A DNA stretch of 64,000 nt, taken from assembly GCA_003671275.1 (NCBI GenBank), contig QWPB01000024.1:1-64000 (forward strand), written 5' to 3'. Below are positions 1 through 64,000 of the stretch, piece by piece (the first letter of the stretch is position 1; every line of letters starts with the position of its first letter). The position numbers were made by a program, and so were the translations under genes. This stretch comes from Planctomycetota bacterium. Its GTDB lineage: Bacteria > Planctomycetota > Planctomycetia > Planctomycetales > Planctomycetaceae. Below the pieces are notes generated by a model that saw only the letters and a program-made list of their open reading frames with translations, had not been told where the DNA came from and did no database searches.

Positions 1-48
1 CTCTTACAGAATCCTCTCACGGCAAGCGGTGGGGACTGTCATGCCGAA

Positions 49-80
49 CAGCCCTCGGGGATTCCCCCGAGGGCTGTTTT
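49..80 (+). terminator. Rho-independent terminator of a gene left of the window
   Basis: A perfect 12-bp stem (CAGCCCTCGGGG / CCCCGAGGGCTG) with a 4-base loop is followed by TTTT. It probably ends transcription of a plus-strand gene that lies before base 1. The left flank holds AA, so it could also act weakly on the minus-strand hydrolase gene ending at 109. Confidence 0.75.
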
Positions 81-108
81 GCGTTGCGAGGAACGCTGGG
101 GGCTGAAT

Positions 109-1092
109 TTACTTGGCCTTCCAACGGTCAGCAGGTGTCAGAACGGACTTCGGCCCGGGCCCGGTCAACCAGACCTTCGCAGCGGTGTCCTGTTTCAAAT
201 AGGTATCCCAGAAGGCGGTGCTGAGCGCCAGGATCGCGGAATGGTGTTGTGGATTACGAGTTCGCTGATCTCCACGCAGTGCCCGGTCCGTAAAGACTGA
301 ATGCTCTGCCCCGTCAAGAACCAGTTCGAATTTATCTCCTGCAAGCAAGGCAGGGTACACCGCCAATCGGGACTCCACGGTTTGGCCACCGATCACGGAG
401 ACATCGTGCGTCCCGGTCATCAGCAGCCACGGGATCGATACCTTGCCGAACGCCAAGTCGGCGCTGCCAGCCGGAGGGGTGCCCGGACTCATGATGATGG
501 CCGCCCGGATACGGGGGTCCGTGTTCTTTTGGTGAATTAAAGGGAATGTCTGTCCGGACACGGCCTGTGTGGTCTGGGCTCCAAACGAGTGACCTGACAT
601 GCCGATTTGTTTCGGGTCGATCACTCCCGCCAGCGGATGGGCCGCTTCCTTCGACCACATCTCCAGCTGATCGATCAGTACGCGAACATCCTCCATCCGC
701 AGCCGCAGGTTTTCAGCAGAGGCCGCCTGGCGCATCGCGTTCATTCGGTCGCGCAGCGGGGCATCGCGCCATACGCTTTCATCGCTGCCGGGATGCTGGA
801 TGAAGACCGCGACATAGCCTCGTGCGGCCCAGTGCTCACCCAGAAAATGAGAGCCATCTCGCGAGCCCCCCAGTCCGTGGCTGAAGATCACTACCGGAGC
901 CTGACGTGTCTCGGGGAGACGGTAAACCCGCAGGGGGATCTCCCGATCCCGTTCCGCATCATCCACCGTCAGCAAGGTGCTCACGATGACCGTCTCCGAC
1001 AGCTTCCGCAACGGGTCATAGGGGGCTTCAGCGTGACAAGGACCGATCAGCATCCCGACTAAATAAACCGACAGCAGGGTTCTGTAGAACAT
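109..1092 (-). CDS. secreted alpha/beta hydrolase (PAF-acetylhydrolase/dienelactone hydrolase-like)
   Basis: The protein is about 327 aa and begins with a signal peptide (MFYRTLLSVYLVGMLIGPCHA). It has an alpha/beta-hydrolase fold with an oxyanion-region motif FSHGLGGSRDG and the nucleophile elbow GHSFGAQT, which supplies the catalytic Ser. A late acid/His pair is suggested by GTHDVSVI and DGAEHSVF. This order matches the platelet-activating-factor acetylhydrolase-like and dienelactone-hydrolase-like esterases. The ORF track starts at a GTG at 1104; I prefer the ATG at 1092 because it opens directly onto the signal peptide. The substrate is unknown; a periplasmic or extracellular ester is likely. 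The gene stands alone, divergent from glpK. Confidence 0.8.
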   Translation of the reverse strand: MFYRTLLSVYLVGMLIGPCHAEAPYDPLRKLSETVIVSTLLTVDDAERDREIPLRVYRLPETRQAPVVIFSHGLGGSRDGSHFLGEHWAARGYVAVFIQHPGSDESVWRDAPLRDRMNAMRQAASAENLRLRMEDVRVLIDQLEMWSKEAAHPLAGVIDPKQIGMSGHSFGAQTTQAVSGQTFPLIHQKNTDPRIRAAIIMSPGTPPAGSADLAFGKVSIPWLLMTGTHDVSVIGGQTVESRLAVYPALLAGDKFELVLDGAEHSVFTDRALRGDQRTRNPQHHSAILALSTAFWDTYLKQDTAAKVWLTGPGPKSVLTPADRWKAK

Positions 1093-1529
1093 GTGATGTC
1101 TCACCAGGAACAGGCATCTCGCTCGATAGAGGTATAACCCCGGATCACTCGTTGGGTTTCGCGGATTTCGGCGTAGATCGTTGCCACCACACAGATTTCG
1201 GATTTACCGAATCCGTCGCAGCTGCTCGCCCTGAAGGAAGCCCGATGCGAGCGAGATTCGGCGGATCGATGGCCCCCGACAAATTCGGTCGATTCGAGCA
1301 CACATGTCTGGATCTTGTAGCGCGATCACGGGCAGACGGTTCGCGCACTTGCCAGAGGGGAATGGCCAGGGGGGTACCGCATCCGCAGTTCCTTCCATGA
1401 AACCCGCTTTGTGGAAGCGGGGTGTTACGGATTGGGCAGAGGAGTCTCATCGACTTTCGATGTCTCCGGCGGGACCGCTATGATCTTTTCTGGGAACAGA
1501 CTATCGCCGCGTACACCGGGTGGATTGCC
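1093..1529. other. intergenic region between divergent hydrolase and glpK
   Basis: About 440 bp without a convincing gene. The short ORFs on both strands here lack homology-like features. A 7-bp perfect hairpin (CCCGCTT TGTGG AAGCGGG, 1403-1421) sits 109 bp upstream of the glpK start and has no T-tract. The region must hold the promoters for both divergent genes, but I could not place a convincing -35/-10 pair. Confidence 0.5.
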
Positions 1530-3020
1530 ATGGAACGTTACATCCTTGCCCTGGACCAGGGAACCACGTCCAGCCGGGCCTTGCTGGTCACGCACCGGGG
1601 ACGAGTTGCGGGGCAATCACAACAGGAATTCCCCCAGATCTATCCCGCTCCCGGGCATGTCGAACATGATCCCGAGGCCATCTGGAAATCTCAGTTGGAG
1701 ACGGCCCGAGCTGCCATTCAGCAGGTTCCCGGCGGAGTCGACGCCATTGCGGCCATTGGTGTCACCAACCAGCGCGAGACCACCATTCTGTGGGATCGCA
1801 CGACCGGCAAGCCCATCGCTCCTGCCATTGTCTGGCAGAGCCGGATCACCAGCCCGGCGTGTGAGCGGCTTAAGCAAGCCGGGTATGAGCCGCTGATCCG
1901 CGAGAAGACCGGACTCGTGCTTGATGCCTACTTCTCGGCGACGAAGATTGCCCACCTGCTCGACACCATTCCCGGTGCCCGACAAAAAGCCGAACGCGGC
2001 GATGTCCTGTTTGGCACCGTCGACAGCTTCTTGATCTGGCGGCTGACGGGGGGCCGTCAGCATGTCACCGATGTCAGCAATGCCAGTCGGACCCTGCTGC
2101 TGAATATCAGCACGCTCTCGTGGGACGACGAACTGTTGCGGGTGTTTGGGGTGCCGCGGGCGATGTTGCCGGAAGTGGTTTCCTCCAGCGGCATGATGGG
2201 GGAGACCGACCCCAGCCTGTTGGGCCGGGCGATCCCGATTAGCGGGTGTGCTGGCGATCAACAGGCGGCCACCTTTGGTCAGGCCTGCTTCACTCCGGGG
2301 GATGTGAAGAATACTTATGGCACGGGATGCTTCCTGCTGATGAATACGGGCGATCGGCTGGTCCGGTCGCCCTCGGGGCTGATTACGACAGTCGGTTGGC
2401 GCATCGGTCAGCAGACCACGTACTGCCTGGAAGGTTCGGTCTTCATCGCCGGAGCCGTCGTGCAGTGGCTGCGGGATGGACTGGGAGTCATCACGACTTC
2501 CGCCGAGGTGGAAGCCCTGGCCGCCACGGTTCCCGACTCCGAGGGGGTCTACTTTGTTCCCGCGTTCGTCGGATTGGGAGCCCCCTACTGGGACCCCTCC
2601 GCACGGGGAATGCTGATTGGACTGACCCGCGGCACCACCAAGGCCCACATTGCCCGCGCTGCGGTCGACTCGATGGCCTACCAGACGCTTGATCTGCTGG
2701 ACGCCATGCAGCTCGACGCAGGAATCCCGCTGGCCCAGATCAAGGTGGATGGTGGGGCGTCCCGCAATAACAGCCTGATGCAGTTCCAGGCTGACCTGAC
2801 GGGAGTCCAAGTACGTCGACCGATGGTACAGGAGACCACCGCGCTGGGGGCGGCTTACTTGGCGGGGCTTGGTGTCGGGTTTTGGAGTGATCCGTCGGAG
2901 ATCGCAGCCAACTGGGCGCTGGACCGCGTCTTTGAACCGGGCATGGCCGATGAAGAACGTTACCGCCGAGCCTCAACATGGCGGAGAGCCGTCGACCGGT
3001 CGCGGGGCTGGATGCTTTAA
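1530..3020 (+). CDS. glpK: glycerol kinase
   Basis: Transfers phosphate from ATP to glycerol to give sn-glycerol 3-phosphate in the cytoplasm. The 496-aa product matches the family length. Visible FGGY-kinase features are the N-terminal phosphate-binding [10 protein letters not shown], the substrate region [48 protein letters not shown], the ATPase-fold segment [14 protein letters not shown] and the C-terminal [16 protein letters not shown]. The ORF track begins at 1422, but the additional 36 residues are not kinase-like; the ATG at 1530 gives [15 protein letters not shown], the normal family N-terminus. No glycerol facilitator or glpD lies next to it, so it appears to be a stand-alone gene. 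It ends with TAA, showing that TAA works as a stop in this genome. Confidence 0.96.
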
Positions 3021-3054
3021 CTCATCCCTGCCCCTTCGAACGGTCTCGTGAGTG

Positions 3055-3687
3055 TCACTTCTTGGCACTGTCGCTGGGCGGTGGAACCACTTTGCGTCCA
3101 TCAGCCGCCTGCAACTCCTGCAATTTGCCCCAGCGATAAAACAGATAGCCGACAGCCGCACCGGCGGTGGTCGAGGTCAGCACCGCTGCGGGGCTCTGCG
3201 TGAATGTCGAGTTTTGTGCGGCGGCCTGGGTCGTCAGGACCAGCCCGACCAGACTGATCGCCAGCCCCTTCGCATCCGAAAGGATCTCCGTGGGGCTCAG
3301 ACTCATTCGGGCCAGCACAAACAGCTTACCCAGGGTCAACTGCAGGGCATAACTAACAACCCCCGCGACCATCAGGGCAAAGGCGATGGCGTGGAACAGG
3401 GGAAACGACAGCCGCTCGGCCAGCAGATAGATCTGCTTCAGAATGCCAGCACTGGCGATCTGGGCCTGTTCGTTCTGGTCGACCTGTTGGGCCAACTCCT
3501 GGACCTTCTCTTCGACTTTGGCTTCGATCTCCGCCTCGGGAGAGATGAACGAGGGCTCTGTATCGGACCCTGGGGTGGGTGGGGAAGTCGTCGTCGGATC
3601 ACTGACCGATCCCTCCTGGGCCAGGGCCAGCCCCCCCGCGAATGCAACCAGCAGCACAACCACCAGATTCATCCACCGATTCATCAC
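3055..3687 (-). CDS. secreted/membrane protein of unknown function
   Basis: A 210-aa protein I do not recognise. It starts with a signal peptide or membrane anchor (residues about 5-23), followed by a Ser/Thr/Pro-rich linker, then an acidic, probably coiled-coil stretch (AEIEAKVEEKVQELAQQVDQ). Two or three hydrophobic segments follow (around residues 95-120, 140-160 and 170-185), and the tail is basic with a Pro/Ser-rich end. The layout suggests an inner-membrane protein with a periplasmic coiled coil. It converges on glpK with a gap of 34 bp. No functional motif is visible. Confidence 0.65.
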   Translation of the reverse strand: MMNRWMNLVVVLLVAFAGGLALAQEGSVSDPTTTSPPTPGSDTEPSFISPEAEIEAKVEEKVQELAQQVDQNEQAQIASAGILKQIYLLAERLSFPLFHAIAFALMVAGVVSYALQLTLGKLFVLARMSLSPTEILSDAKGLAISLVGLVLTTQAAAQNSTFTQSPAAVLTSTTAGAAVGYLFYRWGKLQELQAADGRKVVPPPSDSAKK

Positions 3688-4156
3688 AGCCTCCCCTCGG
3701 AAAGATCGTCTCCCCGCCCGAAGATCACACGGAGCGACGGGAGACTGTCACAGCATAACGTAACCGAGGCCCCGCCGGATCACTCTTTCGTGAGAGTCGA
3801 TTCCAAATCGGTCTTCCGAACGAACAGGCAGGCATGTCTGTGCCACGACTAGAGTGAGAATGACATTCCTGTCGGACTTTCCGGTACACCAATACCGAGT
3901 TTATTCCAGTGTTCTCGCAGATCGTGGGGCAGGCCAGATGGCCTATCCGACGACCGACTTGCCTGACGCATACACTTCCTCGTGCGGTTTTTTGTCGGGC
4001 AGGGCTGCGTTTCTTCGTATTCCGCGAGGGACGGATCGAGTATGGGTTGGCTTCGATTACGAGGGCCCGGGGCGAGGTATCCGGGTGGCGATCCTTGAGC
4101 CACTCGCGTTCGGGACGTATTGTCCGTCGGACACTCCTCTGGAAAACAGGTGATCT
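3688..4156. other. intergenic region
   Basis: About 470 bp between a minus-strand membrane-protein gene and a plus-strand serine hydrolase. Overlapping ORFs exist in several frames, but none has a signal peptide, repeats or a recognisable motif, so I treat the stretch as non-coding. It should contain promoters for both divergent genes. Confidence 0.45.
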
Positions 4157-5263
4157 ATGCGTTGTTGGGGACCAGTCGTCGGACTTTTGTGGATGTCCCT
4201 CTGGACGGGCTCGGCATGGGCCCAAGTCGCGTCGCTACCTCGCAGCACCCCCGAATCTCAAGGGATCGCGTCCGCCCAGATCCGTCAATTTATTGAGACC
4301 GCCGATCAAAAGGTCAACACGATGCACAGCTTCATGCTCGTGCGTCATGGTCAGGTTGTCGCCGAGGCCTGGTGGAGCCCGGAGTCGGCGGACAAGCGGC
4401 ATGTCCTCTGGTCCTTGAGCAAGAGTTATACGTCGACCGCTGTCGGGATGGCTGTCGCGGAAGGGCGGTTCAGTATTGACGACCCGGTGCTGAAGTTCTT
4501 TCCGGAGGAAGCCCCCGCGAACCCGACCGACAAGCTCAAGGCCATGCGAGTTCGCGATCTGCTGACGATGTCGACCGGGCATCAGGAAGAGTCCAAGGTT
4601 CGAGAGATCACCGACCAGACATGGGTTAAGACGTTCCTCAACCATCCGGTGCCCCACAAGCCGGGAACCCATTTTCAGTACAACACACCCGCCACTTTTA
4701 TGCTGTCGGCCATTGTGCAGAAGACCACGGGCCAGACGGTGGCAGACTACCTGAAGCCCCGGCTGTTCGATCCGCTGGGAATTGAGAATCCCCAGTGGGA
4801 CGCCAATCCCGAAGGGATCACTCTGGGAGGGTACGGGCTGCATGTGCGGACCGAAGACATCGCCAAGTTTGGCCAGCTGTATCTGCAAAAAGGAGCCTGG
4901 GACGGGAAGCAGTTGCTCACCCCGGAGTGGATCGCGATGGCGACCTCGAAGCAGGTTTCGAATGGCAGTGATCCCGGCAAAGATTGGGATCAGGGCTATG
5001 GCTTTCAGTTCTGGAGATGTCGCCACAACGCTTTTCGCGGGGACGGAAAGGACGGCCAGTTCTGCATCGTACTGCCGGATCAGGATGCGGTGATCGCCAT
5101 CACCGCCAACACTCGCGATATGCAGGGTGAGCTGAACGTAGTCTGGGAAAAACTGCTTCCTGCCTTCCAGAAGGAGCCTCTTCCGGAGAACCCTGCGGAA
5201 CAGGCGAAGCTTGCAGAACTGGTCACCCGATTGAAAGCTCGTGATCCAGCTCCCCCCAAGTAG
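4157..5263 (+). CDS. secreted serine hydrolase of the beta-lactamase/class C family
   Basis: A 368-aa protein with a signal peptide (cleavage near AWAQ). It belongs to the serine beta-lactamase/D-alanyl-D-alanine carboxypeptidase-like clan (PF00144 type). The SxxK motif is visible as SLSK around residues 87-90, the YxN-like motif as YNT in the segment FQYNTPATFML, and family signatures include RDLLTMSTGH and GYGFQFWRC. The usual C-terminal H/KxG motif appears only in altered form around GDGKDGQF. Such planctomycete proteins are usually annotated as esterases or peptidases of unknown substrate rather than resistance enzymes. The next gene starts 10 bp after its stop, so the two probably share a transcript. 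Confidence 0.85.
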   Translation: MRCWGPVVGLLWMSLWTGSAWAQVASLPRSTPESQGIASAQIRQFIETADQKVNTMHSFMLVRHGQVVAEAWWSPESADKRHVLWSLSKSYTSTAVGMAVAEGRFSIDDPVLKFFPEEAPANPTDKLKAMRVRDLLTMSTGHQEESKVREITDQTWVKTFLNHPVPHKPGTHFQYNTPATFMLSAIVQKTTGQTVADYLKPRLFDPLGIENPQWDANPEGITLGGYGLHVRTEDIAKFGQLYLQKGAWDGKQLLTPEWIAMATSKQVSNGSDPGKDWDQGYGFQFWRCRHNAFRGDGKDGQFCIVLPDQDAVIAITANTRDMQGELNVVWEKLLPAFQKEPLPENPAEQAKLAELVTRLKARDPAPPK

Positions 5264-5273
5264 ACGGCCCTCC

Positions 5274-6395
5274 ATGAAAATCACCGAGATCGTCTGTCAG
5301 ATACTCCGCATCAAGAGCGTCGAGGCCAAGACCGCCAGCAGCCAGGATTCGGTTCTGGTTCGAGTCCGCACCGACACCGGCCTCGAAGGGATTGGCGAGG
5401 CGGACTCGTCCCCCGAGATGGTTAAAGCGGTCATCGACGCCCCGTTCAGCCACAACATCGCGACCGGACTGCGGCAGCTCTTGATCGGCGAGAACCCGCT
5501 GGAGACCGACCGCATCTGGCAGAAGATGTACCGCCGCACGATGTATGCGGGTCGCCGCTCGGTGCCGATTACAGCTATGGCGGCGATCGACATGGCACTG
5601 TGGGACTTGAAGGGAAAGCACTTCGGCGAGCCGATTCACCGGTTGTTGGGCGGGAAACGGCACGACAAGATTCTGGCTTACGCTTCGATCCTGTTCGGGA
5701 AGAACGGCGACGAGACGGCCCGCATCGGCGAACGCTGGCGGAAAGCGGGCTACACCGCTGTGAAGTTCGGCTGGGAACCGATGGGGCAGAGTGAGGCTCT
5801 GGACATCGATCTGGTGCGTGGAGCCCGCAAAGGGCTGGGCGATGACGGCACCGTGTTGATCGATGCGGGCTGTGTGTGGGATGCCCGGACGGCTCTCAAC
5901 CAGGCGAAGGCGTTCGTCGAATACAAGATCGGCTGGCTGGAAGAGGCTCTGCATCCGGACGATTACGAGGGGTATCGCTGGCTGCGAGATCGCTCTCCGG
6001 TCCCGATCGCGGGGGGGGAGGAAGAGTGCGGTCGGCAGGCGTTCCGCCCGCTGATCGATGGCCGCTGCCTCGACATCTATCAAGTCGACTTGTCGCGTAA
6101 CGGATTTACTGATTCAGCTTATATCAAGGAGCGGGTCGAAGAGATCGGTGCGAGGCTGTGCAACCACTGCTACACCAGCCCGGTCACGGTAGCGGCCAGC
6201 TTGCACTGGCTCAGCACGGTGCGCGATGCCTTCTTGTTCGAAGACTGCGTGGAGGATTCTCCGTTGCGGCATGAACTGACGCATGAGAAGGTGGCGGCGA
6301 AGGATGGGTGGATTCAGGTGCCCGATGGACCGGGTCTAGGAGTGACGCTGAACGAGGAGTTCGTCCAGTCGACGCTGATTTGCGAATCTCGATAA
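5274..6395 (+). CDS. enolase-superfamily enzyme (mandelate racemase/muconate lactonizing type)
   Basis: A 373-aa cytosolic enzyme. The likely catalytic base is the Lys in AVKFGW (about residue 162). Three metal ligands follow in order: Asp in IDAG (about 196), Glu in EEALHPDD (about 222) and Glu in GGEEECG (about 249). A His follows in CNHCYTSP (about 297), the position of the general base in the mandelate-racemase subgroup. The motif is KxG rather than the KxK of true mandelate racemase, so a sugar-acid dehydratase or related activity is likelier than racemisation. The ATG at 5274 is chosen over the upstream in-frame start at 5241, which overlaps the previous gene. The 10-bp gap from the serine hydrolase points to an operon. 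Confidence 0.88.
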   Translation: MKITEIVCQILRIKSVEAKTASSQDSVLVRVRTDTGLEGIGEADSSPEMVKAVIDAPFSHNIATGLRQLLIGENPLETDRIWQKMYRRTMYAGRRSVPITAMAAIDMALWDLKGKHFGEPIHRLLGGKRHDKILAYASILFGKNGDETARIGERWRKAGYTAVKFGWEPMGQSEALDIDLVRGARKGLGDDGTVLIDAGCVWDARTALNQAKAFVEYKIGWLEEALHPDDYEGYRWLRDRSPVPIAGGEEECGRQAFRPLIDGRCLDIYQVDLSRNGFTDSAYIKERVEEIGARLCNHCYTSPVTVAASLHWLSTVRDAFLFEDCVEDSPLRHELTHEKVAAKDGWIQVPDGPGLGVTLNEEFVQSTLICESR

Positions 6396-6572
6396 GTGGG
6401 CCGAGAATGTCGTAGATCCGTGGGACCGGTAATTCTGACTCGCCCGATCACCGCCTTTCCTGACCCAGGCACGGGCGGCCATCCTTCCGTTTCCGTCGAC
6501 TGACAACTCGCACGGCGACCGGGTAAGATACTTCTTGTGAACTCCGCTTCTCTTTCCTCCTGAACGATTGCC

Positions 6573-7418
6573 ATGCGCCCCGGACAACCCGCTGAACAGC
6601 TTCCCGAACCATCGATCCGACTGACCACCGGCTGGCATTGCCTGCATATCTATTATCGAGTGAATGCGCTGGCCCTGACGATGTTGTCGCCACAGGCGGT
6701 CGATGTCGGCTGTGACGAACTGCGAGAGCTTCTCAATCCTCAGCGGGAAGGGGCTCCCGAACGGTTGCAGGTGTTCGCGGTGTCGGGCCACCGGGCTGAC
6801 ATGGGGGTCATGATGATGGATCCCGACCCGCTGAAGCTCGATGCAGTTCATCAGTCACTGCGGGCCTCCACGCTGGGTGTGGCTTTCGATGCGACGTACT
6901 CGTTCGTGTCGATTTCGGAGATCTCGGAATACGTTCCGACCATCGAGCAGTACAGCGCTCGGTTGATCCACGAAGGCGGCAAAGCAGACGATCCGGCCTT
7001 CATGGCCAAGGTCAAGGCGTACGAACAACGGCTGCCGATGATGAACAAGCAGCGGCTCTACCCGGATGTGCCCGAGTGGCCCGTGATCTGCTTTTATCCG
7101 ATGAACAAGATTCGTGATCCGCACGCCAACTGGTACATGCTGCCGTTCAGTGAACGCTCCCGGTTGATGGCTGAACACGCCACGTCGGGAATCAAGTTCG
7201 CGGGCAAGGTGTCCCAGTTGATCACCGCGTCGACGGGCTTTGATGACTGGGAATGGGGCGTCACGCTGTGGGGCCGGACACCGGAGTACATCAAGGAAAT
7301 CGTCTACACGATGCGCTACGACCAGGCCTCGGCCAAATATGCGGGCTTCGGCGAATTCTACATCGGGTACACGATGTCCGTCGGTGATCTGCTCAAACAT
7401 CTGAAGCTGGCGAAATAA
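6573..7418 (+). CDS. hemQ: coproheme decarboxylase / haem synthase HemQ (chlorite dismutase family)
   Basis: Converts iron-coproporphyrin III to haem b by two H2O2-dependent decarboxylations, the last step of the coproporphyrin-dependent pathway. The 281-aa product shows the family core: FYPMNKIRDP with the conserved Tyr of the active site, WYMLPFSERSRLM, EHATSGIKFAGKV with the proximal haem-ligand His, and GFDDWEWGVTLWG. The C-terminal segment KYAGFGEFYIG is also typical of the decarboxylase branch rather than of true chlorite dismutases, which carry an essential distal Arg context not evident here. It lies 5 bp upstream of rlmN, so the genes are probably co-transcribed. Haem supply matters to this organism, since at least three genes in the window encode c- or b-type cytochromes. 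Confidence 0.9.
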   Translation: MRPGQPAEQLPEPSIRLTTGWHCLHIYYRVNALALTMLSPQAVDVGCDELRELLNPQREGAPERLQVFAVSGHRADMGVMMMDPDPLKLDAVHQSLRASTLGVAFDATYSFVSISEISEYVPTIEQYSARLIHEGGKADDPAFMAKVKAYEQRLPMMNKQRLYPDVPEWPVICFYPMNKIRDPHANWYMLPFSERSRLMAEHATSGIKFAGKVSQLITASTGFDDWEWGVTLWGRTPEYIKEIVYTMRYDQASAKYAGFGEFYIGYTMSVGDLLKHLKLAK

Positions 7419-7423
7419 GGCGC

Positions 7424-8473
7424 ATGCTGTCTCCGGTCTCACTCTTTGATCGCTCCGGGTGGGAAGCCCTGCGGAGGGAGTTGCGTCTGGATCCAACGAT
7501 CGTCCGTCGACTGCGGACCGATCTGTTGAAGCACAGCCTACCTGATGAAGCGGTTCTCGCGACGTTTCCCGCAGCGGACCGGGTCCGGTTGCATGCACTG
7601 CAGCTGTATCGCCGGGTCGACTCGGAGATTGACGGAGCTTCAAAGCTGTTGTTTCAGACAGCTGCGGGGATGCTGATCGAAGCCGTAATACTGCGTGTTG
7701 CTTCGGGGCGCACCGCGTTGTGTGTCTCCAGTCAGGTCGGGTGTGCCGCAGCGTGTGATTTCTGTGCGACCGGCAAGATGGGGATCGCCCGGAACCTCAC
7801 CGCCGATGAGATCCTGGATCAGGTACTGCAGGCGAATCAGCTGCTGGTTGCGGAAGGGCGGGTGGTGCGCAATATCGTGTTTATGGGAATGGGTGAACCG
7901 TTCCATAATATCGATTCGTTGTTCACGGCATTGGAGTTACTGGCGGCTCCCGAATTCTTTCATCATTCGCCGACCAAGACTCTGGTTTCTACGGTGGGGG
8001 TCATCGAGGGAATGCTGCGCTGTGCCCGCGAGTTTCCCAAGGTGCATCAGGCGCTCAGCCTGCATTCGGTGCGAACCGAGGTGCGTGAGCGGATCATTCC
8101 ATTGGCCCGGCTGAATCCCCTGGATCGGCTGCGCGAGGCGATCGTGGAGGTGAATCACCTGACGGGAGCGGCTGTCATGATCGAGTATCTGCTACTGTCG
8201 GGGGTCAATGACTCAATCGCCGATGCGGAGGAACTTGTCCAGTGGTTGAAGGGACTCGAAGTCCATGTGAACCTGATCCCCTATAACTCCATCGAAGAGT
8301 CCCCGCATCTGGTATCCAGTGACCGGGCGACGCGCGAATCGTTCGCGGCCCATGTGAAGGCCGCCGGGATTCCGACGACGCTGCGGTACTCGCTCGGCCA
8401 GGATATTGCCGCAGCTTGTGGACAGCTGGTCCGGCATGAGAACCGCCAGCGGGCGATCGACCCGCTGCGATAG
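7424..8473 (+). CDS. rlmN: RlmN/Cfr-family radical SAM rRNA/tRNA adenine C2-methyltransferase
   Basis: Methylates C2 of A2503 in 23S rRNA (and A37 of some tRNAs in the RlmN group) by a radical SAM mechanism. The 349-aa protein carries the radical-SAM CxxxCxxC triad in GCAAACDFCATG (Cys at about 107, 111 and 114), the GMGEPF SAM-binding motif, and the C-terminal catalytic Cys in AAACGQL (about residue 331), equivalent to Cys355 of E. coli RlmN. The N-terminal accessory segment is present but poorly conserved. Planctomycetes often encode several RlmN/Cfr-like paralogues, so this may not be the housekeeping copy. The 5-bp gap to hemQ and close downstream gene suggest one transcript. Confidence 0.88.
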   Translation: MLSPVSLFDRSGWEALRRELRLDPTIVRRLRTDLLKHSLPDEAVLATFPAADRVRLHALQLYRRVDSEIDGASKLLFQTAAGMLIEAVILRVASGRTALCVSSQVGCAAACDFCATGKMGIARNLTADEILDQVLQANQLLVAEGRVVRNIVFMGMGEPFHNIDSLFTALELLAAPEFFHHSPTKTLVSTVGVIEGMLRCAREFPKVHQALSLHSVRTEVRERIIPLARLNPLDRLREAIVEVNHLTGAAVMIEYLLLSGVNDSIADAEELVQWLKGLEVHVNLIPYNSIEESPHLVSSDRATRESFAAHVKAAGIPTTLRYSLGQDIAAACGQLVRHENRQRAIDPLR

Positions 8474-8523
8474 GTTTGCCGTCTGGAATTGACGAATGCT
8501 CGGTGTCCGTCGATTATCCCCGG

Positions 8524-10074
8524 ATGTTTGCTCGATCCAGATACATGTTTGAGACCCAGCTGGCGCGGTCCTCGCGGCGGGTGGATATGGTGGTGATTTC
8601 GCTGGTCTATGTGGTGCTGGGACTGATTCAAATCCTCGCTGTCTGGCAGTTCAGTCCCCAGAAATCCGGTCTCGAACTACTGCATGCGTTAACGGTTTTG
8701 CATGCGGCCATGGCGGCGTTACTGGGGATGCGGTTGGCTGGGGATGTCGCGGGAGATCGGTCGTCCGGCGTGGTGGGACTGCTATTCCTGTCGGGAGTTT
8801 CGGCGGGAACGGTGGTGCTGGCACAATGGATGCATCTCCTGGCGGTGTTTATTCGCATCTGGATCATCCGGTACCCGCTGCTGATGCTGGCGTACTCGCT
8901 GGGAGGGACTACCGGGACACAAATCCTGATGGCGGAAGCCTTGCTGTTGGGCATCTTCGTGTTGACGGTCTCGCTGGGATTGCTGGTCGGACATTATTCA
9001 TCCGATCGGACGGTCCTGCGCGGGATTTTTCCGTTGACTTGGGGGATCGATCTGATGCTGACGATCCCCAGCCTGATGATGGGTCTGTTGAGTTATCCGC
9101 CGATTCAGCACTCAATCCGGAACTGGCCCCAGGGTGCGGCCGCGATGGCCGGGCTGAATGATGTGGCCGATTGGTTGTTGTCATTTCGAGTGACTACGAA
9201 TCTGGCCCTGATCTTGAGCGTACCCCAGCCGACGTGGGGCTGCCTGCGGCCGCTGGTGGTCCATCTGGGGCTGGCAGCTGTGTGCGTCTGGAGCTGGCGC
9301 CGGGTCTACTTCACTTGTCTGGACGAGGCGGCCACGGGGGGCTCCGAGTCCGGGGCCCAAGCAGCGTGGGGGGACTCCGAGTTGAAATCGCAGTCGCGTC
9401 CCAGTCGACCGGTCTGGGATGATGCTCTGGCGTGGCAGGCGTACTACATCCACAGCCGCGGTCATTCCAACACACTGGTTCGTTCGCTGTTGCTGGTCGG
9501 CATTCTGTCGACGGTTCTGGTCCTGATGCTGTCTGGACAAGAAGAGTTCCGATCCGCGTCGGTAGTGATTCTGATTGCCTCCAGCGCCCTGATGATGCTT
9601 GTGGGGCAAAGCAAGGTCAGCGACTGCCTGCAGAAAGAGATCCGCGAGCTGACGATCGCCTCGCTGTTAATGACCCCGCATACCTCCCTGGAGTTGTGTG
9701 AGGGTTGGAACCGAGGGGCCCGCCGATTGCAACGGCTGGACCCGATCCTGGTCGGAGCCTGTGTGGCGAGCTGTCTGTGGGTCTCACCAAACGAAGTGGC
9801 ACCGGCGATCTGCGTCGGAGGGATCATGTTGTGGGCCTGCAGCCCATTCTTTGTCCTTTCTCCGCTGATTCCCTATTCCTTCCGTGGGATCATGGTGGGA
9901 CTGCTTTTGATTGCGATTCCCTTTTGGGCTCTGGGAATTGTGGCTGGCATAATGCATGAGGTCCACTATTGGGTGGGGGTCATCGTCGTTATCCCCTTGG
10001 CCTTTGGATGGAATCGGTTGTGCCGGTGGATGATCCCACGCTGGTTTGAAAAGAAAGTTGCGGAACTGGTCTAA
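8524..10074 (+). CDS. polytopic membrane protein, possible ABC-type permease component
   Basis: About 516 aa with roughly ten hydrophobic segments in two groups, separated by a hydrophilic loop around residues 280-320. The first segment opens soon after the N-terminus (VISLVYVVLGLIQILAVW). The layout resembles the ABC-2-like permease proteins common in planctomycetes, but no ATPase gene is adjacent and there is no family-defining motif, so the function remains open. The ORF track starts at a TTG at 8476, only 2 bp after the rlmN stop; the ATG at 8524 gives a more ordinary start. The gene is probably the third member of the hemQ-rlmN transcript. Confidence 0.7.
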   Translation: MFARSRYMFETQLARSSRRVDMVVISLVYVVLGLIQILAVWQFSPQKSGLELLHALTVLHAAMAALLGMRLAGDVAGDRSSGVVGLLFLSGVSAGTVVLAQWMHLLAVFIRIWIIRYPLLMLAYSLGGTTGTQILMAEALLLGIFVLTVSLGLLVGHYSSDRTVLRGIFPLTWGIDLMLTIPSLMMGLLSYPPIQHSIRNWPQGAAAMAGLNDVADWLLSFRVTTNLALILSVPQPTWGCLRPLVVHLGLAAVCVWSWRRVYFTCLDEAATGGSESGAQAAWGDSELKSQSRPSRPVWDDALAWQAYYIHSRGHSNTLVRSLLLVGILSTVLVLMLSGQEEFRSASVVILIASSALMMLVGQSKVSDCLQKEIRELTIASLLMTPHTSLELCEGWNRGARRLQRLDPILVGACVASCLWVSPNEVAPAICVGGIMLWACSPFFVLSPLIPYSFRGIMVGLLLIAIPFWALGIVAGIMHEVHYWVGVIVVIPLAFGWNRLCRWMIPRWFEKKVAELV

Positions 10075-10190
10075 AGCTGGGTGTTGCGCCGGTGGGGCAA
10101 TGGCCGGGTGTCTGCGACCGGACAGTCGGTCGTCGGGTCGGCCTCTGGCCTGCCTCACGAACTCCAGGGAACGATGCCCTGTGAGGCGTG

Positions 10191-10212
10191 CGACAGACAG
10201 GATTGTCTGTCG
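10191..10212. repeat. short intergenic palindrome (CGACAGACA-N4-TGTCTGTCG)
   Basis: A perfect 9-bp stem with the loop GGAT, embedded in the 288-bp gap between the membrane-protein gene and the first giant gene. Related hairpins with the same AGACAGG or GGCAGG theme occur at 16102-16127, 18708-18725, 55224-55269 and 55456-55474. The rest of this gap holds no gene that I can see. The sequence gtgaggagcgacggca just before 10363 provides a good ribosome-binding site for the next gene. Confidence 0.6.
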
Positions 10213-10362
10213 TACCCACGGTTCTGTCCTACTCACAATCGCTCGGTCATGCAGTAGCGTTCTTTGATACATGCGGGCAAATACGACATACTCCGCATGG
10301 GGACGTTCGGCGACCGGAATCGAAGCAGCCCCCCGGTTTGATGGTTGTGAGGAGCGACGGCA

Positions 10363-13300
10363 ATGGTGGCATCTAAGTTGTGGTGGGGCTGTATCGCGCT
10401 GGGGCTGGGATTGGCAGGGCAAGTCCTGGCAGCTGACTCCACAAACGAACCTACCAGTGGACCGGGGATCGTGCCGGTCGGCGAGGACGGAAAGCCGCTT
10501 AACCTGAACTTCGAATCGGGCGATCTCAAGGACTGGACCGCCACCGGCCAGGCCTTCGAGCAACAGCCGATCAAGGGCGGGATTGGTCCCGACCGACCAT
10601 TGGGTACAGGGAAGAAGTCGCTGCATACCGGTGAATTCTGGATGGGCGGGTTCGAGAAGCTCTTTGATGAGCCGCAAGGAACGCTGCAATCGGTCGCATT
10701 CAAGGTGACTCAACCGTGGGCCAGCATGCTGGTCGGCGGCGGCTCTCATCAAGAGACTCGGGTCGAGTTGCTCGATGAGGCCGGCAAGGTCTTCTTTGTC
10801 ATCAGTGGCCCGAACACCGAGGAGCTTTCGCCGGTGGTCGTTGACTTGCGGAAGCAGAAGGACAAAGCGATCTCGATCCGGATCACCGACATGCACTCGG
10901 GCGGGTGGGGGCATGTGAACTTTGACGACTTCCGGTTTCACGAGAAGCGGCCCTCGTTCACGCGGGCGGAACTGGGAGTGAAAGCCACCTCGCTTGCCGA
11001 GGTCTATCCGCACGCCGGACTCACCGCCGAGGAGGCTGCCGCTGCCATGCAGGTGCCGCCGGGATTCAAGGTGCAGGTCGCCGCCTCGGAACCGAATGTG
11101 ACCCAGCCGATTGCGATGTGCTGGGACGACCGGGGCCGCCTCTGGGTGGCCGAAGCACACAGCTACCCGCAACGCAACCCGGAAGGCGAAGGGGCCGACC
11201 GGATCGTGATCTTCGAAGACACGGATGAGAACGGCACACTCGACAAGAAGACAACATTCATCGAGGGACTGAACCTGGTCAGCGGGCTGGCGGTGGGGTT
11301 TGATGGCGTGTGGGTCGGGGCGGCTCCGTATTTGATGTTCATTCCGGACACCAATGGCGACGATGTACCTGATGGCTTGCCAATGAGGGCTGATCCACCA
11401 CAACCTCTCCTCCAGTTCCCAAAAGACGTTCCCCCCGGAGCGAAAGTCCTCCTCGATGGCTGGCACTGGGAGGACACGCATGAGACGCTGAACGCCTTCA
11501 TCTGGGGGCCGGATGGGTGGCTGTATGGGTGTCACGGCGTGTTCACGCACTCACTGGTCGGCAAGCCGGGGACGCCGAAGGCCGAGCGGATGCCGATCAA
11601 CGCCGGGATCTGGCGGTATCACCCGGTGCGGCATGAGTTCGAGGTCTTTGCCCACGGGTCGAGTAACCCCTGGGGCGTCGACTTCAATGAGTATGGCGAG
11701 GCGTTCTGCACAGCCTGTGTGATCCCGCATCTGTATCACATCATCCCGGGCGGTCGGTTCGAGCGGCAGGCTGGGGCGCACTTCAACCCGCACACGTATA
11801 ACGACATCAAGACGATCGCCCGGCACCGGCACTTCACCGGCGGCCAATGGAACAATGACGACCGCAAGGCGAGCGACGACCTCGGCGGTGGCCATGCCCA
11901 TGCCGGGGCGATGATCTACCAGGGCGGGGCCTGGCCCGAGGAGTACAACGGCAAACTCTTCATGCACAACATCCACGGCAACCGCATCAACATCGATCAG
12001 CTGATCCCGGAAGGGTCGGGGTACGCGGGGGATCGCTACCCCGATTTCCTGCTGACCGGGGACAAGTGGTCGCAGATGATCAACCTGATGACCGGTCCCG
12101 ATGGGCAGGTGTGGATGATCGACTGGTACGACGCGAACCAATGCCACCGCCCCGAGGAAGGGCTGCATGACACGACCAACGGACGGATCTTTCGGGTGAG
12201 CTATGGGGATGTGGCAAACCCGAAGATCGACCTCAGGAAACTGAGTGACCAGGAATTGGTGGGCCTGTCTGTCAATGCCCCGAACGAGTGGCATTCGCGG
12301 CATGCCCGCCGCCTGCTTCAGGAACGCGTCGCCGCTGGTAAGATCTCACAATCGACTGGGATTGGATTGCTCTTTTCGGACCCCGGACATCCGGAAATCG
12401 GCGAAACAGATATCAAGCAACAGATGCGGTTCCTGTGGACGATGCACATTGTGGTTGGTCCCGATCACCTTCAGGAGATGATTAAAGATGTGCCTCTCGC
12501 GGAGTTCATGAAGATGGATCCGCATGTGCTGGCCTTTGGAATGCGGATGTTTTCCGAGCATCAGAAGCTGCGACCAGAGACGTACGTACGCCGCGTTGAA
12601 ATGGCCAAAGTTCATTCGTCGCCGATCGTGCGATTGGCGCTGGCCTCGACCTTGAATCGGACTCCGCTCGCTGACCGCTGGGCAATCCTCGAAGGTCTCA
12701 TTACCCACGCTGAGGATGCGAAGGATCACAACCTCCCGCTGATGTACTGGTACGCCATGGAGCCGCTGGCCGATGTCGATCCGGCGCGAGCGCTCGCGCT
12801 GGCGGTGTCGGCGGGCGAGACGATCCCGGTGCTGCGAGAGTACATGATCCGGCGGCTCGGCAGCGGTGATCCGGCGAAGATGCTGGACCTGCTGGTCGAC
12901 GCGCTCGACAAGTCGAAACCAGAGGATGCTCCGCTCTACCTGCGAGGGATTCTCCTGGCCACGCGCGGGCTCAAGGAACATGCCCGCTATGCTCAGTTGC
13001 AGGAGCTGCCGAAGAAGTACACCGTCGCGACCTCGCAGCCGGAGGTCGTGTTCCTCGCCACGGCCATCGCGCACCGAGCCGGTGCCGACTTCGCGCTGGC
13101 CAACCTGCGCGACTACGCCCGCATCTCCAGTTGGCCCGTCGAGGTTCGGCGTGACGCACTCAAATACGTCATCGACGCGAAGTCCGAAGGGCTCGCCGAA
13201 CTGCTGCCGCAGCTCGTCGATGACCCCGCCATGCGCGGGGACGCGCTGCGTTCGCTGGCGGCCATCGATCACCCAGCCGCCCTCCAGCCGGTGATCGACA

Positions 13301-15882
13301 AGTTCGGCACCTTCACTCCTGCTGAACGCCGCGATGCGATGAGCACGCTCACCGCGCGCCCCAGCTATGCCCGCGAACTGTTGGCGGCTGTGCAGGCGAA
13401 CCGTATTCCGAAGACCGAGTTGTCAGCGGACCTCGTGCGGCAATTGCGGAACCTCAACGATGCGGACCTGAACACGCAGATCGAACAGGTGTGGGGGATC
13501 GTGCGGGAGAGTGCTGCCGATCGCGTGGCGCTGATGGCCCGGCTCAAGACAGTCATCGGTGACAAGCACGGTGCGACTCCTGACCGCGAGGTGGGGCGAG
13601 CGATCTTCGCCAAGACCTGCCAGCAGTGTCACACGTTGTTCGGCACCGGCGGCAAGATCGGACCGGACATCACCGGGGCCAACCGGGCGAACCTCGATTA
13701 CCTGCTCTCCAACATCGTCGACCCGTCGTCGGTGATGGCCAAGGAGTACCAGCCAGCGGTTATCTCCACCAAGGATGGCCGCGTCGTTACCGGGATCATC
13801 AAGCAGGCCAGCGGTCCGGGGCTTGTGGCCATTCAAACGCCCGAGCAACTGATCGAGATGCCCGAGAGCGACATCGACGAGCGCCAGCTCAGCGACAAAT
13901 CGATGATGCCGGATGACCTGTTGCGGACCCTCAGTGACAGTGAAGTACGATCACTCGTCGCCTACCTGCAAGGGATGGGGCAATCGCCGATCCGCGCGAA
14001 CCGCGACAACATTGCGACCTTCTTCAATGGTCAGGATCTCACCGGCTGGATCGGGAAGACTGAGGCTGGAGGACTATGGACCGTCGAGCCGGGCGCGACT
14101 CCACAAGAGAGCCAGATCATCGGCCAGACGACCGGCTTGGGGCACAACGAGTTCCTCGTCAGCCAGTTCTCACTGACCGACTTCCGCTTCAAATGTCAGG
14201 TGCTGCTCAAAGACAACCAGGGAAACAGCGGCATCCAGCTACGCAGTGCCCCGCAGCCCAACGGCGAGGTCAAGGGCTACCAGGCGGACATCGGTCCCGG
14301 TTGGTGGGGCAAGGTCTATGAGGAACTGGGCCGTGGTCTAATCGAGAACAACAACGCCGAGCAGTATGCTAAGCCGAACGAGTGGAATACCTATGAAATC
14401 GTGGCGGTCGGAAGCCGGGTGCGAACGTACCTGAATGGTCATCTGTGTGTTGATCGCGACGACCCGGCGGGAGCCAGAAGCGGCGTGATCGCGCTGCAAC
14501 TCCATTCCGGCGGGGCGACGGAAGTGCGGTTCAAGAACCTCGAACTGACACTACTCGATCAACTCCCTCCGCACGCAGCTGCCGGTTCCCAGCCGAATCA
14601 ATGGCCGGTGTCGCGCGGTGGGGCGTTTGAGGGGACGAAGATCAGCTTCAAGAAGACGCAACTCGACACTGTGTTCCGTAGCGAGGGGGTGGGGATTGGA
14701 GATCTCGACAATGATGGAGATATGGACATTGCGGGAGGTTCGCAATGGTATGAGCAGGGAAGGGACAAGGGACAAGGGGCAAGTGACAAGGAGGAGAAAG
14801 CCGAAGCACGAAATCCGAAATCCGAAGACGGAGCAGCGGCTTCTGGTGCTCAACCCTGGGTGGCTCGTCAGTTCGTCGTGCCTCCGAAGGAGTTCGATCC
14901 GAAGGGCTACAGTGACTCGTTCATGAACTATCCCGATGATCTCAACGGGGATGGTCGGCTCGATCTGGTGGTGGTCGACTTCCCGGGCAAGCAGACGTGG
15001 TGGTTTGAGAATCCGGGCGGAGAAAGTGACAAGGGGCAAGTGGCAAGTGCCAAGGCCGGAGCCGCTTGGCCTCGTCACGAGATGATCCCGGTGACTAACA
15101 ACGAAAGCCCGCAGTACCTCGATGTGAATGGCGATGGTGTGCGGGAACTCGTGGCGGGGTTTGAGAATGGCCTGATGGGGATCTCGACGCGGCAGAGCTT
15201 GGCCACTGCTCCGTGGAAGATGCTGGCCATCGGAGCACCGGGAACGGTCGACATTCAGCGGTTCTACCATGGCCTCGGAATCGGCGACATCGATCAGGAT
15301 GGACGGAATGATATCCTCGTCCCGAACGGCTGGTGGAAGGCCCCGGAGCAGATGACGACCGCTCCGTGGACCTTCAACGAGGCCAAGCTCGGCGGCGGCT
15401 GTTCGCAGATGTACGTTTATGACTTCGATGGGGACGGGGATAACGATGTGCTGTCGGCCAGCCCGCATGATTACGGGATCTGGTGGCATGAGCAGGAGGG
15501 GAAACCAAGCGACAAGGCTGGAGAGGCTGCGTCCTCTCAACGGCTTCCGACCTTCAAGACGCACGAGATCGAGAAAACCTTCAGCGAGACGCATGCGGTC
15601 GTCCTCGCCGACATCAACGGCGATGGCCTCCCCGACTTCGTGACCGGCAAGCGCTGGTGGTCGCACGGTGGACACGGTCCCGGCGGCGGCGAGGCGGCGG
15701 TGCTGTACTGGTTTGAACTGAAACGAGAGAACGGCACCGCGACCTGGGTCCGGCACACGATCGACGAAGACAGCGGCGTCGGGACCGCCTTCGAAGTCGC
15801 CGACATCAACGGCGATGGTCTGCTCGATTTTGCAATCTCGAACAAGAAGGGGACGTTTGTTTTCGAGCAGGAGCGGAAGTAG
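10363..15882 (+). CDS. giant secreted PVC-type haem protein with propeller, DUF1080 and FG-GAP domains
   Basis: A 1839-aa exported protein. In order it has a signal peptide (1-23), a beta-rich module (about 40-205), a propeller of the 'membrane-bound dehydrogenase' type (about 225-610, beginning PPGFKVQVAASEP), an alpha-helical HEAT-like stretch (about 640-1060) and a PVC-type single-haem domain with CQQCH near residue 1085. A DUF1080/3-keto-disaccharide-hydrolase-like lectin fold follows (about 1220-1400, FFNGQDLTGW and GNSGIQLRS), then FG-GAP/VCBS repeats with Ca-binding DxDxDGxxD loops (DLDNDGDMDIAGG, DVNGDGVREL, DIDQDGRNDI, DINGDGLPDF). It probably binds and oxidises a sugar outside the cytoplasm. 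GAGGAG 7-12 bp before the ATG supports the start. Three linkers in the FG-GAP part are built from short DNA repeats. Confidence 0.92.
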   Translation: MVASKLWWGCIALGLGLAGQVLAADSTNEPTSGPGIVPVGEDGKPLNLNFESGDLKDWTATGQAFEQQPIKGGIGPDRPLGTGKKSLHTGEFWMGGFEKLFDEPQGTLQSVAFKVTQPWASMLVGGGSHQETRVELLDEAGKVFFVISGPNTEELSPVVVDLRKQKDKAISIRITDMHSGGWGHVNFDDFRFHEKRPSFTRAELGVKATSLAEVYPHAGLTAEEAAAAMQVPPGFKVQVAASEPNVTQPIAMCWDDRGRLWVAEAHSYPQRNPEGEGADRIVIFEDTDENGTLDKKTTFIEGLNLVSGLAVGFDGVWVGAAPYLMFIPDTNGDDVPDGLPMRADPPQPLLQFPKDVPPGAKVLLDGWHWEDTHETLNAFIWGPDGWLYGCHGVFTHSLVGKPGTPKAERMPINAGIWRYHPVRHEFEVFAHGSSNPWGVDFNEYGEAFCTACVIPHLYHIIPGGRFERQAGAHFNPHTYNDIKTIARHRHFTGGQWNNDDRKASDDLGGGHAHAGAMIYQGGAWPEEYNGKLFMHNIHGNRINIDQLIPEGSGYAGDRYPDFLLTGDKWSQMINLMTGPDGQVWMIDWYDANQCHRPEEGLHDTTNGRIFRVSYGDVANPKIDLRKLSDQELVGLSVNAPNEWHSRHARRLLQERVAAGKISQSTGIGLLFSDPGHPEIGETDIKQQMRFLWTMHIVVGPDHLQEMIKDVPLAEFMKMDPHVLAFGMRMFSEHQKLRPETYVRRVEMAKVHSSPIVRLALASTLNRTPLADRWAILEGLITHAEDAKDHNLPLMYWYAMEPLADVDPARALALAVSAGETIPVLREYMIRRLGSGDPAKMLDLLVDALDKSKPEDAPLYLRGILLATRGLKEHARYAQLQELPKKYTVATSQPEVVFLATAIAHRAGADFALANLRDYARISSWPVEVRRDALKYVIDAKSEGLAELLPQLVDDPAMRGDALRSLAAIDHPAALQPVIDKFGTFTPAERRDAMSTLTARPSYARELLAAVQANRIPKTELSADLVRQLRNLNDADLNTQIEQVWGIVRESAADRVALMARLKTVIGDKHGATPDREVGRAIFAKTCQQCHTLFGTGGKIGPDITGANRANLDYLLSNIVDPSSVMAKEYQPAVISTKDGRVVTGIIKQASGPGLVAIQTPEQLIEMPESDIDERQLSDKSMMPDDLLRTLSDSEVRSLVAYLQGMGQSPIRANRDNIATFFNGQDLTGWIGKTEAGGLWTVEPGATPQESQIIGQTTGLGHNEFLVSQFSLTDFRFKCQVLLKDNQGNSGIQLRSAPQPNGEVKGYQADIGPGWWGKVYEELGRGLIENNNAEQYAKPNEWNTYEIVAVGSRVRTYLNGHLCVDRDDPAGARSGVIALQLHSGGATEVRFKNLELTLLDQLPPHAAAGSQPNQWPVSRGGAFEGTKISFKKTQLDTVFRSEGVGIGDLDNDGDMDIAGGSQWYEQGRDKGQGASDKEEKAEARNPKSEDGAAASGAQPWVARQFVVPPKEFDPKGYSDSFMNYPDDLNGDGRLDLVVVDFPGKQTWWFENPGGESDKGQVASAKAGAAWPRHEMIPVTNNESPQYLDVNGDGVRELVAGFENGLMGISTRQSLATAPWKMLAIGAPGTVDIQRFYHGLGIGDIDQDGRNDILVPNGWWKAPEQMTTAPWTFNEAKLGGGCSQMYVYDFDGDGDNDVLSASPHDYGIWWHEQEGKPSDKAGEAASSQRLPTFKTHEIEKTFSETHAVVLADINGDGLPDFVTGKRWWSHGGHGPGGGEAAVLYWFELKRENGTATWVRHTIDEDSGVGTAFEVADINGDGLLDFAISNKKGTFVFEQERK
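14758..14830 (+). repeat. short-word repeat inside CDS (linker 1): ACAAGG and CGAAATC units
   Basis: Within the FG-GAP part of the giant gene, units of the form gggacaagggacaagg, ggcaagtgacaagg and cgaaatccgaaatccgaa follow one another. They translate to the polar linker GRDKGQGASDKEEKAEAR and beyond. This DNA looks like the intergenic word repeats of planctomycete genomes rather than like the surrounding coding sequence, yet it stays in frame. Confidence 0.7.
15021..15057 (+). repeat. short-word repeat inside CDS (linker 2)
   Basis: The sequence agaaagtgacaaggggcaag, followed by tggcaagtgccaagg, encodes ESDKGQVASAKAG. It sits directly after the FG-GAP motif WWFENPGG, the same relative position as linkers 1 and 3. 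Confidence 0.65.
15501..15533 (+). repeat. short-word repeat inside CDS (linker 3)
   Basis: A shorter, more degraded version (gaaaccaagcgacaaggctg) encodes KPSDKAGEAASS after the motif IWWHEQEG. Together with linkers 1 and 2 it marks a repeated insertion point after a W-x-E motif. Confidence 0.45.
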
Positions 15883-15920
15883 TAGCAAGTTGCAGACCTC
15901 CGTCTTTCGTTAACCGTTTA

Positions 15921-16020
15921 TCACCGCAGAGGGCGCAGGGGTACGCAGAGGAAGAGAAGAGAGGGATCACCGCGAGTGTTTCTCTTCATACTCTGCGTAC
16001 CCCTGCGCCCACGGTGGTGA
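15921..16020. repeat. inverted repeat with 20-bp perfect core upstream of GxxExxY gene
   Basis: The left core gggcgcaggggtacgcagag (15931-15950) is the exact reverse complement of the right core at 15991-16010, with partly matching extensions (tcaccg... and ...ggtga) on the outside. The words 'caccgcagag' and 'ctctgcg' are typical of the repeats that accompany GxxExxY genes. A related degenerate copy, cctctgcgagcctccgcgat and so on, follows the gene at about 16554-16585. Confidence 0.8.
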
Positions 16021-16047
16021 ACTCATATTCCTCGCTTGTTGCCTTCG

Positions 16048-16145
16048 CAGTCCGTTGAAAAACGTAGGATAGGATTCCCGTCTGTCGATATTCTGAAGGG
16101 GTGGACAGGCGGGAAGCCTGTTCCACGGCGTTCTTCAACAGGCTG
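16048..16145. repeat. second, imperfect palindrome next to GxxExxY gene
   Basis: Outer arms CAGTCCGTTGAAAAACG (16048-16064) and CGTTCTTCAACAGGCTG (16129-16145) are inverted copies with three mismatches. Between them lies a further inverted pair (ATTCCCGTCTGTC against GACAGGCGGGAAG) and the small hairpin GTGGACAGGC...GCCTGTTCCAC. The whole element could fold into one long cruciform or RNA hairpin. It ends 13 bp before the GxxExxY start codon. Confidence 0.75.
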
Positions 16146-16158
16146 TTAAGGAGATGCA

Positions 16159-16554
16159 ATGATGACTCCCAATGAGATCAGCGGTCAGATTATTGATGCG
16201 GCGATGCACGTTCATTCCGCTCTAGGTCCCGGTTTGCTGGAATCCGCCTATGAAGGCTGCCTGGCATTTGAACTGGCCAGCCGCGGAATTCCCGTCCAAC
16301 GACAATTGGAGTTGCCAGTCATCTACCGTGAGCATCGAATCGATGTCGGCTTCCGCTTGGATCTGCTTGTGGCAGACCTTGTCATTGTTGAGATCAAGGC
16401 TGTTGATCGCTTCGCTCCGATTCACGAAGCGCAGCTCTTGACCTATCTGAAGCTTGTTGACAAGAGAGTTGGACTGCTCCTCAACTTTCATGTTCTGCAC
16501 ATGAAGGATGGCATCAAGCGGATGGTAAATCAGCTGCAGAAATCTGGTTCCTGA
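16159..16554 (+). CDS. GxxExxY protein (PD-(D/E)XK nuclease-like fold)
   Basis: A 131-aa protein with the name-giving motif G-x-x-E-x-x-Y as GLLESAY near residue 27-33, and a PD-(D/E)XK-type core: Asp in FRLDLLV and E-x-K in VIVEIKAV. Family members are widespread and patchily distributed in planctomycetes and other bacteria. They are thought to be restriction-endonuclease-fold proteins, but their role is not established. The upstream AAGGAG at 16148-16153 is a good ribosome-binding site. The gene is bordered by palindromes and separates the giant gene from a duplicated fragment of its 3' end, which suggests that it arrived as a mobile cassette. Confidence 0.9.
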   Translation: MMTPNEISGQIIDAAMHVHSALGPGLLESAYEGCLAFELASRGIPVQRQLELPVIYREHRIDVGFRLDLLVADLVIVEIKAVDRFAPIHEAQLLTYLKLVDKRVGLLLNFHVLHMKDGIKRMVNQLQKSGS

Positions 16555-16652
16555 CCTCTGCGAGCCTCCGCGATCTCAGCGGTAAATCATCCGAGTAGAA
16601 TTAGGTATCGACCGTAGAGGACGCCGAGTTTCGCAGTGGAAGGGAGTTGCCA

Positions 16653-16784
16653 ATGCGGCACATGATCGAAGAAGATAACGGCGTCGGGACCGCCTTCGAA
16701 GTCGCCGACATCAACGGGGACGGACTGCTCGACTTCGCGATCTCGAATAAGAAGGGGACGTTCGTGTTTGAGCAGGAGCGTTGA
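16653..16784 (+). pseudogene. isolated copy of the C-terminal FG-GAP module of the giant haem protein
   Basis: A 43-residue open frame (MRHMIEEDNGVGTAF... ending FVFEQER) closely matches the last 43 or so residues of the giant protein ending at 15882. The DNA differences are mostly at third codon positions. There is no signal peptide or upstream portion, so the fragment cannot be a working version. It is either the relic of a second paralogue or a duplication linked to the GxxExxY insertion. Confidence 0.85.
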
Positions 16785-16855
16785 ACGATATGAGTTGAGA
16801 AATGCCCAGGTGTGGTCACCCCTGGGCTTGGCGAGCCCTCTTGATGTTGGACACC

Positions 16856-18460
16856 ATGAACAGTCGTACTCTGTGGATGCCGCTGGTCGCCTTTGTGGGT
16901 CTGATCGGCCATGCTCATGCCGACGCGCCGGACATTCGCGGCCTCTTCCCCGCCGGAGCGCGGGCCGGTCACGACACCGTCCTGAGAATCATCGGCAAAC
17001 CGGGCACAGCTCCCCTGGCGATCTGGACCGATCGACCCGAGGTGGTGGTCACTCCCACCGACAAGCCGGAGGCGTTCCTGCTCAAGACGCCCGCGGAGTG
17101 TCGGCCCGGAGTGGTCTGGTTGCGGTGGCATAATGCGGAGGGGGCCAGTGAGCTGCGACCGGTCGTGATCGGGACGCTGCCGGAGCTGACTGAGACGGAG
17201 CCGAACAACGCGGCGAAAGAAGCTCAACCGGTTGCCGCCCTTCCGGGGGTGATGAATGGGGTGCTGGCCAAGCGCGGCGATGTCGACACGTATGCGGTGG
17301 CGCTGACCGCGGGGCAGACGCTGGTTGCTTCCGTCGAGGCCCATCGCACGCTCCCCTCGCCCATGGATGCGGTGCTGCAAGTCGCCGACGCGCAGGGGTT
17401 CGTGATCGAACAGAACGAAGATCGCCATGACAGCGACCCGTTGATTGCCTGGACCGTACCCCGTGCGGGGACATACCTGGTGCGGGTGTTTGCCTTTCCC
17501 ACCCAGACTGATTCGAGCATCAACTACTACGGAGCGGATACCGCCGTTTACCGGTTGACGCTGACCACGGGCCCCGTCATCGATCAAATCATCCCGCTGG
17601 TCCGACAGCCCGGTCCCGTCACCGCACGCGGTTGGAACCTGCCGACGACGGAGTTGGTCTTGATCGCTGAGGGGGCCAGTCTGCGTTTCGATCCGGCCAT
17701 GGGGGTACATCCGATTCCGGGGTTCGAACTGGACCAGTTGCCGCGCCCCGTCGGCACCGTCCATCGAGAAGACCCGGCGGCAGAGAGCTTAACCGTGTCG
17801 CTTCCGGCCACAGTCTCGGGGGCGATTGAGTCAGCGGGGGACCGTGATCGCTACCGCTTTACCGCGACCAAGGGCCAGTCCATTCGTTTCCAGGCCACAG
17901 CTCGCTCGCTTGGCTCGCTGGCAGATGTTGTTCTCCGTCTACTGAAAGCCGATGGAAGCGAATTGAAGCAGGTCGACGACACCGAGAAGGCTGCCGACCC
18001 GCACTGGACCCACGCGATTCCCGCAGATGGGGAGTACCTGGTCGAGGTGGCCGACCGGTTCCGCTTCGGCAGCGACCAGCACTTCTACGCCCTGACGATG
18101 CAGGTCACCGCTCCGGAGTTCACGCTCAGCATCCCCGCCAACCGGTACATCGCCGAGGCCACGAAACCCGTCGAGATCCCCGTGACCATCACCCGGCAGG
18201 GTCTGTCCGTGCCGATGACCATCACGGTGAACGGACTGCCCGCCGGGGTCACGTGCGAGACGGTGACCTCGGCCCCCGAGGGGGAGACCTCGAAGGCTGT
18301 CACCCTCAAGCTGGTGGTCACTCCCGAGGCGGCGACCTTCAGCGGACCCCTGCGGATCGTCGGTCGAATCACCGGTCCCGACAGTGAACAAGCCGCGACC
18401 GCCCCGATCGAGGGCGTCGAAGCCCGCACCGCAGCTGTCTGGCTGACGGTCAAAAAGTAG
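16856..18460 (+). CDS. secreted protein with bacterial pre-peptidase C-terminal (PPC) domains
   Basis: A 534-aa exported protein. The ATG at 16856 opens a signal peptide (MNSRTLWMPLVAFVGLIGHAHADA); the ORF track's earlier start at 16802 adds unrelated residues. Two PPC-like beta-sandwich domains are visible. The first, about residues 125-245, begins TEPNNAAKEAQPV and contains GVLAKRGDVDTYAV. The second, about 320-430, contains SGAIESAGDRDRYRF and DGEYLVEVADRF. A C-terminal Ig-like region follows (FTLSIPANRYIAEATKPVEIPV). PPC domains normally accompany secreted peptidases, but in planctomycetes stand-alone PPC proteins are common; no protease domain is present here. It probably acts in the periplasm or at the cell surface. 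Confidence 0.85.
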   Translation: MNSRTLWMPLVAFVGLIGHAHADAPDIRGLFPAGARAGHDTVLRIIGKPGTAPLAIWTDRPEVVVTPTDKPEAFLLKTPAECRPGVVWLRWHNAEGASELRPVVIGTLPELTETEPNNAAKEAQPVAALPGVMNGVLAKRGDVDTYAVALTAGQTLVASVEAHRTLPSPMDAVLQVADAQGFVIEQNEDRHDSDPLIAWTVPRAGTYLVRVFAFPTQTDSSINYYGADTAVYRLTLTTGPVIDQIIPLVRQPGPVTARGWNLPTTELVLIAEGASLRFDPAMGVHPIPGFELDQLPRPVGTVHREDPAAESLTVSLPATVSGAIESAGDRDRYRFTATKGQSIRFQATARSLGSLADVVLRLLKADGSELKQVDDTEKAADPHWTHAIPADGEYLVEVADRFRFGSDQHFYALTMQVTAPEFTLSIPANRYIAEATKPVEIPVTITRQGLSVPMTITVNGLPAGVTCETVTSAPEGETSKAVTLKLVVTPEAATFSGPLRIVGRITGPDSEQAATAPIEGVEARTAAVWLTVKK

Positions 18461-18818
18461 CGGTTCGAGCGGCGATTCATGCCGGTTGGTGATGTTCGTG
18501 GATGGATCGGTTGGCCCGCACAGCTTGCCTGATCCCACTATGCCGCACCCAATTAGATCGATCATGGCAACTAAGGGAGAACATGCATTCTTAATATTTG
18601 AAGATTTCATGATATCCGATTTTTGAGGTACGTGAGTGAGTCCGTTCGAAAGTCGGGTTGGCCATCTGGCTAGCCCCCGTCGGGGTGAACAGCCCGGGAC
18701 GCGAGCGACCGGCAGGATTGTCGGTTCTACTTGACGGTCGTGACACACCCGCGAGCGAGCGTGAGTCAGCCTCGGAAGTCGGGCTGACCAGTGGACGAGT
18801 ATTGGCAGGGACGCCTTC
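18461..18818. other. intergenic region with a small hairpin repeat
   Basis: About 358 bp without a gene. It contains the hairpin ACCGGCA-GGAT-TGTCGGT (18708-18725), whose loop and right arm resemble the palindrome at 10191. Two related words, gaaagtcgggttggcc (near 18648) and ggaagtcgggctgacc (near 18774), flank it. The AT-rich stretch at 18580-18620 may hold a promoter for the porin gene, but no clear boxes were found. Confidence 0.5.
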
Positions 18819-20381
18819 ATGAAGAGCCTGGTCTATCGGACGTTTTTGTGGGGCGTGACCGCTGTGGCCATTTGGCCTGCGGGAGTCTCCGCGGAAGATT
18901 TGCAGACGCAGGAATTGCTGGAGCGACTCGAACGCGCTGAGGCCCGCCTGCAACAACTGGAGGCCACTCCGGCCACGTCCACGCTGGGCCGGACCGAACC
19001 AGTGCTGTTCGATGATGGGACCGAGTCCGATTCGCTGACGGAGCAGTTACGGGCCATTCAAAGTGAAAATGAAGCCCTGAAGGCCGAGCAGCAAGTCCTG
19101 GGGAAGAAGTTCGCCGACCTGTCCAAGGCTCACGACAAGTTCTCGGCGGATACTCTGAAGGGCAAAGGGGTCGTGATCCCTGGGGCTCCCGAAGCCACGA
19201 TGAAGATCAATGCCCGCGTGCATGCGGACTGGTGGGCCTTTCCGCAGGCTGATTCTGGCGCTGCCGCGTTGGAGGGAACTCCGGCAGTCCCACTCGATCC
19301 AGAAGATCGAATCGGGCTTCGCCGAGTGCGGTTCACCATGCGTGGAGACATCAATGATAACATGGCTTATCGCTTCGATGTGGAAGTCGCCGACCCGCGT
19401 GACTTCGAATGGCGCGATGCCTTCTTGTCGTTCAAGAACCTGCCAAATAATCAGGAGATAGTCGTCGGACATCAAAAGAGACCCTATGGCTGGGACCATC
19501 TGAATAGTTCCAATGACAACATTTTCATGGAACGTCCCGTCGTCATTGACTTCGTGAACGGAGATGCGCGTCGTCTGGGTATTCAGGTCAACGGATATAC
19601 CAACGACGAGAGCTGGAACTGGCATTACGGCCTGTTCAATGGAGACAATGTTCAGGACAGTGATCCCTTCTATGTGGGGGACCATATGCAGATGGAGGTG
19701 GCCGCACGCCTTGCGAATACTTGGTGGTATGACGAGGAATCGGATGGCCGGGGATGGGGTCACTGGGGAATTGCGGGAGCCGTCGCTCATCCGGATGGTG
19801 ATCATCCGAATAATACGGCTCGATTCGCCACTCGGCCCGAGGCCCGAACCACCGATCGCTGGATCGATACCAAAGTGATTGCCGGGGCTCAGTCATATGA
19901 AGTGCTGGCACTCGAAAATGTGTTCAATGCGGGGCCGTTTCATGCGGCTGCCGAAGCGCAACATATCTTTCTTCAGCGAGATGGCGGTGAGGATCTGCAC
20001 TTCTGGGGAGCCTACGGCGAAGTGGCCTACATGCTGACCGGCGAGCATATGCAGTGGAACCGCAAGACCGGTTCTTTGGGCAGTGTGCAGCCGTTCGAAA
20101 ACTTTTTCCTGGTCGATCGGATGTCCGGCGGGACCGGTAGCGGCTGGGGAGCCTGGCAAGTGGCGGCCCGCTACTCGTTCATGGATGCCAGCGATGAGAA
20201 CGTGCTGGGAGGGGAAGCCAACAGCGTCACACTCGGACTCGTCTGGTACTTCAATCAGAATGCCAAGATGCAGTTCAATTATGTTCACGGGATCATTGGA
20301 AACAGTGCGGATCTGAACACCGCCGGGACGGGCGACGCGAACTACGACATGCTGGGCATGCGTTGTCTGGTCTTCTTCTAG
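18819..20381 (+). CDS. outer-membrane porin, OprO/OprP-like
   Basis: A 520-aa protein with a signal peptide (cleavage near VSAED), followed by a short coiled coil (LLERLERAEARLQQLEA), which may trimerise or contact the cell wall, and a second helical stretch up to about residue 110. The rest is a beta barrel: alternating aromatic and polar strands, FTMRGDINDNMAYRFDVEV, GHQKRPYGWDHLNSSN, and a terminal phenylalanine (CLVFF) typical of outer-membrane barrels. This is the phosphate-selective porin O/P pattern (PF07396 type), although the substrate need not be phosphate. It shows that the organism has an outer membrane with porins. A Cys-rich secreted protein follows 77 bp later. Confidence 0.85.
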   Translation: MKSLVYRTFLWGVTAVAIWPAGVSAEDLQTQELLERLERAEARLQQLEATPATSTLGRTEPVLFDDGTESDSLTEQLRAIQSENEALKAEQQVLGKKFADLSKAHDKFSADTLKGKGVVIPGAPEATMKINARVHADWWAFPQADSGAAALEGTPAVPLDPEDRIGLRRVRFTMRGDINDNMAYRFDVEVADPRDFEWRDAFLSFKNLPNNQEIVVGHQKRPYGWDHLNSSNDNIFMERPVVIDFVNGDARRLGIQVNGYTNDESWNWHYGLFNGDNVQDSDPFYVGDHMQMEVAARLANTWWYDEESDGRGWGHWGIAGAVAHPDGDHPNNTARFATRPEARTTDRWIDTKVIAGAQSYEVLALENVFNAGPFHAAAEAQHIFLQRDGGEDLHFWGAYGEVAYMLTGEHMQWNRKTGSLGSVQPFENFFLVDRMSGGTGSGWGAWQVAARYSFMDASDENVLGGEANSVTLGLVWYFNQNAKMQFNYVHGIIGNSADLNTAGTGDANYDMLGMRCLVFF

Positions 20382-20458
20382 GCCGCTGTCGATTGGTCGC
20401 CGTTCCGTCTTCCTCACCCGCCCGCCACTGCTTCTCTCGACTCATGAAGGTGTTTTCC

Positions 20459-20857
20459 ATGTCTCGATTTTCCATCAGCGTTGCCCTGTTTTCGGTGGCC
20501 GTTTTGAGTAACACCGTGCAGGCCGGTCTCTTCTGCGAGGAGGGGAACTGCAAGCCCGCCTGTGGCTGCGAAGTCATGTGGGGGTGCTGCCCGACCTATG
20601 AGACGGTGAAGGTTGAGAAGTCGGGCTTCGAGGTCGAGTGCGAGCAGATCTGCGTTCCCAAGGTCCGCCTGCCGTGGGCTGACCCGTGCGAGCCACGTTG
20701 TGCCTTTGTCGTGTGTGTGAACAAACTGAAAAAGGTCAAAAAGGACGATGGCGAGAAGTGCGTTATCAAGTGGGAAGCCAAGCCGTTCTGTGCCCACTGC
20801 CAGAAACCAGTGAACTACAACTGCCCGACGAATATTTGTGCTCCCGTGGCGGAATAA
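20459..20857 (+). CDS. small cysteine-rich secreted protein
   Basis: A 132-aa protein with a signal peptide (MSRFSISVALFSVAVLSNTVQA). The mature part has about fourteen Cys, many in pairs or CxC/CxxC arrangements (CEEGNCKPACGCE, WGCCPTYE, CAHCQK). That could form disulfides or a metal site in the periplasm or cell wall. I know no characterised family; similar short Cys-rich exported proteins are frequent in planctomycetes. The start could also be the ATG at 20444 (MKVFSMSRF), which would extend the signal peptide. It follows the porin at a distance of 77 bp and is probably co-transcribed with it, ending at the hairpin at 20919. Confidence 0.75.
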   Translation: MSRFSISVALFSVAVLSNTVQAGLFCEEGNCKPACGCEVMWGCCPTYETVKVEKSGFEVECEQICVPKVRLPWADPCEPRCAFVVCVNKLKKVKKDDGEKCVIKWEAKPFCAHCQKPVNYNCPTNICAPVAE

Positions 20858-20918
20858 CGCCGGGGCTGGCATCCGCTTCGACAGCGGGACCGGCAAAAGG
20901 ATCTGTTCGGGATCAATC

Positions 20919-20950
20919 ATCGCCCCGTGTCGAGTTCGACGCGGGGCGAT
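20919..20950. terminator. strong hairpin between convergent Cys-rich and MORN-like genes
   Basis: A 14-bp stem (ATCGCCCCGTGTCG / CGACGCGGGGCGAT, one G-T pair) with the tetraloop AGTT, followed by a loosely T-rich stretch (ctcgtttgtgatttt). It lies between converging genes and probably serves as a bidirectional terminator. Confidence 0.7.
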
Positions 20951-20987
20951 CTCGTTTGTGATTTTCGGGAAGCTGTCCGTGCGGAGC

Positions 20988-21236
20988 CTACTTCGCCGAT
21001 GTTTGCTTCGATTTTTTCGTGGTGACTTTGTAGACCGCCCCGGTTTTGTCGTACGTGGTCCACTCGCCGACCGGTTCTCCCCCGGCAAAGGTTCCCGATC
21101 GCAGCTGGGTTCCATCCTTGCGGAACCATTCCCAGTAGCCGTCCATGACGCCGTCGATCATGGGCCCGCGGGCCCAGAGAGAACCGTCCTTATGGTACAG
21201 GATGTGCAGGTTTGACGAGTTTTTTCGGGTTGGCAT
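20988..21236 (-). CDS. small MORN-repeat-like protein
   Basis: An 82-aa protein with three MORN-like units: [40 protein letters not shown] and [18 protein letters not shown]. The pattern YxxDGxxxxxGxxxxGxxxGxW is that of the MORN_2/YwqK type. Such proteins are often labelled 'antitoxin YwqK family' by annotation pipelines, but no toxin gene is adjacent, so that name carries little weight here. It lies head-to-head with lysA (about 100 bp between the starts). The much longer 435-aa ORF reported in this frame simply runs antisense through lysA; the ATG at 21236 gives the real protein. Confidence 0.7.
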
Positions 21237-21338
21237 CGATCGTCTCCAGGGAGGATGATTCCCGTGCGAACCAGAAACGATAGAATTTGTCTCCCCGTCT
21301 GGGTAGACCCAGCGTGTCAGAACTCTGCTGAGATTGTG

Positions 21339-22616
21339 ATGAACCCTTTCGAATACCGTGCCGGTGAGCTGTGCTGTGAGAATGTTCGCGTGGCCGATAT
21401 CGCTGAGCGATTCGGGACGCCGGTCTGGATTTACTCCAAGGCGAAATTGCTGCATGAGCTGCAATCGGTGCGGGCCGCATTTTCCGCGGTCGATCCGGTG
21501 ATCTGCTACTCGGTCAAAGCAAATTCGAACCTGTCGATCCTCAAGCTGCTGAACGAGGCGGGGAGTTCGTTTGATGTGGTGTCGGGCGGTGAACTGTTTC
21601 GCGTGAAGCGGGCCGGGGCTGACACGACTCGCGTGGTGTTTGCGGGGGTTGGGAAAACCGATGCGGAGATCCGCCAGGGACTCGAAGACAACATCCTGAT
21701 GTTCAACGTCGAGAGCGAAGCGGAACTCGACGCGATCTCGGCGGTCGCCCAGTCGATGAACCGCGTGGCTCCGGTGGCGATGCGGCTGAACCCCGACATC
21801 GACGGCAAGACGCACGCCAAAACCACGACCGGGAAGAAAGGGAACAAGTTCGGAATGGACATCGAACGGCACAACGAACTGGCTGCCAAAGTGCTGGCCG
21901 ATCCCCACCTGGAGCTGCGGGGAATTCACATGCATATCGGGTCGCCCATCATGACGACCGACCCGTATCTGCAGGCGGCGAAAAAGGCGACGGATGTCGT
22001 GCGTGAATTGCGGTCCCGTGGTCATAAGACCAACTGGATCAACCTCGGTGGTGGTTTTGGCCTGAGCTATCGCGGCAACGAAGCGCCCCCCGCCAGTGAG
22101 TACGCCCGGGTGATTGTCCCGCTCGTTCAGGAAGCCGGGTGCCGGTTGGCTCTGGAACCGGGCCGCTCCATCGTTGGAAATGCCTGTGTGCTGATCAGTC
22201 AGGTGATCTACACGAAGCGCGAGGGCGGCAAGCTGTTCGTCATTCAGGATGCTGCGATGAACGATCTGGTTCGTCCCGCGATGTATGACGCATTTCATCG
22301 TTTGTGGCCGGTCCAGCCGCGAGTGACCCCTCCGACCGATTACGAGGCCGAGTCGATTCCCGGCTGTGAGACAACCGACATTGTCGGGCCGGTCTGTGAA
22401 TCGAGTGACTATCTGGCCCAGAAGCGGGCCTTTCCGCCGGTGAACCGGGGTGAGTTGATTTGCACGTTCAGTGCTGGGGCCTATGGCATGGCCATGAGCA
22501 GCAACTACAACTCACGTCCCCGGGCTGCCGAAATTCTGGTTGATGGCGACAGCGTTTCGGTCATTCGCGAGCGGGAGACCTACGAGGATCTTGTCCGCAG
22601 TGAACTGACCGACTAA
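21339..22616 (+). CDS. lysA: diaminopimelate decarboxylase
   Basis: PLP-dependent enzyme that decarboxylates meso-diaminopimelate to L-lysine, the last step of lysine synthesis. The 425-aa product has the expected fold-III alanine-racemase-like barrel with the PLP lysine in [17 protein letters not shown], the phosphate-binding [17 protein letters not shown], and the C-terminal active-site segments CESSDYLA and [14 protein letters not shown]. The start at 21339 ([11 protein letters not shown]) is the normal beginning; the ORF track's start at 21255 is too early. No other lysine gene is adjacent. Together with the DNPR-type murE further on, it indicates that this cell makes meso-diaminopimelate. 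Confidence 0.95.
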
Positions 22617-22643
22617 TCACACCACATGACGAATCGCCACCAA

Positions 22644-22675
22644 GCCCGCAGCTCATTCTCACGTGAGTTGCGGGC
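22644..22675. terminator. bidirectional hairpin between lysA and the second giant gene
   Basis: A 12-bp stem (GCCCGCAGCTCA / TGAGTTGCGGGC, one G-T pair) with an 8-base loop lies in the 67-bp gap between the converging lysA and giant haem-protein genes. Confidence 0.7.
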
Positions 22676-22683
22676 ATTGTCGT

Positions 22684-25600
22684 TCACTCGACTTTCAGCA
22701 GATACTCCCACACGGCGTCGAACTGCTTGGAAGCATCGCCTTCGAGGATCTGCGTGACCTTGGTCGTCTTCCCGTCCGCAGCCAGTTTGGGCATGCGTGT
22801 CCCGATGTCGTAACGCGGCGGGTCGAGAACCCAGCGGCGATAGAAATCGTACCGCATCCGCTCCTTGGTCATCGTGAAGTTGATGCCGGGCGCGAGCAGC
22901 GTCTTCTCGTCCCCCGTCGGTGGCTGATTCCCCAGCGCGTGACACTGGCGACAATCGAGGGCGTCCTTCTGGATCAGTCGGGCACCCAGTTCGAGCCCCT
23001 GATGGAGGGGAGCGGGAGCCATCGGAACTCGGTCGAGGACTCCGTGCTGTGCAGCGATCCCGGCCGCGAGCGTCTCGGCATAGGCCGGGAACGCGGGCAT
23101 CCGCGCCTTCAGCCACGGGCGTGGGCGCTCGGCGACCTCACCCTTCAAGAGCTTCGCCACCCAGGCCTCGTGCAACTTCTCTCCCGTCCAAGTCAGCTGG
23201 GGGAGCGTCTCGGGAGCCAGACCGCTTTCGCTCTCTTCGGTGATCAGTTCAGCACGCGGGCTGTTGATCGAATCGCGCACGTGACAAGCGGCACAGTTCA
23301 GCCGCTTCAGCAACACCTCGGCCCGCTCGGGGAGTGATTCGGGCGAGGTCGCAAAGCCCGGAGCCTGCAGGAAGGCGGCGAGGGCCTTCCGCTGTGCAGC
23401 CGTGAGCAGATACCGAGGGGCAGACGCCGGAACAGCGTCCGCCAGACACCCCTTGTCGAGGTCACGGAACGACAGCGCGGGTCGCAGTGCGAGCGGCGAC
23501 TCGGCCGCGCCCGGTTTGCCGTGGCAGGCGGCGCAGCCCTTGGCGTCGTACAGCTTGGCTCCGCGGGTGGCATCGCCAGCGAGCGGCTTTGCGGATGCTG
23601 GCTGGGCCTCGCCGAGCAGCCGCTTCGCGAGCGCCGTGGCCTCCTCGCTGGAGAGCTTGAAGTCCGGCATCCGGGCGGTGCGGTGATACTTGTGAGGAGA
23701 CTTCAGGTACTCGGCGAGCCCGTCCGCGTGATACTTCTTTGCCACATGCTCCAGGGACCGACGGTTGCGACCAACTTCGGGGCCGCTCAACAGCGCGTCA
23801 GCTTTCAGTGTGTGGCAGCCGATGCAGCCGAGGTTCTCAAAGAGGGTCTGGCCACTGAGAGCAGTGTCCGGGGCCTGACGGACTCCGGCTCCCCCGTCTG
23901 TTGGCGGGAATAGATAGGCCAGTATGTCCTCGACGGATTGCTGATCCTCGGCGCTCTTGGCATCAAACAGCTGGGGCATCGTCCGCTTGGTCGCGGACCA
24001 AATCTTTGCCAGTGCTTCCTGCTCCGCAGGGGGGCTTTCGCTGGGGACAGGTCGCAGCAAGTGTCCTCGCACCCAGTCGCTGTTCAAACGATTCCCCAAG
24101 TCAGTCAGCAGTCGTCCTTGCGTCAGGTCCGTAGTCCACTGGGCGGCGTCTCGCGGATGAACCCCCTCGGGTGCTGAGTGACATCGCACGCACTTGAGCG
24201 TATCGAACAGATCGCGCCCCTCGCGCCGCAGCTGGGACATGTCGAGGGCTTTGTTGTGCTCATGGAACAACACAGTCGGAGGGATCGCCTCTTCGCCGAA
24301 TCCAGGGCCCGACCAGAGGACACGCATCTGCGGACCGATTCCCTCCTTCTCATCCGAGGGCCGGGGATCGGTTTGTTCGATCACCAGTTTGTTGTACCCC
24401 GCATGCAATGGGATGGTGACCTCGTCCGAGACGGGCAGGTCGTGCTTCTTCCGCAGCTCGCGATGATCGTTGATACGCAGCCGCACATCGCCGGTGCCCG
24501 TGATCCGGAACTTGTAGTTGCCACGCTCCGGGGCCTTGAGGAACCCCTGGAACAGGATCAGCGCCGGTCCCGGCTTGACCCATGGTGAGTGAGGCACGCC
24601 CGGCGGGAACGAGCTGGCGGCCATGCGGGCGATGGTCGAGTCCTGTTCCTCGCCATGAATGAACCGCTGTTCCAGACCCGGTCGCAGCCGTTCCAGGACT
24701 CCGGGTGGCAGTTCGCCGGGGGCAGCCCGCCGGACGATCTGGGTATCGGGGATCCGTTCCTCCGGAACGCGATGCAGTGTGTAGGCGATCGTGCTGCGAA
24801 CCGGCTCTTCCTGATTCGCGAGGTTCAGCGTGAACCGTACCTGCAGCTGGCAGCAGGGCTGAACATTGTCGACTTCCAGAAACACAGTCCGCTGGTCGAG
24901 CTTGGTCGCGGACTTCACTGGCCACTCGTCGCGGCCTTGCTCGTTGGGGTTCGTCAGTTTGTAGTCGGCTGAGCCGTAGACTTGCGAGTATTTGTAGTTC
25001 CAGGCCTCGACGGTGTAGTTCCCCTGGTCTTCGACATCGTTTCCGAGGAAGCCGGGGAAGGTAATCGCCAGTCCGTTCTTGTAAGTCTTCACCGCAGTCG
25101 GCAGGTACGGTTGTTTGCCGGTAAACCGCACTCGGTGCAGGCAGCCATCCTGCGTCGCCGAGGTGGTCCAGCCGCGGAGTCCGGTCACGTAGAGCTGTCC
25201 GTCGTGCGGACTGAACTTGCCTCGGCAGGCTCCGGAGTCGAACAGCAGCGGGAACGGGATCGTGCCTCCCTGCAGAACCGACTCGCCGTTGGGTCCCGAG
25301 ACGCGCTCCTGCAGGACCTGCATCATCGTGCACTGGCCATACGAGAAGTGCAGCATCGTCCCACGCGGCAGTCCCCAGCGGTCGCTGTCGACCCAGACTT
25401 CGCCGCCGCTGCTGTTGTCGGTCCGTCGCGGGATGTACGTGAACGGAGCTTCGACCCCCACAGTCTTCAGCGGGTCATGCAGCGCAATCAGTGGCTGTTC
25501 GAGTTTGTGCGGTGGCAGCGGACCGGGGTAACCGAAGTGGTCGCCCTTCTGAATGTCGAAGATCCCGGTGGCGGGGGTCCATTCCCCTTCCTGAGGAGAG

Positions 25601-28600
25601 GCGGACAACTCGCCGTTCGGACCGAGGCCCATTCCGTTCGGATTCCGCAGCCCGGTGCCGACGACCTCCAGCTTCTGACCATCGGGCGAAATGCGGACGG
25701 CTCCCTGCTTCGCGTGCAGGAAGTAGAACCAGCCGTCCCTGTCAGCTTCCAGGCAGGTCACATAGTCATGCCCGCCGGCTGAGGTGTCGTAGAGATTTGA
25801 GAAACATTCGTAGCTGTCAGCTTCACCGTCGTTGTTGAGGTCCTTAAGCCGCGTGATCTGATCGCGACCGAGGACATAAACATCGCCATTCAGGACCTTC
25901 AGCCCCAGTGGCTGGAACAGCCCGGTGGCGTACCGCTTCCAGGTCAGCTCCTTCAGTGCCCCGTCGATGCCGGACACGCGCCACACATCGCCGTGGACCG
26001 TACTGATAAAAGCGGTCTGCAGCGGATCGATCCCACCTCCGACCGGCCCTGCGGGCGGGAAGTCGACGCCGGTCGTGAAGAACAGGGCCTTGTACGGGTT
26101 GTCGAATGGGATCGCGATCGTGTCGAGAACGTAAGGATGCGGCCCCGTGAACCCGGTGGAACCTTTGGTCACGATCTTCTCGTTCCAGCGGGCGGGCCCG
26201 GGCTGTGTGAGGTCCGCCAGTGACTCGGTTTTGATGCTGGGCAGGAGCTTCACGAGTGCGGGGGCGTCGTCTTCGAAGCTGATTGAATAGAGCAGCTTGA
26301 ATCGCACCGGCTTATCACGGGCCGGAAGAGCGAGATGTCCACCCTTGTCGGTGACACCCAGCTCGTGCGGCATCTGTTCGGACAGGAGTACCACACGGCG
26401 TATGAGAGCTCCGTCCTTGAGCTTCAATGAACCACGCTGTTCGATGACCTCGAACACAGCCCCCGCCGGCAGCAGGCTCAACGTCAACGGTCCTCCCGCT
26501 GCGACTTCAAACTGTCGCGAGAAGACTCCCTCCGCTTCGCGCCAGGGAGACTCCTGCACGAGTGTGTCGTTGACGTTGTACTCCAGCACCACGCGCGGAT
26601 GGTGCGAGACCATGCGGCGGTACTGCACCTTGGCATCACCCCACATCGGAGCTTCGGGAAGCGCCATCTGCAGCGTCCCATTTGGCTGCGGAGAGGCAAT
26701 GATCCCGTACCGGGCCGGGTCAAACTTCAGGAACCCGCCGGTCCAGATCGCCCGCAGCCCGCAATGCTGCGTGTCGTAGCAGAGGGTCGCCTGCTGCTCG
26801 TCGCCGACGCGGATCGACAGCCCTTTCTTCACCGGGCCATTCGGCAGCGAGACAATACTGGCCAGCCAGCGGCCGATCTCCGACTCCTGCCAGCGGCCAT
26901 CGACCGAGTTCTTCTCAGTCCAGTCGAACCCGACCTGCTCCTTGCCCCAGTGGTTCTGCTCAGTCTTGGGGGCCGATGCCACGGGTGGCGCTTCGGCGAA
27001 GGCATCGAGCTTGCGCTTACACTCATCCGGCGATTTCCCGCCGCTCAGCTTGTCGAAGTGCCACAGCCCCAGCGTCGTGGCCAGCTGGCGTTCATCGAGA
27101 GCCGGGGCCTCTGCGGGCTGTTCCGTGAACTCGCGCACCCCGCGCGTGAACCGCAGCTCGTCAATCAACCCCGCGCAGCCGATCCCGCCTTCGACCAGTT
27201 GACCAATCGCAATCGGCCCCGCCTCAGCGGGCTTCGACTCCGGCAGTGCCTTGTCGAGCGCCGCCTTCCCGTCCACATACAGACGGAGTCTGCCCGGTTC
27301 GAACGCCATGGCGACATGATGCCACTGGCCATCGGCGATATCGACATTGGTCCGGTAATCGCCACCCCGTCCCGGCATATAGACCGCAAAGTGCCCGGCC
27401 CCCGCGTGCGAGTACATCTCCCAGTGCGTCGCGGACGACTTCGGCTCGCTGGCGACCAGGATGTTGAACCCGGTCTTCGAGGTCAGCTTCGTCCAGCAGT
27501 CGACCGTGACAGCTGCGTTGCGATGCTCGGCATGAGCCGCGAAGTAGGCTCCGCCCTGAGCTGCGTCGAGGGCCTTGCCGAACTTGCCATCGGCCAGTGT
27601 GAGCTTGCCAGTGGCCTTGGGGGCAGGCGGGGCCGCTGCAGCTTTGGCCTCTGCCGGTTTCGGAGCGGGTGGGGCTCCATCGGCGGTGAAGGCGATCACC
27701 TTGCGTTTCGCGGCCCACGCCACTGCGCGCCTTAGCATCTCATTGGCTTCGAACGCTTCATACGTCCGCTCGCTGTGTCCGAGCAGCGTCTGGAAGATGC
27801 GTCCTTGTCCGTACTGATAGACCCAGGCCAGCGGCTCATCACGTTTGGTGACCTGGGAGTGGGCCTTGATCAGCGGCTCGATTGGCTCTGCTCCGTCCTG
27901 CTTGAAATACAGCTCATCGACGATGGGGAATCCCTTGAGTCCAGCGGTGATCTCGTGCTTCGCTTCGGTCAGTGCGACCTCGAATGGGCCGTACGCGTCG
28001 TGACCGCTTTGGGCCTCGTCCTTGCCGTGGTGATTCCAGACGCGGCGGACGATCTTGCGATACTCGGGCCAGTCGGACTCACCGGCCATTGGCAGCGAGA
28101 AGTTCCAGGCTCCATTCGCGAAGTGGACGATCACCAGCCCTCCGCCGTCCTGCAGGAAGTCCATGAACTCCTGCTTGGCCTTCGGCGACAAGCTCTTCGG
28201 GTCGTGCCAGTTGGCATAGCTGTTGAGCAGCACCACATCGTTGACCTGGATCTGCTTCGAGAACGCCGTCTCCGGGTCGGTGCTGACCGAGACCTTCACG
28301 CGCGGGTCGAGTTCGAGCTGGGCCTTGATGACGGGAGTTGTCTTCTCCCAGTTGTGCCACTTGTGAGCCTCGTTCCCCGTGATCAGCAGCACGCGGATCG
28401 GCTGGTCCTCCAGCTTGGCCTTCTCGGTTCCCGTCGTTCCGGAGAGGGCGGCTGTGATCTCCTGATGGGTGAAGTATCGGGCCTGGACGCCGCCCTCGGG
28501 GACTTCGATTTTGGCGGTCCAGGCGAGGGCGTTGAGGATCAGCGTGCGAAACTCGGCGACCTCCCAGTTGGCGTAAAAGTGCCCACAAGTGGTGCCGAAA

Positions 28601-29331
28601 CCGCGTCCGCCGTTGATCCGAGTCTTGGCCCAGGCGACGACTTTGCCATCCGGCTCGCGACCGGGAAGGACCGGCACGCTGAGCAGCGGAGAGGCAGTCT
28701 TGACCGTGGCACGATCGGCTCCATCGGGGAGGAACCGCAAGTTGAAGTAGAACTCCTCCTTCATCGAGAACGGCTTCACGCCGCGCGCGATCGAATGATC
28801 GGGTGAGGCGATCTCGACCGGCGTATCGTGGACCTGGATGGCGGAGTACCACTTCTTCTGCCCGTTCTCTTCCCAGTCAAAATACCCGCCGGACCAGTCG
28901 AGAATCTGTGTGGCGTACTTGTCCGGAGCAAACGTCGAGAAGTGAAACGTACAGAACCCGCATCCTCGGTCGATCTGTTTCTGCACCTGGGCCAGATGCT
29001 CATCCGACGCGAAGTGCGGAGCCTCGGAGTACAGATCTCCATCCCGCCCGTCCGAGATCACCATGATCGTATCGGCGTCATCGAGCGTGGCTGGGTCTTG
29101 CGGCCAGCCGTCCAGGTGGTACTCAACACGCACCTGGTCCGTGATGTTCGACTGATCGAGCATCACCTTGAGCAGCTTGACACTCCACGGGTAATCGTGA
29201 ATGCCGTTGCCGACCGGCCCGTGGCTTTTCGGACCGGCGATGAGGACGATCTTCCGGAAGGCTTCTTCCGCTTGCAGTTGCAGCGCACAGCCGATCCACC
29301 ACAAAAACAGTGCGGTCCCGATTCGCAGCAT
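22684..29331 (-). CDS. giant secreted protein: tandem ThuA, LamG-like, propeller and five c-type haem motifs
   Basis: A 2215-aa exported protein. Order: signal peptide (1-21); ThuA-like domain 1 (about 25-280, KIVLIAGPKSHGPVG); ThuA-like domain 2 (about 305-560, IRVLLITGNEAHKWH); an Ala/Pro-rich linker; a LamG/concanavalin-like domain (about 590-740, GQWHHVAMAFEPGRLRLYVDG); an unassigned beta-rich region; a sugar-dehydrogenase-like propeller (about 1060-1430, GLRNPNGMGLGPNGE); and a PA14-like module (about 1560-1690). Five CxxCH motifs follow: CVRCH, CIGCH, CAACH, CAACH and CRQCH. ThuA is linked to keto-sugar metabolism in its namesake, so periplasmic sugar oxidation with electron transfer is a reasonable inference. 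GGGGAGAGG upstream of the ATG at 29331 supports that start over 29361. It lies downstream of murE, 133 bp away. Confidence 0.92.
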   Translation of the reverse strand: MLRIGTALFLWWIGCALQLQAEEAFRKIVLIAGPKSHGPVGNGIHDYPWSVKLLKVMLDQSNITDQVRVEYHLDGWPQDPATLDDADTIMVISDGRDGDLYSEAPHFASDEHLAQVQKQIDRGCGFCTFHFSTFAPDKYATQILDWSGGYFDWEENGQKKWYSAIQVHDTPVEIASPDHSIARGVKPFSMKEEFYFNLRFLPDGADRATVKTASPLLSVPVLPGREPDGKVVAWAKTRINGGRGFGTTCGHFYANWEVAEFRTLILNALAWTAKIEVPEGGVQARYFTHQEITAALSGTTGTEKAKLEDQPIRVLLITGNEAHKWHNWEKTTPVIKAQLELDPRVKVSVSTDPETAFSKQIQVNDVVLLNSYANWHDPKSLSPKAKQEFMDFLQDGGGLVIVHFANGAWNFSLPMAGESDWPEYRKIVRRVWNHHGKDEAQSGHDAYGPFEVALTEAKHEITAGLKGFPIVDELYFKQDGAEPIEPLIKAHSQVTKRDEPLAWVYQYGQGRIFQTLLGHSERTYEAFEANEMLRRAVAWAAKRKVIAFTADGAPPAPKPAEAKAAAAPPAPKATGKLTLADGKFGKALDAAQGGAYFAAHAEHRNAAVTVDCWTKLTSKTGFNILVASEPKSSATHWEMYSHAGAGHFAVYMPGRGGDYRTNVDIADGQWHHVAMAFEPGRLRLYVDGKAALDKALPESKPAEAGPIAIGQLVEGGIGCAGLIDELRFTRGVREFTEQPAEAPALDERQLATTLGLWHFDKLSGGKSPDECKRKLDAFAEAPPVASAPKTEQNHWGKEQVGFDWTEKNSVDGRWQESEIGRWLASIVSLPNGPVKKGLSIRVGDEQQATLCYDTQHCGLRAIWTGGFLKFDPARYGIIASPQPNGTLQMALPEAPMWGDAKVQYRRMVSHHPRVVLEYNVNDTLVQESPWREAEGVFSRQFEVAAGGPLTLSLLPAGAVFEVIEQRGSLKLKDGALIRRVVLLSEQMPHELGVTDKGGHLALPARDKPVRFKLLYSISFEDDAPALVKLLPSIKTESLADLTQPGPARWNEKIVTKGSTGFTGPHPYVLDTIAIPFDNPYKALFFTTGVDFPPAGPVGGGIDPLQTAFISTVHGDVWRVSGIDGALKELTWKRYATGLFQPLGLKVLNGDVYVLGRDQITRLKDLNNDGEADSYECFSNLYDTSAGGHDYVTCLEADRDGWFYFLHAKQGAVRISPDGQKLEVVGTGLRNPNGMGLGPNGELSASPQEGEWTPATGIFDIQKGDHFGYPGPLPPHKLEQPLIALHDPLKTVGVEAPFTYIPRRTDNSSGGEVWVDSDRWGLPRGTMLHFSYGQCTMMQVLQERVSGPNGESVLQGGTIPFPLLFDSGACRGKFSPHDGQLYVTGLRGWTTSATQDGCLHRVRFTGKQPYLPTAVKTYKNGLAITFPGFLGNDVEDQGNYTVEAWNYKYSQVYGSADYKLTNPNEQGRDEWPVKSATKLDQRTVFLEVDNVQPCCQLQVRFTLNLANQEEPVRSTIAYTLHRVPEERIPDTQIVRRAAPGELPPGVLERLRPGLEQRFIHGEEQDSTIARMAASSFPPGVPHSPWVKPGPALILFQGFLKAPERGNYKFRITGTGDVRLRINDHRELRKKHDLPVSDEVTIPLHAGYNKLVIEQTDPRPSDEKEGIGPQMRVLWSGPGFGEEAIPPTVLFHEHNKALDMSQLRREGRDLFDTLKCVRCHSAPEGVHPRDAAQWTTDLTQGRLLTDLGNRLNSDWVRGHLLRPVPSESPPAEQEALAKIWSATKRTMPQLFDAKSAEDQQSVEDILAYLFPPTDGGAGVRQAPDTALSGQTLFENLGCIGCHTLKADALLSGPEVGRNRRSLEHVAKKYHADGLAEYLKSPHKYHRTARMPDFKLSSEEATALAKRLLGEAQPASAKPLAGDATRGAKLYDAKGCAACHGKPGAAESPLALRPALSFRDLDKGCLADAVPASAPRYLLTAAQRKALAAFLQAPGFATSPESLPERAEVLLKRLNCAACHVRDSINSPRAELITEESESGLAPETLPQLTWTGEKLHEAWVAKLLKGEVAERPRPWLKARMPAFPAYAETLAAGIAAQHGVLDRVPMAPAPLHQGLELGARLIQKDALDCRQCHALGNQPPTGDEKTLLAPGINFTMTKERMRYDFYRRWVLDPPRYDIGTRMPKLAADGKTTKVTQILEGDASKQFDAVWEYLLKVE

Positions 29332-29464
29332 GAAGCCCTCTCCCCCAGCGGATATGCTCATCGCGAGACCAGCTGCAATGATCGATCGAGATCAGCCAAG
29401 GCTCGCACTCAGATCGTATGGTGCCCGACGCATCCACACAATCCGCGGCGATCCGGGAGGATTA

Positions 29465-31024
29465 TCATGATGGCACTGAACGTCGTTCGCGTTCGGAAGA
29501 CAAGGCTGTGAACCACAGAGGAAGAGTGTGGGGCGCGGGGACATTGCCGGTTGCGTGCCGCTGTTCCATGGCTTGATAACAGGTCTGGCAATCGCAAAAG
29601 GGGCGTTTTTCGGTACCGATCTGCTGGTAGGTTTCGTGGCCCTTGCCGGCGACCAGCACTCCATCACCGGGCTGAGCTGCGGAGATTGCCGCAAAGATGG
29701 CTTCCTTGCGGTCGAGAATCACGGCGGGGGCAGGCTGGTCCGGGGGCCATCCAGCGAGGATGTCCCGAGCGATTGCGGCGGGACATTCCGAGCGGGGATT
29801 GTCGCTGGTGATAATGACACGGTCAGCGGCAGCTGCGGCCAATCCCATGCGAGGACGCTTGGATGAGTCGCGATCGCCACCGGCTCCAAAAACGAGCGTG
29901 AGCTGCCCGGCGATCAAGGGGCGGACCGCTGCGATGGCCCGCTGCAGCCCATCATCGGTGTGAGCATAATCCACCCAGACGGTAAACGGTTCTCCGGTGT
30001 CGATACGCTGCATCCGACCGGGGACATGGGACAAAGCGGCCAAGCCGGGTGCCATGGCCGCCAGTTCAATCCCGATGGACCGACAGGCGGCTATGGCTGC
30101 CAGGGCGTTGGAAACATTGTGTGGTCCGATGAGTGGCGTTCTCAGAGAGGTGCATTGTCCGGTTTCACGATCATGAACCTCGAACGTGGTTCCCTCACGC
30201 GTGGTATCGCGAATGAGGCCCTGCAACATCGCTGGTTGACGCAGGCCAAAAGTGATGAGGTGCGACGCGCGTCGGGCGGCATTCTGGAACGACATTGCTC
30301 CGGGATCGTCCGCATTGAGAATGGCCACACCGGTCGGTTTCAAGTGGTCGAAGATCCGTGACTTGGCCCGGTGGTACTCGGCCATGTCCCCGTGATAGTC
30401 GAGATGATCCTGGGTCAGGTTGGTGACGACCGCCGTGTCCAACTGCGTGCCCGCCAGACGACATTGATCCAGCGCATGGCTGGAGACTTCCATGGCCGCA
30501 TGCCGTCGACCGGCATGCGGCAATCCAGAGGCCCAATACGCCAATTCGCGGGCTCCGGGTGTTGTCAGTCGGGCGGGAACTGTCTGAGATCCGTGGTCGA
30601 CTTCGATCGTTCCGCTGAGCCCCGTGGGATGCCCCGCCGCCGTCAGGATTGACCGGATCATGTAGGTTGTTGTTGTTTTGCCATTGGTCCCGGTGACCCC
30701 CGCCAGCCGCAGCTCGCGGGTGGGGTTGCGGTATAAGGCATGGGAGAGCTGGCCAAACGCCGTTCGCACATCCCTGACGATGCACTGCGGCAGAGCACAA
30801 TGTGCGATGGCCTGGTCGACAAGCAGGCAACGGGCTCCCTGAAGGATCGCTTGCGGCAGGTGGTCGGCCCCATGTTCCAGGGTTCCCGGCAATGCGGCAA
30901 ACAAGGCTCCCGACTGGACTTCGCTGGAGCGGTCGTATGCCTCGGTCACACGCCAGTCGACGCAACCGACGAAACTGGCCGTCGGGAAAAGTTTTCGCAG
31001 GCTGACAGCTGTGACTGGTCGCAT
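29465..31024 (-). CDS. murE: UDP-N-acetylmuramoyl-tripeptide synthetase MurE (meso-diaminopimelate type)
   Basis: Adds the third amino acid to UDP-MurNAc-L-Ala-D-Glu in peptidoglycan precursor synthesis. The 519-aa protein has the Mur-ligase P-loop GVTGTNGKTTTTYM, the central-domain EVSSHALDQ with NLTQDHLDYHG, and the C-terminal VWVDYAHT, GAGGDRD and TSDNPRSE. The DNPR motif is the recognised determinant for meso-diaminopimelate rather than lysine. A start at 31024 (MRPVTAVSL) seems better than 31045. The gene stands apart from a dcw cluster, which is usual in planctomycetes, where division and cell-wall genes are scattered. A lipoprotein gene lies 73 bp upstream. Confidence 0.95.
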   Translation of the reverse strand: MRPVTAVSLRKLFPTASFVGCVDWRVTEAYDRSSEVQSGALFAALPGTLEHGADHLPQAILQGARCLLVDQAIAHCALPQCIVRDVRTAFGQLSHALYRNPTRELRLAGVTGTNGKTTTTYMIRSILTAAGHPTGLSGTIEVDHGSQTVPARLTTPGARELAYWASGLPHAGRRHAAMEVSSHALDQCRLAGTQLDTAVVTNLTQDHLDYHGDMAEYHRAKSRIFDHLKPTGVAILNADDPGAMSFQNAARRASHLITFGLRQPAMLQGLIRDTTREGTTFEVHDRETGQCTSLRTPLIGPHNVSNALAAIAACRSIGIELAAMAPGLAALSHVPGRMQRIDTGEPFTVWVDYAHTDDGLQRAIAAVRPLIAGQLTLVFGAGGDRDSSKRPRMGLAAAAADRVIITSDNPRSECPAAIARDILAGWPPDQPAPAVILDRKEAIFAAISAAQPGDGVLVAGKGHETYQQIGTEKRPFCDCQTCYQAMEQRHATGNVPAPHTLPLWFTALSSERERRSVPS

Positions 31025-31097
31025 GCTGGAATTCTCAGAATTCAAGGAAACCGGTCAAGACCCAAATTGCAGGGTGATCGTTCCCTGTAAGTATCGG

Positions 31098-31430
31098 TTA
31101 GCGTTTGACAGCCGCTGGGTATTTTTTTCCGGTATTGGCGGCACGGGTGTCGATGACCGGGAATTGAGCCCCGGAAGTCTGCCGCCGCATACTGGCATAG
31201 AACTTGTCTTTGTCGTGCCTAGAAATGGGCCGCTGGCGATAGTCGCGGGGCCGGGTAAACGTCTCCGGACCCATGTGTGAGTCGGGGAACGGGTCGTGAA
31301 TCTGAGCTTCACGCCGCTCATACTCCGAGGGCATCGCCGCGAGATTGGGGAATCGCATGGTATGAGTCGTATAACACCCCATCCACGCTGGAGCGCAGAG
31401 CAGCAGCCAGAGGAGTGAAGGACGACGCAT
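31098..31430 (-). CDS. small predicted lipoprotein
   Basis: A 110-aa protein starting at the ATG at 31430, which is preceded by GGGAGG at a suitable distance. Residues 1-18 form a short type II signal peptide ending in a lipobox-like AWMGC. The remaining part is basic and polar (Arg, Asp, Tyr, Pro; RPRDYRQRPISRHDKDKFY) with no recognised domain. A lipid anchor in the inner or outer membrane is likely. It lies 73 bp upstream of murE in the same direction. Confidence 0.6.
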   Translation of the reverse strand: MRRPSLLWLLLCAPAWMGCYTTHTMRFPNLAAMPSEYERREAQIHDPFPDSHMGPETFTRPRDYRQRPISRHDKDKFYASMRRQTSGAQFPVIDTRAANTGKKYPAAVKR

Positions 31431-31637
31431 TGAGGGCCTCCCGGTGGGCCGCTTCCGACACAGAAGCGAATCGAGCGGGGGCAGATTTATCCGATCCACA
31501 AAAACGCCGATAGGCGAATTTTGCCGATTCAAGACGCTTGCCACGGAATGATGGGAGGTTTGGGTTGTCTGATGGCGATGGTTTTGTGGTTCGAACTACC
31601 CTGTTCCAATGGTCGTTACCCAGACTGTCCAGCGAGT

Positions 31638-32270
31638 TTACGTCCGCTCGGAAGCTGACTCGCGGATCGTGAACGCCATCCGCATGAGCCGTCGCAGCGG
31701 ACTTTCGGAAGCGGTCTCGGATTCGATGAGATTCTCCTGTTGCTGGTCGGCCACCAGATTCAGTGTTTCCAGGACCGGTGGTGTCCTCCGTCCGGGGGTT
31801 TGCTCCAGGTTGGCCAGTTCCCCACAATCGACCCAGACGAGGGCGCACGGGGCACATGAATCAATGATTGCCCGTCCCGCACCGTAATACGGATGAACCT
31901 CCATCCGGTCGTGACAGCTGGGGCAGGTCAGCTGACGCGAGAATTCGGTGGAGTGAGCTGGTCGGGCGGGGAGTTCGGCCCCACGGTATTGAGCCCGGCG
32001 GGTTTCCACGACCTGGCGAAACTCGGGGCTTGAAAGCAGAAGGCCACGGCACCCCTGGCAGTAGCAGGCCCGGATGTCGTCTACCTGGGCCGAAACCATC
32101 TCCGTGGAACAGGCGGGACAGGACACCCCTTCGGCTTCACCGAAGATCAACACCCGATCTACGGTGTGTGCCATATCGGTAGCCGCCTGGATCGTGTGAC
32201 AAAACGTACAGATCATGCGTAACGGCCCCACCGACTGCGTCAGCGGAGCGGCACAATTCCGGCAGTTCAT
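31638..32270 (-). CDS. multi-zinc-ribbon protein (TFIIB-like zinc ribbons)
   Basis: A 210-aa soluble protein with several Cys pairs in zinc-ribbon spacing: CRNC...CTFC at the N-terminus, then CPAC...CYCQGC followed by GLLLSSPEF, and CPSC...CAPCALVWVDCGEL. The last two units have the pattern CPxC-x(n)-CxxCxGxWxDxGEL of the zf-TFIIB family (PF13453 type). Their biochemical role is unknown; they are thought to bind nucleic acid or proteins. The C-terminal 40 residues are polar and probably disordered. It is separated by 163 bp from the cytochrome gene upstream on the same strand. Confidence 0.75.
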   Translation of the reverse strand: MNCRNCAAPLTQSVGPLRMICTFCHTIQAATDMAHTVDRVLIFGEAEGVSCPACSTEMVSAQVDDIRACYCQGCRGLLLSSPEFRQVVETRRAQYRGAELPARPAHSTEFSRQLTCPSCHDRMEVHPYYGAGRAIIDSCAPCALVWVDCGELANLEQTPGRRTPPVLETLNLVADQQQENLIESETASESPLRRLMRMAFTIRESASERT

Positions 32271-32433
32271 CGTCTGGGGCTCACAGGGAAAACGCCCCCG
32301 GGCGGTGGAAGTTTACCGTGGAGGAGCGCCCCGTAACTCTAGCCCGCGCGGGTCCGCCCGGCGTCTGAATTTTCGGCCACCGGCGGAAAAAGATCACCCT
32401 CCCGAACCAGTTTGGAACGGTGGGTGGACCGCC

Positions 32434-34341
32434 TTACTTGGAACTGCGGTAGTACTCGCCGGTCATCCACTTCACGAGCAGGTCCAGTTCCTTCTCGGAC
32501 AACTGGTCCTTGAAGCCGGGCATGGCATTGTTACCGCTGTCGCCCCCGGCGTAGTGGGCCTGTGGATCGGCGATGAACTGCCGCAGCCAGCTCTGGCTGC
32601 CGTATCCGGTGAGGATCGGGAACAGGTCGGTAGACAATGGATCGGCTTCACCCTGAACGTGCATGGCATGGCAGTCCACACACGCGGAGTCAAAGGCCCC
32701 CTGGGTGAGCTTGCCCGTAGCGAACAGTTCTCGGCCCCGGCGTACTTTTTCGTCATTGTCGGGCAGAGCATCCGTTCGGTCCCCTTGGGCATAGAGGAAC
32801 TCAACCAGAGCGTTCAGATCTCCGGCGTTGACGGGCTCTTTCAGGAGCGGGCCGTTGGTTGCGGACCATTCCTTCATCGAACCTCCGAGGATGGCTGCGG
32901 CGGTTTTGGAACGGGCGGCAGTCATTCCGTTCGCTTCGGTGATGTTCTTGAGCGAGCTGAAGTGGCCTTCGAAATCGGTCAGGACGGATTGAATCCACTC
33001 GCGACTGCCAAACTGGATTTTCTGGCGATTGCTGGCGTCGGTCAGCAGGGGCCCCTGGGCCGGATGCTGGAAGGTGAATTCCTGGGAAGGGGCCTGGTGA
33101 CAGTCAAGGCAGTAGGTTTTGAACAGATTGGCTCCCTGTGTCAGGGGATCGTTTCGCAGTAACGAACTTGCCCCGTCTGCCGGAATTCCTGTTGGGGATT
33201 GGGCGAGTTCCACGGTCCGGGCACCGTCCACATGGGCTTGATGAACGGCAGCGCGGAAGTCGCGGCTATCGGCATCGTCCTGGTACCAGTCTTCGTAGAG
33301 GGCAACCCCTGTCAGGCTGGCCGCTCCGAGCATTACGAGGGTCAGGAAACCGACGTTGAACAGATGCCCGGCCCGCTTGCGACCGATGATCGGCATCGCC
33401 ACCAGGACCGCCATCAGTACCCCGGGAATCACGATCGCTCCGAACGCTTCACCGAGGTGGGTGACCTCTCCCAGTTGGGAGACCCATTCGAACTTCAAGA
33501 ACCGGAACAAAAACAGGTAGTACCACTCTGGACGCGCAGCATTGTAAGCCTCCGCCGGATTCGCGGGGGCGGTCAACTCCGCCCCGTGGTAGTACAGCGT
33601 CAGCCCCATGACTGCCGCCAGGACTGCCAGGCAGGCGACACTGTCCATCAGCACCTGGTCCGGCCAGAACATGCCGTCGGGCTTGCGTTTGGGCTCGGCA
33701 GCAGTCAGCCCATGCCGCCGAAACACATAGAGATGCAGCACAATAAACGCGACCATCAGCCCCGGCAGCACGCCCGCGTGCATGGCGAAGAACCGCGTCA
33801 GGGTGTGATGGCCGTACTCGGTGCCGCCTTGGGCCAGCTTCTGAATCTCGGGACCGACGAGGGGAGTCGAACCCATAATCTCGGTGGCCACCTGGGTTGC
33901 GTAGTATCCCTTTTGATCCCACGGCAAGAGATATCCGGTCAGTCCCAGCCCCATGACCAACTGCATTAAGATCAGCCCGAGCCAGAAGTTCAACTCGCGA
34001 GGGGCCTTGTAGGCACTGTCGATCACGACTTGCACCAGATGGACCACGGTCAGAATGACCATCGCCTGGGCCGCGAAGTGATGAATGCCCCGCACCAGCC
34101 AGCCGAGGGTCATCTCGTGCTGGATGTAGTACACACTTTCCCAAGCCGTCTTGGTACTCGGGCTGTATCCCATCCAGAGCATGATCCCGGTGATGATCTG
34201 CAGGACGAAGGTGAAGACCAGTGTGCTGCCCCAGACATACCGCCAGCGGGCCCCGCCCGGGACTTTTTCAAACAGCGCCTCATGCACCAGGGCCTTGTAG
34301 CCAGTCCGGTGGTCAAGCCATTCAAGGAGGCTGCGGATCAT
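32434..34341 (-). CDS. cytochrome b-cytochrome c fusion of a bc-type complex
   Basis: A 635-aa inner-membrane protein. Residues 1-210 or so form the four-helix cytochrome b/b6 core with paired His ligands: GIHHFAAQ...VVHL in helix B, and AMHAGVLP...IVLHLYVFRRHG in helix D with 14 residues between the ligands, the b6-like spacing. The Qo-site PEWY sequence occurs as ARPEWYYLFLFR, so a subunit IV-like part is fused. After the last helix come two c-type haem motifs, CLDCH (about residue 408) and CVDCH (about 553). It should oxidise quinol and pass electrons through its own c haems. No Rieske gene is seen within 20 kb on either side. The start at 34341 (MIRSLLEWLDHRTG) replaces the longer ORF. 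Confidence 0.9.
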   Translation of the reverse strand: MIRSLLEWLDHRTGYKALVHEALFEKVPGGARWRYVWGSTLVFTFVLQIITGIMLWMGYSPSTKTAWESVYYIQHEMTLGWLVRGIHHFAAQAMVILTVVHLVQVVIDSAYKAPRELNFWLGLILMQLVMGLGLTGYLLPWDQKGYYATQVATEIMGSTPLVGPEIQKLAQGGTEYGHHTLTRFFAMHAGVLPGLMVAFIVLHLYVFRRHGLTAAEPKRKPDGMFWPDQVLMDSVACLAVLAAVMGLTLYYHGAELTAPANPAEAYNAARPEWYYLFLFRFLKFEWVSQLGEVTHLGEAFGAIVIPGVLMAVLVAMPIIGRKRAGHLFNVGFLTLVMLGAASLTGVALYEDWYQDDADSRDFRAAVHQAHVDGARTVELAQSPTGIPADGASSLLRNDPLTQGANLFKTYCLDCHQAPSQEFTFQHPAQGPLLTDASNRQKIQFGSREWIQSVLTDFEGHFSSLKNITEANGMTAARSKTAAAILGGSMKEWSATNGPLLKEPVNAGDLNALVEFLYAQGDRTDALPDNDEKVRRGRELFATGKLTQGAFDSACVDCHAMHVQGEADPLSTDLFPILTGYGSQSWLRQFIADPQAHYAGGDSGNNAMPGFKDQLSEKELDLLVKWMTGEYYRSSK

Positions 34342-34760
34342 GTGGGGAGACTCAGCAGGTTGGTGTGCAATGCAGGCCCGGTGGTGTGCTGCGTCGCACG
34401 GGGCAGGCGGGGCGTCCAACTGGACGAGGCATCGATTCTGGTCGATGGACTGTCTGGCGAAAAGGGTGACCGCCTAGGCGTGGCGGGAGTTCATTGGGGG
34501 TAAGTGACTCAACTTGTTGTTGTGTAATGATTTTTGAGGATTGGCGAAAAGGTGGTAACGATTCTGGATATGGCGGAATCCGATGGATTGGGATCCGAAC
34601 ACCGGGCATAGAGGAGTGGCCGGCCCGGACGCAAGCTGTGGATTCCGCACAGAGGGAGTCATCTCGCATCGACGGAAGGGGCGTCGATATTCCTGTTCCC
34701 GGTGGGAGCCAAATCTGCGATAAAGCGGGGACGACCACGTCTTGTATTAGTGGGCCATGG
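34342..34760. other. divergent intergenic region
   Basis: About 420 bp between the cytochrome b-c gene (minus) and the pseudokinase gene (plus). The ORF track extends the pseudokinase to 34494 through here, but the added residues (MGVSDSTCCC...) are not conserved-looking. AT-rich DNA at 34500-34560 is the best place for promoters. No other feature is visible. Confidence 0.45.
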
Positions 34761-37079
34761 ATGGCGATCGAACCCCCTTCTGCTGCACTTCTGGAACTTC
34801 TGCAGTCGCTGCAACTGGCGACTTCGCAGCAGGTTTTGGCTTGCCAGGGGTTTGCCAAGGCCCTCTGTCTGGACTTGCCCGCATTTGATTCTGTTTGGAT
34901 CGATGCCCTCGTTCAAGGGGATGTGCTGACGCCGTTCCAGGCCAAAGGACTGGTCGAATCCCCTGACCGATTGCGATGCGGAGCCTATGTCCTGGTGGAT
35001 CGGCTGCCGCACGATGGTTGGCCCGTTCGTTATCTGGCCCGGTCCGCGGAGGGGGGGGAACCGGTGACGATGGCGTGTTTGTCTGTGGCTCCCGCGCATC
35101 GGGAAGCGGCCCTGCAGCGGATGGGGGCGCACCTCTACCAGACACGGGCTTTGCAGCATCGCGGTATGATTCGCCCGGTCAGCTGCGAGGTGGTTCACGA
35201 CACGTTGCAGGTCGTATCGGCTGTTCACGCGGGCGAGTCGCTCGATGAGTTGTTGGTGCGGCGCGGGCGGTTGTCGGGTGAACTCGTTCTGGAGATCGCC
35301 AGACAACTGGCGGAAACGCTGACGGCTCTCGAATCAACCGGAGCACTGCACGGCGACTTGCGTCTGCGGAATCTTCAGCTGACTCCTGGAGGTCGCATAC
35401 AGGTGATCAATTCGGGCCTGGTGGCTGCGATTTATCCTCAGGTCTCGATCCATTGGCCACTGCCACTGGCCTGTCATCAGGGATTGGCTCCGGAACTGAT
35501 CGGAACGCACGCCACCCGGACGATGGCCAGTGAGATGTACGCGCTGGGGTGTCTGCTCTGGCAACTGCTGGCGGGGCGTTCCCCTTATTTGCCAGCAGAT
35601 CCTCGACAGCAGATGGCTGCCCATCAGAAGGGGCCGTTCCCGGAATTGCGGCCATTTGCACCAGAAGTGCCGGACCGACTGGTCCAATTGATTGGTCGCC
35701 TGGTGTCTCGTGATCCGCAGGAACGTCCCCGCAGCATGGGACAGGTGTTTCGGGAATTGGGGACCAGTAGCAGTTCAGCCCGGTCACGGCTGGCCGCGTT
35801 TCAGACCTCTACACAAACACTTGTTCCGCTTCGATGGGGCGACAGTTCTCCTCTCCATCGACCCGTTAATCTACAACCGCTACTAACGGCCGTTGTGATT
35901 GCGGTGACGGGTGGTCTGTTCCTGTATCCGCAGGCGGGCAGTGCGGTGATGGATTTCGCGGGGCGGATGCTTTCTGCCCGACAGGAAGCTGCTCCGACAT
36001 CGGAGGATGTCGGCCCGGCCGCCGCACAGGTTGCCCCCCCCGGAGTGGCCCCCGAGTGGGCTGTGCCCGAGGCAGTGGCTCCGCTCCAGGAACAGTCGCC
36101 GCATTCGGGCCGGTTTGTACTCGACCAGGCGGGGCCCTATGCCGCCAGCCAGCACTCTGCGGTTGGCCTCTTGTCGATGGAGGGTGCCCCGGAGGTCCGG
36201 GCCGAAATTCTCGTCCGCGATCAACCGCTCCGCTTGAGTGGTGAGCAGGTCCGGTTGGCGCATCTGGTGGTCCGCCGGGTTGCGGGAAGTCCGGACAACA
36301 TGCCGCTCATTGAAGTGGACGCCCAGTCACTGGTGATTGACGACTGCGAGCTGATCGATGAGAGCGAAGGGCTGACGCCCCCCGTCATCCGGTGGAATCG
36401 TCTCGATGCCAACGATTTGCGAACGACGGTTGTGCAGATCAGCCGGTCGATCGTGTACGGAGGAGGATCGGTTCTCAGTTCCAAAACGGTTCCGCAGCAG
36501 GTGGTCGTGACCGACAGTGCCCTGCTGGGAACCGGAGCGTTTTGTGCTTTGGAGGGGCCCGCCGGGCGACAGGTTTGCCATCTCCGGCTGGTCCGCAGCA
36601 CATTCCGTGAAACGGGCCCACTGGTCCAGCAGGTGACTCTTCCGCAAGGAGCGGTGGGGCGTTCCACCGCCATTGAGTTGGTGTTGCGGCAAGCCGTTCT
36701 GGCTCCCCGTCCGGGGGCCGCCTTGGTCGAAGTGATCGGAATGGCGGGGGGCCGCTGGCGCCCCGCCTTGAGTCTGGATGCGGTGGGGAGTTACCTGCGG
36801 TCCGGGCATGAGGTCGCCGCTCAGCGCAGTTCCGAAGGTCAGCTGGCGGAGCCGATTGATACATCGAGTTTGCCCATAGAAGGTCTGCTCGTTGCGGAAA
36901 TGAATTTTTCCGGACCGTTGGGAATCGATGCGGCAAATAGCCTGCTCAGCGACTACTCCGCGGATATCATGGCCGAACAGCAGCCGGGGTTTTCCCTGAA
37001 CCCCGCCCGAGTGGGGACGGGGCCGCCCGATTCCCGTTCGGTCAATCTGCAAACCGAAATCGAGCCTGCGGCTCCCTGA
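34761..37079 (+). CDS. membrane-anchored protein pseudokinase with C-terminal beta-rich domain
   Basis: A 772-aa protein starting MAIEPPSAAL. Residues 1-75 resemble the N-terminal helix region of planctomycete Ser/Thr kinases (DVLTPFQAKGLV). A kinase-like domain spans about 80-350 but lacks key parts: the glycine loop reads RLPHDGWP, the VAIK lysine is absent (VTMACLSV) and DFG is replaced by NSG (VINSGLV). Retained are the catalytic-loop form HGDLRLRN, the APE motif in GLAPELIG, and the alphaF segment SEMYALGCLLWQLLAGRSPY. A transmembrane helix follows (LLTAVVIAVTGGLFLYP, about 375-392). The extracytoplasmic region (about 500-740) is rich in short beta strands, possibly a right-handed beta helix. 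It is probably a signalling scaffold. panC follows 27 bp later. Confidence 0.82.
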   Translation: MAIEPPSAALLELLQSLQLATSQQVLACQGFAKALCLDLPAFDSVWIDALVQGDVLTPFQAKGLVESPDRLRCGAYVLVDRLPHDGWPVRYLARSAEGGEPVTMACLSVAPAHREAALQRMGAHLYQTRALQHRGMIRPVSCEVVHDTLQVVSAVHAGESLDELLVRRGRLSGELVLEIARQLAETLTALESTGALHGDLRLRNLQLTPGGRIQVINSGLVAAIYPQVSIHWPLPLACHQGLAPELIGTHATRTMASEMYALGCLLWQLLAGRSPYLPADPRQQMAAHQKGPFPELRPFAPEVPDRLVQLIGRLVSRDPQERPRSMGQVFRELGTSSSSARSRLAAFQTSTQTLVPLRWGDSSPLHRPVNLQPLLTAVVIAVTGGLFLYPQAGSAVMDFAGRMLSARQEAAPTSEDVGPAAAQVAPPGVAPEWAVPEAVAPLQEQSPHSGRFVLDQAGPYAASQHSAVGLLSMEGAPEVRAEILVRDQPLRLSGEQVRLAHLVVRRVAGSPDNMPLIEVDAQSLVIDDCELIDESEGLTPPVIRWNRLDANDLRTTVVQISRSIVYGGGSVLSSKTVPQQVVVTDSALLGTGAFCALEGPAGRQVCHLRLVRSTFRETGPLVQQVTLPQGAVGRSTAIELVLRQAVLAPRPGAALVEVIGMAGGRWRPALSLDAVGSYLRSGHEVAAQRSSEGQLAEPIDTSSLPIEGLLVAEMNFSGPLGIDAANSLLSDYSADIMAEQQPGFSLNPARVGTGPPDSRSVNLQTEIEPAAP

Positions 37080-37106
37080 CATCGTCCTCCAGCTTCGTGA
37101 ACGTCC

Positions 37107-37976
37107 ATGAGTCGCTCCGCAGAGTTTATTGTCACAGCCAGTATTCCCGAGGTGCGACAGGCTGTGGCAACGGCCCGTGTGAACGGGTGTACGATTGGTT
37201 GTGTACCGACGATGGGGGCGCTGCACGCGGGGCACATGAGCCTGGTGGAGGAGTGTCGAAAGCGGACCGATTATGTGGTCGCCACCATCTTTGTGAACCC
37301 CAGTCAGTTCGCCCCGCAGGAGGATCTGACCAAGTATCCGCGTCCCCTGGAACGGGATCTGCAGCTGTGTCGTGAGGCCGGAGTCAATCTGGTCTTCGTT
37401 CCCGAAGTGCCCGCCCTGTACCCGCCGGGATTTCAGTCCTGGGTGACTGTGGAAGAAGTGACAAAGCCCCTGGAAGGACTGTTTCGGGCCACCCACTTTC
37501 GGGGGGTCGCGACCATCGTACTGAAGCTCTTCAACATCGTGCAGCCCGACGTGTTATGCTTCGGGGCCAAGGACTATCAGCAACAAACGATGATTCGTCG
37601 CATGGTGCGTGACCTCGACCTGCCAGTTGAGATCGTGGTCTGCCCCACCGTGCGGGAGCCGGATGGCCTCGCGATGAGCAGCCGGAATGTCTATCTCAGC
37701 TCCCAGGAACGGGCCAGCGCACTGGCGCTCTCCCGGGCGCTGCAGTTGGGACAGGATCGTCTGGAGGCTGGTGAACGTGATCTCTCCCGACTCGTCGCGG
37801 AAATGCGGTCTGTACTGACAGTTCATCCGAAGATTACGGTCGACTATGTGTCGCTGTCTGATCCGGACACGTTGATTGAACTGACCGAGCCCCAGGCCGA
37901 AATGGTTGCGTTGATCGCTGCCCGCGTGGGCCCGACACGGCTGATCGATAATCGCGTGTTAAGAATTTCGATGTAA
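37107..37976 (+). CDS. panC: pantothenate synthetase
   Basis: Condenses D-pantoate and beta-alanine with ATP to pantothenate in the coenzyme A pathway. The 289-aa product has the HIGH-type nucleotidyltransferase motif in VPTMGALHAGHMSL, then FVNPSQFAPQEDL, the pantoate-site segment THFRGVATIVLKLFNIVQP, FGAKDYQQQ and the KMSKS-like MSSRNVYLS. All positions are as expected for a full-length enzyme. The ATG at 37107 is 27 bp after the pseudokinase stop, so transcription may continue through both, although no functional link is evident. Confidence 0.95.
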   Translation: MSRSAEFIVTASIPEVRQAVATARVNGCTIGCVPTMGALHAGHMSLVEECRKRTDYVVATIFVNPSQFAPQEDLTKYPRPLERDLQLCREAGVNLVFVPEVPALYPPGFQSWVTVEEVTKPLEGLFRATHFRGVATIVLKLFNIVQPDVLCFGAKDYQQQTMIRRMVRDLDLPVEIVVCPTVREPDGLAMSSRNVYLSSQERASALALSRALQLGQDRLEAGERDLSRLVAEMRSVLTVHPKITVDYVSLSDPDTLIELTEPQAEMVALIAARVGPTRLIDNRVLRISM

Positions 37977-38101
37977 ATGATGTTCCTCAAGGAATTACCG
38001 TTCGAAAGACCTCTCGACCTGTCGGTGCGGACAGTGCTATAAGTCGTGAGGAGTGTTGGGGAAGCACCGCGAGAAGACTTCCGTCGGGCGCTCTGGCAAG
38101 G

Positions 38102-38794
38102 ATGCATGCAATGGATTCTTCGGTCACGGGATATTCGACTCATGGTCTTTCCGCCCCGGCGGAGCACACGGCACCGCTGAATACGGTTCGGGAGTCGCTG
38201 GGCTATCGCTGGCGGATCGTGATTACCACGGTCTCATTGATGGCGGGACTCGTGTTGACCGCCTTGAACCGCCCGCTGGTCTTCGAGGGAAATCGGTGGA
38301 ACTCCGTGCTGGAGATTCTCGGCTGGGGGATCTTTTTCGTTGGCGGGGGACTGCGGCTGTGGGCCTCAACCTACATCTGTGCCCGGAAAACGCGGGAGAT
38401 CGTGCAGACAGGGCCATACTCCCTGTGCCGGAATCCATTGTATTGGGGGACGTTGTTGATGGTGGGGGCCTTTCCCCTGTTCCTGAAAAGTCCGGTACTG
38501 GCGGCAGCCATGCTGCCACCGGTTGTGCTCTATCTGTTTGCCGTGGTTCCCGCCGAGGAAGCTGTCATGGCCCGGCGTCACGGTGAAGGTTATGCCGCCT
38601 ACTGTTCGGAAGTGGCACGGTGGCTGCCGAACTTTTCCCGCTATCAGCGGGGGACTCCCCAGGATGGTCAGCACATCGGGTTCTACCGCGAATGTCAGCG
38701 GATGATCTGGTGGTTGGGCCTGGCGGGAGGTCTGCATCTGCTGTTTCACTATGCCAGTCAATCGTGGTGGTGGCATCCGCTGCGCTGGTGGTAA
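38102..38794 (+). CDS. isoprenylcysteine carboxyl methyltransferase-like membrane protein
   Basis: A 230-aa integral membrane protein with about five hydrophobic segments. The diagnostic motif GPYSLCRNPLYWGTLL matches the GPY-xx-(V/C)RHPxY signature of the ICMT/phospholipid methyltransferase group, and the later EEAVMARRHGEGYAAYC completes the SAM-binding part. Bacterial members methylate unknown small or lipid substrates. The start may be either of two close ATGs (38102 or 38111). A terminator hairpin follows at 38824. Confidence 0.82.
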   Translation: MHAMDSSVTGYSTHGLSAPAEHTAPLNTVRESLGYRWRIVITTVSLMAGLVLTALNRPLVFEGNRWNSVLEILGWGIFFVGGGLRLWASTYICARKTREIVQTGPYSLCRNPLYWGTLLMVGAFPLFLKSPVLAAAMLPPVVLYLFAVVPAEEAVMARRHGEGYAAYCSEVARWLPNFSRYQRGTPQDGQHIGFYRECQRMIWWLGLAGGLHLLFHYASQSWWWHPLRWW

Positions 38795-38823
38795 AGTCGA
38801 ACTGCGGAATTCGGAAATTCTCT

Positions 38824-38857
38824 GACACCACGTGGTCTCCACGCGGTGTCTGTTTCT
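38824..38857 (+). terminator. Rho-independent terminator after the ICMT-like gene
   Basis: The stem GACACC-a-CGTGG / CCACG-c-GGTGTC with a TCT loop and one mismatch is followed by TGTTTCTTGT. Confidence 0.65.
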
Positions 38858-39132
38858 TGTGTGGCCTGTGGCGAAACGGCCTCGCCCCATGTGGCCAAAG
38901 AGCCGCATTGGGCCAAAGTCAATAATGCGTTTGTCCAATTGTTTTTCTGGTAGACGGTCAGGAATTTTTCAGATCGCGGCCGTTTTCCAGGTACGACGAG
39001 AACCACGTTCCAGAGCCGTTAATTTCGATACCTCGTGCAAAACAGAACTATTCCGAATTCTTCACCCATCACTCAGTGTTTTCGAGACTCATTCTGTTTG
39101 CCACCCTTTCTTTTACGGACTTCCCGTCAAAG
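38858..39132. other. upstream region of the sigma-factor gene
   Basis: No gene is visible here. It contains AT-richer DNA (38925-39075) suitable for a promoter. The ORF track opens the sigma-factor frame at a GTG at 39076, but the predicted N-terminus there (MFSRLILFATLSF) is hydrophobic and unlike sigma factors. Confidence 0.4.
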
Positions 39133-40080
39133 ATGACGATCTCAACGCTACTGGAAAGCACGGATGCGAATTGGGACCAGGACAGCTTCCCTCTCAGCAC
39201 AGTCCCCAGCACGTCTCCTCAAGACTTTCCCATTGCCATGCAAAAAACGACAATTCGCAAGAAGCCAGTCGGCACCGTTCAAAACCCCCTCGAAACTTAC
39301 CTGAAAGAAATCAATGAAACGCCCCTTCTGAATGCGGATCAGGAAAAAGACCTCGCTCGTCGAATCGCCCAGGGAGACATGTACGCTCGGGACCATATGG
39401 TGCGAGCCAATCTGCGTCTGGTGGTGAACATTACTCGCGGCTATACCGGCAAGGGGTTGCCGATTCAGGACTTGATTGAAGAAGGAAATCTGGGGCTGCT
39501 GCGGGCGGTCGAGGGATTTGACCCGGATATGAACACCCGGTTCTCGACTTACGCCAGCTACTGGATCAAGCAGTCCATCAGGCGGTCGATCATCAATTCG
39601 GGGAAGACCATCCGCATTCCGGCCTATATGGTGGAACTGCTCACCAAGTGGCGGCGGGCCAACGCCCAGTTGTCGGATGAACTGGGACGATCACCGAGTG
39701 TCGAGGAAGTGGCCCGGCATCTCGAACTGCCGGCTCGCAAGCTGAAGATCGTGAAGAAGGCCATTCAGCTGTATAACGCGACGCCGCAGTCGGAAGAGTT
39801 GGACTCGGACTGGAGTATGGGCGATGCGGTGGCCGACGAGCGGCATCCCGGCCCCGAGGAAGAGATGCTGGAGAATGACAACCTCAAGCATGTGAATCGC
39901 ATGCTGGAGACAATGGACCCGCGCGAAGCGACGATTCTGCGGATGCGATTTGGACTGGATGATGGCGAGCCGCGAACGCTGAAAGAAATTGGAGAACTGC
40001 TCGGTCTGACCCGTGAGCGGGTGCGGCAGATCGAAAGTGAAGCCCTCGAACGTCTGAACAAGGGGCTCACGGGAGAGTAG
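39133..40080 (+). CDS. RpoD/RpoS-like sigma-70 factor (group 1/2)
   Basis: A protein of about 315 aa. Region 1.2 reads NPLETYLKEINETPLL and region 2 contains RANLRLVVNITRGYTGKGL, DLIEEGNLGLLRAVEGFD and the DNA-melting/-10 segment FSTYASYWIKQSIRRSI. Region 3 and the region 4.2 helix-turn-helix (TLKEIGELLGLTRERVRQIESEAL) follow. There is no acidic region 1.1, and the length is short for a primary sigma, so an alternative group 2 factor is likely. The start is uncertain: 39133 (MTISTLLES) or 39238 (MQKTTIRKKPVG), the latter being closer to the conserved core. The gene ends 20 bp before a clear terminator. Confidence 0.9.
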   Translation: MTISTLLESTDANWDQDSFPLSTVPSTSPQDFPIAMQKTTIRKKPVGTVQNPLETYLKEINETPLLNADQEKDLARRIAQGDMYARDHMVRANLRLVVNITRGYTGKGLPIQDLIEEGNLGLLRAVEGFDPDMNTRFSTYASYWIKQSIRRSIINSGKTIRIPAYMVELLTKWRRANAQLSDELGRSPSVEEVARHLELPARKLKIVKKAIQLYNATPQSEELDSDWSMGDAVADERHPGPEEEMLENDNLKHVNRMLETMDPREATILRMRFGLDDGEPRTLKEIGELLGLTRERVRQIESEALERLNKGLTGE

Positions 40081-40099
40081 CCGCCCCTGATTCCACAAG

Positions 40100-40136
40100 A
40101 GCCCAGCGGACAAACCCGTTGGGCTTTTTATTTTTG
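40100..40136 (+). terminator. Rho-independent terminator after the sigma-factor gene
   Basis: The stem AGCCCA-g-CGG / CCG-t-TGGGCT is followed by TTTTATTTTT. This is the clearest intrinsic terminator in the window. It lies between the converging sigma-factor and NtrC-type genes. Confidence 0.88.
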
Positions 40137-40172
40137 GAACGGATGTAGACGGCGTCTGATCGGCTTTTCCCG

Positions 40173-41822
40173 TCAGCGGATCTCAATGCCGTACAGCTTG
40201 ATTTTGCGGTAGATCGTGGCAGGACTGATCGCAAGCCGGTTGGCGGCTTCCAGGGCGGAACCGCACAGTGCGATGGCGCGGCTGATCGAGCGTTTCTCCA
40301 GTTCCTCCATGGAAATGATGTCTTCCTTGATTTCGAATGGGTAAGTATCGCTTTGCGGGGCAGTCGCGATGGCTGTGGTGGGCGGCGGGACGGCCTGGGA
40401 CGGGACTGCAACGAGCGGCTCGATGGGGGCGGCGGGGGCTGGGACGTTGCGGAAACCGTTCGCCATCAACAAATCCACCGGCAGCATGTGAGTCCCGATG
40501 CGATCTCCGTCATTCAAAACCACGATTCGCTGTATCGTGTGGATCAGTTGGCGGACGTTGCCGGGCCAATGGTACGCCTCCAGCTGACGCAGGGCGTCCC
40601 GATCGAATCCTGTCAACTTCTTGCCGTACTGCTGAGAACACTGTGTCAGAAAGTGATGAGCCAGAATCGCCACATCGCCCTCCCGCTCGCGCAGAGGAGG
40701 CAGCATGATTGGAACGACATTCAGCCGGTAGTAGAGATCCTCCCGCAGGAGTTTGTCCCGCACCGCCTGAATCGGGTCACGATTGGTGGCACTGATGATG
40801 CGCACATCGGCCTTCAGGTCTTTGCGTCCTCCGACCGGGCGATAGGTCCGTTCCTGGAGGAAACGCAATAACTTCCCTTGCAGGGCGAGCGGCATCTCCG
40901 TGATTTCATCGAGGAATAATGTTCCGCCGATGGCTTCCCCGACGGCTCCCAATCGCTCTCGATCGGCTCCCGTGAACGCGCCCTTTTCATGCCCGAACAG
41001 TGTCGCTTCGGAGAGTTCGGAGGGGATGGAAGCCATGTTTAATGGAACGTACGCTCCCGCCGCTCGATCGCTGGTGGAATGGATCGCCCCCGCCACGAGT
41101 TCCTTGCCCGTTCCGGATTCACCACAGATCAACACATTGACGTCGGTCGGAGCCACGTTACGGATAATCGAATAGACCGTTCGCATTTGTGGCGAAACGC
41201 CAATCAATCCTTCGTAGCCCAGATTGCTTCCGCCCGTTCCTGCCTCCAACTGATACAGGCGGGTCAGCAGTTGGTGATGTTCGACCGCCTTGGCCAGCGT
41301 GACGGTCAGTTTGGCCTCATCCAGTGGTTTGACCAGGAAGTCGTGAGCCCCCAGCTTGATTGCGGCTGCAGCCACTTCGGGGGAGCTATAACCGGTGGCA
41401 AAGATGATGGGTGTCAGCGGGTACTGACGCCGCAATGATTCAATCAGTGTTGTCCCGTCGATCTCGCCGAGTTGCCAGTCGAGAAGGATCGTCTGGGGGG
41501 CCGTGCCCCGCATGGCGTCGGGGATTTCGGCGGGGGTCAGGGCTGGTCGCACCTCGTAACCCAACTGGCCGAGCATCCAGCCCGCAAGATCTTGAAAGTC
41601 GGGATCATCATCGACGACCAGGACCAGCGGCTGACGGCTCAAAGTGGCAACTCCCACGACAGGGCACATGACGCCTGCCAGCTTAGGTCTTCCCTGAAAA
41701 CGACGCAACACGCGAACGGGAGTCAGCTCTGACACCGCTCTCGTCTCCCCACGCCAGGGCATCACCGCCGCACGGGGTGACTTGAAGGGGGGAGCAGGTG
41801 TCTGAAGCGGACTCTCGTTCAT
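40173..41822 (-). CDS. NtrC-family sigma-54-dependent response regulator
   Basis: Activates sigma-54 promoters after phosphorylation. The 549-aa frame has, after a poorly conserved N-terminal extension, a receiver domain (VLVVDDDPDFQDL, phospho-acceptor Asp in LLDWQLGEIDG, Lys in FLVKPLDE), an AAA+ domain (Walker A GESGTGKELV, the sigma-54 contact GAFTGAD, Walker B GTLFLDEIT, arginine-finger region REDLYYRLNVVP) and a Fis-type helix-turn-helix at the end (SALEAANRLAISPATIYRKIK). The true start may be the ATG at 41669, which removes 51 unconserved residues. No histidine kinase is nearby, so it is an orphan regulator. The SGNH hydrolase gene lies 31 bp upstream on the same strand. Confidence 0.92.
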   Translation of the reverse strand: MNESPLQTPAPPFKSPRAAVMPWRGETRAVSELTPVRVLRRFQGRPKLAGVMCPVVGVATLSRQPLVLVVDDDPDFQDLAGWMLGQLGYEVRPALTPAEIPDAMRGTAPQTILLDWQLGEIDGTTLIESLRRQYPLTPIIFATGYSSPEVAAAAIKLGAHDFLVKPLDEAKLTVTLAKAVEHHQLLTRLYQLEAGTGGSNLGYEGLIGVSPQMRTVYSIIRNVAPTDVNVLICGESGTGKELVAGAIHSTSDRAAGAYVPLNMASIPSELSEATLFGHEKGAFTGADRERLGAVGEAIGGTLFLDEITEMPLALQGKLLRFLQERTYRPVGGRKDLKADVRIISATNRDPIQAVRDKLLREDLYYRLNVVPIMLPPLREREGDVAILAHHFLTQCSQQYGKKLTGFDRDALRQLEAYHWPGNVRQLIHTIQRIVVLNDGDRIGTHMLPVDLLMANGFRNVPAPAAPIEPLVAVPSQAVPPPTTAIATAPQSDTYPFEIKEDIISMEELEKRSISRAIALCGSALEAANRLAISPATIYRKIKLYGIEIR

Positions 41823-41853
41823 CCGCCGTTGGCAGATGTTCGCCGTGGGGCAC

Positions 41854-43119
41854 TTACTTCACGGGGACGATCTCGAACGTTTGGGCCTTCATTACCAGTG
41901 TTTTGGAAACTTCCGCGTCGAGGGCGGACAGCTTGGCCAGACGTTCGGCGATGATCGCCTGCTTCCGGGCTTCGAGTTCAGTTGCCGGAATCACTTCATG
42001 GACCCATCCGGGGACGTTGCTCAACACAATTCCCCGAAAGATCTGATCGTGGTGAAAGCGGTTCTTGTTTTCGACAGCAGCTTTCACGGCTTTGGCCTGT
42101 TCCGCGATCGGGCCATCGGCCAGGGCTTCCATCGCGAGGTTCGTTCCCGCGGTCAGTTGCTCACTGGTCCGCTCCGCAATTGCTTTACCACCAATTCGCA
42201 CGGAGTACTTGCCCTCGGTCAGGCCGGTGACCTTGAGCCGGTAGTCATTGAGCTCTTCCAGGATCGGGGCATGGGGCAGAATGCTCACCGCTTCTGAGGG
42301 GAAGAAGGGCAGGGCTCCGTCGAGACGGGTGAAGCTGACCCCCCCGTCTTTGGCCGAGACAGCTTCAATCTGGCAGTTGCTGGCCGAGACGACCTTGCCC
42401 CCGGCGGCATCGATCTCCGCGGCTGAGACGAGCGTGGGAAAGTGGAGTCCCCTGAGGATCGCGGCGGCCATCAGGGCTTGTCCCGGAGGACCGGGATGGA
42501 CCGCATCGCCCGAGGTAATGCGGTCGTACTTGGGCCCCTTGGCCCGTGCGGCGTCCAGGACGGCAAGGTATGGATGGAACTGGTCAACGAAGAGTCCCTC
42601 GTTTTTCTCGGCGATGGCTTTCACGCCTTCCGAGAACTTCTCCAGCGTCTGGTTGTAGGCGACCAGCGCTGTCGGTCCCTGGTCTCCGGTGTCGAGCGGT
42701 TGGGGTGTGACCCAGGCGGTCCGGATCTGGGATTTCTTCGCCTGATCGGCCATCCCTTGTAAGCCGTCCATGTAGGTTTTGAAGACGTTCTCCTGGAATC
42801 CGCCATAACCACCATCGTTCATCCCGAAGTCCGCTGTCATCGCGGTCGGCTTGTGGATCAGTACGTCCCGAGCGAACCGCGAATTGCCGCCTGGAGAACG
42901 GTCGCCGCCGATTCCAACATTGCGAAACGTCAATTTCCAGCTGGGGAAGCGGGTGACCGTCCACATTTCAACATAGTTGGAGTAGAGATGCTGTTCGGTG
43001 ATGCTGTCACCGATCATGACAACAACATCCCCGTTCTTGAAAAAGAACTCGGCCGCCTGGGATGTGGCTGAGGTGCAAACGGTGATTGCGACCAAACACC
43101 AATACATGAGCTTCCGCAT
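41854..43119 (-). CDS. secreted SGNH/GDSL hydrolase
   Basis: A 421-aa exported enzyme with a signal peptide (cleavage near SQAAE). Block I is VVMIGDSITEQHLY with the nucleophilic Ser, block II the Gly in NVGIGGDRSPGG, block III the Asn in FGMNDGGYG and block V the D-x-x-H in GDAVHPGPPG. The C-terminal 150 residues form an extra domain ending in a helical tail. Such enzymes deacetylate or de-esterify polysaccharides; the exact substrate is unknown. GGAGAG before the ATG at 43119 decides this start over the ORF's 43227. It is followed at 31 bp by the NtrC-type regulator, so the two may be co-transcribed. Confidence 0.87.
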   Translation of the reverse strand: MRKLMYWCLVAITVCTSATSQAAEFFFKNGDVVVMIGDSITEQHLYSNYVEMWTVTRFPSWKLTFRNVGIGGDRSPGGNSRFARDVLIHKPTAMTADFGMNDGGYGGFQENVFKTYMDGLQGMADQAKKSQIRTAWVTPQPLDTGDQGPTALVAYNQTLEKFSEGVKAIAEKNEGLFVDQFHPYLAVLDAARAKGPKYDRITSGDAVHPGPPGQALMAAAILRGLHFPTLVSAAEIDAAGGKVVSASNCQIEAVSAKDGGVSFTRLDGALPFFPSEAVSILPHAPILEELNDYRLKVTGLTEGKYSVRIGGKAIAERTSEQLTAGTNLAMEALADGPIAEQAKAVKAAVENKNRFHHDQIFRGIVLSNVPGWVHEVIPATELEARKQAIIAERLAKLSALDAEVSKTLVMKAQTFEIVPVK

Positions 43120-43341
43120 GAAGGACTCTCCGTCAGAGCGAGTGAAGATCGGGGTTGTGAAGTAACAGAGATGGGTTTCGGGAGTATGGAGGGTCGAGCA
43201 GGCAGCAACAAGTTGGCGGTGGTTCATCGGAGGGTGTCGTGTGTGTTTCTGGACACCGTTGAATCCGCCGAAACTTCCAAGGGAGTTCGACCCGTCTGTT
43301 CGAGGGAAGTTCTGTCACGGGCATTCCGACGACCGGTTCGC

Positions 43342-44070
43342 TTACTGTCTGCGCAGGCGTTTTCCGAGGGCGTCGATCGCGGACTGAGACGCCTTGCGGG
43401 CCTCGGCGAATCCCGCCACGGTGGGCGTCCCTTGGCGGCAATAGTCAAGGATGATCTGCTCCGCATCCATCAGTTCGCGGCAGGCATCGGGGATCTCACT
43501 GGCAATCTCGATCGGCACGGTTGTCACGCCATTTCGGTCGGCATGCAACAGCACATGGGGTTCAATGCAGATCCCGCCGACGGTGACCGGCACGTTCAGA
43601 TGCGGCATGTGGCAGTAGCCGTGCGAGCAGATCGATCCATTCGTGAAAACCGGGAAGTCGAAGGCTTCCACCTGATCGAGATCGCGGCCCGTTCCCGACG
43701 TGATCAGCCCCCGGGCCCCAAACGACTTGTAGACCGTACACATCACTTCGCCGAAGGTTGCCGACACGCACGGCTGGTCCAGATCCTGGAACACCATGAC
43801 CGGCGGACCGGGGACACCGGCAAACGCTTCCACTTGATCTTTCATCCCGGTGTAGGCATCGCCTCCACGCGGCGGCTGCATGCTCCGAAACGTTGCCGTG
43901 ACGGCAAAGCCCACCATCGGCGGCAGCTTGGGGAAGCAGGCTTTGATGGAGTCGTTCATGTACCCCTGATGTCGGGGACGCACGTCGAACAGCTCGATCA
44001 CATTGCAGACCGTGGGGGTATCGTACTTGGCCAAGGCATCGAGCGTGGCAGCGGAGAGGGCGATCGACAT
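43342..44070 (-). CDS. RraA-like family protein
   Basis: A 242-aa protein starting MSIALSAATLDALAKYDTPTVCNVIELF, the normal opening of RraA/HMG-aldolase-like proteins. The core FGEVMCTVYKSFGARGLITSGTGRDLDQV contains the G-x-x-G-x-x-RD metal/oxyacid site, and the later HADRNGVTTVP is also family-typical. Members include the RNase E inhibitor RraA and 4-hydroxy-4-methyl-2-oxoglutarate aldolases; planctomycete versions near hydrolase genes are more likely metabolic lyases. The ORF's start at 44118 adds 16 unlikely residues. It sits 222 bp upstream of the SGNH hydrolase on the same strand. Confidence 0.85.
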   Translation of the reverse strand: MSIALSAATLDALAKYDTPTVCNVIELFDVRPRHQGYMNDSIKACFPKLPPMVGFAVTATFRSMQPPRGGDAYTGMKDQVEAFAGVPGPPVMVFQDLDQPCVSATFGEVMCTVYKSFGARGLITSGTGRDLDQVEAFDFPVFTNGSICSHGYCHMPHLNVPVTVGGICIEPHVLLHADRNGVTTVPIEIASEIPDACRELMDAEQIILDYCRQGTPTVAGFAEARKASQSAIDALGKRLRRQ

Positions 44071-44298
44071 GGTGTGGCGATTTCTCAAAAGCGGCGGGTG
44101 TGCCCCGCGACAACTCATGTCACGGGGTCTTGATCCCAGACTTTACGAGGCCCGATCCGAAAACAAAAGTGGCTCTCACATCGGGCCGTAATATCGAGCT
44201 GTAATTTCGACAGGGGCCATGATTTCGGGGATCTCTCCAGGGGGTTACACTCTTTCATGCGTGGAGCACGTTCAACATCGTTCTGAGGAGAAACACCA

Positions 44299-45081
44299 AT
44301 GCGCTGGGCACTGGCCGGTATCATGTTGTGGGGAGTGATTGCCGTGAACTCGATTGAAGCTCAAACTTCCCCAGCGGATCGTTTTGAGAAGAAGACTTTC
44401 ACGGGCAAGGAGGGAGGAACACTCGGCTATCGCTTCCTGCAGCCGGTTAAAGTGCAAGCGGGCCAAAAGTATCCCCTGGTGATCTTCCTGCATGGGGCGG
44501 GAGAACGAGGCGATGACAATACGGCTCAACTGGTTCACGGGGTTCCGCGTTTCGCCCAGGATGATTACCTGGAAAAATATCCGTGCTTCGTCATCGCACC
44601 GCAGTGCCCCCGTGAAAAGATCTGGGCCTCCACTCACTGGAGCGACCCCCAGGCCGCCCTCAAGGACGAGCCCTCTCCCCCGACAAAGCTGTTGATGGAG
44701 CTGCTGGACTCCGTGGAAGTCAGCCTGCCGATCGATAAAGACCGGGAGTATCTGACTGGCCTTTCGATGGGGGGATACGGGACATGGGACATGGCCCAGC
44801 GTCAGCCACAGCGGTTCGCCGCCATTGTGCCGGTTTGCGGTGGAGCGGATGTCAAACAGATGGAACGGATCAAGCACCTGCCGGTCTGGATCTTCCACGG
44901 GGATCAGGATCAGGCCGTCAAGGTGGAACGTTCACGGGAAGCGGTGGCCGCTCTCCAAGCCGTTGGAGCCAAACCGATCTACTCGGAATATCCGGGCGTC
45001 GGTCATGACAGCTGGAACAAAGCCTACGCCGACGAAAAGCTGTACGAGTGGCTGTTCCGTCAGAAACGGATCGCGAAGTAA
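44299..45081 (+). CDS. secreted esterase/peptidase of the alpha/beta-hydrolase fold
   Basis: A 260-aa exported enzyme with a signal peptide (cleavage near SIEAQ). Visible are the oxyanion motif LVIFLHGAGERGDDN, the nucleophile elbow TGLSMGGYGTWDMA, the acid region WIFHGDQDQAVKVE and the catalytic His in GVGHDSWNKAY. This is the 'predicted peptidase'/PHB-depolymerase-like esterase type frequent in planctomycetes. A strong ribosome-binding site, GAGGAG, is placed 8-13 bp before the ATG. It converges on an LptF-like gene and ends at a palindromic hairpin. Confidence 0.88.
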   Translation: MRWALAGIMLWGVIAVNSIEAQTSPADRFEKKTFTGKEGGTLGYRFLQPVKVQAGQKYPLVIFLHGAGERGDDNTAQLVHGVPRFAQDDYLEKYPCFVIAPQCPREKIWASTHWSDPQAALKDEPSPPTKLLMELLDSVEVSLPIDKDREYLTGLSMGGYGTWDMAQRQPQRFAAIVPVCGGADVKQMERIKHLPVWIFHGDQDQAVKVERSREAVAALQAVGAKPIYSEYPGVGHDSWNKAYADEKLYEWLFRQKRIAK

Positions 45082-45120
45082 GATCCTGACTGGTTCAACA
45101 CAGTATGGTACGTTGCTGAA

Positions 45121-45147
45121 CGGGAGTCACGGATTTCGTGACTCCCG
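45121..45147. terminator. perfect 11-bp palindromic hairpin between convergent genes
   Basis: CGGGAGTCACG-N5-CGTGACTCCCG lies in the 84-bp gap between the esterase (plus) and LptF-like (minus) genes. There is no T-tract, so any termination may depend on the strong stem or on Rho. Confidence 0.55.
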
Positions 45148-45165
45148 CAGTGGAGTGCGGGGTTG

Positions 45166-46368
45166 CTAGAACCGCATCACCCGGCGGAGGACAGCCAGCC
45201 CAGCGGCGCAGAGCAGCGCATTGCCAATCCACATGGCGATGCGGGGATCAAAATTCCCCTGTTTGGCTTGGGTCATCATCCCCATCACAATGGGATAGTA
45301 GATTCCCACGATCGGTCCAAAGCAGAAGATAAACGTTGTCAGAAACTGGCTTTTGGCCTGCCAGATCGCGAATGGTCCGCCGAGCAGTGCAAAGAAAAAG
45401 CAGCTGCATGCCAGGGCGTACCGGCTGTGTTTTTCGGTATGGAGTTTGTGATACCACGACTGTCGTTCGCGGATGGCCTTGCCTGTGGGGGTGGGGCGTG
45501 CCAGCTGGTCAAAATCGGCCATGGTCAGGGCCATGGCATTTCGAATGGTCTCCCGGTCGCGGGCATCGCGTTGTGCGTATTGGACGGATCGCATTTCTTC
45601 GTCGATCTGGTCGACAGCCAAATAGCGGGCCTTCAGCTTACGAGGTTCGGCGTCCCATGGCAGAGAGAACTTCTTCCATCCGGTATATCGCAGACTCTGT
45701 TGTCCGGGCAGGCTGACGTAGGCGTCCCGGAGCATCACATCGACACGTCGCTCCCGGACGTTGACCTGAATCTTGGCCTCGACTGCGCGGAGCGTTGTTG
45801 AGGTGTCTTTCTTGCCATCCTTGGATCGGCGTTTTCCGACTTCGATCACTGGTTGAATGAGCGTCCGCCCATCGACATCCGCCACCGTGATGAACAGTCC
45901 ATTCTTTCCGTCGCTGAACCCGTGTGTCGTACGCAGCCTCTCAAAAAAGATATCTTCCATCCCCTGTACGATCGTTTGTTCAATCTTGGCTTCCGCCCAA
46001 GGGATCACCTGGTCGGTCAGGATCAAGGAGCAGGCACTGAGCAGAGTCCCCAGAAACAGAGCGGGCCACAACAGAGACATCACGCTGATCCCCGCCGCCT
46101 TGGCTGCGGTGACCTCATGATCGCCGGAGATCCTTCCATAGACCAGACAGACTGTCAGCAACAGGGCTGCGGGAATCGTGAACGGCATCATGCTGGGGAT
46201 GATGTATGGCAGAATCGAAAGCGTCGTCCCGACACTCAGCCCTTTTTCCAGGGCCTGCTGGATGACTCCCGCAAAGATCGTGAGGACCGTAACTGCCCCC
46301 AGCACGGAAAAAAACGTGCGTGTCAGCTCAGCAAAGATATATCGCTGAATGAGGGGGATTGTGAACAT
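45166..46368 (-). CDS. LptF/LptG-family permease
   Basis: A 400-aa inner-membrane protein of the YjgP/YjgQ type, which extracts LPS from the inner membrane as part of the LptB2FG complex. Three N-terminal helices (FFSVLGAVTVLTIFAGVI, MPFTIPAALLLTVCLVYGRIS and SLLWPALFLGTLLSACSLI), a periplasmic beta-jellyroll-like middle part (about 150-290), and three C-terminal helices give the standard topology. The segment YGRISGDHEVTAAKAAGIS is the typical coupling-helix region. The start at 46368 (MFTIPLIQRYIF) is chosen over the longer ORF. Its partner, LptF or LptG, is not adjacent. Confidence 0.88.
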   Translation of the reverse strand: MFTIPLIQRYIFAELTRTFFSVLGAVTVLTIFAGVIQQALEKGLSVGTTLSILPYIIPSMMPFTIPAALLLTVCLVYGRISGDHEVTAAKAAGISVMSLLWPALFLGTLLSACSLILTDQVIPWAEAKIEQTIVQGMEDIFFERLRTTHGFSDGKNGLFITVADVDGRTLIQPVIEVGKRRSKDGKKDTSTTLRAVEAKIQVNVRERRVDVMLRDAYVSLPGQQSLRYTGWKKFSLPWDAEPRKLKARYLAVDQIDEEMRSVQYAQRDARDRETIRNAMALTMADFDQLARPTPTGKAIRERQSWYHKLHTEKHSRYALACSCFFFALLGGPFAIWQAKSQFLTTFIFCFGPIVGIYYPIVMGMMTQAKQGNFDPRIAMWIGNALLCAAGLAVLRRVMRF

Positions 46369-46736
46369 GCCGCCAGCCGTACGGACGAAAGCCCAGTCAC
46401 GGTGAACCATGGGCTGAAGAGGGGTCGTATACTCCCCGAACGCCTTCCCGGTCAAGGTGAATCGCCGCAACCACTCTCTCTACAAGCATTTGGCAAGAGA
46501 TTGGTGGTCAGTTGCGAGTCTTGCGTCCCGTGTAGTTCCGCTCGCTCTGAGGATTCCAGTCGCGACGGTCATAGTGGGGGACAGAATGGAAAATATCTCC
46601 AGTCGCTCAACTATTTCATTGAAGTCCGGTTTCGGCGTTCGATAAGATCGATGAGAGTGTGTTGTCACTTCGGCGGGTTTCCGTTCTCTCAAAACCGGAA
46701 CTGCCTCTCTTGCTGAATTCCCGAAAAGGTCTAGCC
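46369..46736. other. divergent promoter region for LptF-like and glycine-rich genes
   Basis: About 368 bp without a gene. A possible plus-strand promoter is TTGAAG with GATAAG 16 bp downstream (near 46619-46646), about 90 bp before the glycine-rich protein's start; the match is only moderate. The sequence aaaaggtctagcc before 46737 provides a weak ribosome-binding site. Confidence 0.4.
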
Positions 46737-47570
46737 ATGGTCCGTGGACGTTGGCGTCTGGTTCCGTTGTGCGTGGCAGCTGCCATCGCGTCTTTGGCCT
46801 TTGCGGCAATCCCCGGGACGTACGCCGCTGAAAAGGCGGAACGTAAGCCGGTGATGAGGCACCTGAAGTACGATCCGACCGCCCCCAAGTCCGGTCTGTT
46901 TGAGGCCATGGACGAAGGTAAGGTTTCGGTTCGTCTCGTTTCCAAAGACGAGTTCGAAGGGCATCTGCTGGTTGAGAATAAGACGGACGCCCCGTTGACC
47001 ATCGAACTTCCTGAAGCCTTTGTGGGTGTGCAAGTCCTTGCCCAAGGCTTTGGGGGCGGCGGTGGTGGCTTTGGTGGCCAGGGCGGCGGCGGATTCGGCG
47101 GCCAGGGTGGTCAGGGTGGCGGTCAGGGCCAGGCATCGGGCGGCGGATTTGGCGGACAGGGTGGCCAAGGCGGCGGCGGATTCGGCGGCCAAGGTGGTCA
47201 GGGTGGCGGGGGCGGATTCTTCTCGATTCCGGTGGCCACCATCGCCAAGGTTCCGGTCACCTCGGTTTGCCTCGAACACGGCAAGAAATCTCCCCGGGCT
47301 TCCATGAACTACACCATTGTTCGTCCCGACAAATACTCGTCGGACCCCCGCGTTCATGAAGTCTGCAAGCTCGTGGGGACGGGCAAGATCGATCGAGCCA
47401 CCGCTCAGGCAGCAGCTTGGCACGTCTGCAACAACATGTCGTGGGAACAGCTCGCACAAAAGATGTACAACCATGTTGGTTCTCCGGACACCCCGTACTT
47501 CAGCCGGAGCCAGCTGATGGCGGCCCAGTCAATGGTGGCTGCGGTCGATGTCCGCGTTGCCGAGAACTAA
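46737..47570 (+). CDS. secreted glycine-rich protein of unknown function
   Basis: A 277-aa exported protein with a signal peptide (VPLCVAAAIASLAFAAIPGTYAAE). A first domain (about 35-100, VRLVSKDEFEGHLLVENKTDAPLTIELPEAF) looks like an Ig/CARDB-type beta fold. A block of about 60 residues made of GGFGGQGGQGG units separates it from a second domain (about 165-277), which includes VTSVCLEHGK and ends at RVAEN. The stop is a TAA, but the same frame stays open beyond it for 23 more codons (EKNETPTTPGDTGTPRQTSSLSN), so the real end may be 47642 or the last part may have been lost by mutation. A strong terminator follows at 47665. Confidence 0.82.
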   Translation: MVRGRWRLVPLCVAAAIASLAFAAIPGTYAAEKAERKPVMRHLKYDPTAPKSGLFEAMDEGKVSVRLVSKDEFEGHLLVENKTDAPLTIELPEAFVGVQVLAQGFGGGGGGFGGQGGGGFGGQGGQGGGQGQASGGGFGGQGGQGGGGFGGQGGQGGGGGFFSIPVATIAKVPVTSVCLEHGKKSPRASMNYTIVRPDKYSSDPRVHEVCKLVGTGKIDRATAQAAAWHVCNNMSWEQLAQKMYNHVGSPDTPYFSRSQLMAAQSMVAAVDVRVAEN

Positions 47571-47664
47571 GAGAAGAACGAGACGCCGACTACTCCGGGT
47601 GATACGGGCACCCCGCGGCAGACCAGCAGCCTCTCCAACTAACGGGTTGGAAGAACCGCTTACT

Positions 47665-47698
47665 CACCCCTCTTCACGCGAGTGATGAGGGGTGTTTT
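47665..47698 (+). terminator. Rho-independent terminator after the glycine-rich gene
   Basis: The stem CACCCCTC / GAGGGGTG, extended inside by TCAC/GTGA, is followed by TTTTCATT. The terminator lies beyond the second in-frame stop (47642), consistent with a transcript that includes the extension. Confidence 0.8.
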
Positions 47699-47725
47699 CA
47701 TTCCTGAAGTCTGGATTCCACCAGT

Positions 47726-48544
47726 ATGCCCACTGTCACGGCGCTCATCACAGGAGCTTCCTCCGGGATCGGCGAAGTCTTCGCGGAACTGTGTGCCCAA
47801 GACCGCACCAACCTGATCTTGGTGGCTCGCAGTCAGGACAAACTGCAGGCTCTGGCAGACCGCTTACGACAAGCACACGGCATCCAGACGCTGGTGATCC
47901 CCACGGATCTGTCGCAGGTCGGTGCGGCCCAACGGCTCTTCGATCAGATCACCTCCGCAGGCTGGACCGTGGATCAGCTGTTCAATAATGCGGGCTTCGG
48001 AAGCATGGGGTACTTTGAGGAACTGCCAATCGAGAAGCATGCCGAACTGCTGCAGGTGAATGTGATCGCACTGACGGAGCTGACGCGACTGTTTCTGCCG
48101 GCGATGGTGACCCGAAAGTCGGGCCAAATTCTAAATGTGGCATCGACGGCTTCGTTTCAACCTGGCCCCAATGCGTGCGTCTACTACGCCAGCAAGGCTT
48201 ATGTCCGGTACTTCAGCGAAGGATTGCAGGAAGAACTGGCAGGTACGGGCGTCACGGTGACCTGTCTGGCGCCCGGGCCCACCCGGACCAACTTCAGCGA
48301 AGTGGCGGCCATGACCCAGACGCCGGTGTTTCGGTACAACTCGATGGATGTGCGGGACGTTGCAGCCATTGGATATCGGGCACTTTGCCGTGGGAAAACG
48401 TTGGTGGTTCCCGGACTCGCCAATAAGCTGTTGCAGCTGTCGTCGAAATTTTCGCACTGGGGTATCGTCAAAAAAGTCATGAAGCACGTGATGCAGCCGC
48501 TACCACCGCGTGGCACTGCGCCACGCTCCGAGTCAAGCCGCTAA
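47726..48544 (+). CDS. short-chain dehydrogenase/reductase
   Basis: A 272-aa NAD(P)-dependent oxidoreductase with the classical SDR motifs: cofactor loop TGASSGIG near the N-terminus, NNAGFG at about residue 90, the catalytic Ser in ASTASF, and YxxxK as YYASK. The order and length are those of the DltE/YqjQ-like 'classical' SDRs; the substrate cannot be told. No linked pathway genes are adjacent. Confidence 0.92.
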   Translation: MPTVTALITGASSGIGEVFAELCAQDRTNLILVARSQDKLQALADRLRQAHGIQTLVIPTDLSQVGAAQRLFDQITSAGWTVDQLFNNAGFGSMGYFEELPIEKHAELLQVNVIALTELTRLFLPAMVTRKSGQILNVASTASFQPGPNACVYYASKAYVRYFSEGLQEELAGTGVTVTCLAPGPTRTNFSEVAAMTQTPVFRYNSMDVRDVAAIGYRALCRGKTLVVPGLANKLLQLSSKFSHWGIVKKVMKHVMQPLPPRGTAPRSESSR

Positions 48545-48669
48545 CCTCACCCGAGTCAGAACTTGAGTTGCAGCCGGGGGCCAATCCAGAGAGTATGCTT
48601 GTTGTAGTAAGGTGGGAGTCATCGCGAGAGGGCTCCCCATGGCAACAGTCAACTTGGCGGCGGCGCGCG

Positions 48670-48810
48670 ATGACCGACAGCAGCGATGGTCTGAACTTTG
48701 ACTTTCTAAACGAGCCGACGACATCTCGGGCCGTTCCTCTCCCGCCGCCGGTACCGCCCGCTCCCGTCGTAGCCCCCGCGTCGGAAGACACCTTGGAATT
48801 AGAGTTCTAA
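48670..48810 (+). CDS. N-terminal fragment of a membrane-protein gene cut by an in-frame TAA
   Basis: Forty-six codons from ATG 48670 (MTDSSDGLNFDFLNEP...) to TAA 48808-48810. The same frame continues after the stop without another interruption into the 390-aa ORF that is reported from a GTG at 48973. The intervening 54 codons read ESDDPGSSIFDEPFSSPIQS and so on, acidic and Pro/Ser-rich like the rest of the N-terminal part. The fragment is therefore probably the beginning of that gene and not a separate small protein. Confidence 0.6.
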   Translation: MTDSSDGLNFDFLNEPTTSRAVPLPPPVPPAPVVAPASEDTLELEF

Positions 48811-48972
48811 GAATCGGACGATCCGGGCTCATCGATCTTTGACGAGCCATTTTCCAGTCCGATCCAATCCGTAGATCAGATTTCCGATGCTGAGCCCAAC
48901 GTTTCTGACGGCACGGAAGTCCTTGTCCGTGGGCGAACCGAGATCCAGGATTTCGCAGAAGAATTCGGCCAG

Positions 48973-50145
48973 GTGGTCGTCCCGACGAAAAACGCAGAGC
49001 CGCCTGTGGACCTGAGTGGTACTCTCGAATCCGTCACCGCTCCAAACGAGTCCGTGTCAGTGCCAGCAGTGTCAGCACCCCCTTCGGAGCCCGTCGACTC
49101 CGGATTGGATTGGCCTGTCGACGCGACCGATGTCGACCCCCCCACGACAATCGAGGAGATTGCACCGCTCGAATTCCACAGCCCGTTGTCACTGCCCGCA
49201 GAATCAATGGTCCCGGAGCCATCGGCAGAAGTCGCTCCCCCCTCAGAGACATCGGCCCCCCCGTCCGCCCCCATCGAGTCCTCGCAGGCCTTTAACGATC
49301 AGGGGATGTCTCTGGAACCGGACACCCATTCCGCTGATGACAGCCTGTCACTGGATGGTCTGACGGGAGTGGTCAGTGACGCCGTGGCCGGGGGAGTTGT
49401 GGCCGCCGTGGCCCCTCCTCCGGGGGCTGTTGCCGCAGGGAACAGCCGGACGGTCCTGATCGCTTTGGGGGGATATGCGCTGGTCGTGACGGCTCTGTGC
49501 CTGTACCTGCTGACGCAGGTTGCCAAGGCCCGCAGCGAAAACAAGCTGGAGAGTCTGCCCGACGTGCGGCAGGTTCTGAACATCCCCATCAACTCACAAC
49601 TGCCAGCGGGACATACGCTGGCCTTGGGAGAAAAACAGCGGTTTGGGAACCTGCTCGTGGAACCGTTGCGGGTGACCACCGGCCCGCTGGAGGTCGTGCA
49701 TTTCAGTGAGCGCGACAAAACGACCATCATGAAGAGCCAGGTGCTCAAGCTTTGGGTTCGACTGACGAACGAGTCGAAGGATCAGGCGTTTATTCCGCTC
49801 GATCGCCAGCTGGTGTTCAAGCGGCACTTTCGGGATGACGTTTGCTTTGCGAATAACTTTGTTGTCCCCGCCAGCAAGAAGGCGTCCGGAGGTCCCGTCG
49901 TATTCGTATACGACCACCCCGAAACCAGCGAGTGGGATCTGTCCGGACAGGATCTCGGTAAAACATTGGGGCCCGGTGAATCCTGGGAAACCTATATCCC
50001 GACGACGGAAGACGGCCTCGAAGAACTGCAAGGCGAGTTGCTCTGGCGCGTTCACGTCCGCAAGGGACTTTCTCCCAAGGGCGGGGGTGTGACCACCCTG
50101 GTGGAAGTCGCATTTCACGACGACCAAATCCAGAACGAAGGTTAA
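48973..50145 (+). CDS. single-pass membrane protein of unknown function (probably 5'-truncated by TAA at 48808)
   Basis: The 390-aa frame starts at a GTG, but it is in phase with the ATG at 48670; without the TAA at 48808-48810 the product would be 491 aa. The first 150 residues are acidic, Pro/Ser/Val-rich and probably disordered, followed by a single transmembrane helix (TVLIALGGYALVVTALCLYLL) and a beta-rich extracytoplasmic domain (about 200-390; KLWVRLTNESKDQAFIPLD, FVYDHPETSEWDLSG). Such membrane proteins with a C-terminal beta domain are common but uncharacterised in planctomycetes. The 3' end overlaps the converging FIST gene by 4 bp. Confidence 0.7.
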   Translation: MVVPTKNAEPPVDLSGTLESVTAPNESVSVPAVSAPPSEPVDSGLDWPVDATDVDPPTTIEEIAPLEFHSPLSLPAESMVPEPSAEVAPPSETSAPPSAPIESSQAFNDQGMSLEPDTHSADDSLSLDGLTGVVSDAVAGGVVAAVAPPPGAVAAGNSRTVLIALGGYALVVTALCLYLLTQVAKARSENKLESLPDVRQVLNIPINSQLPAGHTLALGEKQRFGNLLVEPLRVTTGPLEVVHFSERDKTTIMKSQVLKLWVRLTNESKDQAFIPLDRQLVFKRHFRDDVCFANNFVVPASKKASGGPVVFVYDHPETSEWDLSGQDLGKTLGPGESWETYIPTTEDGLEELQGELLWRVHVRKGLSPKGGGVTTLVEVAFHDDQIQNEG

Positions 50146-51317
50146 CCGGGATTCTCGGGCAGGCTGAACAGCGCCAAGCTGGCGGTGTATCCGTGGATGT
50201 AGTTCCGACCAGCCACTGGGCCCAGTTCTCCCTGAGCAAAGAACCCCGCCAGCGGAACCCCGCCGGCTAGTTCCTGTATCGTCCTCGCATCATGGTGCGG
50301 AGTCGCAAACAGCCGCGTTCCACGCCCATTGCAGCTGAACAGCAGCCCTCCAGTGACCGCTCCCCCCGCTAGGGCTTGTGTCAGCAGTGACCGCAGATCT
50401 TCGTCAGCGGTATTCGCATCCCGGACATGGAATTGAACGGTCTGCCCCGTGCGGATCAGATGTCCAATTGCCATCGATCCGTGCTCGCGGTCCGCTCCGA
50501 CGAAGTTGGCAATCAGGAAATCGCCGCGTTCAAACCGTTCGCGGAACTCGCTGATGGCGATCCCCACATGGATTCCCTGCTGGATTAAATGCCGAACTTC
50601 CGGGGAACTTTCGCGATAGAGCTGATTGAGCTGCTCCAGGGCGGGCCGGCCTCCCAGTTCCTGGATGACATTCCGGTTCGAACGCGTGACAACGTAGGGC
50701 TGTCCCACGGGACGACAGCCTTGCGAGACGACCGATCGAATCTGAATCGCTCCCCCCAGGACGACGCCCACCACTCCGTGATCGTATTCCTGGTCGTTCA
50801 GATACAGTCGGTTTTCGCCGGGGGCTGAGGCTCCGCTGGCCATGCCACCCAGTACAGGCAATCCCGGAATCTCCGCCGCGAAATGTCCCAGCAGCGAATC
50901 GACCGGACAGGTGAATGGGTCGCCCAGCAGGATGGCCGCGCGGGGCGTCTGGTCCAGCGTCTCAGCCGAAGGGGCTCCAGTCGCCAGGAGCCCATCGGGA
51001 GTACGCTCAAACGTAATATGAAAAGCCTCGATCATTGACCCGGGAAGCACCGCTGCCCAGACCGACAGCGCCGGGCCATTCTCGTACTCTTCGTGATTGG
51101 CCAGCACGGATTCCGCCGTACATCCCAAGACGACGCGGGCTCCCAGTGCCATCTGGAGCTGTCCGCCAATTCCCGGTGAAGTTCCGTGGTGCGGGGTCGC
51201 AAAGAAAAAGACGAGATCCGGCTCCGCCCCCTGCAGTTGCTGTCGCAACTGACTCACGGCTTCGGTGACCGCGTCGGTCATCGTGGGAAGTTGATTCCCG
51301 GTACTGGCAAACCGCAT
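50142..51317 (-). CDS. FIST-domain sensor protein
   Basis: A 391-aa soluble protein with the FIST_N region (about 20-220; DLVFFFATPHHG, RVVLGCTAESVLA, LPVLGGMASGASAPGENRLY) followed by FIST_C (about 230-375; QFHVRDANTADEDL, GGLLFSCNGRG, LAGFFAQGELGPV). FIST domains are thought to bind small ligands such as amino acids in signalling; here there is no fused output domain, which is common in planctomycetes. GGGAGG is placed just before the ATG. It overlaps the 3' end of the converging membrane-protein gene by 4 bp. Confidence 0.9.
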   Translation of the reverse strand: MRFASTGNQLPTMTDAVTEAVSQLRQQLQGAEPDLVFFFATPHHGTSPGIGGQLQMALGARVVLGCTAESVLANHEEYENGPALSVWAAVLPGSMIEAFHITFERTPDGLLATGAPSAETLDQTPRAAILLGDPFTCPVDSLLGHFAAEIPGLPVLGGMASGASAPGENRLYLNDQEYDHGVVGVVLGGAIQIRSVVSQGCRPVGQPYVVTRSNRNVIQELGGRPALEQLNQLYRESSPEVRHLIQQGIHVGIAISEFRERFERGDFLIANFVGADREHGSMAIGHLIRTGQTVQFHVRDANTADEDLRSLLTQALAGGAVTGGLLFSCNGRGTRLFATPHHDARTIQELAGGVPLAGFFAQGELGPVAGRNYIHGYTASLALFSLPENPG

Positions 51318-51405
51318 GTGTTACCTCCCTGTCCGTGTCTGCGACTCGGCATCTCCGCACTCTGACCGGCCTGGTCGCAAGTCGCAAGGGACCCCCGCGA
51401 TCCAC

Positions 51406-52908
51406 CTATCCCTTGTAGCCCGTCAGCACTCCGCAATGGATCAGTGTCGGACGCGGTATCGGATCATCCACCGTGAGCCCGGCAGTCGTCATCCACTGGC
51501 GGTACTCCGCCGCGCTGTAGGCTCGCCCTTCGGTCAGTGTGAACAGGGCCGCAGAGTACAGCGCGATTGGCAACGGACCATCGTGTTCATCGTTCAGAAA
51601 CACATCATGAATCAACAACTGTCCGTCAGGCCGCAGGGCCTCGGCAGCCATCGAAACCAGCTTCTGGCACTCGGGCTGATCCCAATCGTGCAAGATGTTC
51701 GACAAAAGGATCGCATCGACACCGGATGGCAGCAGGTCGGAGAACATGTCCCCTTCCCGCAGTTCCAGGCGATCGGCAACGCCGTACTTTTTCCGGAACT
51801 CATCGGCGACGCGTAACACCTCGGGCCGGTCGATCAGGACGGCTCGCAGCTGGGGAAAACGCTTGAGAATTGCAATCGTGTAGATTCCGGACCCGCCGCC
51901 CACATCGACCAGTAACTCCGCTCCGGTCAAATCGATCTGACTGGCGAGGGCGGGGGCCACATTCTTGGCCCGCCCGGCCAGCGAAAGGGTGAAGTGCCGG
52001 GCCAGATCGGACTGCTCCATGGCCGAGGGGATCCCCGCTCGATAAATGAAGGCCGTGCCATCTTCATTCAGATCGAGACCACGAGGACGATTGGACCGTA
52101 ACCGGGCAACCATCTCCATCACGCCGGGACTGCTTGCGGACAAGCCGATATATCCCCCCACGTCATATTCACTGCCCGGGGGCAGATGTGACCTCGACAG
52201 GACGGTCATTTGGACCCGGCCTTGTTCGTCCAGCCGCAGCAGCTTCATGGCTCGCAGCGCCGTCAAAAGTACGGACATGGGGCGGGGTTTCAGCCCCAGT
52301 TCGGCGGCCAAGTCATTGATCGTTCGGGGGCCGCTCCGCAACTTTCCAAACAGATCCCAATGGGCGACCGCGGCCGTCAGCAACTCCGTGCCGTAGGAAC
52401 CACGATACAACTCAAACAAGGGCGTTGGGTCGACGGTCGGCGGATGCAGATCGAGGACGTCTTCCTGATTCAATTCGATGGCTTCCATCAACGACGTGCG
52501 AGACACGATCAGATCGCCCGCATCGGGAAGTGGATCAAAGTCGGGCCAGCCATTCCGGGAGTGTGTTAAGGCCTGCGAAGGAATGACGGAATGTCCTGCC
52601 ACCGACGACCAGCCCACCCGGCAGCGAACCTGTTCACCCTCTATGGAGCAGCGCACGACGCCGGTGTAGTCATCGGCAAACTCGAATGGCAGATCGACAA
52701 TCTGCCGGTCCTTGGCCTGGAGCACCGCGGTGTGCCATTGCTCCAGCAGCCTCCCCAGGCTGGCTCTGGCCCGATCTTCGGCCTTCAATTCTCGTACGGC
52801 GGGATCAAGTCCCAGGTAATACGAATCGGCCCGTCGACTGAATTCGCCGCATTCCAAAAGCAAATCGCCGCGTGCAGTGCCGCACGGATCAAGAGTCAGT
52901 CGCAACAT
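51406..52908 (-). CDS. SAM-dependent O-methyltransferase with an extra N-terminal domain
   Basis: A 500-aa protein from the ATG at 52908. Residues 1-165 form an unfamiliar domain (MLRLTLDPCGTARGDLLLEC...). The C-terminal 330 residues are a small-molecule O-methyltransferase of the PF00891 type: a winged-helix dimerisation part (TPLFELYRGSYGTELLTAAVA, INDLAAELGL), the SAM-binding LLVDVGGGSGIYTIAI, EGDMFSDLLPSGVDAILLSNILHDW with the usual catalytic-region His, and LLIHDVFLNDE. Members methylate phenols or other hydroxyls in secondary metabolism. The N-terminal fusion may help recognise the substrate. The halogenase-like gene at 53898 lies on the same strand but is separated by scpA. Confidence 0.85.
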   Translation of the reverse strand: MLRLTLDPCGTARGDLLLECGEFSRRADSYYLGLDPAVRELKAEDRARASLGRLLEQWHTAVLQAKDRQIVDLPFEFADDYTGVVRCSIEGEQVRCRVGWSSVAGHSVIPSQALTHSRNGWPDFDPLPDAGDLIVSRTSLMEAIELNQEDVLDLHPPTVDPTPLFELYRGSYGTELLTAAVAHWDLFGKLRSGPRTINDLAAELGLKPRPMSVLLTALRAMKLLRLDEQGRVQMTVLSRSHLPPGSEYDVGGYIGLSASSPGVMEMVARLRSNRPRGLDLNEDGTAFIYRAGIPSAMEQSDLARHFTLSLAGRAKNVAPALASQIDLTGAELLVDVGGGSGIYTIAILKRFPQLRAVLIDRPEVLRVADEFRKKYGVADRLELREGDMFSDLLPSGVDAILLSNILHDWDQPECQKLVSMAAEALRPDGQLLIHDVFLNDEHDGPLPIALYSAALFTLTEGRAYSAAEYRQWMTTAGLTVDDPIPRPTLIHCGVLTGYKG

Positions 52909-53076
52909 GGGACGATCCGCCAATAGACAGGAGACCCCCAAAGTATCCAGGAGCCACGGTGACCATGGCAAGGGAGTCGAATTGGTGGTGCCCGCCCCGC
53001 GCAAAGCCGGGCGGCACGATGACACCTGGCAAAGCCCTCTTGTCCCGGTCACCCCACTCGTGACTACACTCCGCCC

Positions 53077-53895
53077 ATGAATGAAGCGGTGCCCACTTCG
53101 AGCTTTCGCGTCGCGCTGGATGATTTCAGCGGACCGCTGGACTTGCTGCTGTACCTGATTCGTCGCAACGAATTCGAATCCAGCGAGATCCCGATTGCGA
53201 CCATCACATCGCAGTTCATGGAGTTCATGACCATTTTGCAGGTCATCGATCTGGAGCTGGCCTCTGAATTCGTGGTAGTGGCCAGCACACTGGTCGAACT
53301 GAAGAGCCGCGAGATCCTCCCCTCGGAGGAGGAACCGCCAGACGCTGCCGATCCGGAGCTAGCCGCAGTCGCCACGGGCCCGAGTAGCGAGATCATTCGC
53401 AAGCTGCTGGAGTATCGCCGGTTCCGGGATGCTTCCGCCGCACTGGACCGGAGTGCCGCCGAGTGGCAGGCCCGGTATCCCCGACTGACTGAGGAACGTC
53501 CGATTGTCGGCAAAACCCCCTCCCTGGACCGGATCAAGGAGGTTGAGCTGTGGGATCTGGTCAGTGCCTTTGGACGTGTTGTCCAGAAAAATGATGTGCA
53601 GTCCGAAGGACGCATCCGCTACGACGAGACCCCGATCGAGGTCTTTGTGGAGCAGATCGGTCAGCGGGTCCGGGATGAAGGCGAGGTGTTCTTCTCTCAG
53701 TTGTTCGATCGAGAAACGAACCGCAGCCGGATCGTGGGGATCTTTCTAGCGATCCTGGAATTGCTGCGGCACCATGGCTATCGGGCCATTCAGGAGGGTC
53801 TATTCGGAGAGATCCGCGTATTGCCCCCACTGCCCACGGAAAGAGAAGAGTCGCCTGAGACGGCCTCTACTGCTCCTCTGGATTCCACCCCGTGA
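53077..53895 (+). CDS. scpA: segregation and condensation protein A
   Basis: The kleisin subunit of the bacterial SMC condensin, linking SMC heads and binding ScpB. The 272-aa product has the conserved N-terminal helix FSGPLDLLLYLIRRNE, EIPIATITSQF, the segment EFVVVASTLVELKSREILP and the winged-helix C-terminal region (FFSQLFDRETNRSRIVGIFLAILELLRH). scpB normally follows scpA but is absent here; 2 bp after the stop the converging flavoprotein gene ends. Confidence 0.93.
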   Translation: MNEAVPTSSFRVALDDFSGPLDLLLYLIRRNEFESSEIPIATITSQFMEFMTILQVIDLELASEFVVVASTLVELKSREILPSEEEPPDAADPELAAVATGPSSEIIRKLLEYRRFRDASAALDRSAAEWQARYPRLTEERPIVGKTPSLDRIKEVELWDLVSAFGRVVQKNDVQSEGRIRYDETPIEVFVEQIGQRVRDEGEVFFSQLFDRETNRSRIVGIFLAILELLRHHGYRAIQEGLFGEIRVLPPLPTEREESPETASTAPLDSTP

Positions 53896-53897
53896 GA

Positions 53898-55181
53898 TCA
53901 ACCCGCGAGGGTGACCTCTTCGGGTGGCAGAACCTCTCCCATCACCTGAAAGATCTCATCCACTCCGGGCTTGAACACGGCCCCGATCAGGATATCCGTC
54001 ATGTGAGAGCGGTACTGGGGGTGCTGGCGAAAGAACTCACCGAAGCTGAAGCCCGGCGTGTAGAACGCATAGACCAGTTTGCGGAAATTCTCCACACCCT
54101 GATGATAGGTGGGATACCAGCTCCCCAGAGCCTGCTGCGACAGGTCGTTGGACCGCAAGGCGACATCGACCGCATCCGCCACGAACTCGCCGGACTTCAT
54201 CGCCAGATAGACTCCGGATGAGTACACGGGATCAATAAAACCACAGGCATCCCCGACCAGCACCCAACCCGGTCCCGCTGCCTGACGGGAAATGTAAGAG
54301 TAATCCTTGGTCGCAAAGTATTCCGTGTACCGCGTGGAGCCCTGGAGCCGCTCCTGCAGGGCCGGGCAGCGTCCCAGTTCACGCTGAAAGACCGATTCTG
54401 GATCGACGCCCTTCGAGAACATGTAGGACGTGGCCCCGGTGCAGCCCACACTGACAATGTCGTTTCTCAGGGGGATGTACCAGAACCAGCTGGTCTTTCC
54501 CTCGGTCTGCAAAATGAGAGTCGCTCCTTCGTCGCGACCGGGATCGCGCCGGGCTCCCTGGAAATAGCTCCAGACCGAAGCCTTTTTTAGCCGCGTATCG
54601 GGGGTTTTCAGATTCAACCGATGAACGAGGAAGCTGGACTGTCCACTGGCATCCGCCACCACCCGGCAGGCGATCTCCCGCACTTCGCCCGTGGAGAACT
54701 TGACCTTCACTCCGACCGCCTGATCGCCATCGAACAACACCTCCATGACGTGGGCTTCGGTCCGGACGGTCGCGCCTTTCGTGACCGCGTTATCAACGAG
54801 CATTTTGTCGAAGTCACCGCGTTCGACCTGCCACGTCTGCGAACTTTCGTGATCGTTGTACTCATCGAAGTAAAACGGTTTCGAGGGCTTCATCCCTTCG
54901 GAGAAGAACTGCACGCTGAACTTCTTCGGAAAGGCCGAAGCCTTCAGCTGGTCGATCAACCCCAGCCGTTTCAACGACCAGTAGGTCTCGGGGATCAGCG
55001 ACTCGCCGATATGAAACCGGGGCACGGTGGACCGTTCCAGAATCAACACGGAGTGTCCCTGCTCGGCCAGTAGCGTGCCCGTCGCTGCCCCTGCCGGACC
55101 GGCCCCGATGACAATCACGTCATAGCGATCCTGAACGGGGCCCGCATATTCGCGGCTGGGTGGGTAATGGATCTGGATCAT
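53898..55181 (-). CDS. FAD-dependent oxidoreductase with a halogenase-type WxWxIP motif
   Basis: A 427-aa flavoprotein. The N-terminal FAD fold reads DVIVIGAGPAGAATG, followed by GESLIPETYW and later VLVGDACGFIDPVYSSG. The segment SWFWYIPL gives W-x-W-x-I-P, the motif used to recognise flavin-dependent halogenases, and GESLIP is also shared with that group; but geranylgeranyl-reductase-like and other group A flavoproteins can look similar, so activity is not proved. An electron-donating flavin reductase is not visible next to it. GGGAGG before the ATG at 55181 decides the start; the ORF track's 55301 is too early. Confidence 0.82.
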   Translation of the reverse strand: MIQIHYPPSREYAGPVQDRYDVIVIGAGPAGAATGTLLAEQGHSVLILERSTVPRFHIGESLIPETYWSLKRLGLIDQLKASAFPKKFSVQFFSEGMKPSKPFYFDEYNDHESSQTWQVERGDFDKMLVDNAVTKGATVRTEAHVMEVLFDGDQAVGVKVKFSTGEVREIACRVVADASGQSSFLVHRLNLKTPDTRLKKASVWSYFQGARRDPGRDEGATLILQTEGKTSWFWYIPLRNDIVSVGCTGATSYMFSKGVDPESVFQRELGRCPALQERLQGSTRYTEYFATKDYSYISRQAAGPGWVLVGDACGFIDPVYSSGVYLAMKSGEFVADAVDVALRSNDLSQQALGSWYPTYHQGVENFRKLVYAFYTPGFSFGEFFRQHPQYRSHMTDILIGAVFKPGVDEIFQVMGEVLPPEEVTLAG

Positions 55182-55223
55182 GTGAGCCTCCCGAACGACG
55201 TCGACTGGAGTCTTGACTGAAAA

Positions 55224-55269
55224 GGTCTTCCGGAGCGGCAGACAGGCCTGTCTGTGTATGCTGAAGACC
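55224..55269. repeat. nested palindrome with 16-bp perfect core (CAGACAGGCCTGTCTG)
   Basis: The perfect 16-bp palindrome at 55239-55254 is enclosed by the outer arms GGTCTTC (55224-55230) and GAAGACC (55263-55269), so the whole can form a long hairpin. The core shares AGACAGG with the palindrome at 10191. Confidence 0.7.
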
Positions 55270-55455
55270 AACTGAATTCGCCTTGAATGCAGTTTAGACA
55301 ACAGTTGTTTAAACGAGTATATGAAAAATCGAGCTCTTGTACAGGTCGCTGGGGCACTTCTCCGGGGTAGTTTTTGGACTTAAGGCTGGCGTCGGTGGCT
55401 TGGGGGGCTGTCCGGTGGATGCCGTGAAGGCGACTTCGAACGGGTGAACAGGCCC

Positions 55456-55474
55456 GGCAGGCAGGTCTGCCCCA
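55456..55474. repeat. short GGCAGG-type palindrome
   Basis: GGCAGGCAGGTCTGCCCCAC contains the inverted arms GGCAG and CTGCC. It belongs to the same loose family of intergenic hairpins as those at 10191, 16102, 18708 and 55224. Confidence 0.4.
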
Positions 55475-55653
55475 CGGAATCCGTAGCACGGACCTTTCCC
55501 GTGGCGTGTCATTCCTGACGGTGCGTTCAGAAGACCGACTTTGAATCGGCTCAGGGAAATTGGCTGCGTTGGACCCACTCCCGAGCGATGGCCTTCCGGA
55601 GGCGAGGTGTGGCGTTCGAGTCTGATCGCGGGTCGACGCCATCGGAACCGAAG

Positions 55654-58155
55654 TTATTGGTCTGAGGGGCGCATGGGAACCGGCGACTCGTCCTCTTCTG
55701 GTGGGGTCTCGGCAGTCAGGTCCGACTCCCGGCGCACTTCATCCAAGGCATCCGAGGGAGTCTTCAGTAACCAGGTCACCATCGCCATGGAGAGCAGACC
55801 GCAGATCGCCAGCAGCGGGGCATTGCAACGCGGCGTTCCATCGATATAGGTGAACAGGAATCGCATCTCCGGTGTCTGGAACATCTCCGCGGGAGCCCGA
55901 GATGTCACCACATGCATCGCGTTGAAGATGAAGTGGAACAGAATCCCCGGCAGCAGGCTGCGACTTCGAACCGCCAGGATCGCAATCACAATCCCCAGTA
56001 GGGCGGCATTGAACACCTGGTGCGCGATCATGTGGATCACACCAAACAGCACTGCCGACACGACGATCGGCGGCCAGAATCGCTTGCGGGGATGAGACTG
56101 CAATCCGCTGAGGATGAAGCCTCGGAACGCCAGCTCTTCGCAGATCGCCGGGGCGATGGCCACCGCCATGAGCGGCCACCAGATTGGAGTGCCTTTGTCC
56201 CCCAGCGCCTGCATCAGCTTGGCGGCACCGTCCGGCAGTTTTGGGAAGAACCATTCCAGATTGTGGATCAGTTCCACTGCGATGGGTTGAATGGTGAACG
56301 GTAATGCGATCCCGACCGCCAGATACTGCCATTTGGGCCAGTACAGCTTCAACGTCCGCCGGAAGTTGCTCGTCAACAGCATCGCCATCAGCAGAGGCGG
56401 AGCGCCGACCGTGGCAAAGAGATAGATCGTCTGCCACAGCAGCATAGTGGCATTTCTGGCGGAGGGATTCGCCACTTCGGTCAGCATCTGCTTCTGGATA
56501 AAGCCCAGCATGCTGAACTGGGTCATCGCAATTACCACAAAGCACAGTGCCGCCATCGCCCGGCTGGGCACGGGGTCTTTGTCGCGCAGGACGTGCTTGA
56601 TCCACAGCGCCAGGTCGAATCGTTCGGCTTCCCGAAACAGAATCTCTTCACGATCGAACAGGTCGATCGCCCACTGGAGAGCGACGTAGCTGTAGAAGAA
56701 GCTGCTGCCGATCACGGGGAGAAAGTACCCGGCAATTTCGCCTAGAGGAGTGCTGTTGTGCAGCAGGGCCTTGAGCAGCAGTGCGGGGCCGGCGACCGGC
56801 ATCACGCTCAGGTATGGAGTGATCGTCACCGAGGGGCCCAGGCAGTACATCGTCAATCCCATGGTCCCCATCAGCAGCGGGGTCAGGTAATACTGACCTT
56901 CCTTGCTGCTGCGAGCGAACATGGCACAGGCCAGGCTCGTGGCACTGAACAACGAGCAGAGTGGAACCGCCAGGACCAGTACCCACGCCAGTGATGACAG
57001 GGGCGGCAACGCCACATCGAGCAGTCCTCCGCCACTCATTCCCATCACATGACGGCCGGTAAATCCCATGCTGGCCATGTTCAGGACCGCGGTCGATATA
57101 CTGAAGACCAGCACGGTCAGGAACTTGCCAACCACGATTTCCGAGCGACGGGCCGGGGAGATCAACAGGGTTTCCATGGTCCCCCTTTCTTTCTCGCCTG
57201 CACCCAGATCGATGGCGGGATAGAACGCCCCGGTCACTCCCATCATGACCAGCAGTGCCGGGAACATCTTGCTCCACATATTCGACGCGATGTCATCCTT
57301 GGCAGCCACGTCAATGCTGGTCGCGTCGACGGGAGAGGACAATGAACGGGGGAGTCCCGCCTCTTCCAGGCGGGCATCCCGCAACCGGGATTCCCATTCG
57401 TGCAGCGCACTCTTGATGCGGCGCGAGGCGATCTGGGATTTTTCATCAGCACTGTTCTGGACGATGACCGGACGCGGCATGGCGTCGATCTTCTCCGCCC
57501 CAGATTCGGTCCGCTGAACCAGTTCGCGATTCGCGGCTTCCAACTCCTTGGCGAAATTCTCCGGGATGACGATCATCACCTCGACCGGAGAATTGCCGAA
57601 CCAGGCATCGACCTGTGCCTTGAGGGCCAACTCCTCGGCCTCCAGTTTCTGGATCTGAGCTTTCGTCGCTTCCAGTTCCGTCTTCTTTTCTTCCCCGCCG
57701 TACGACAGGCGGGCCCCCAGTTCGCGGGCGTTCTGTCGCTTCCGGGAAACCCGTCCCAACTCCTTCAGCAGCTGGCGTCGATCGAGAGCTTCGCGAATGA
57801 AGGCCCGTTCCGCATTTTGCAAAACTTCTGATCGGTGTTTGTCGAACGGTGCCAGGAGGGTCTTTTCCGTGATGACCCGCAACTTGGAAACATCGGTTTC
57901 TGTCTCGAAGAATTCCGGAAGGAATCGCTCTGGCTGCTGCGGATCGAGCAGCGGCGGTGGTGGCAGATCGTCGACTCCCAGGAGCAGTACGGTTCGTTCC
58001 TGCTCCTGAAAATCCATGGATAGCTTGAACATCCCCACGCCCAGTGAGGGGTAGAGCAACAGCGGCAGCACAGCCACCATGAACAGTGTCCGCCGGTCCC
58101 GCAACTGGTCGCGGACTTCGCGCAGGAAGATCAGTTTGACGTTCTTCCAGTTCAT
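55654..58155 (-). CDS. ABC transporter permease fused to a CPBP-family membrane protease
   Basis: An 833-aa membrane protein. The N-terminal part (1-about 480) is a NatB/ABC-2-like permease: first helix after KLIFLREVRDQLRDRRTLF, a large periplasmic loop with a predicted coiled coil (EKKTELEATKAQIQKLEAEELALKAQ is the core), and a cluster of helices containing GEKERGTMETLLISPARRSEI. The C-terminal part (about 560-800) is a CPBP (Abi) intramembrane metalloprotease with the motifs CEELAFRGF, FGVIHM and FHFIFNAMH, which supply the usual Glu/Arg/His ligands. The ATPase gene lies 55 bp upstream on the same strand. It probably forms an exporter whose protease half acts on a membrane substrate. Confidence 0.88.
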   Translation of the reverse strand: MNWKNVKLIFLREVRDQLRDRRTLFMVAVLPLLLYPSLGVGMFKLSMDFQEQERTVLLLGVDDLPPPPLLDPQQPERFLPEFFETETDVSKLRVITEKTLLAPFDKHRSEVLQNAERAFIREALDRRQLLKELGRVSRKRQNARELGARLSYGGEEKKTELEATKAQIQKLEAEELALKAQVDAWFGNSPVEVMIVIPENFAKELEAANRELVQRTESGAEKIDAMPRPVIVQNSADEKSQIASRRIKSALHEWESRLRDARLEEAGLPRSLSSPVDATSIDVAAKDDIASNMWSKMFPALLVMMGVTGAFYPAIDLGAGEKERGTMETLLISPARRSEIVVGKFLTVLVFSISTAVLNMASMGFTGRHVMGMSGGGLLDVALPPLSSLAWVLVLAVPLCSLFSATSLACAMFARSSKEGQYYLTPLLMGTMGLTMYCLGPSVTITPYLSVMPVAGPALLLKALLHNSTPLGEIAGYFLPVIGSSFFYSYVALQWAIDLFDREEILFREAERFDLALWIKHVLRDKDPVPSRAMAALCFVVIAMTQFSMLGFIQKQMLTEVANPSARNATMLLWQTIYLFATVGAPPLLMAMLLTSNFRRTLKLYWPKWQYLAVGIALPFTIQPIAVELIHNLEWFFPKLPDGAAKLMQALGDKGTPIWWPLMAVAIAPAICEELAFRGFILSGLQSHPRKRFWPPIVVSAVLFGVIHMIAHQVFNAALLGIVIAILAVRSRSLLPGILFHFIFNAMHVVTSRAPAEMFQTPEMRFLFTYIDGTPRCNAPLLAICGLLSMAMVTWLLKTPSDALDEVRRESDLTAETPPEEDESPVPMRPSDQ

Positions 58156-58210
58156 CGCGGTGACTTTTTTCCGGGGGAAGGAGAGGCCGTTGAGTGGTTG
58201 TTGACCAGTG

Positions 58211-58981
58211 TCAGACTGACGGGGACTCGATAGGACGGTAACTTTCGTCGTGGGCCTGAATCAGTTCAAAGAATAGCTCTTCGACATCCGGCTGGTGATA
58301 TTTTTGAGCCAGTTCATCCAGCGTGCCCATCGCCAGGATCTGGCCGCGATGAATGATGGCCACCCGATCACAAAGTTTTTCGACCTCGCGCATGATATGC
58401 GTCGAAAAGATGATGCACTTGCCCTGCGACCGCAGCGAGTCAATCGATTGCACCACCGCCCGAGCGACCAGAACATCCAGCCCGGATGTCGGCTCGTCAA
58501 AAATCATGACGGGCGGGTCGTGAACAATAGTCCGAGCGATCGAGACTTTCTGCTTCATTCCGGTCGACATCTTCGACCCCAGAACATCGCGGATCTCGTT
58601 CATCTGCAATCGCTGGAAAATCTCTTCCAGTCGTTGCTGCAGCAGATCGTCGGGCAGACCGTACAGCTTGCCATAATACTCGACCAGTTCCCAGCCGGTC
58701 ATCCGGTCGTAAATCCCGGTATTGTTTGACATGAAGCCGATGTGTGAGCGAACCTTTTCCGGGTGACGAGCCACATCATATCCTGCGACCAGAGCCCGTC
58801 CGCCCGTGGGCTTAAGGACGGTACTGAGCATCCGCAGGCAGGTCGTTTTTCCAGCTCCGTTGGGGCCCAGCAGGCCGAAGATCTCTCCCGGCTGAACCTC
58901 GAAAGAGACTCGATCCAAAGCCGTAACGGGGCCGCGTTTCAAGTCGAAGAACGATTTCGACAGGTTCTCGACTTGAATCAT
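58211..58981 (-). CDS. ABC transporter ATP-binding protein (NatA-like)
   Basis: A 256-aa ATPase: Walker [11 protein letters not shown]-loop near [11 protein letters not shown], signature [11 protein letters not shown] in place of the canonical LSGGQ, Walker [13 protein letters not shown] and the H-loop FSTHIM. The degenerate signature with MKQ is typical of NatA/CcmA-like ABC-2 systems. The start at 58981 ([12 protein letters not shown]) is the standard one; the ORF's 59173 adds 64 unlikely residues. It is transcribed just before the permease-CPBP gene (gap 55 bp), making a complete two-gene exporter. Confidence 0.92.
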
Positions 58982-59138
58982 CAGGGAGACCGTCCGCGGG
59001 AAACTCGGATTAGGGAGTATGGCAAGTGTGGCACGCCCGCCATGCGTCGACGGAAACGTTTCGGAAGTGCACCACGTTTCGCGCCGGTTCGCTGGCTCCC
59101 GTCCGGCCTGAGGCGGTATTACACGCAGAATAAACGCA

Positions 59139-59167
59139 TTGGCCAGAACTAACACAAACGGCATAAT
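59139..59167 (+). promoter_or_regulatory. possible sigma-70-type promoter
   Basis: TTGGCC, a 17-bp spacer and CATAAT match the -35 and -10 consensus at 4/6 and 5/6 positions. It lies 92 bp upstream of the small membrane-protein gene at 59259, in a 277-bp divergent gap. The assignment rests on sequence alone. Confidence 0.4.
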
Positions 59168-59258
59168 TGCCATAATGGATATGGAATCCGATGGGAATCG
59201 GTGAATCTAATCCGCACACAGCGACGTTGCCGATAATCGCACCACGTGGAACGACTGG

Positions 59259-59669
59259 ATGATTTCTGAAGGTGCTCAACATCGCTGGTGGATGCGCGTG
59301 ACTCTGGCTTACGGCCTTTGGGCCGTGGCTGCCTGGCTGTATCAGCGAGAACTTCATCCCCCGCATCCGGTCGAGTCGCATTCCATCAGCCGGCGCGAAT
59401 GCCTCCACTCGGAAACGGTGACCACAGCCGTATGGACGGCCCGCTGGACGAAGGACTGTTGGGAATTCACCGCCAATTCGATCAGGCATCTGTGTCATCC
59501 CCAGCTGGTCGTCAGCGATGCTCTGGGGAACCGAAAGTGTTTTCTGGCCCTGGCTCTGGCATTGTGGGGTCTGGCAGAATTGAGCGGCAGCCGTCGACGC
59601 ACTCCGCCGTCCCAGGGATCAAACACCGCTGCACTTGCAGCACCATCCCCGGATAGTCCAGATTCCTGA
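59259..59669 (+). CDS. small membrane protein, paralogue 1 of a tandem pair
   Basis: A 136-aa protein with two hydrophobic segments: VTLAYGLWAVAAWLYQ near the N-terminus and CFLALALALWGLAELSG after the middle. Between them is the conserved-looking string W-x-F-x-ANS-xx-HL (CWEFTANSIRHLC). The tail is Ser/Pro/Ala-rich. The same arrangement recurs in the next gene, although sequence identity is low, so the two are probably ancient tandem duplicates. No function is known. Gap to the next gene: 45 bp. Confidence 0.65.
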   Translation: MISEGAQHRWWMRVTLAYGLWAVAAWLYQRELHPPHPVESHSISRRECLHSETVTTAVWTARWTKDCWEFTANSIRHLCHPQLVVSDALGNRKCFLALALALWGLAELSGSRRRTPPSQGSNTAALAAPSPDSPDS

Positions 59670-59714
59670 ATCAACGCCCCCCTCCCCATTGATCGATAGA
59701 ACCGGAGATTCGTT

Positions 59715-60218
59715 ATGTCAGCCGCCGAAGATCGTGGGATGTCACTGGAGAAGGTCGCCCTGCTGGCATTCGCATTGGTGACCTATTTCCTGTGGGGGGG
59801 AGCTGCCGCCATTTATCAGGCCCATCTCGATGAAACCGCCGTCGCTCCGGTGGTCGATGCGGGTGAACCGCCGAACGGGAACGATGACCATCCTGCGGAT
59901 GACAGCGCGGGATTGCGGATTCGCCCCCGGCGCGGCGCGGGGCTGGTCGCCGTGGTGGTAGTCACACTCATGGCGATCTGGACGTTTGTTGCTAACTCCG
60001 TGGTTCACTTGGCAAGTATTCATCGGCTGATTCCCTATCTGTTGACGGAACATATTTGGTATCCAGTCTTTAGTGCAGTTGTTCTGGGGGTGGTGGGGCT
60101 GGGGTATTGGTGGATGAGTCGGCTGCAGGCGGATCTGGAGTCAGGCAATCCGTTCCAGCGGGGCCGCCCGCGAAAGAAGTTACCCAAAATCCGGATTCCA
60201 AAGCCGACCGACCTTTAG
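59715..60218 (+). CDS. small membrane protein, paralogue 2 of a tandem pair
   Basis: A 167-aa protein with an N-terminal helix (VALLAFALVTYFLWGGAAAIYQ), an acidic loop, a second helix (GLVAVVVVTLMAIWTFVANS) containing W-x-F-x-ANS-xx-HL as TFVANSVVHL, and a third helix (FSAVVLGVVGLGYWWMS). The C-terminal tail is strongly basic (RGRPRKKLPKIRIPK) and probably lies in the cytoplasm. The shared motif with the preceding protein and the 45-bp spacing suggest co-expression of two related subunits. No characterised family is recognised. Confidence 0.68.
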   Translation: MSAAEDRGMSLEKVALLAFALVTYFLWGGAAAIYQAHLDETAVAPVVDAGEPPNGNDDHPADDSAGLRIRPRRGAGLVAVVVVTLMAIWTFVANSVVHLASIHRLIPYLLTEHIWYPVFSAVVLGVVGLGYWWMSRLQADLESGNPFQRGRPRKKLPKIRIPKPTDL

Positions 60219-60711
60219 TTGGCGACAGGCGGCCGTCAAAAATCGCAGGGGAAGGCAGATACTGGAATCAGGAACTCGTCCGGTCACTCTTTCCCGGTAC
60301 CGAACCTGCCGATACGATACGCCGTCCTCTTGGTAGAGGAAGCGCCCATCGTGTTTTGATTCCGCCGGGATGGGGCCTCTTGGGAAGACTGAATGTCCGT
60401 GGCGGCGGATGTTCAGAGTGCAACCGAGTTTCGAGTGAGGGTCACACCATGACTGAGCCGACCGAGCCATCGCAGCGGCGAATGGTCTAACGGCGACCAG
60501 TCGCACGCTGCGTGAAAGACCCTGCCAGCCAGCCGTTTCGCTTCGTGGCGTTTGCCAGAACGTGATTTGCCATCGAATGTTACGATGCGTGAATCGCCGA
60601 TTGACCCTCCCTTAAAGGCGTACGCCTGGGAGGGATTCCCGTTTCCATCACGGGCAGAGTGTTTCCCGACTGGGCCCACTCCGCCTTCCTTCCACAGTTC
60701 AGTAGCAGACC
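60219..60711. other. long leader/intergenic region upstream of EF-G gene
   Basis: About 490 bp with no convincing gene on either strand. It contains a 6-bp hairpin (TCCTCT TGGT AGAGGA, 60325-60340), which has no T-tract, and the longer stem-loop at 60605-60634. The EF-G promoter should lie here but was not identified. Confidence 0.45.
60605..60634 (+). promoter_or_regulatory. stem-loop in the EF-G 5' leader
   Basis: CCCTCCC-TTAA-AGGCGTACGCCT-GGGAGGG: an inner 12-bp perfect palindrome is enclosed by 7-bp complementary arms with a TTAA bulge. It ends 77 bp before the fusA start. It may be an RNA hairpin controlling EF-G expression or a protein-binding site; neither is shown. Confidence 0.45.
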
Positions 60712-62874
<2,163 letters not shown>

Positions 62875-62883
62875 GGGAGCTGT

Positions 62884-62909
62884 CAGCGATCAGCCGTCAG
62901 CGTTCAGCC
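62884..62909. repeat. short-word repeat (TCAGC units)
   Basis: The sequence cagcgatcagccgtcagc, then gttcagcc, is a run of four degenerate TCAGC-containing words directly after the EF-G stop codon. It resembles other intergenic word repeats in this window in style but not in sequence. Confidence 0.45.
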
Positions 62910-62913
62910 AAAG

Positions 62914-62948
62914 CCCAGGGATGCCCGCAAGGTGTGTCCCTGGGTTTT
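62914..62948 (+). terminator. Rho-independent terminator after the EF-G gene
   Basis: The stem CCCAGGGA / TCCCTGGG with a 15-base loop is followed by TTTTCTTAT. It lies 40 bp downstream of the fusA stop codon. Confidence 0.78.
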
Positions 62949-62960
62949 CTTATAGAAGTG

Positions 62961-63034
62961 GTCCTTAGTCATTGGTCCTTAGTCATTCGTGGTTTTCACC
63001 AATGACCAAGGACTAAGGACCAATGACCAAGGAC
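62961..63034. repeat. inverted repeat of TCCTTAGTCATTGG-type words
   Basis: The left arm contains gtccttagtcattggtcctt and the right arm caatgaccaaggactaagga, an almost exact inversion, with a short GC-richer centre (cgtggttttcacc). Each arm is itself a tandem of two words. It ends 9 bp before the likely start of the next gene and supplies an in-frame ATG inside the repeat, which misleads ORF prediction. Confidence 0.8.
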
Positions 63035-63043
63035 TTCCCCCTT

Positions 63044-63943
63044 ATGGTCGACAATCTCCCCCTGCATTCGCTCACTCACGCTGGCATGACCATCGAAGGC
63101 TGGTCGCGCGCAGCGGTGCAGACTTACTGGCGCATCCCGGAACTCAAGATCGGGTTCGACATGGGGGGCAGCCCCTGGTCGTTCATGGGGACGCAGACCT
63201 TCTTCATTACGCATGCTCATCTGGATCATCTGGCTGCGTTGCCGGCCTTTGTCGCCCGTCGCAAGATGATGAAGATGGAGCCGCCGATCATTTATGTCCC
63301 GGAAGAGATCGTCGAGTTTGTCGACCGGATGCTGAAGTCGTGGCAGCGTCTCGATCGGGGCCGGATGCAGTGCGAATTGATTGGTGTCAAACCGGGGGAC
63401 GAGTTCGAGTTGTCTCGCGAACATCTCGTGACGGCTTTCGATACGAAGCACACTGTCCCGTCACGGGGCTATATCATCTGGGAACGACGGCGGAAGCTGA
63501 AGCCGGAGTTTGTGGGTCTCAGCGGGGATCAGATTCGCGACCTGCGGTACAGCGGGATTGATGTCAGTGGTGAGGTCCGCACCCCGCTTATCTGCTACTG
63601 TGGCGACACCGCCCCCGAGGGCCTCGACGCCGATCCGGCGATCTATCAGTCCAAGGTACTCATCACCGAGATGACCTTCTTTCGGCCCGAACACCGCCGT
63701 GACAAGATCCACAAGTTCGGCCACACACATCTGGACGATCTGGTCGAACGGGCTGACAAGTTTCAAAACGAGCTGGTCATTCTGGGCCACTTCAGCACGC
63801 GGTACAGTGATCGGCAGGCCAAATCAGCGATTGACAAACGGTTGCCTGACACGCTCCGGCCACGTGTCAAACTCTGGTGTACGGAAGGTTTGGACAAGCC
63901 TGAACGGAAGCCATCGCCGCCGGATAAGCCGAAGGGGAAGTAG
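63044..63943 (+). CDS. RNase Z-like metallo-beta-lactamase-fold hydrolase
   Basis: A 299-aa zinc hydrolase. It has the metal-binding THAHLDH motif (HxHxDH) near residue 57, further metal ligands in CYCGDTAPE and a late His in [10 protein letters not shown]. The segment [14 protein letters not shown] and the HFSTRY motif are typical of the tRNase Z (RNase Z) family, which trims tRNA 3' ends; other MBL-fold enzymes usually lack both. The ORF track's start at 63023 lies inside the inverted repeat, so [10 protein letters not shown] at 63044 is preferred. The flexible exosite arm of long RNase Z forms is not evident. The tail is Lys/Pro-rich. Confidence 0.78.
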
Positions 63944-64000
63944 GGCAGGAGGGATCGGGGAAGAGTGAAGCGACTCTTCACGGCAAACCACGGTCGCTGT

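Follow-up and report, generated by a model that had tools for sequence, protein, structure and literature searches.

Closest described structures and genes

The protein domain considered here finds its best structural matches in two DUF4352-type sandwiches, YjhA of B. subtilis (3cfu) and CD630_09570 of C. difficile (5bxg). The domain belongs to a gene in the window, the whole 64,000-nucleotide stretch of DNA that was analysed, which lies on contig C163 of a draft Planctomycetota genome (5.03 Mb, 198 contigs). A 247-residue AlphaFold model of the gene's product has one helix, also found by hydropathy, followed by a confident beta-sandwich (mean pLDDT 90.7). With Foldseek, 3cfu was the top match, at an E-value of 9e-4 and a probability of 1.00 but a TMq of only 0.36, and 5bxg matched at 5e-3. 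Identity to the two structures is 9-11%, the TM-score by query length is 0.32-0.36, and there is no Pfam sequence match. Since the TM-scores are low, the likeness to DUF4352/YjhA suggests the fold type only. Sequence searches of Pfam, NCBIfam and the PDB gave no significant match; in Pfam, no family was found at E 0.1 for the window protein and no DUF4352 match in any of 21 family members. The product is predicted to be a single-pass membrane protein with an acidic Pro/Ser-rich tail, one helix and a beta-sandwich, and we infer that the tail is cytoplasmic and the sandwich outside.

A Planctomycetaceae family (L137-L216) shares with the window gene the C-terminal domain (32-50% identity), one membrane helix and a variable acidic tail, and the relatives nearest in the tree also share NFDFL- or SSIFDE-type motifs with it. 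Unlike the window gene, all family members are open across the site of its stop, and most start with a CxxC...CxxC zinc-ribbon-like segment. Nonsense-interrupted bacterial genes, such as recent pseudogenes and truncation alleles, resemble the window gene in having a single in-frame stop, a conserved frame and intact relatives.

Layout of the interrupted frame

From ATG 48670 to TAA 50143-50145 the DNA forms one frame, and its sole break is the TAA at 48808-48810, codon 47. The sequence and its translation agree on this point, which the sequence-only reading had described in the same way. After the codon-47 TAA, 444 codons are open up to the final stop. The features of the gene are:

48670..50145, + strand: whole interrupted gene for a predicted single-pass membrane protein; of its 491 codon positions, one is the in-frame TAA (translation; homologues open through the region)
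48670..48807, + strand: first 46 codons, acidic Pro/Ser-rich N-terminus (N-terminal motif common to relatives)
48694..48708, + strand: NFDFL motif, 8 residues after the start Met (in relatives, [DN]F[SDQ][FW]L 8-15 residues after Met)
48808..48810, + strand: premature in-frame TAA, codon 47 (sequence and translation)
48811..48972, + strand: 54 codons from the TAA to the first downstream start codon, containing the SSIFDE and TEVLVRGR motifs (translation, start-codon scan)
48829..48846, + strand: SSIFDE motif; relatives have SSIFDE, SSVFDD, SSVFDE or SSVFHD (motif comparison)
48913..48936, + strand: TEVLVRGR, resembling PTVVIKGK or PTILMPGR of relatives, a weaker match (motif comparison)
48973..50145, + strand: downstream ORF of 390 aa that starts at GTG and encodes the only conventional post-stop product (start-codon scan)
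49444..49536, + strand: transmembrane helix (hydropathy; AlphaFold helix 15-45)
49615..50136, + strand: predicted C-terminal beta-sandwich with a DUF4352/YjhA-like fold (AlphaFold, Foldseek)

GTG 48973 is the first ATG, GTG or TTG 3' of the codon-47 TAA, and no clear ribosome-binding site was seen for it. The openness of the 46 codons before the TAA is not significant alone, because a stretch of that length has a chance of about 22% of staying open (by arithmetic, at 60% GC, where about 3% of codons are stops). In another frame, the beginning of the interrupted gene is overlapped by a 20-codon ORF at 48639-48701, whose ATG is preceded by AGAGGG.

Homology on both sides of the stop

A single-sequence search of genome contigs for relatives found nothing, and an alignment-based search of the contigs succeeded, yielding 80 named Planctomycetota loci (L137-L216) with the membrane-protein domain. 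Relatives of the post-helix domain were found in 34 of 59 genomes, with no inner stops among the matches listed. They come from Planctomycetaceae, mostly uncultured. Upstream of the matched domain their frames stay open for 54 to 463 residues, three of them reaching a contig end, and the premature stop of the window gene is absent from all of the approximately 80 relatives.

Family motifs were found on either side of the TAA. At least 11 relatives begin with a Met that has [DN]F[SDQ][FW]L 8-15 residues further on, as does MTDSSDGLNFDFL in the window. The second motif, SS[IV]F[DH][DE], is carried by L142, L152, L155, L159, L168 and L178, and in the window it stands directly after the TAA. Both motifs are in frame and upstream of GTG 48973. 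Within about 345 kb of the same genome, the NFDFL-type motif follows only one of 8183 ATGs, ATG 48670 itself, and SS[IV]F[DH][DE] occurs once in 690,652 six-frame residues, at the window site; because the motifs were picked after the sequences had been viewed, the counts serve as a measure of specificity rather than as formal P-values.

If the halves were separate genes, a 46-residue peptide would be followed by a membrane protein started at GTG 48973, which is a possible start. This arrangement is very improbable: L159 and L168 join the N-terminal motif, the post-stop motif and the membrane domain in one frame, and SSIFDE and TEVLVRGR lie between the TAA and the GTG with no ATG, GTG or TTG start able to express them. 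The sequence-only reading had stated that homologues starting at GTG 48973 would make the upstream part irrelevant; the comparison does not refute the single gene, since the motifs of that part are present in relatives. The homology on both sides of the stop is the decisive evidence and, on these comparisons, ATG 48670 to TAA 50143-50145 is a single gene split by one stop. The earlier description of a membrane-protein gene divided by one TAA therefore holds.

The window gene has the conserved helix and the ESLPD...WRVH-RKG...GVTT family domain, and departs from the family in that its frame does not run unbroken between the N-terminal motif and the C-terminus. Its C-terminal domain retains the residues that are invariant across 44 sequences, and there is no second lesion. 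Thus one gene carries one stop, its relatives are open, and the rest of its frame is intact. In the tree, the terminal branch of the window's domain is 0.59, compared with a median of 0.37, a length that may or may not reflect relaxed constraint. With weak support (84), the window gene groups with relatives that do not have the zinc-ribbon-like start, and CxxC pairs are absent from the window gene and from its nearest tree relatives, L137-L142, L149, L159 and L168. The gene was absent from the incomplete assemblies of two same-genus genomes (G001 and G002), and no common gene order was found with contig C34 of G029.

Across the family, two kinds of N-terminus accompany the membrane domain: a zinc-ribbon-like one with CxxC...CxxC, or an acidic tail that carries motifs of the [DN]F[DS][FW]L type. 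Motifs of the latter type were also found inside the zinc-ribbon members L189, L190 and L157.

A second stop in a glycine-rich neighbour

A nearby glycine-rich gene also ends early:

46659..47570, + strand: glycine-rich gene, ending early at TAA 47568-47570 (sequence; relatives)
47571..47642, + strand: continuation of the glycine-rich gene, a read-on tail of 23 codons with a second TAA, the tail similar in length to those of relatives (comparison with relatives)

The sequence-only reading had proposed a second event in this gene, and the comparison bears it out, since in 29 of 29 relatives the frame goes on for 10-29 codons beyond the position of TAA 47568-47570. The read-on tail is similar to the tails of the relatives. 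The loss of the tail may be harmless, as the tails of this family are poorly conserved. The two nonsense codons are 1.24 kb apart, and two stops so close together in a draft assembly are suspicious.

Recent mutation or consensus error

A lone stop with the conserved domain intact indicates a lesion that is either recent or not real. For the codon-47 TAA, the likeliest origins are an ordinary mutation of recent date and a base error in the draft genome. We lean, by a little over even, towards a recent single-base nonsense mutation at codon 47 of this membrane-protein gene, which is conserved in Planctomycetaceae. Its supports are the open homologues, the flanking family motifs, the intact domain, the absence from the genome of a second copy of the gene's DNA and the lack of a UAA-reading tRNA among the 43 found. 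Against it counts the presence of two nonsense codons 1.24 kb apart when none was confirmed in approximately 115 family genes elsewhere in the genome.

That survey covered genes of the DUF1559, sulfatase and kinase families in the same genome and found two frameshifted genes only, a DUF1559 gene on contig C150 and a kinase gene on C86. Two TAA codons in the former were rejected as nonsense codons, being out-of-frame text beside the frameshift, and a TGA in the latter was rejected for its position at a contig edge and its frame offset (from coordinates only). The DUF1559 (SBP_bac_10) gene, L135 (G000 C150:27500-30500, minus strand), is apparently frameshifted near LYNKQTRNTPLVD, by decay or assembly error. 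With none in 115, the true nonsense rate is at most about 2.6% per gene (95% upper bound). At rates up to that value, chance alone should produce a few such pairs of nearby genes in each genome, and the two stops need not have a common cause. A codon-usage scan for same-frame text across stops gave few other candidate stops; it was set aside because the genome's bias is too weak, and neither TAA passed its thresholds.

A serious possibility, with a likelihood clearly below even, is that the codon-47 TAA is a wrong consensus base of a draft metagenome assembly, caused by sequencing error, low depth or strain mixing, and that the living gene is intact. The fragmentation of the genome fits this explanation, as do the otherwise conserved frame with no further lesion, the closeness of both stops on one contig and the two frameshifted genes of the survey (C86 at a contig edge). 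However, random substitution errors yield a stop only about once in 20, and two stops would imply dozens of wrong bases nearby, whereas the domains of the neighbouring genes are complete and no further interruption is seen in them. In the SDR, FIST, LptF/LptG and RraA-like neighbours the Pfam domains are full-length or nearly so; the earlier suggestion of local decay therefore finds nothing beyond the two stops. A systematic miscall yielding CTAAGA was also rejected, as this hexamer is neither enriched nor depleted (11 observed versus 7.7 expected in 345 kb, both strands). A literature search for how often metagenome assemblies contain premature stops yielded no base rate.

Under a recent mutation, a single-base change, either in the organism itself or in a fraction of the population that was sampled, would make codon 47 TAA, and most ribosomes starting at ATG 48670 would terminate after 46 residues. 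Any remaining product would be a shortened protein from GTG 48973 or another internal start. It would be without the first part of the cytoplasmic tail and would keep the membrane helix and the outer beta-sandwich. We infer a real base, efficient termination and a shortened product. The shortened tail may be tolerated, because the relatives' tails vary so greatly in length upstream of the domain.

Proposed read-through of the stops

Programmed or suppressed read-through would decode TAA in both genes and give full-length proteins. The CTAAGA common to both stops and the coding text that goes on in frame past both are what speaks for it. The shared TAAGA context, pointed out in the sequence-only reading, is indeed present at both stops, but it is weak evidence, because CTAAGA is not enriched and codons beginning with GA are common in Asp/Glu-rich text. 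None of the 43 tRNAs found, all ordinary, has a UAA-reading anticodon. TAA terminates 26 of 78 long training ORFs, and a suppressor would therefore affect a third of genes. Relatives are free of stops at both sites, and RNA folds near both stops are unremarkable (z -1.5 and -0.8). The surveyed family genes, with no confirmed in-frame nonsense codon among them, likewise argue against recoding. Read-through measured in bacteria at UAG and UGA (UAA was not measured) generally stays far under 1%, E. coli UGA being the exception (PMC9481147).

Read-through is therefore unlikely, and the earlier proposal of read-through sites is not borne out. We consider decoding of TAA in both genes extremely improbable. 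Equally improbable is measurable TAA read-through at both CTAAGA sites that would give short and long proteins of two neighbouring genes from one message.

Meaning for the gene family

On present evidence the phenomenon is ordinary and its overall importance small. Read-through, if true, would be unusual for TAA in a bacterium, and the evidence points the opposite way. Two gene models are corrected, with a start at 48670 instead of 48973 for the membrane protein and a longer tail, in relatives, for the neighbouring glycine-rich gene. A widespread Planctomycetaceae membrane-protein family that has no Pfam or NCBIfam model is now described, and its cytoplasmic end comes in two forms, one zinc-ribbon-like and one acidic, the latter carrying short aromatic motifs.
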